The notes beneath the pieces were generated by a model. The model had not been told where the DNA came from. It worked only from the letters and a program-made list of their open reading frames with translations, and ran no database searches. The translations under genes were made by a program, and so were the position numbers. Positions 1-10,950 of a stretch of DNA of 10,950 nt are shown here, in pieces; the stretch's first letter is position 1; every line of letters begins with the position of its first letter. Source of the DNA: Firmicutes bacterium UBA3941 (GTDB taxonomy: Bacteria; Bacillota; Clostridia; Caldicoprobacterales; UBA3941); assembly GCA_002385665.1 (NCBI GenBank), contig DGDX01000091.1, forward strand, positions 1 through 10,950. The letters run 5' to 3'.

Positions 1-29
1 CCGCATATGGAGCAAGTTACTTTCGCCAT
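1..29 (-). CDS. Partial 5' end of a small zinc-ribbon-like protein
   Basis: Only the first ten residues are in the window, reading MAKVTCSICG on the minus strand from an ATG at 29. A CxxC knuckle right after the start is typical of small Firmicute proteins that begin with a zinc ribbon, for example those with a DUF4428-like N-terminus. The ATG at 29 has a plausible ribosome site (GAGGT) about 7 bases upstream. An in-frame ATG at 50 would add MGSEVVS, but it lies only about 7 bases from the start point predicted by the -10 box at 64-69, so 29 is preferred. The gene diverges from the TerB-ATPase-helicase operon. The short length visible makes both the family and the gene itself tentative. Confidence 0.4.
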
Positions 30-63
30 AGACACTACCTCGCTTCCCATGTATTACTTCCCA

Positions 64-91
64 ATTATAAGGTACCCAATATTTATTCCAA
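64..91 (-). promoter_or_regulatory. Candidate sigma-A promoter for the minus-strand gene at 1-29
   Basis: On the minus strand a perfect TATAAT lies at 69-64. A TTGGAA (4 of 6 matches to TTGACA) lies at 91-86, with a 16-base spacer. Transcription would start near 57, which puts the GAGGT ribosome site before the ATG at 29 inside the leader. Prediction by inspection only. Confidence 0.45.
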
Positions 92-144
92 TTACACAAA
101 AACTTTATAAGTTGTGCGAACATACATTCGATTTTTGATTGATT

Positions 145-173
145 TTGATAGTCATATAGGATACAATTATTAT
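145..173 (+). promoter_or_regulatory. Sigma-A promoter of the TerB-ATPase-helicase operon
   Basis: TTGATA (145-150, 5 of 6) and TATTAT (168-173, 5 of 6) are separated by exactly 17 bases, close to the ideal housekeeping promoter. Transcription would start near 180 and leave a leader of about 65 bases before the TTG start at 247. It is the only strong promoter seen before the operon, and the next two genes follow with a 4-base overlap and an 11-base gap, so it probably drives all three. Confidence 0.6.
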
Positions 174-232
174 AGGGGTTTATCGGATCTATCCAAGACA
201 TTACCGGGTAGCTTTGCTATGCTTGTGGCCCT

Positions 233-240
233 AAGGCGGT
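233..240 (+). promoter_or_regulatory. Ribosome binding site that supports a TTG start
   Basis: AAGGCGGT lies 6 bases before the TTG codon at 247. Nearly the same string (AAGGCGGTG, 2998-3006) precedes the ATG of the helicase gene at 3011. The match supports the TTG as the real start of the first gene. Confidence 0.6.
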
Positions 241-246
241 GGTATT

Positions 247-1686
247 TTGAGCAATTCAAAGCGATTTGAAAATCTAATAAACACAATAGTCTACAAGGAT
301 GAACCCATCCTTACAACGGCTGCTGATCTTTTGGAATTTACACCTCCCAGATACCGCCAAATGCGCCGAATTGCCAAGGAGAATCGCATTTACCTGGAAA
401 CGGACCCAGCCATCTTTTATAAACAGGGCAAGTTTATGGAGGATTTCCAGGATAATTATGAATACACCGGTGAGTTTTTTAGGTATTACCCGACATACCA
501 ATCCATGAGCGATCGACAATTGCGGGGATATTTTACCTGGCGTACCAAGGTCAGGCAGGGGATAATTGAAAGGACATCCCTCTCCTTTGTTTTTGTGTAC
601 ATATATGAACTTATAAACGGCATCGGTATTGATTCACCTATGGATGGTTACATCAAGCTGAAAACCCTATGGGAGGCCTATAGCCCCATCGAACCCAAGA
701 TTAATCGCTATCTGGCCCAATGGCTGAAGGATTATGTAATCTATTATAACCTGGATAAATCCTTACTGGAAAATATACCGGGAATGGGCTTTAATAATGC
801 CGCTGCCATTTTATTGGACTACAGATCCCATGAACCTGAGGAGGTTTTTAGTGCCCTAAACTCCCTTTCCCCCTATAACTTGGAGAACTCCAGCTTTTAT
901 ATGCAATATCCCGATGACGTCAGGTATGTGGTCTATCATGTCTTTGACTACTTATCCCAATACCACACCAAACACCGCAAGAACAGCCTCCTGGAGAAGT
1001 TCTTTGGTAAAGTGTTTGAAAGCGATTATTCAATATTTAATTCGGCAATATTTTGTAATCCCTTAAAGATCAAGGACGCAACTTATGAGATCAGTCGGGC
1101 ACATAGGTTTAGGTGTCGCAACGGTAGATGGAGTGAGGAGAGGTTTTTCCATTACAAGGATAAGAACAGGGAGATTGGGAAACTCTTAAAAGCTATCGAT
1201 TTTGTTATGAGAAAGCATTATGGCTTTAGATATAGCCTAAAGGTGGATAATATAACCAAGTTGTACACTAAAACCATCCTGGATGCCATCGAAAGCCTGG
1301 AACAGGATAAGAAAAGACGGGCCCGGGCTGAGGTAAAAATCGATGTTTCCAAGCTGGATGGCATAAGATCTTCCGCTTTGGCAACCCAGGAAAGGCTCAT
1401 CACCGAAAGCGACCTGGAGGATGACATCCCGGAGGTTGTGACTCCTGTGGATGAATTAAATCCCTGTAACCTGACCACCATGGAATACGAATTTGTCAAA
1501 TGCCTTTTAGCAGGAGAGGATTACCAGGATTTGCTCAATAACAGTGGAATTATGGAATCAGTCATTGTAGACAGCATCAACGAGAAGCTCTTTGAAATCT
1601 TTGATGACAACGTAATCGATTTTAATGGCCTAAGATATGAGGTCTATGAGGATTATCTAGAAGAATTGAAAGGAATATTTATATGA
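247..1686 (+). CDS. TerB-N/TerB-C domain protein of a DNA-processing module
   Basis: This 479-residue cytosolic protein has no signal peptide and no clear membrane segment. Residues about 70-220 resemble the TerB-N domain: a YPTYQSMSDRQLRGYF stretch at 81-96, WRTKVRQG at 98-105, YIYELINGIG at 118-127 and LWEAY at 141-145. Residues about 355-479 resemble TerB-C, with KIDVSKLDGIR at 364-374, SINEKLFEIFDDNVID at 443-458 and a YEDYLEEL ending. The middle carries a basic/aromatic HRFRCRNGRW patch (286-295), and I see no TerB core there. TerB-N/TerB-C proteins are known from comparative genomics of Ter-linked stress systems and occur beside helicases and ATPases; they have no catalytic motif and are thought to be scaffolds or sensors. 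The start is TTG with a good ribosome site. The TGA stop overlaps the next ATG by four bases, so its product is probably made together with the ATPase. The domain call is from recognised motifs, not a search. Confidence 0.8.
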   Translation: MSNSKRFENLINTIVYKDEPILTTAADLLEFTPPRYRQMRRIAKENRIYLETDPAIFYKQGKFMEDFQDNYEYTGEFFRYYPTYQSMSDRQLRGYFTWRTKVRQGIIERTSLSFVFVYIYELINGIGIDSPMDGYIKLKTLWEAYSPIEPKINRYLAQWLKDYVIYYNLDKSLLENIPGMGFNNAAAILLDYRSHEPEEVFSALNSLSPYNLENSSFYMQYPDDVRYVVYHVFDYLSQYHTKHRKNSLLEKFFGKVFESDYSIFNSAIFCNPLKIKDATYEISRAHRFRCRNGRWSEERFFHYKDKNREIGKLLKAIDFVMRKHYGFRYSLKVDNITKLYTKTILDAIESLEQDKKRRARAEVKIDVSKLDGIRSSALATQERLITESDLEDDIPEVVTPVDELNPCNLTTMEYEFVKCLLAGEDYQDLLNNSGIMESVIVDSINEKLFEIFDDNVIDFNGLRYEVYEDYLEELKGIFI

Positions 1687-2999
1687 AAGTACCAAGGAGA
1701 GTAGCCCAGGTTCTAATAAACTCGTTAAAGGGAGGTGTTGTCCCCAGGATTGGCCTGCCCTATATTACAGTTGGCCGTGAAGCTGAGATAAATGCCCTTT
1801 TGCACGATATAGGCATCGTTGGGGAGGGTGGAGCATCCTTTCGCTTTATCATGGGCAAGTACGGCAGCGGTAAAAGCTTTTTGCTCCAGGCAATCCGAAA
1901 CTATGCCATGGATAAGAATTTTGTCGTAGTGGATTGCGACCTCTCTACAGAGAGGCGGTTACAGGGAACCAGGGGACAAGGTCTGGCTACATACAAGGAG
2001 CTTATCCGGAACATGTCCACAAAGACAAGGCCTGAGGGCGGGGCCCTAACCCTTATCCTGGATCGATGGCTCAGCAATGTTCAGGCCCAGGTAATGAAGG
2101 AGAGCGGTCTTTCCTATAAGGATCCGGGATTTTCCAACCTTGTGGAAAGGAAGATCTTCGAAGTCATAGATGAGCTTCATGAAATGGTCCATGGTTTCGA
2201 TTTTGCCAAGCTCCTGGGAATCTACTATTCTGCCTATATAAACGGTCAGGAAGCGGAAAAGGCCAAGGTAATAAAATGGTTCCGGGGCGAATACACCAAT
2301 AAGACCGAGGCCAGGGCCGAGCTGGGGGTCAATATAGTCATTACCGATGACGATTGGTATGAATACATTAAGCTCTTTGCCATGTTCCTGAAAAAAGCCG
2401 GATATAGCGGCCTTCTGATCCTGATTGACGAGCTTGTCAACATCTATAAGATCCCCAACAGCATATCAAGACAGTATAACTATGAAAAGATACTCACCAT
2501 GTACAACGATACCCTCCAGGGCAAGGCCCGATATATGGGGATCATCATGAGTGGAACCCCGCAGTGCATTGAGGATAGGCGAAGGGGCCTATACAGCTAT
2601 GAAGCCTTGAGATCCCGCCTCCAGGAGGGCAGATTCGGCCAGGAAAATCTGGTGGACTTTTTAGCACCGATTATAAGGCTTTCGCCCCTTACCAGCGAAG
2701 AGATGCTGGTTCTCATAGAAAAGCTGTTACAAATTCACAGCGGTCTCTTTGGCTATAAGCCTACCCTAACCCAGGAGGATCTTATCAATTTTATCAAAAT
2801 CGAATTCAGTCGAATAGGGGCGGATATAAACATTACTCCCAGGGAGGTTATACGGGATTTTATTGAGCTTTTAAATATAGTCTATCAAAATCCCGATGTT
2901 GATGTCACAGCCCTCCTTAATTCAGATAAGTTCGAATATGCCAAAGGTGAATTAGACGAAGAACCTCTGGAAAAAACCTTTGAAGAATTTGAAATATAA
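1683..2999 (+). CDS. BrxD-like P-loop ATPase (DUF2791 family)
   Basis: This 438-residue protein is an AAA-like ATPase. The Walker A loop GKYGSGKS is at 58-65, a Walker B LLILIDE at 244-250, and a sensor-1-like strand ending in SGTPQ at 290-294. A TPREVIRDFIELLN segment at 385-398 is typical of the C-terminal part of the family. The GREAEI stretch at 31-36 resembles the box before the P-loop in ORC/Cdc6-like ATPases. This set of features matches the DUF2791/BrxD family, whose members are paired with an Lhr-like helicase in type 2 BREX phage defence. The long insert between the Walker motifs (about 90-240), rich in charged residues, is also usual for the family. It overlaps the TerB-N/TerB-C gene by four bases (ATGA) and is followed after 11 bases by the helicase gene, so the three products are likely to act as one complex on DNA. 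The acidic tail (421-438) is probably flexible. DUF2791/BrxD membership is a confident call; the biological role is inferred. Confidence 0.82.
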   Translation: MKVPRRVAQVLINSLKGGVVPRIGLPYITVGREAEINALLHDIGIVGEGGASFRFIMGKYGSGKSFLLQAIRNYAMDKNFVVVDCDLSTERRLQGTRGQGLATYKELIRNMSTKTRPEGGALTLILDRWLSNVQAQVMKESGLSYKDPGFSNLVERKIFEVIDELHEMVHGFDFAKLLGIYYSAYINGQEAEKAKVIKWFRGEYTNKTEARAELGVNIVITDDDWYEYIKLFAMFLKKAGYSGLLILIDELVNIYKIPNSISRQYNYEKILTMYNDTLQGKARYMGIIMSGTPQCIEDRRRGLYSYEALRSRLQEGRFGQENLVDFLAPIIRLSPLTSEEMLVLIEKLLQIHSGLFGYKPTLTQEDLINFIKIEFSRIGADINITPREVIRDFIELLNIVYQNPDVDVTALLNSDKFEYAKGELDEEPLEKTFEEFEI

Positions 3000-3010
3000 G
3001 GCGGTGCAAG

Positions 3011-5236
3011 ATGAATATTTACAACCGCTACGCACCCTTTATCAGGGATTTTATCTATCAAAACAACTGGGAATCCCTGCGGGCAGTTCAGGTTGCCGCA
3101 GGGGATATAATCTTTAATACGGATCATAACCTTTTATTATCCGCTTCTACCGCTTCAGGTAAAACGGAAGCGGCCTTCTTCCCCATATTAACCCTGTTTT
3201 ATGAGGATCCGCCAAAATCCGTAGGTGCCCTGTACATCGGCCCCTTAAAAGCCCTCATCAATGACCAGTTTATGCGGCTCAACGATCTTTGCAGGGAGGC
3301 CGATATCCCCGTCTGGCATTGGCATGGGGATGTAGCCCAGTCCCATAAGGAAAAATTGCAAAAAAACCCCTCCGGCATCCTCCAGATCACTCCGGAATCC
3401 TTGGAGGCCCTGCTTATGCGCAGACACTCTTATATTCCAAAGCTCTTCTCCGATCTGCGCTTTATCGTTATAGACGAGATCCATTCTCTGATGCGGGGAG
3501 ATCGGGGCGGCCAAACCCTATGCTTAATCCAGCGTCTATCACAACTCGCCGGAGTAAATCCCCGGAGGATAGGTCTTTCGGCAACCATTGGGGATCTGGA
3601 AGCTGCGGGTGCCTTTTTATCGAGAGGAACGGGGCGGAGTACGGCTGCCCCACAGATCTCCGTCAAGGGAACGAAATGGCGGCTCTCCATGGAACACTTT
3701 TTTATTCAAAGCCAACAGGCCGGTGATGATAAGGCTATCTCGGCAGGTCTTCCTTCCGCTCCGGATATAAAAACGGATACCGCACCAGCGGCCGCCGATC
3801 CGGGGATTGGCTACATTTATGAGCATACCAGGGGTAAAAAATGCCTGGTCTTTGTTAATTCAAGGGAGGAGTGTGAAGCGGTCACCACCACCCTCAGGCA
3901 ATACTGCGAATACCAAGGTGCCCCTGATCGGTTTTTGATTCACCATGGCAACCTATCTGCCTCCTTCCGTGAAACTGCGGAAGCCATAATGAAGGACGAT
4001 GATGAGTATAGAACCACCGTAACTACGGCAACTCTGGAGTTGGGTATCGATATCGGAAGGCTTGAGAGAGCCTTTCAAATCGACGCTCCCTTCATGGTTT
4101 CCTCCTTCCTTCAAAGGATGGGAAGGACCGGCCGTAGAGGTCAGCCCCCGGAGATGTGGTTTGTCATACGGGAGGATGAGGCCGAGCCCAGGGCCATGCT
4201 GCCTGCCACCATCCCCTGGAAGCTGATCCAGGGAATTGCCCTCATCCAGCTCTATTTGGAAGAACGCTGGGTAGAGCCGCCAAACCTCAACCGACTGCCC
4301 TATAGCCTCCTGTACCATCAAACCATGAGCACTCTGGCTTCCTGCGGTGAAATGAGTCCTAAAATGCTGGCATCCAGGATCCTGTCCCTCAGCTATTTCC
4401 ACCGGATTACCCAGGATGATTACAGAACCCTCTTAAGGCACTTAATCTCCATAGATCATATTCAAAGGACGGAAAGAGGCGGGCTGATTGTGGGTCTTAC
4501 CGGGGAAAGAATAACCAACTCCTATAAGTTCTATGCAGTCTTCAAGGAGAGTGAAGAATATACCGTACGCACTAAATCCCAGGAACTGGGCACCATTGTA
4601 ATGCCGCCCCCGGTAGGTGAGAAGATAGCCATTGCCGGCCATGTATGGGTAGTGGAAGAGGTGGACTATAAACGCCGTTTGGTCTATTGTGAGCAGGTGA
4701 AGGGTAATGTCCCCGCCTATTTTGGCTTATGCCCGGGTGACATCCATACAAAGGTACTGGAAAAGATGAGGGATATATTGAAAACGGATACTGTCTATCC
4801 CTACCTAATGAGAAATGCTGTTGCCCGCCTGGCCGAAGCTCGCCATACAGCCTTTAAGTCCAGCCTTACAGAGCGGCCTCTGATCAACCTGGGCGGAGAT
4901 ATGTGGTGTCTCTTCCCCTGGCTTGGCACCTACGCCTTTCTTGCCCTGGAACGCTTTCTAAAGCTTATATGTGCAAAGGAGCTGGGCATAACTGCCCTGG
5001 ATTCCTCCCGACCCTATTTTATTCAGTTTAAGATGAAGGCCGATGAGGAAGAATTTTTCAGGACCTTAAAGGAATTAGAAAAGCTGCCCCTGGATCCAAT
5101 GGACCTTGTTTATCGGGGAGAAGTCCCTGTCTTTGAGAAATATGACGAGTTTCTACCGGAGGAACTGGTTAAGAAGGGATTTGCCTACGGTATTCTGGGT
5201 ATTGAGGAGATGAAAATGCGAATTCGCAGCTGGTAG
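3011..5236 (+). CDS. Lhr-like superfamily 2 helicase, BrxHI type
   Basis: All the SF2 helicase motifs are present in this 741-residue protein. They are a Q-motif-like LRAVQ (23-27), motif I ASTASGKT (45-52), Ia PLKALINDQ (78-86), Ib TPES (127-130), DEIH box (155-158), SAT (190-192), HHGNLS (311-316), motif V TLELGIDIG (341-349) and motif VI QRMGRTGRRG (368-377). After the two RecA lobes come a winged-helix-like part (about 400-515), a small beta-barrel-like element with GHVWVVEEVD (543-552), and an Lhr-type C-terminal domain. Proteins of this design translocate 3' to 5' on single-stranded DNA using ATP. With a BrxD-like ATPase directly upstream, the closest named relative is BrxHI of type 2 BREX. 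A polar, low-complexity insert at about 234-265 lies between the lobes. The ATG has an AAGGCGGTG ribosome site five bases upstream. The TAG stop is five bases from the folA stop on the other strand. The helicase family is certain; the substrate and role are inferred. Confidence 0.9.
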   Translation: MNIYNRYAPFIRDFIYQNNWESLRAVQVAAGDIIFNTDHNLLLSASTASGKTEAAFFPILTLFYEDPPKSVGALYIGPLKALINDQFMRLNDLCREADIPVWHWHGDVAQSHKEKLQKNPSGILQITPESLEALLMRRHSYIPKLFSDLRFIVIDEIHSLMRGDRGGQTLCLIQRLSQLAGVNPRRIGLSATIGDLEAAGAFLSRGTGRSTAAPQISVKGTKWRLSMEHFFIQSQQAGDDKAISAGLPSAPDIKTDTAPAAADPGIGYIYEHTRGKKCLVFVNSREECEAVTTTLRQYCEYQGAPDRFLIHHGNLSASFRETAEAIMKDDDEYRTTVTTATLELGIDIGRLERAFQIDAPFMVSSFLQRMGRTGRRGQPPEMWFVIREDEAEPRAMLPATIPWKLIQGIALIQLYLEERWVEPPNLNRLPYSLLYHQTMSTLASCGEMSPKMLASRILSLSYFHRITQDDYRTLLRHLISIDHIQRTERGGLIVGLTGERITNSYKFYAVFKESEEYTVRTKSQELGTIVMPPPVGEKIAIAGHVWVVEEVDYKRRLVYCEQVKGNVPAYFGLCPGDIHTKVLEKMRDILKTDTVYPYLMRNAVARLAEARHTAFKSSLTERPLINLGGDMWCLFPWLGTYAFLALERFLKLICAKELGITALDSSRPYFIQFKMKADEEEFFRTLKELEKLPLDPMDLVYRGEVPVFEKYDEFLPEELVKKGFAYGILGIEEMKMRIRSW

Positions 5237-5241
5237 CGCCG

Positions 5242-5739
5242 TTAATCCCGTTTCCTTGCCACGTATGTAAGGTACTTAAAGCTAAGGTCCTTATAATAAT
5301 GTCGTTGACTTTCCTCCACCAGCTCCCAATCCTCCATAGTGTCCAGGTTGGGAAAATGCCGGTCGGCAACAAACTCCTTTTCAAACCTTGTTACATATAC
5401 CTTTGAACAGTAGGGCAAAAGCAAGGTGTAAATGGCCTCTCCCCCTATGACAAAGATATCATCCGGAGGGTATTTTTCGAGTTCTCTAAACAGCTCCTCT
5501 GTAGAGCGGCATAGTACGAGTCCGTCGTCACTATACTGAGCAGTTTTGCTAAGGACGATATTGACCCTATCCTTAAGGGGCTTTTTCCCTGGCAGGGATT
5601 CAAGTGTTTTCCTGCCCATGACCACTACCTTGCCTGTGGTCATGGCCCTGAAGCGCTTCATATCCTCGGGGACCCGCATAAGAAGCTCTCCCCTATACCC
5701 TATTCCCCAATTTAAGTCTGCCGATAGAATCGCCTGCAT
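5242..5739 (-). CDS. folA: Dihydrofolate reductase
   Basis: This 165-residue cytosolic enzyme reduces dihydrofolate to tetrahydrofolate with NADPH, recycling the dihydrofolate made by ThyA. Length and layout are those of ordinary bacterial DHFR. Residues that line up with Escherichia coli DHFR are catalytic Asp27 at D26 (in VPEDMKRF), Phe31 at F30, the folate glutamate-binding Arg57 at R58, and Thr113 at T117. The NADPH-binding GRKT (42-45) and VIGGEAIY (97-104) are intact. The position of E. coli Trp22 is Met21, so that conserved side chain is missing. The ATG at 5739 follows a strong GGGAAGGTGA ribosome site seven bases upstream. It lies 137 bases downstream of thyA on the same strand, and no clear promoter is seen between them, so the two are probably co-transcribed. 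Family identity is certain. Confidence 0.96.
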   Translation of the reverse strand: MQAILSADLNWGIGYRGELLMRVPEDMKRFRAMTTGKVVVMGRKTLESLPGKKPLKDRVNIVLSKTAQYSDDGLVLCRSTEELFRELEKYPPDDIFVIGGEAIYTLLLPYCSKVYVTRFEKEFVADRHFPNLDTMEDWELVEESQRHYYKDLSFKYLTYVARKRD

Positions 5740-5790
5740 AACTATTTCACCTTCCCATATCTATTCCTATAATTCGCAATACTAAATCAT

Positions 5791-5806
5791 CACTGCCCAG
5801 GCAGTG
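5791..5806 (-). repeat. Short inverted repeat between thyA and folA
   Basis: CACTGC-CCAG-GCAGTG gives a six-base-pair stem with a four-base loop (or seven pairs with a two-base loop). No run of T follows on either strand, so it is not a standard intrinsic terminator. It lies in the untranslated stretch between thyA and folA and could be an mRNA-processing or stability element, or chance. Confidence 0.4.
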
Positions 5807-5876
5807 TTATCCCTTACCTGCCCTGTACGCAAAAGTCATCACATTCGTCTTAAAAATACCCTGCCAAACATCGCTC

Positions 5877-6707
5877 TTATATGGCTACGGGAATATTCTT
5901 TATCTGTGGCCCCCTTTGGTAGTTCTCCAAGGTGAAATCGTCTACGGTAAAATCATAAAAATCCTTTATATCCGGATTTATGATGAGTTTTGGAGCCGGG
6001 TAAGGTTCACGGCTTATCAGTTCCTTTACCAAGGGTATATGCCTGTCGTAGATGTGGGCATCTGCGATGACATGGACCAGTTCACCCACCTCAAAGTCGC
6101 TAACCTGGGCAAACATATGCATCAGTATGGCGTATTGACATACATTCCAGTTGTTTGCCACCAACACATCCTGGGAACGCTGATTTAGGATCCCGTTAAG
6201 CTTATTGCCGGTCACATTGAAGGTCATGCTGTAGGCACAGGGATAGAGGTTCATGGCATGAAGATCTTCATGGACATATATGTTCGTTATTATCCGCCGG
6301 CTATATGGATTATTCTTTAAATCATAGAGTACCCTGTCCACCTGATCGAATTCGCCCTCGGCATACTTGTGCTTAACCCCCATCTGATATCCATAGGCCT
6401 TACCAATAGAGCCGGATTCGTCAGCCCAACTATCCCATATCCGGCTGTTCAGATCCTTTACATTGTTGGATTTTTTCTGCCATATCCACAATAACTCATC
6501 TATTGCGGCCCTTAAGTTGGTACCCCTTAGGGTCAGTATAGGGAATTCCTCCGAAAGGTCATATCTATTTACCACCCCAAACTTCTTTATGGTATGGGCC
6601 GGGGTCCCATCCTCCCAACGGGCTCTGACCTTCTGCCCTTCAGATGAAAAGCCCTCATTTAAAATCTCTTTACACATATTTATAAAAATGGTATCTGCCT
6701 TACTCAT
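5877..6707 (-). CDS. thyA: Thymidylate synthase
   Basis: The enzyme methylates dUMP to dTMP using methylene-tetrahydrofolate and releases dihydrofolate, the substrate of the adjacent FolA. From the preferred ATG at 6707 (MSKADTIFIN) it is 276 residues long, close to the family norm. It shows RARWEDGTPAHTIKKFG near the N-terminus, the dUMP phosphate-binding SRR, catalytic Cys157 in LYPCAYS, QRSQDVL-ANNWN in the folate/dUMP pocket, the DAHIYDRH motif, and the usual PVAI C-terminus. This version of the active-site segment is the one common in Clostridia. An in-frame ATG at 6755 would add 16 residues not usual in the family, and its GAGGG lies almost against the start codon; the ATG at 6707 has GGGGT about five bases upstream, so 6707 is chosen with moderate certainty. 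The gene lies upstream of folA in the same direction and diverges from the ECF transporter genes. Confidence 0.96.
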   Translation of the reverse strand: MSKADTIFINMCKEILNEGFSSEGQKVRARWEDGTPAHTIKKFGVVNRYDLSEEFPILTLRGTNLRAAIDELLWIWQKKSNNVKDLNSRIWDSWADESGSIGKAYGYQMGVKHKYAEGEFDQVDRVLYDLKNNPYSRRIITNIYVHEDLHAMNLYPCAYSMTFNVTGNKLNGILNQRSQDVLVANNWNVCQYAILMHMFAQVSDFEVGELVHVIADAHIYDRHIPLVKELISREPYPAPKLIINPDIKDFYDFTVDDFTLENYQRGPQIKNIPVAI

Positions 6708-6811
6708 GTATACCCCATCAACCTTTCTTAATAATGAATTAATTTTATTATACATCCCTCAGCTCTAAATATCTATAAATACAGGACTACATTTACTGAT
6801 AAACCCCTTAA

Positions 6812-6842
6812 ATTATACAATAGATCCTAAAATTACTTGCAA
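6812..6842 (-). promoter_or_regulatory. Possible thyA promoter
   Basis: On the minus strand a perfect TATAAT (6817-6812) is preceded by TTGCAA (6842-6837). The spacer of 19 bases is longer than usual. It would start a transcript near 6805, about 100 bases before the preferred thyA ATG. Weak prediction; several other AT-rich -10-like strings occur upstream. Confidence 0.3.
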
Positions 6843-6990
6843 TTATACTCACTTACAAATATAATTATAAAAAGAACAAGCATAACAATACAAGTGTACT
6901 AGGCAACAATCAGGCAACATCCTGGTATATAGACCTATCATATATGATTTTTAAATTCGTTAATATCGATATGTTGAAATAATAATTGCT

Positions 6991-7020
6991 TTGATATCCA
7001 AAAAACCTACAACCTATAAA
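6991..7020 (+). promoter_or_regulatory. Candidate promoter of the ECF transporter operon
   Basis: TTGATA (6991-6996) and TATAAA (7015-7020) each match the sigma-A consensus at 5 of 6 positions and are 18 bases apart. Transcription would begin near 7027, giving a leader of about 160 bases that includes the AGTGATCACT palindrome, the second TTGCTTA repeat and the 7141-7163 hairpin. Such a leader leaves room for regulation, but no known riboswitch was recognised in it. Confidence 0.4.
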
Positions 7021-7084
7021 ATTATATACATCCTTGAAATAAAGATATTGCTCCTTAGATACATCACAGTAATCAAGTTTTTAG

Positions 7085-7111
7085 TTGCTTAAGTGATCAC
7101 TGGATTGCTTA
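7085..7111 (+). repeat. Direct repeats TTGCTTA flanking a palindrome
   Basis: TTGCTTA occurs at 7085-7091 and 7105-7111, exactly 20 bases (about two helical turns) apart. The perfect ten-base palindrome AGTGATCACT (7092-7101) lies between them. The layout looks like a regulator-binding site upstream of the ECF operon, but no specific regulator can be named. Confidence 0.35.
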
Positions 7112-7140
7112 TCCGATAAATCTTTATAGACCTTTTATGT

Positions 7141-7163
7141 TTTACAGCCAGCTTGGCTGTGAA
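7141..7163 (+). promoter_or_regulatory. Leader hairpin or operator before the ECF S component
   Basis: TTTACAGCCA-GCT-TGGCTGTGAA can form a ten-pair stem, including one G-T pair, with a three-base loop. The core ACAGCCA/TGGCTGT is a perfect inverted repeat. It ends 15 bases before the AGGAGGGG ribosome site (7178-7185 region) and does not cover it. No T run follows, so it is not an intrinsic terminator. It may be an operator or an mRNA-stabilising hairpin. Confidence 0.4.
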
Positions 7164-7189
7164 TATTAAAATATATAGGAGGGGTAAAG

Positions 7190-7792
7190 ATGAAGACCAC
7201 TTCTCAAAAGATTCTTGGTGTATGGAACACCAAAACAGTGGTAGCTATAGCTATCGGTGCGGCCTTATTTGGTGTCCTGATGAACTACGGTGGCATCCCT
7301 GTGTTTACTAATACTAAACTAACAACTGCTATGATCATACCTGTTATCGTTGGAGCGATGTTTGGTGCCCTTCCGGCGGCTGTGGCATGCGCTGTCGGTA
7401 ATCTTATTGCGGATCTCATCGGAGGTTGGGGCTACTGGTTTGACTGGTCCATTGGCAATGGGGTCTTGGGTTTCATTGTGGGGCTCCTGCCCTTATATGG
7501 CGCCAATATCGATGAAGGTATCTTTAAGCCTGTCCATGCGATCATCTATGCCGTTGCCTGTGTCATAGGTAATGCTCTGGCCTTTGGTGTGATAACTCCA
7601 ATACTGACTACCCTGTTTTACGGCGGAGAATTGGAAATAACCTTCCTCCAGGCGATGGCAGCCGGGCTATCCAACACCTTGGTATTGGTTATTATAGGTA
7701 TCCCCATACTCATCCTGTTGGCGAGACGAAATGCCAGAGGCACAGACCTGAAACTAGAAGAGAAGGAAGTAAAGGAAGAGCAGAATATCTAA
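7190..7792 (+). CDS. ECF transporter S component, UPF0397 family
   Basis: This 200-residue integral membrane protein is the substrate-binding subunit of an energy-coupling factor importer. Hydrophobic segments lie at roughly 16-34, 46-76, 86-104, 113-141 and 150-178, consistent with the five or six helices of S components. The TKTVVAIAIGAAL start (14-26) and the GGWGYWFDWSIGNGVLG segment (78-94) are typical of the UPF0397 family. The small-residue first helix (AIAIGAAL) is where S components contact EcfT. The C-terminal tail (180-200) is charged and cytosolic. Databases often label this family as riboflavin transporter components, but nothing here proves the substrate. A strong AGGAGGGG site precedes the ATG. 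Its stop codon is one base from the start of the double-ATPase gene, and EcfT follows, so the full importer is encoded in order S-A-A'-T. Confidence 0.87.
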   Translation: MKTTSQKILGVWNTKTVVAIAIGAALFGVLMNYGGIPVFTNTKLTTAMIIPVIVGAMFGALPAAVACAVGNLIADLIGGWGYWFDWSIGNGVLGFIVGLLPLYGANIDEGIFKPVHAIIYAVACVIGNALAFGVITPILTTLFYGGELEITFLQAMAAGLSNTLVLVIIGIPILILLARRNARGTDLKLEEKEVKEEQNI

Positions 7793-7793
7793 A

Positions 7794-9512
7794 ATGAGAA
7801 AACCTATAGTAGAATTCATCGATTTTGGATTTCAATACAAATCGCAATCATCCCCTACACTACATAATATCAATTTAACTATTTATCAAGGGGAAAAGGT
7901 TTTAATTTTAGGTCCCAGCGGAAGCGGAAAGTCAACCTTGGCTAACTGCATCAACGGGTTAAACCCCTTTTCATACGAAGGTAAAATAACCGGCTCATGC
8001 AAAATTGCTGGCAGAGAAACCAAAACTGCCAGCATTTTCGCATTGAGCAAAACCGTAGGTACCGTTCTACAGGATTCCGATGCCCAATTTGTTGCCTTAA
8101 GCGTCGGCGAGGATATAGCCTTCGCTCTGGAAAATCAAAGTGTCCCCAGGGAGGAAATGATACCCAAGGTGCAAAGGGCAAGCGAAATAGTTGGGATGGA
8201 GGATTTCCTTCTTCATCTGCCCTATGAGCTATCGGGAGGCCAAAAGCAAAAGGTAGCCCTGGCAGGAGTACTCCACGATGATGTGGACCTTTTGCTCTTT
8301 GACGAGCCCTTAGCCTCCCTCGACCCCCAGGCGGGGATGCAGGCCATTGAGCTGATCCATCAAATCCACGTTGAACAGAAAAAGACCGTTATCATCATAG
8401 AGCACCGTCTTGAGGACGTGCTTCACCGGCCTGTGGATAGAATCGTTCTTATGAACGAGGGCAGGATCGTATTTGATGGTACCCCGGATAGACTGCTTAC
8501 CTCCAATTTGCTTCCCAAATACGGCATCAGGGAACCCTTATATATCATGGCTATGAAATATGCCGGATGTACCTTTACCGGCCAGGAGGTACTATCCGAC
8601 ATTCACAGTATGGACCTGTCCCCCTTTGAAGATAAGCTTAAAAAGCATTTTAGAACTCCGGTTAAGAGATCAGCCATCCCCGCCACGGATGAAATCCTAA
8701 GGGTGCAGAATGTTTCCTTTTCATATGGGGATGGGGATGTACTAAAGGACGTTTCCTTCTCCATAGACAGGGGTGAAAAGGTGGCTTTCATAGGGAAAAA
8801 TGGAGCGGGCAAGAGCACCATGGCCAAGCTCCTATGCGGGATAATAAGGCCCGACAGGGGTGAAATCTGCATTGAGGGCGAAAATTACCTCCAGTACAGC
8901 ATAAAGGAGATTGGGGAAAAAATCGGGTATGTCATGCAAAACCCCAATCAAATGCTGGTTAAGGATATCATTTTGGACGAGGTGGAACTCGCCTTACTGC
9001 TACGGGATAAGAGCAGAGAAGAGATAGATGCCGCAGTGGAAAGGGCCCTTGACATGTGCAACCTCTATGGGATGAGGAATTGGCCTATCTACGCGGTCAG
9101 CTATGGGCAAAGAAAGCGGGTCACCATTGCCTCGATACTGGTTTTGCAGCCCGATATCATCATCTTGGACGAACCTACAGCCGGCCAGGATTATTATCAC
9201 TACACGGAAATCATGAACTTTTTGGACGATCTGAACAGGAAATATGGGATTACGATTATTTTCATAACCCATGATATGCACCTTGCCATAGAATACACGG
9301 ATCGGGCCTTGGTGTTTTCCGATGGAGAGCTTATAGCCGACGATTCGGTCTTCAAGGTTCTGTCGGACGATGATGTGATAACCAAGGCCAGCCTGAAGCA
9401 GACTTCCCTCTATACCCTGGCCAAACGATTGGATCTGGACCCTGAAAGCTATATAGAACACTTTATTGCCTATGAAAGGATGAAAAAGGATAATGAAAAG
9501 TCCACTTCTTAA
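7794..9512 (+). CDS. ECF transporter double ATPase (fused EcfA-EcfA')
   Basis: Two ABC ATPase domains are fused in one 572-residue protein, which powers uptake by the neighbouring EcfT and S component. Domain 1 has Walker A GPSGSGKST (40-48), Q-loop Q93, signature LSGGQ (146-150), Walker B LLLFDEP (166-172) and switch histidine 204. Domain 2 has Walker A GKNGAGKST (334-342), Q382, a divergent signature VSYGQ (435-439), Walker B IIILDEP (455-461) with an unusual AGQDY D-loop, and switch histidine 493. The linker at about 230-300 separates them. Fused YkoD-like ATPases of this kind are commonly found with UPF0397 or YkoE S components. The ATG follows the upstream TAA by one base, and only a distant AGGAAGAG is seen, so translation is probably coupled. 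Its end overlaps the EcfT gene by 20 bases. Confidence 0.93.
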   Translation: MRKPIVEFIDFGFQYKSQSSPTLHNINLTIYQGEKVLILGPSGSGKSTLANCINGLNPFSYEGKITGSCKIAGRETKTASIFALSKTVGTVLQDSDAQFVALSVGEDIAFALENQSVPREEMIPKVQRASEIVGMEDFLLHLPYELSGGQKQKVALAGVLHDDVDLLLFDEPLASLDPQAGMQAIELIHQIHVEQKKTVIIIEHRLEDVLHRPVDRIVLMNEGRIVFDGTPDRLLTSNLLPKYGIREPLYIMAMKYAGCTFTGQEVLSDIHSMDLSPFEDKLKKHFRTPVKRSAIPATDEILRVQNVSFSYGDGDVLKDVSFSIDRGEKVAFIGKNGAGKSTMAKLLCGIIRPDRGEICIEGENYLQYSIKEIGEKIGYVMQNPNQMLVKDIILDEVELALLLRDKSREEIDAAVERALDMCNLYGMRNWPIYAVSYGQRKRVTIASILVLQPDIIILDEPTAGQDYYHYTEIMNFLDDLNRKYGITIIFITHDMHLAIEYTDRALVFSDGELIADDSVFKVLSDDDVITKASLKQTSLYTLAKRLDLDPESYIEHFIAYERMKKDNEKSTS

Positions 9513-10344
9513 TCTGATCCCCGGCGACACCTATCTCCATAAGCTGACGGGAAAAACCAAGGTGCGTGCCTTCGTTATCCTTTTAGTCTACATCATCATG
9601 TCCTTTGATCTCAGACTTATACTACCCCTTTTCATAGTCGGAATCATTGGACTAGTCTCCCTAAGGCCTGAATGGAAGACCCTGAGATATTTCTTTATAG
9701 TTGTGGCTGCAGTCAATCTTCTGAACATCGTTTTGTTCTGGCTGGCAAACCCGGATATAGGTGCATTCTGGTGTGGGGGCAGCCGTACCGTTCTGGTCAG
9801 CTTCACCAAAAGGCTCTTTATATCCCTTGAAACCCTGTGGTATCTATCCATACGGTTTTTAAAGATGATTACCTCTTTCCTGATATCCATGGTCTTTGTC
9901 CTTTCCATAACGCCATCGGAGTTGGCAGCCGGCCTGTATTCAATAAAGGTTCCCTACAAGATATGTACAATATTCTCTATAGCCTTTAGGTATATACCAG
10001 ATATAGGAAGAGACTATGAAAATATTAAAATCTCTATGCAAGCGAGAGGAGTTGAACTGGACCCAAAGAAGGTACCCCTGATGGACCGCATAAAGCAGAA
10101 CGTGCTTATACTGGTTCCACTGATAATTTCCTCCTTTGAGCGCGTTGGTAATATCTCCAACGCCATGGATTTAAGGGGTTACGGGAGGGGTAAGACCAGA
10201 ACCTACTACTGTGAACATGAAGAAGGCAAGGCTGATAAAATCTTTAAAGCGATTTATACGGGCCTATTGCTCTTCTGCGCATTCTGGATTGTATCCCGGA
10301 TTATATACCCGCCGCCTTCTAAGATGTGGTACCCCTTTTCATGA
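9493..10344 (+). CDS. ecfT: ECF transporter transmembrane component EcfT (CbiQ family)
   Basis: This 283-residue membrane protein links the S component to the two ATPase domains. Hydrophobic segments lie near 26-56, 66-88, 125-150, 203-215 and 254-273. The two coupling-helix motifs of the EcfT/CbiQ family are present: QARG (183-186) and DLRGYGRG (226-233), whose arginines dock into the ATPases. The motif FRYIPDIGRDYENI (165-178) just before the first is also typical. The ATG lies inside the end of the ATPase gene, with AAGGA a few bases upstream. The TGA overlaps the ATG of the peptidase gene by four bases. The length and motifs are normal, so the importer is probably functional. Confidence 0.92.
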   Translation: MKSPLLNLIPGDTYLHKLTGKTKVRAFVILLVYIIMSFDLRLILPLFIVGIIGLVSLRPEWKTLRYFFIVVAAVNLLNIVLFWLANPDIGAFWCGGSRTVLVSFTKRLFISLETLWYLSIRFLKMITSFLISMVFVLSITPSELAAGLYSIKVPYKICTIFSIAFRYIPDIGRDYENIKISMQARGVELDPKKVPLMDRIKQNVLILVPLIISSFERVGNISNAMDLRGYGRGKTRTYYCEHEEGKADKIFKAIYTGLLLFCAFWIVSRIIYPPPSKMWYPFS

Positions 10345-10931
10345 GATATGAATTTAAAGATTATCATGGAGATTTAATAAGGAGCGTTTCAGAGCTCATA
10401 AGAATACCTACAGTTTTTGACGAGGCTACGGTGACAAAAGGTATGCCTTACGGAAAGAAGGTTTATGAAGGCTACGTCTGGTTAAAAGCCAAGGCCCAAA
10501 ATGACGGATTCGAAGTCAAGGAGTACGATGGCCATGCACTGGCTGTACGAATCCCGGGAAATCCTGCCTCTGAAAGGATTGATGTGGTTTCACATCTGGA
10601 TGTGGTGGAACCCGGTACAGGATGGGAGAATGACCCCTTTAGTGGTGCCGTAATGGATGGTCATGTCCATGGGAGAGGAGCCCAGGATATGAAGGGCCCC
10701 CTTATAGCGACATACTATGCCCTGAAATATATCAAGGATAACCGGATACCCTGCAATAGAGAACTGCGTATAGTCATAGGCTGTGATGAGGAACGCACCA
10801 TGGACGACATGAGATACTACCTGGATAAGGCAAAAGAGCCCATCTTCGCTTTTACCCCTGACGGTAAATTCCCCTATTCCTATGGGGAGAAGGGGGCACT
10901 GATGTGGACCATGGACCAGAAGGTAAGAACC
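10341..10931 (+). CDS. M20 family metallodipeptidase, PepV/Sapep-like (3' end missing)
   Basis: The first 197 residues are present; the rest is lost at the contig end. The M20 metal-site residues are in place: H85 and D87 in SHLDVV, D116 in GRGAQDMKG, the glutamate pair E150-E151 in GCDEER, and D174 in FTPDG. The following YGEKG (181-185) also matches the PepV/Sapep dipeptidase group, zinc (or manganese) enzymes that cleave dipeptides in the cytosol. The full protein would be about 450-470 residues. The ATG overlaps the EcfT stop (ATGA), no separate ribosome site is seen, and translation is probably coupled, so the enzyme belongs to the ECF transporter operon. The frame runs on through the adapter at 10932-10950 and those residues (LSLIHI) are artefact. 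Specificity could differ from dipeptides, since other M20 members hydrolyse acylated vitamin precursors. Confidence 0.88.
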
Positions 10932-10950
10932 CTGTCTCTTATACACATCT
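10932..10950. other. Tn5/Nextera mosaic-end adapter (sequencing artefact)
   Basis: The final 19 bases, CTGTCTCTTATACACATCT, are identical over their whole length to the reverse complement of the Tn5 mosaic end used in Nextera libraries. They follow directly after coding sequence of the peptidase gene and break it. This is untrimmed adapter and not genomic sequence. Confidence 0.96.

Follow-up and report, generated by a model that had tools for sequence, protein, structure and literature searches.

The three genes at positions 247 to 5236 of the window, i.e., the whole 10,950-nucleotide stretch that we analysed, almost certainly constitute a complete Shango system, sngA-sngB-sngC, and phage defence is very probably the function of sngABC here. 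We regard the system as complete and apparently functional because of its family models, gene order, phylogenetic trees and intact motifs. A Pseudomonas aeruginosa copy of Shango has been tested against phages, and its anti-phage activity is reported in the available text of PMC10250203. The initial annotation had suspected phage defence, which is borne out by the assignment to Shango; its view of the operon as an undescribed, stand-alone three-protein machine is superseded, since the system is already known under that name (PADLOC; PMC10250203, available text). The three genes are as follows:

247 to 1686, + strand: sngA, open reading frame with a TTG start, 479 aa, TerB-N/TerB-C protein (PDLC03958, 3.9e-76)
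1683 to 2999, + strand: sngB, open reading frame, 438 aa, AAA+ ATPase of the BrxC/BrxD Pfam family (PDLC03959, 5.3e-190)
3011 to 5236, + strand: sngC, open reading frame, 741 aa, SF2 DExH helicase, BrxHI/Lhr-like (PDLC03960, 1.3e-277)

Identity of the operon

Shango was the top PADLOC match of all three proteins, and the SngA model aligned over profile positions 65-526 of 528. SngB obtained 630 bits with its Shango model vs 154 bits with BrxD, and SngC obtained 921 bits vs 392 bits with BrxHI; BrxD and BrxHI were the second-best PADLOC families of SngB and SngC, respectively. In the trees, SngB was separated from the BrxD-like sequences (group support 100/100) and SngC from the BrxHI-like sequences (100/99), the BREX side consisting of four BrxD-like sequences, three of them PADLOC-checked, and three adjacent, unscanned helicases. 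The closest named relatives of the window SngB belong to Oscillospiraceae. PglX/BrxX, PglZ, BrxC and PglW were absent among the eight window proteins scanned with Pfam, the window being the whole contig, and no BREX genes were seen by eye in a further 3 kb, approximately, upstream on the contig of the same-genus relative. Thus, the three protein families named in the initial annotation (TerB-N/TerB-C, BrxD-like ATPase and BrxHI/Lhr-like helicase) were confirmed by Pfam and PADLOC, as were the kinship to BrxD and BrxHI and, within the window, the lack of other BREX genes; the tree comparison that it had proposed placed the ATPase and the helicase in groups of their own.

Gene arrangement and start signals

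The order A-B-C on the + strand is tightly packed, with a 4-base overlap between sngA and sngB and an 11-base gap between sngB and sngC, in agreement with the earlier description. Two upstream elements were localized:

139 to 167, + strand: promoter-like TTGATT-17-TACAAT, 9/12 match; count of such sites not above chance
233 to 241, + strand: Shine-Dalgarno-like AAGGCGGTG, 5 bases upstream of the sngA TTG start

The letters of AAGGCGGTG recur at 2998-3006, before sngC, and both this stretch and the sngA TTG start are identical in the same-genus relative. Five promoter-like sites were counted on both strands of bases 1-1000, vs 3.6 +/- 2.0 in shuffled sequences. The top-scoring + strand site upstream of sngA lies at 145-173 (10/12 match), and the site at 139-167 is the one with both hexamers kept in the same-genus relative. 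The single strong promoter of the initial annotation is thus weaker than claimed: the site count falls within the shuffle range, and the site with conserved hexamers matches at only 9/12. No RNA family reached its gathering score in the window.

The SngA protein

Pfam matches of SngA to TerB_N (1.1e-39) and TerB_C (6.9e-19) were above the curated cut-offs.

385 to 885, + strand: TerB_N domain, SngA residues 47-213 (Pfam)
1303 to 1671, + strand: TerB_C domain, SngA residues 353-475 (Pfam)
1477 to 1680, + strand: predicted winged-helix-like fold at the SngA C-terminus, residues 411-478 (structure model)

The TerB_N region carries the conserved residues Y95, F96, W98, R99 and R103, as well as Y120, E121 and L122. 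Apart from TerB_N and TerB_C, no Pfam family was found in SngA, including TerB (PF05099; no match at E 0.001), and no PADLOC family other than SngA. A sequence search returned no solved relative at E 0.1, a Foldseek search of the PDB with SngA gave no match at E 0.001, no viral structure was matched at E 0.001, and a literature search for TerB-N returned no papers. The window SngA is compact, with its 479 aa holding TerB_N and TerB_C only, whereas the SngA of a Klebsiella plasmid (769 aa) has a TerB domain in addition, and that of a halophilic archaeon (829 aa) has an N-terminal TM2 membrane domain and a sub-threshold TerB match.

SngA is the fast-changing subunit. It was the least similar partner in all 1653 pairs among 58 trios, and its dN/dS of 0.19 was the highest of the trio (0.04-0.08 for the others), with selection being purifying. 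Among 46 closer SngA proteins, the acidic positions D69, E121, D318, E413, D454 and D469 were kept in at least 90% of the sequences. In the wider set of 58 proteins, aromatic, hydrophobic, Pro/Gly and Arg residues made up most of the positions kept at this level. E121 and D454 were the sole acidic residues left among them and are separated by 333 residues; inspection by eye revealed no known nuclease motif. These comparisons are compatible with a sensor or scaffold role of the TerB-N/C protein.

The SngB and SngC proteins

SngB matched the Pfam family BrxC_BrxD (4.2e-168), and SngC matched DEAD (1.8e-26) as well as Helicase_C (1.4e-15); each of these matches exceeded its curated cut-off. Their motifs are located as follows:

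1854 to 1877, + strand: Walker A GKYGSGKS, SngB residues 58-65 (sequence)
2412 to 2432, + strand: Walker B LLILIDE, SngB residues 244-250 (sequence)
3149 to 3172, + strand: helicase motif I TASGKTEA, SngC residues 47-54 (sequence and alignment)
3473 to 3484, + strand: helicase motif II DEIH, SngC residues 155-158 (sequence and alignment)
4112 to 4141, + strand: helicase motif VI QRMGRTGRRG, SngC residues 368-377 (sequence and alignment)

Residues G58, Y60-S65, D249 and E250 of SngB were invariant in two alignments, one of 8 and one of 22 SngB proteins, and motifs I, II (DEIH), III (SAT) and VI of SngC were conserved in 9 aligned proteins. The SngB structure model appeared closest to the Orc1/Cdc6 AAA+ ATPases, with 8-18% identity in the structural alignments; TnsC was less close, and some unrelated AAA+ proteins scored equally high as TnsC. 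The top solved-structure matches of SngC were 5v9x (2.6e-24) and 7lhl (1.2e-23), followed by YprA (6znp). Entries 5v9x and 7lhl were deposited as ATP-dependent DNA helicases, and we take both to be Lhr proteins. No second case of the tandem-helicase variant was found in 398 genomes of the phylum, with at most two candidates per genome scored at E 1e-60.

Distribution and genomic neighbourhood

The search for the trio in other genomes, as proposed in the initial annotation, showed that it recurs: the three genes occur together in 73 of the 80 closest loci and in 17 of 18 fetched regions of the same phylum. SngA adjoins SngB in 79 of the 80 loci, which were found by SngB alone, and the 80th starts at a contig end. 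Shango is present in 23 of the 398 genomes of the phylum sample, its own genome counted; at the family level, two of six genomes carry it. Copies are also present in Ruminococcus flavefaciens and Lactobacillus hamsteri. On plasmids, SngB matches were found in 692 of 72,556 records, 542 of them typed as conjugative. All five plasmid records that were opened contain a TerB-N gene, the ATPase and a helicase, as trios in Klebsiella, Aeromonas, Paenibacillus and a halophilic archaeon and as a scattered set in Burkholderia. A phage-borne system was rejected, since no SngB was found in the 50,697 phage records searched, and viral contigs gave 110 pattern matches, none of which was confirmed.

Five further window proteins belong to folate/thymidylate metabolism or to ECF transporters, and Pfam assigned none of these to defence. 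When 760 ORFs flanking the 80 loci were clustered, the commonest cluster, ABC-transporter-like by eye, spanned 18 loci and the next spanned 9; no recurrent family was recognised by eye as defence. For a defence-island comparison on a small sample, up to eight nearest ORFs of 17 loci (129 of the 201 neighbour ORFs in 18 regions) were set against 128 of 229 ORFs from 14 control stretches, which were taken from nine Shango-bearing genomes. At 1e-10, 75 PADLOC families (families, not genes) were matched by Shango neighbours vs 71 by controls. The best 25 of the 75 included single HamA, HamB, AbiA and Stk2 matches and two of MkoA, and the best 25 of the 71 included reverse-transcriptase, Cas1_IIIb, RecD-like, TerY and candidate families. 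A core trio inherited vertically beside repair genes, which the initial annotation had set against a defence role, does not agree with these observations: the trio is patchy, found on plasmids and, in the window, placed beside metabolic and transport genes. As a counterpoint to this non-core picture, both genomes of the genus have Shango at the same site.

Proposed mechanism and alternatives

The explanation that we favour, by a modest degree of belief, is a Shango system with SngA as recogniser, SngB as loader and SngC as DNA motor; the order of these three steps is put forward more tentatively. SngA would be the recognition and adaptor subunit: with a sequence that changes fast, N-terminal additions that vary and a predicted winged-helix-like domain at its end, it would contact invader DNA or a DNA-bound phage factor. 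Called by SngA, SngB, an AAA+ protein apparently closest to Orc1/Cdc6, would assemble on DNA and, in the fashion of a helicase loader, position or activate SngC. This Lhr/BrxHI-like SF2 motor may then unwind or strip the target DNA, with phage replication being blocked. No nuclease motif was seen in SngA, SngB or SngC. A bolder and rather doubtful version makes Shango a DNA machine of three steps and no nuclease, built on the lines of the target selectors of transposons or of replication loaders, in which a swift-evolving, exchangeable recogniser (SngA) and a DNA-wrapping matchmaker of the Orc1/Cdc6/TnsC type (SngB) direct a motor (SngC) that dismantles the replication of the invader. If so, SngA would set which invader is targeted and would be membrane-anchored in some lineages.

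An unlikely alternative with a precedent in Hachiman, where a sensor helicase is paired with a separate effector (PMC12278908, available text), is that the effector is hidden in SngA, as a nuclease or toxin that has escaped recognition, with SngB and SngC acting as sensor and regulator in the manner of HamB, which restrains HamA. SngA alone among the subunits lacks an assigned activity, most of its fold is barely probed, and six acidic positions are kept in the 46 closer proteins; against this, only the distant pair E121 and D454 persists in the wider set, no nuclease motif was seen by eye, and no families beyond SngA, TerB_N and TerB_C were matched. Less probable still, the system may have plasmids or other incoming DNA as its main target and stop phages only incidentally. 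Some E. coli genomic islands hold Shango together with ApsAB, an antiplasmid system that includes the helicase-nuclease ApsA (PMC11096173, in the part consulted), but the activity tested in print is against phages (PMC10250203, available text), and Shango-like sets are themselves plasmid-borne. Plasmid carriage also fits a plasmid-borne host defence or a competition between plasmids.

That the operon has a housekeeping role in this lineage, in DNA repair or stress, appears very improbable. Lhr-like helicases are repair enzymes, the window neighbours are metabolic and transport genes, and the location is identical in both genomes of the genus; nevertheless, a core repair operon is disfavoured because of the patchy distribution and the plasmid carriage described above, and the commonest neighbour cluster reaches only 18 of the 80 loci. 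Finally, the operon could be read as what remains of a type 2 BREX locus, decayed or incomplete, whose brxD and brxHI came to lie next to a TerB gene by chance. This reading could draw on BrxD and BrxHI being the second-best families, but it is ruled out by the far higher Shango scores and the separate tree groups; the SngA-SngB adjacency, the intact motifs and the purifying selection also stand against it.

Significance and comparison with known systems

As a single instance, the operon is ordinary, one more copy of the known Shango. Among the papers listed in our literature searches, none was on the mechanism of Shango. This analysis adds the contrast of SngA divergence and dN/dS, the predicted winged-helix-like end of SngA and the Orc1/Cdc6-like model of SngB. 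The wider value could lie in the comparison, in which one subunit changes fast and two change slowly and the SngB model appears closest to Orc1/Cdc6; this difference in rate may bear on which subunit senses the phage.

Among known systems, Shango agrees with the operon in its three genes and their order and provides the best models for all three window proteins. The resemblance of SngB to Orc1/Cdc6 and TnsC is a likeness of fold, not family membership. The closest solved structures to SngC are Lhr-type SF2 helicases, and SngC has been placed with BrxHI, DruE and DpdJ in a possible defence clade (PMC12278908, available text). The BrxD-BrxHI pair of type 2 BREX, for which a loader-helicase pairing has been proposed (PMC12839542, in the part consulted), belongs to the same ATPase and helicase families, in an order identical to that of Shango; in type 2 BREX the pair is accompanied by the BREX core genes, whereas in the window operon the TerB-N/C protein stands in their place.

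Layout of the operon

The initial annotation had described three genes within positions 247 to 5236, arranged with a 4-base overlap and then an 11-base gap, and the reading of the ORFs bears this out. The genes are named here after those of Shango, a known three-gene anti-phage system. The features considered are as follows:

1-50, - strand, small divergent ORF upstream of sngA, interrupted by the contig end
139-167, TTGATT-17-TACAAT hexamer pair
247-1686, + strand, sngA (TerB-N/TerB-C protein)
1683-2999, + strand, sngB (ATPase)
3011-5236, + strand, sngC (helicase)
10932-10950, last 19 bases of the contig, CTGTCTCTTATACACATCT

Pfam matches were TerB_N and TerB_C for SngA, BrxC_BrxD for SngB, and DEAD and Helicase_C for SngC; the ATPase and helicase motifs are intact. 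Against the PADLOC models, SngA matched Shango alone (3.9e-76), while SngB and SngC matched Shango best (5.3e-190 and 1.3e-277), with BrxD (2.1e-45) and BrxHI (1e-117) as the respective runners-up. The single strong promoter proposed for the operon proved weaker than claimed, given that 5 sites were found in 1 kb versus 3.6 +/- 2.0 expected; the hexamer pair is conserved in the same-genus genome.

The window is a complete contig (G000:C47:1-10950) of a draft genome that is 83% complete. Its other genes encode DHFR, thymidylate synthase and an ECF transporter S-A-T set (Pfam), together with the start of an M20-like peptidase gene read by eye. We take CTGTCTCTTATACACATCT to be the Nextera/Tn5 adapter; this adapter-like end probably arose during assembly and truncates the peptidase-like gene, the last on the contig. 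At the opposite end, the divergent ORF has a counterpart in a relative (L028, 4210-4392) encoding a 60-aa, cysteine-rich, zinc-ribbon-like protein, past which lies a tRNA-Arg.

Genomic setting and distribution

The trio occupies the identical place in G001, a genome of the same genus, next to the DHFR, ThyA and ECF genes. The DHFR and ThyA genes of G004, from the same family, and the more distant DHFR-ThyA pairs of G003 and G005 occur without it. By eye, Shango neighbours at other loci are mostly housekeeping-like. When the window was compared with L028 and L038, dS between the two species was 0.14-0.30 for sngA-C and DHFR (247-5739) versus 0.37-0.50 for ThyA and the ECF genes; the low-dS segment possibly reflects a recent exchange.

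A SngB query matched 17 of 148 genomes, the window's own included. Judged by neighbouring genes, nine of these carry Shango sets (the window's genome, G001, G030, G104, G038, G110, G029, G031 and G056), that of G029 being divided between two contigs; by this query, Shango occurs in 2/6 genomes of the window's family. Four others (G007, G108, G081 and G082) have a BrxD-like gene adjoining a SngC-related helicase, and the stretches fetched around the matches in G107, G134, G049 and G112 contained no trio. The ATPases of G107 (L010) and G134 (L014) are about equidistant from BrxD and SngB (230 vs 226 and 222 vs 210 bits, respectively) and form a separate group in the tree, with no SngA or SngC match within the 4.2 kb fetched.

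At 1e-20, the SngA model matched 23 of 398 phylum genomes, again counting the window's own, and none of 14 control genomes. Regions were fetched for 18 of the 23 (all except G000, G030, G219, G469 and G510). The search for the trio elsewhere, a check named in the initial annotation, found sngA-sngB-sngC (A-B-C) contiguous in 17 of them; the eighteenth ends with its contig after SngA. A scan of named genomes gave at least 544 confirmed relatives, the closest 80 of which were analysed. SngA is present in 79 of these loci, and A, B and C occur in order in 73; in seven of these 73, the B and C matches lie over 400 bases apart. Of the seven loci lacking the full trio, four end at a contig edge, the others being L076, L090 and L097. 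In L050, L064, L072 and L104, sngB and sngC are separated by one to four passenger ORFs, some of which look by eye like NUDIX or acetyltransferase genes.

Two genomes carry an A-B-C-C' variant with tandem SngC-like helicase genes after SngB (L033, 4186-10109, in G031; L037, 8986-15133, in G056). The second copy extends to the contig end in G031 and is split in two frames in G056; the tree places C' of G031 beside the first-copy SngC of both genomes. A shallow search of the 398 phylum genomes gave no further case.

SngB matches occurred in 692 of 72,556 plasmid records, 449 of them from Klebsiella, and in no phage record searched. Among five plasmid records opened, the trio is contiguous in Paenibacillus, Aeromonas, Klebsiella and the archaeon Natrinema; in Burkholderia, several genes separate the TerB gene from the ATPase gene. 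The Klebsiella set (L125; NZ_CP037966.1, a conjugative IncFIB/IncFII plasmid) is flanked by a lac operon and repA. On the Natrinema plasmid (L126, 12727-18217), genes for a metallophosphoesterase, an SMC-type ATPase and NurA come after the trio.

Divergence of SngA and proposed mechanism

The trio is under purifying selection. Between the window and G001, a single genome pair that cannot reveal positive selection, dN/dS was 0.193 for SngA and 0.039 for SngB; SngC, measured in two parts, gave 0.053 and 0.079, and the five flanking genes 0.05-0.15. We compared 58 trios, comprising the window, six relatives, five plasmid copies (the scattered Burkholderia one included) and 46 of the 80 loci after length filters. 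Mean pairwise identity was 0.29 for SngA, 0.66 for SngB and 0.63 for SngC, and SngA was the least identical partner in 1653/1653 pairs. SngA distances still track those of its two partners (Mantel r 0.875 with SngB and 0.868 with SngC; SngB-SngC, 0.966).

The domain make-up of SngA also differs among the ten copies scanned with Pfam. The Klebsiella protein has an extra TerB domain. Natrinema and two of the three divergent copies from the same phylum (L164 and L166) carry an additional N-terminal TM2 membrane domain, suggesting that Shango has a membrane-anchored form. Four other copies have apparent long N-terminal extensions with no Pfam match, their start codons being provisional.

By inference, SngA would be the recogniser, SngB the loader, and SngC would unwind or strip. 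In the literature, it is suggested that BrxD may load BrxHI (PMC12839542), and SngC is placed with BrxHI, DruE and DpdJ in a possible defence-only SF2 clade (PMC12278908). Counting against the recogniser-loader-motor reading, a fast SngA rate need not mean recognition, and the structure models behind it are of single chains. SngA may instead hide an effector, as some of its acidic residues are well conserved in the closer set. Among the papers listed under the name Shango, many of them on unrelated subjects, the listings and passages covered gave no account of the mechanism or of the SngA rate contrast, which does not prove that none exists.

Comparison with BREX and Shango

Trees of the ATPase and helicase with their BREX counterparts, also proposed in the initial annotation, comprised 31 SngB/BrxD and 28 SngC/BrxHI proteins. 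Shango stood apart with support of 100/100 and 100/99, respectively, from a small BREX side of four BrxD-like rows from relatives (three PADLOC-checked) and three adjoining helicases, assigned by their position alone; several of the SngC branches are long. According to PMC10250203, Shango consists of three genes, for a TerB protein, an ATPase and a helicase, from the P. aeruginosa hotspot cDHS1, and reduces plating 10-100-fold for many, not all, phages tested; an earlier E. coli report is credited there. Since the Shango models are best for all three proteins, the trees set SngB and SngC apart from the BREX-like rows and Shango has already been described, the trio belongs to this known system, of which the window copy is a new member in a further lineage.
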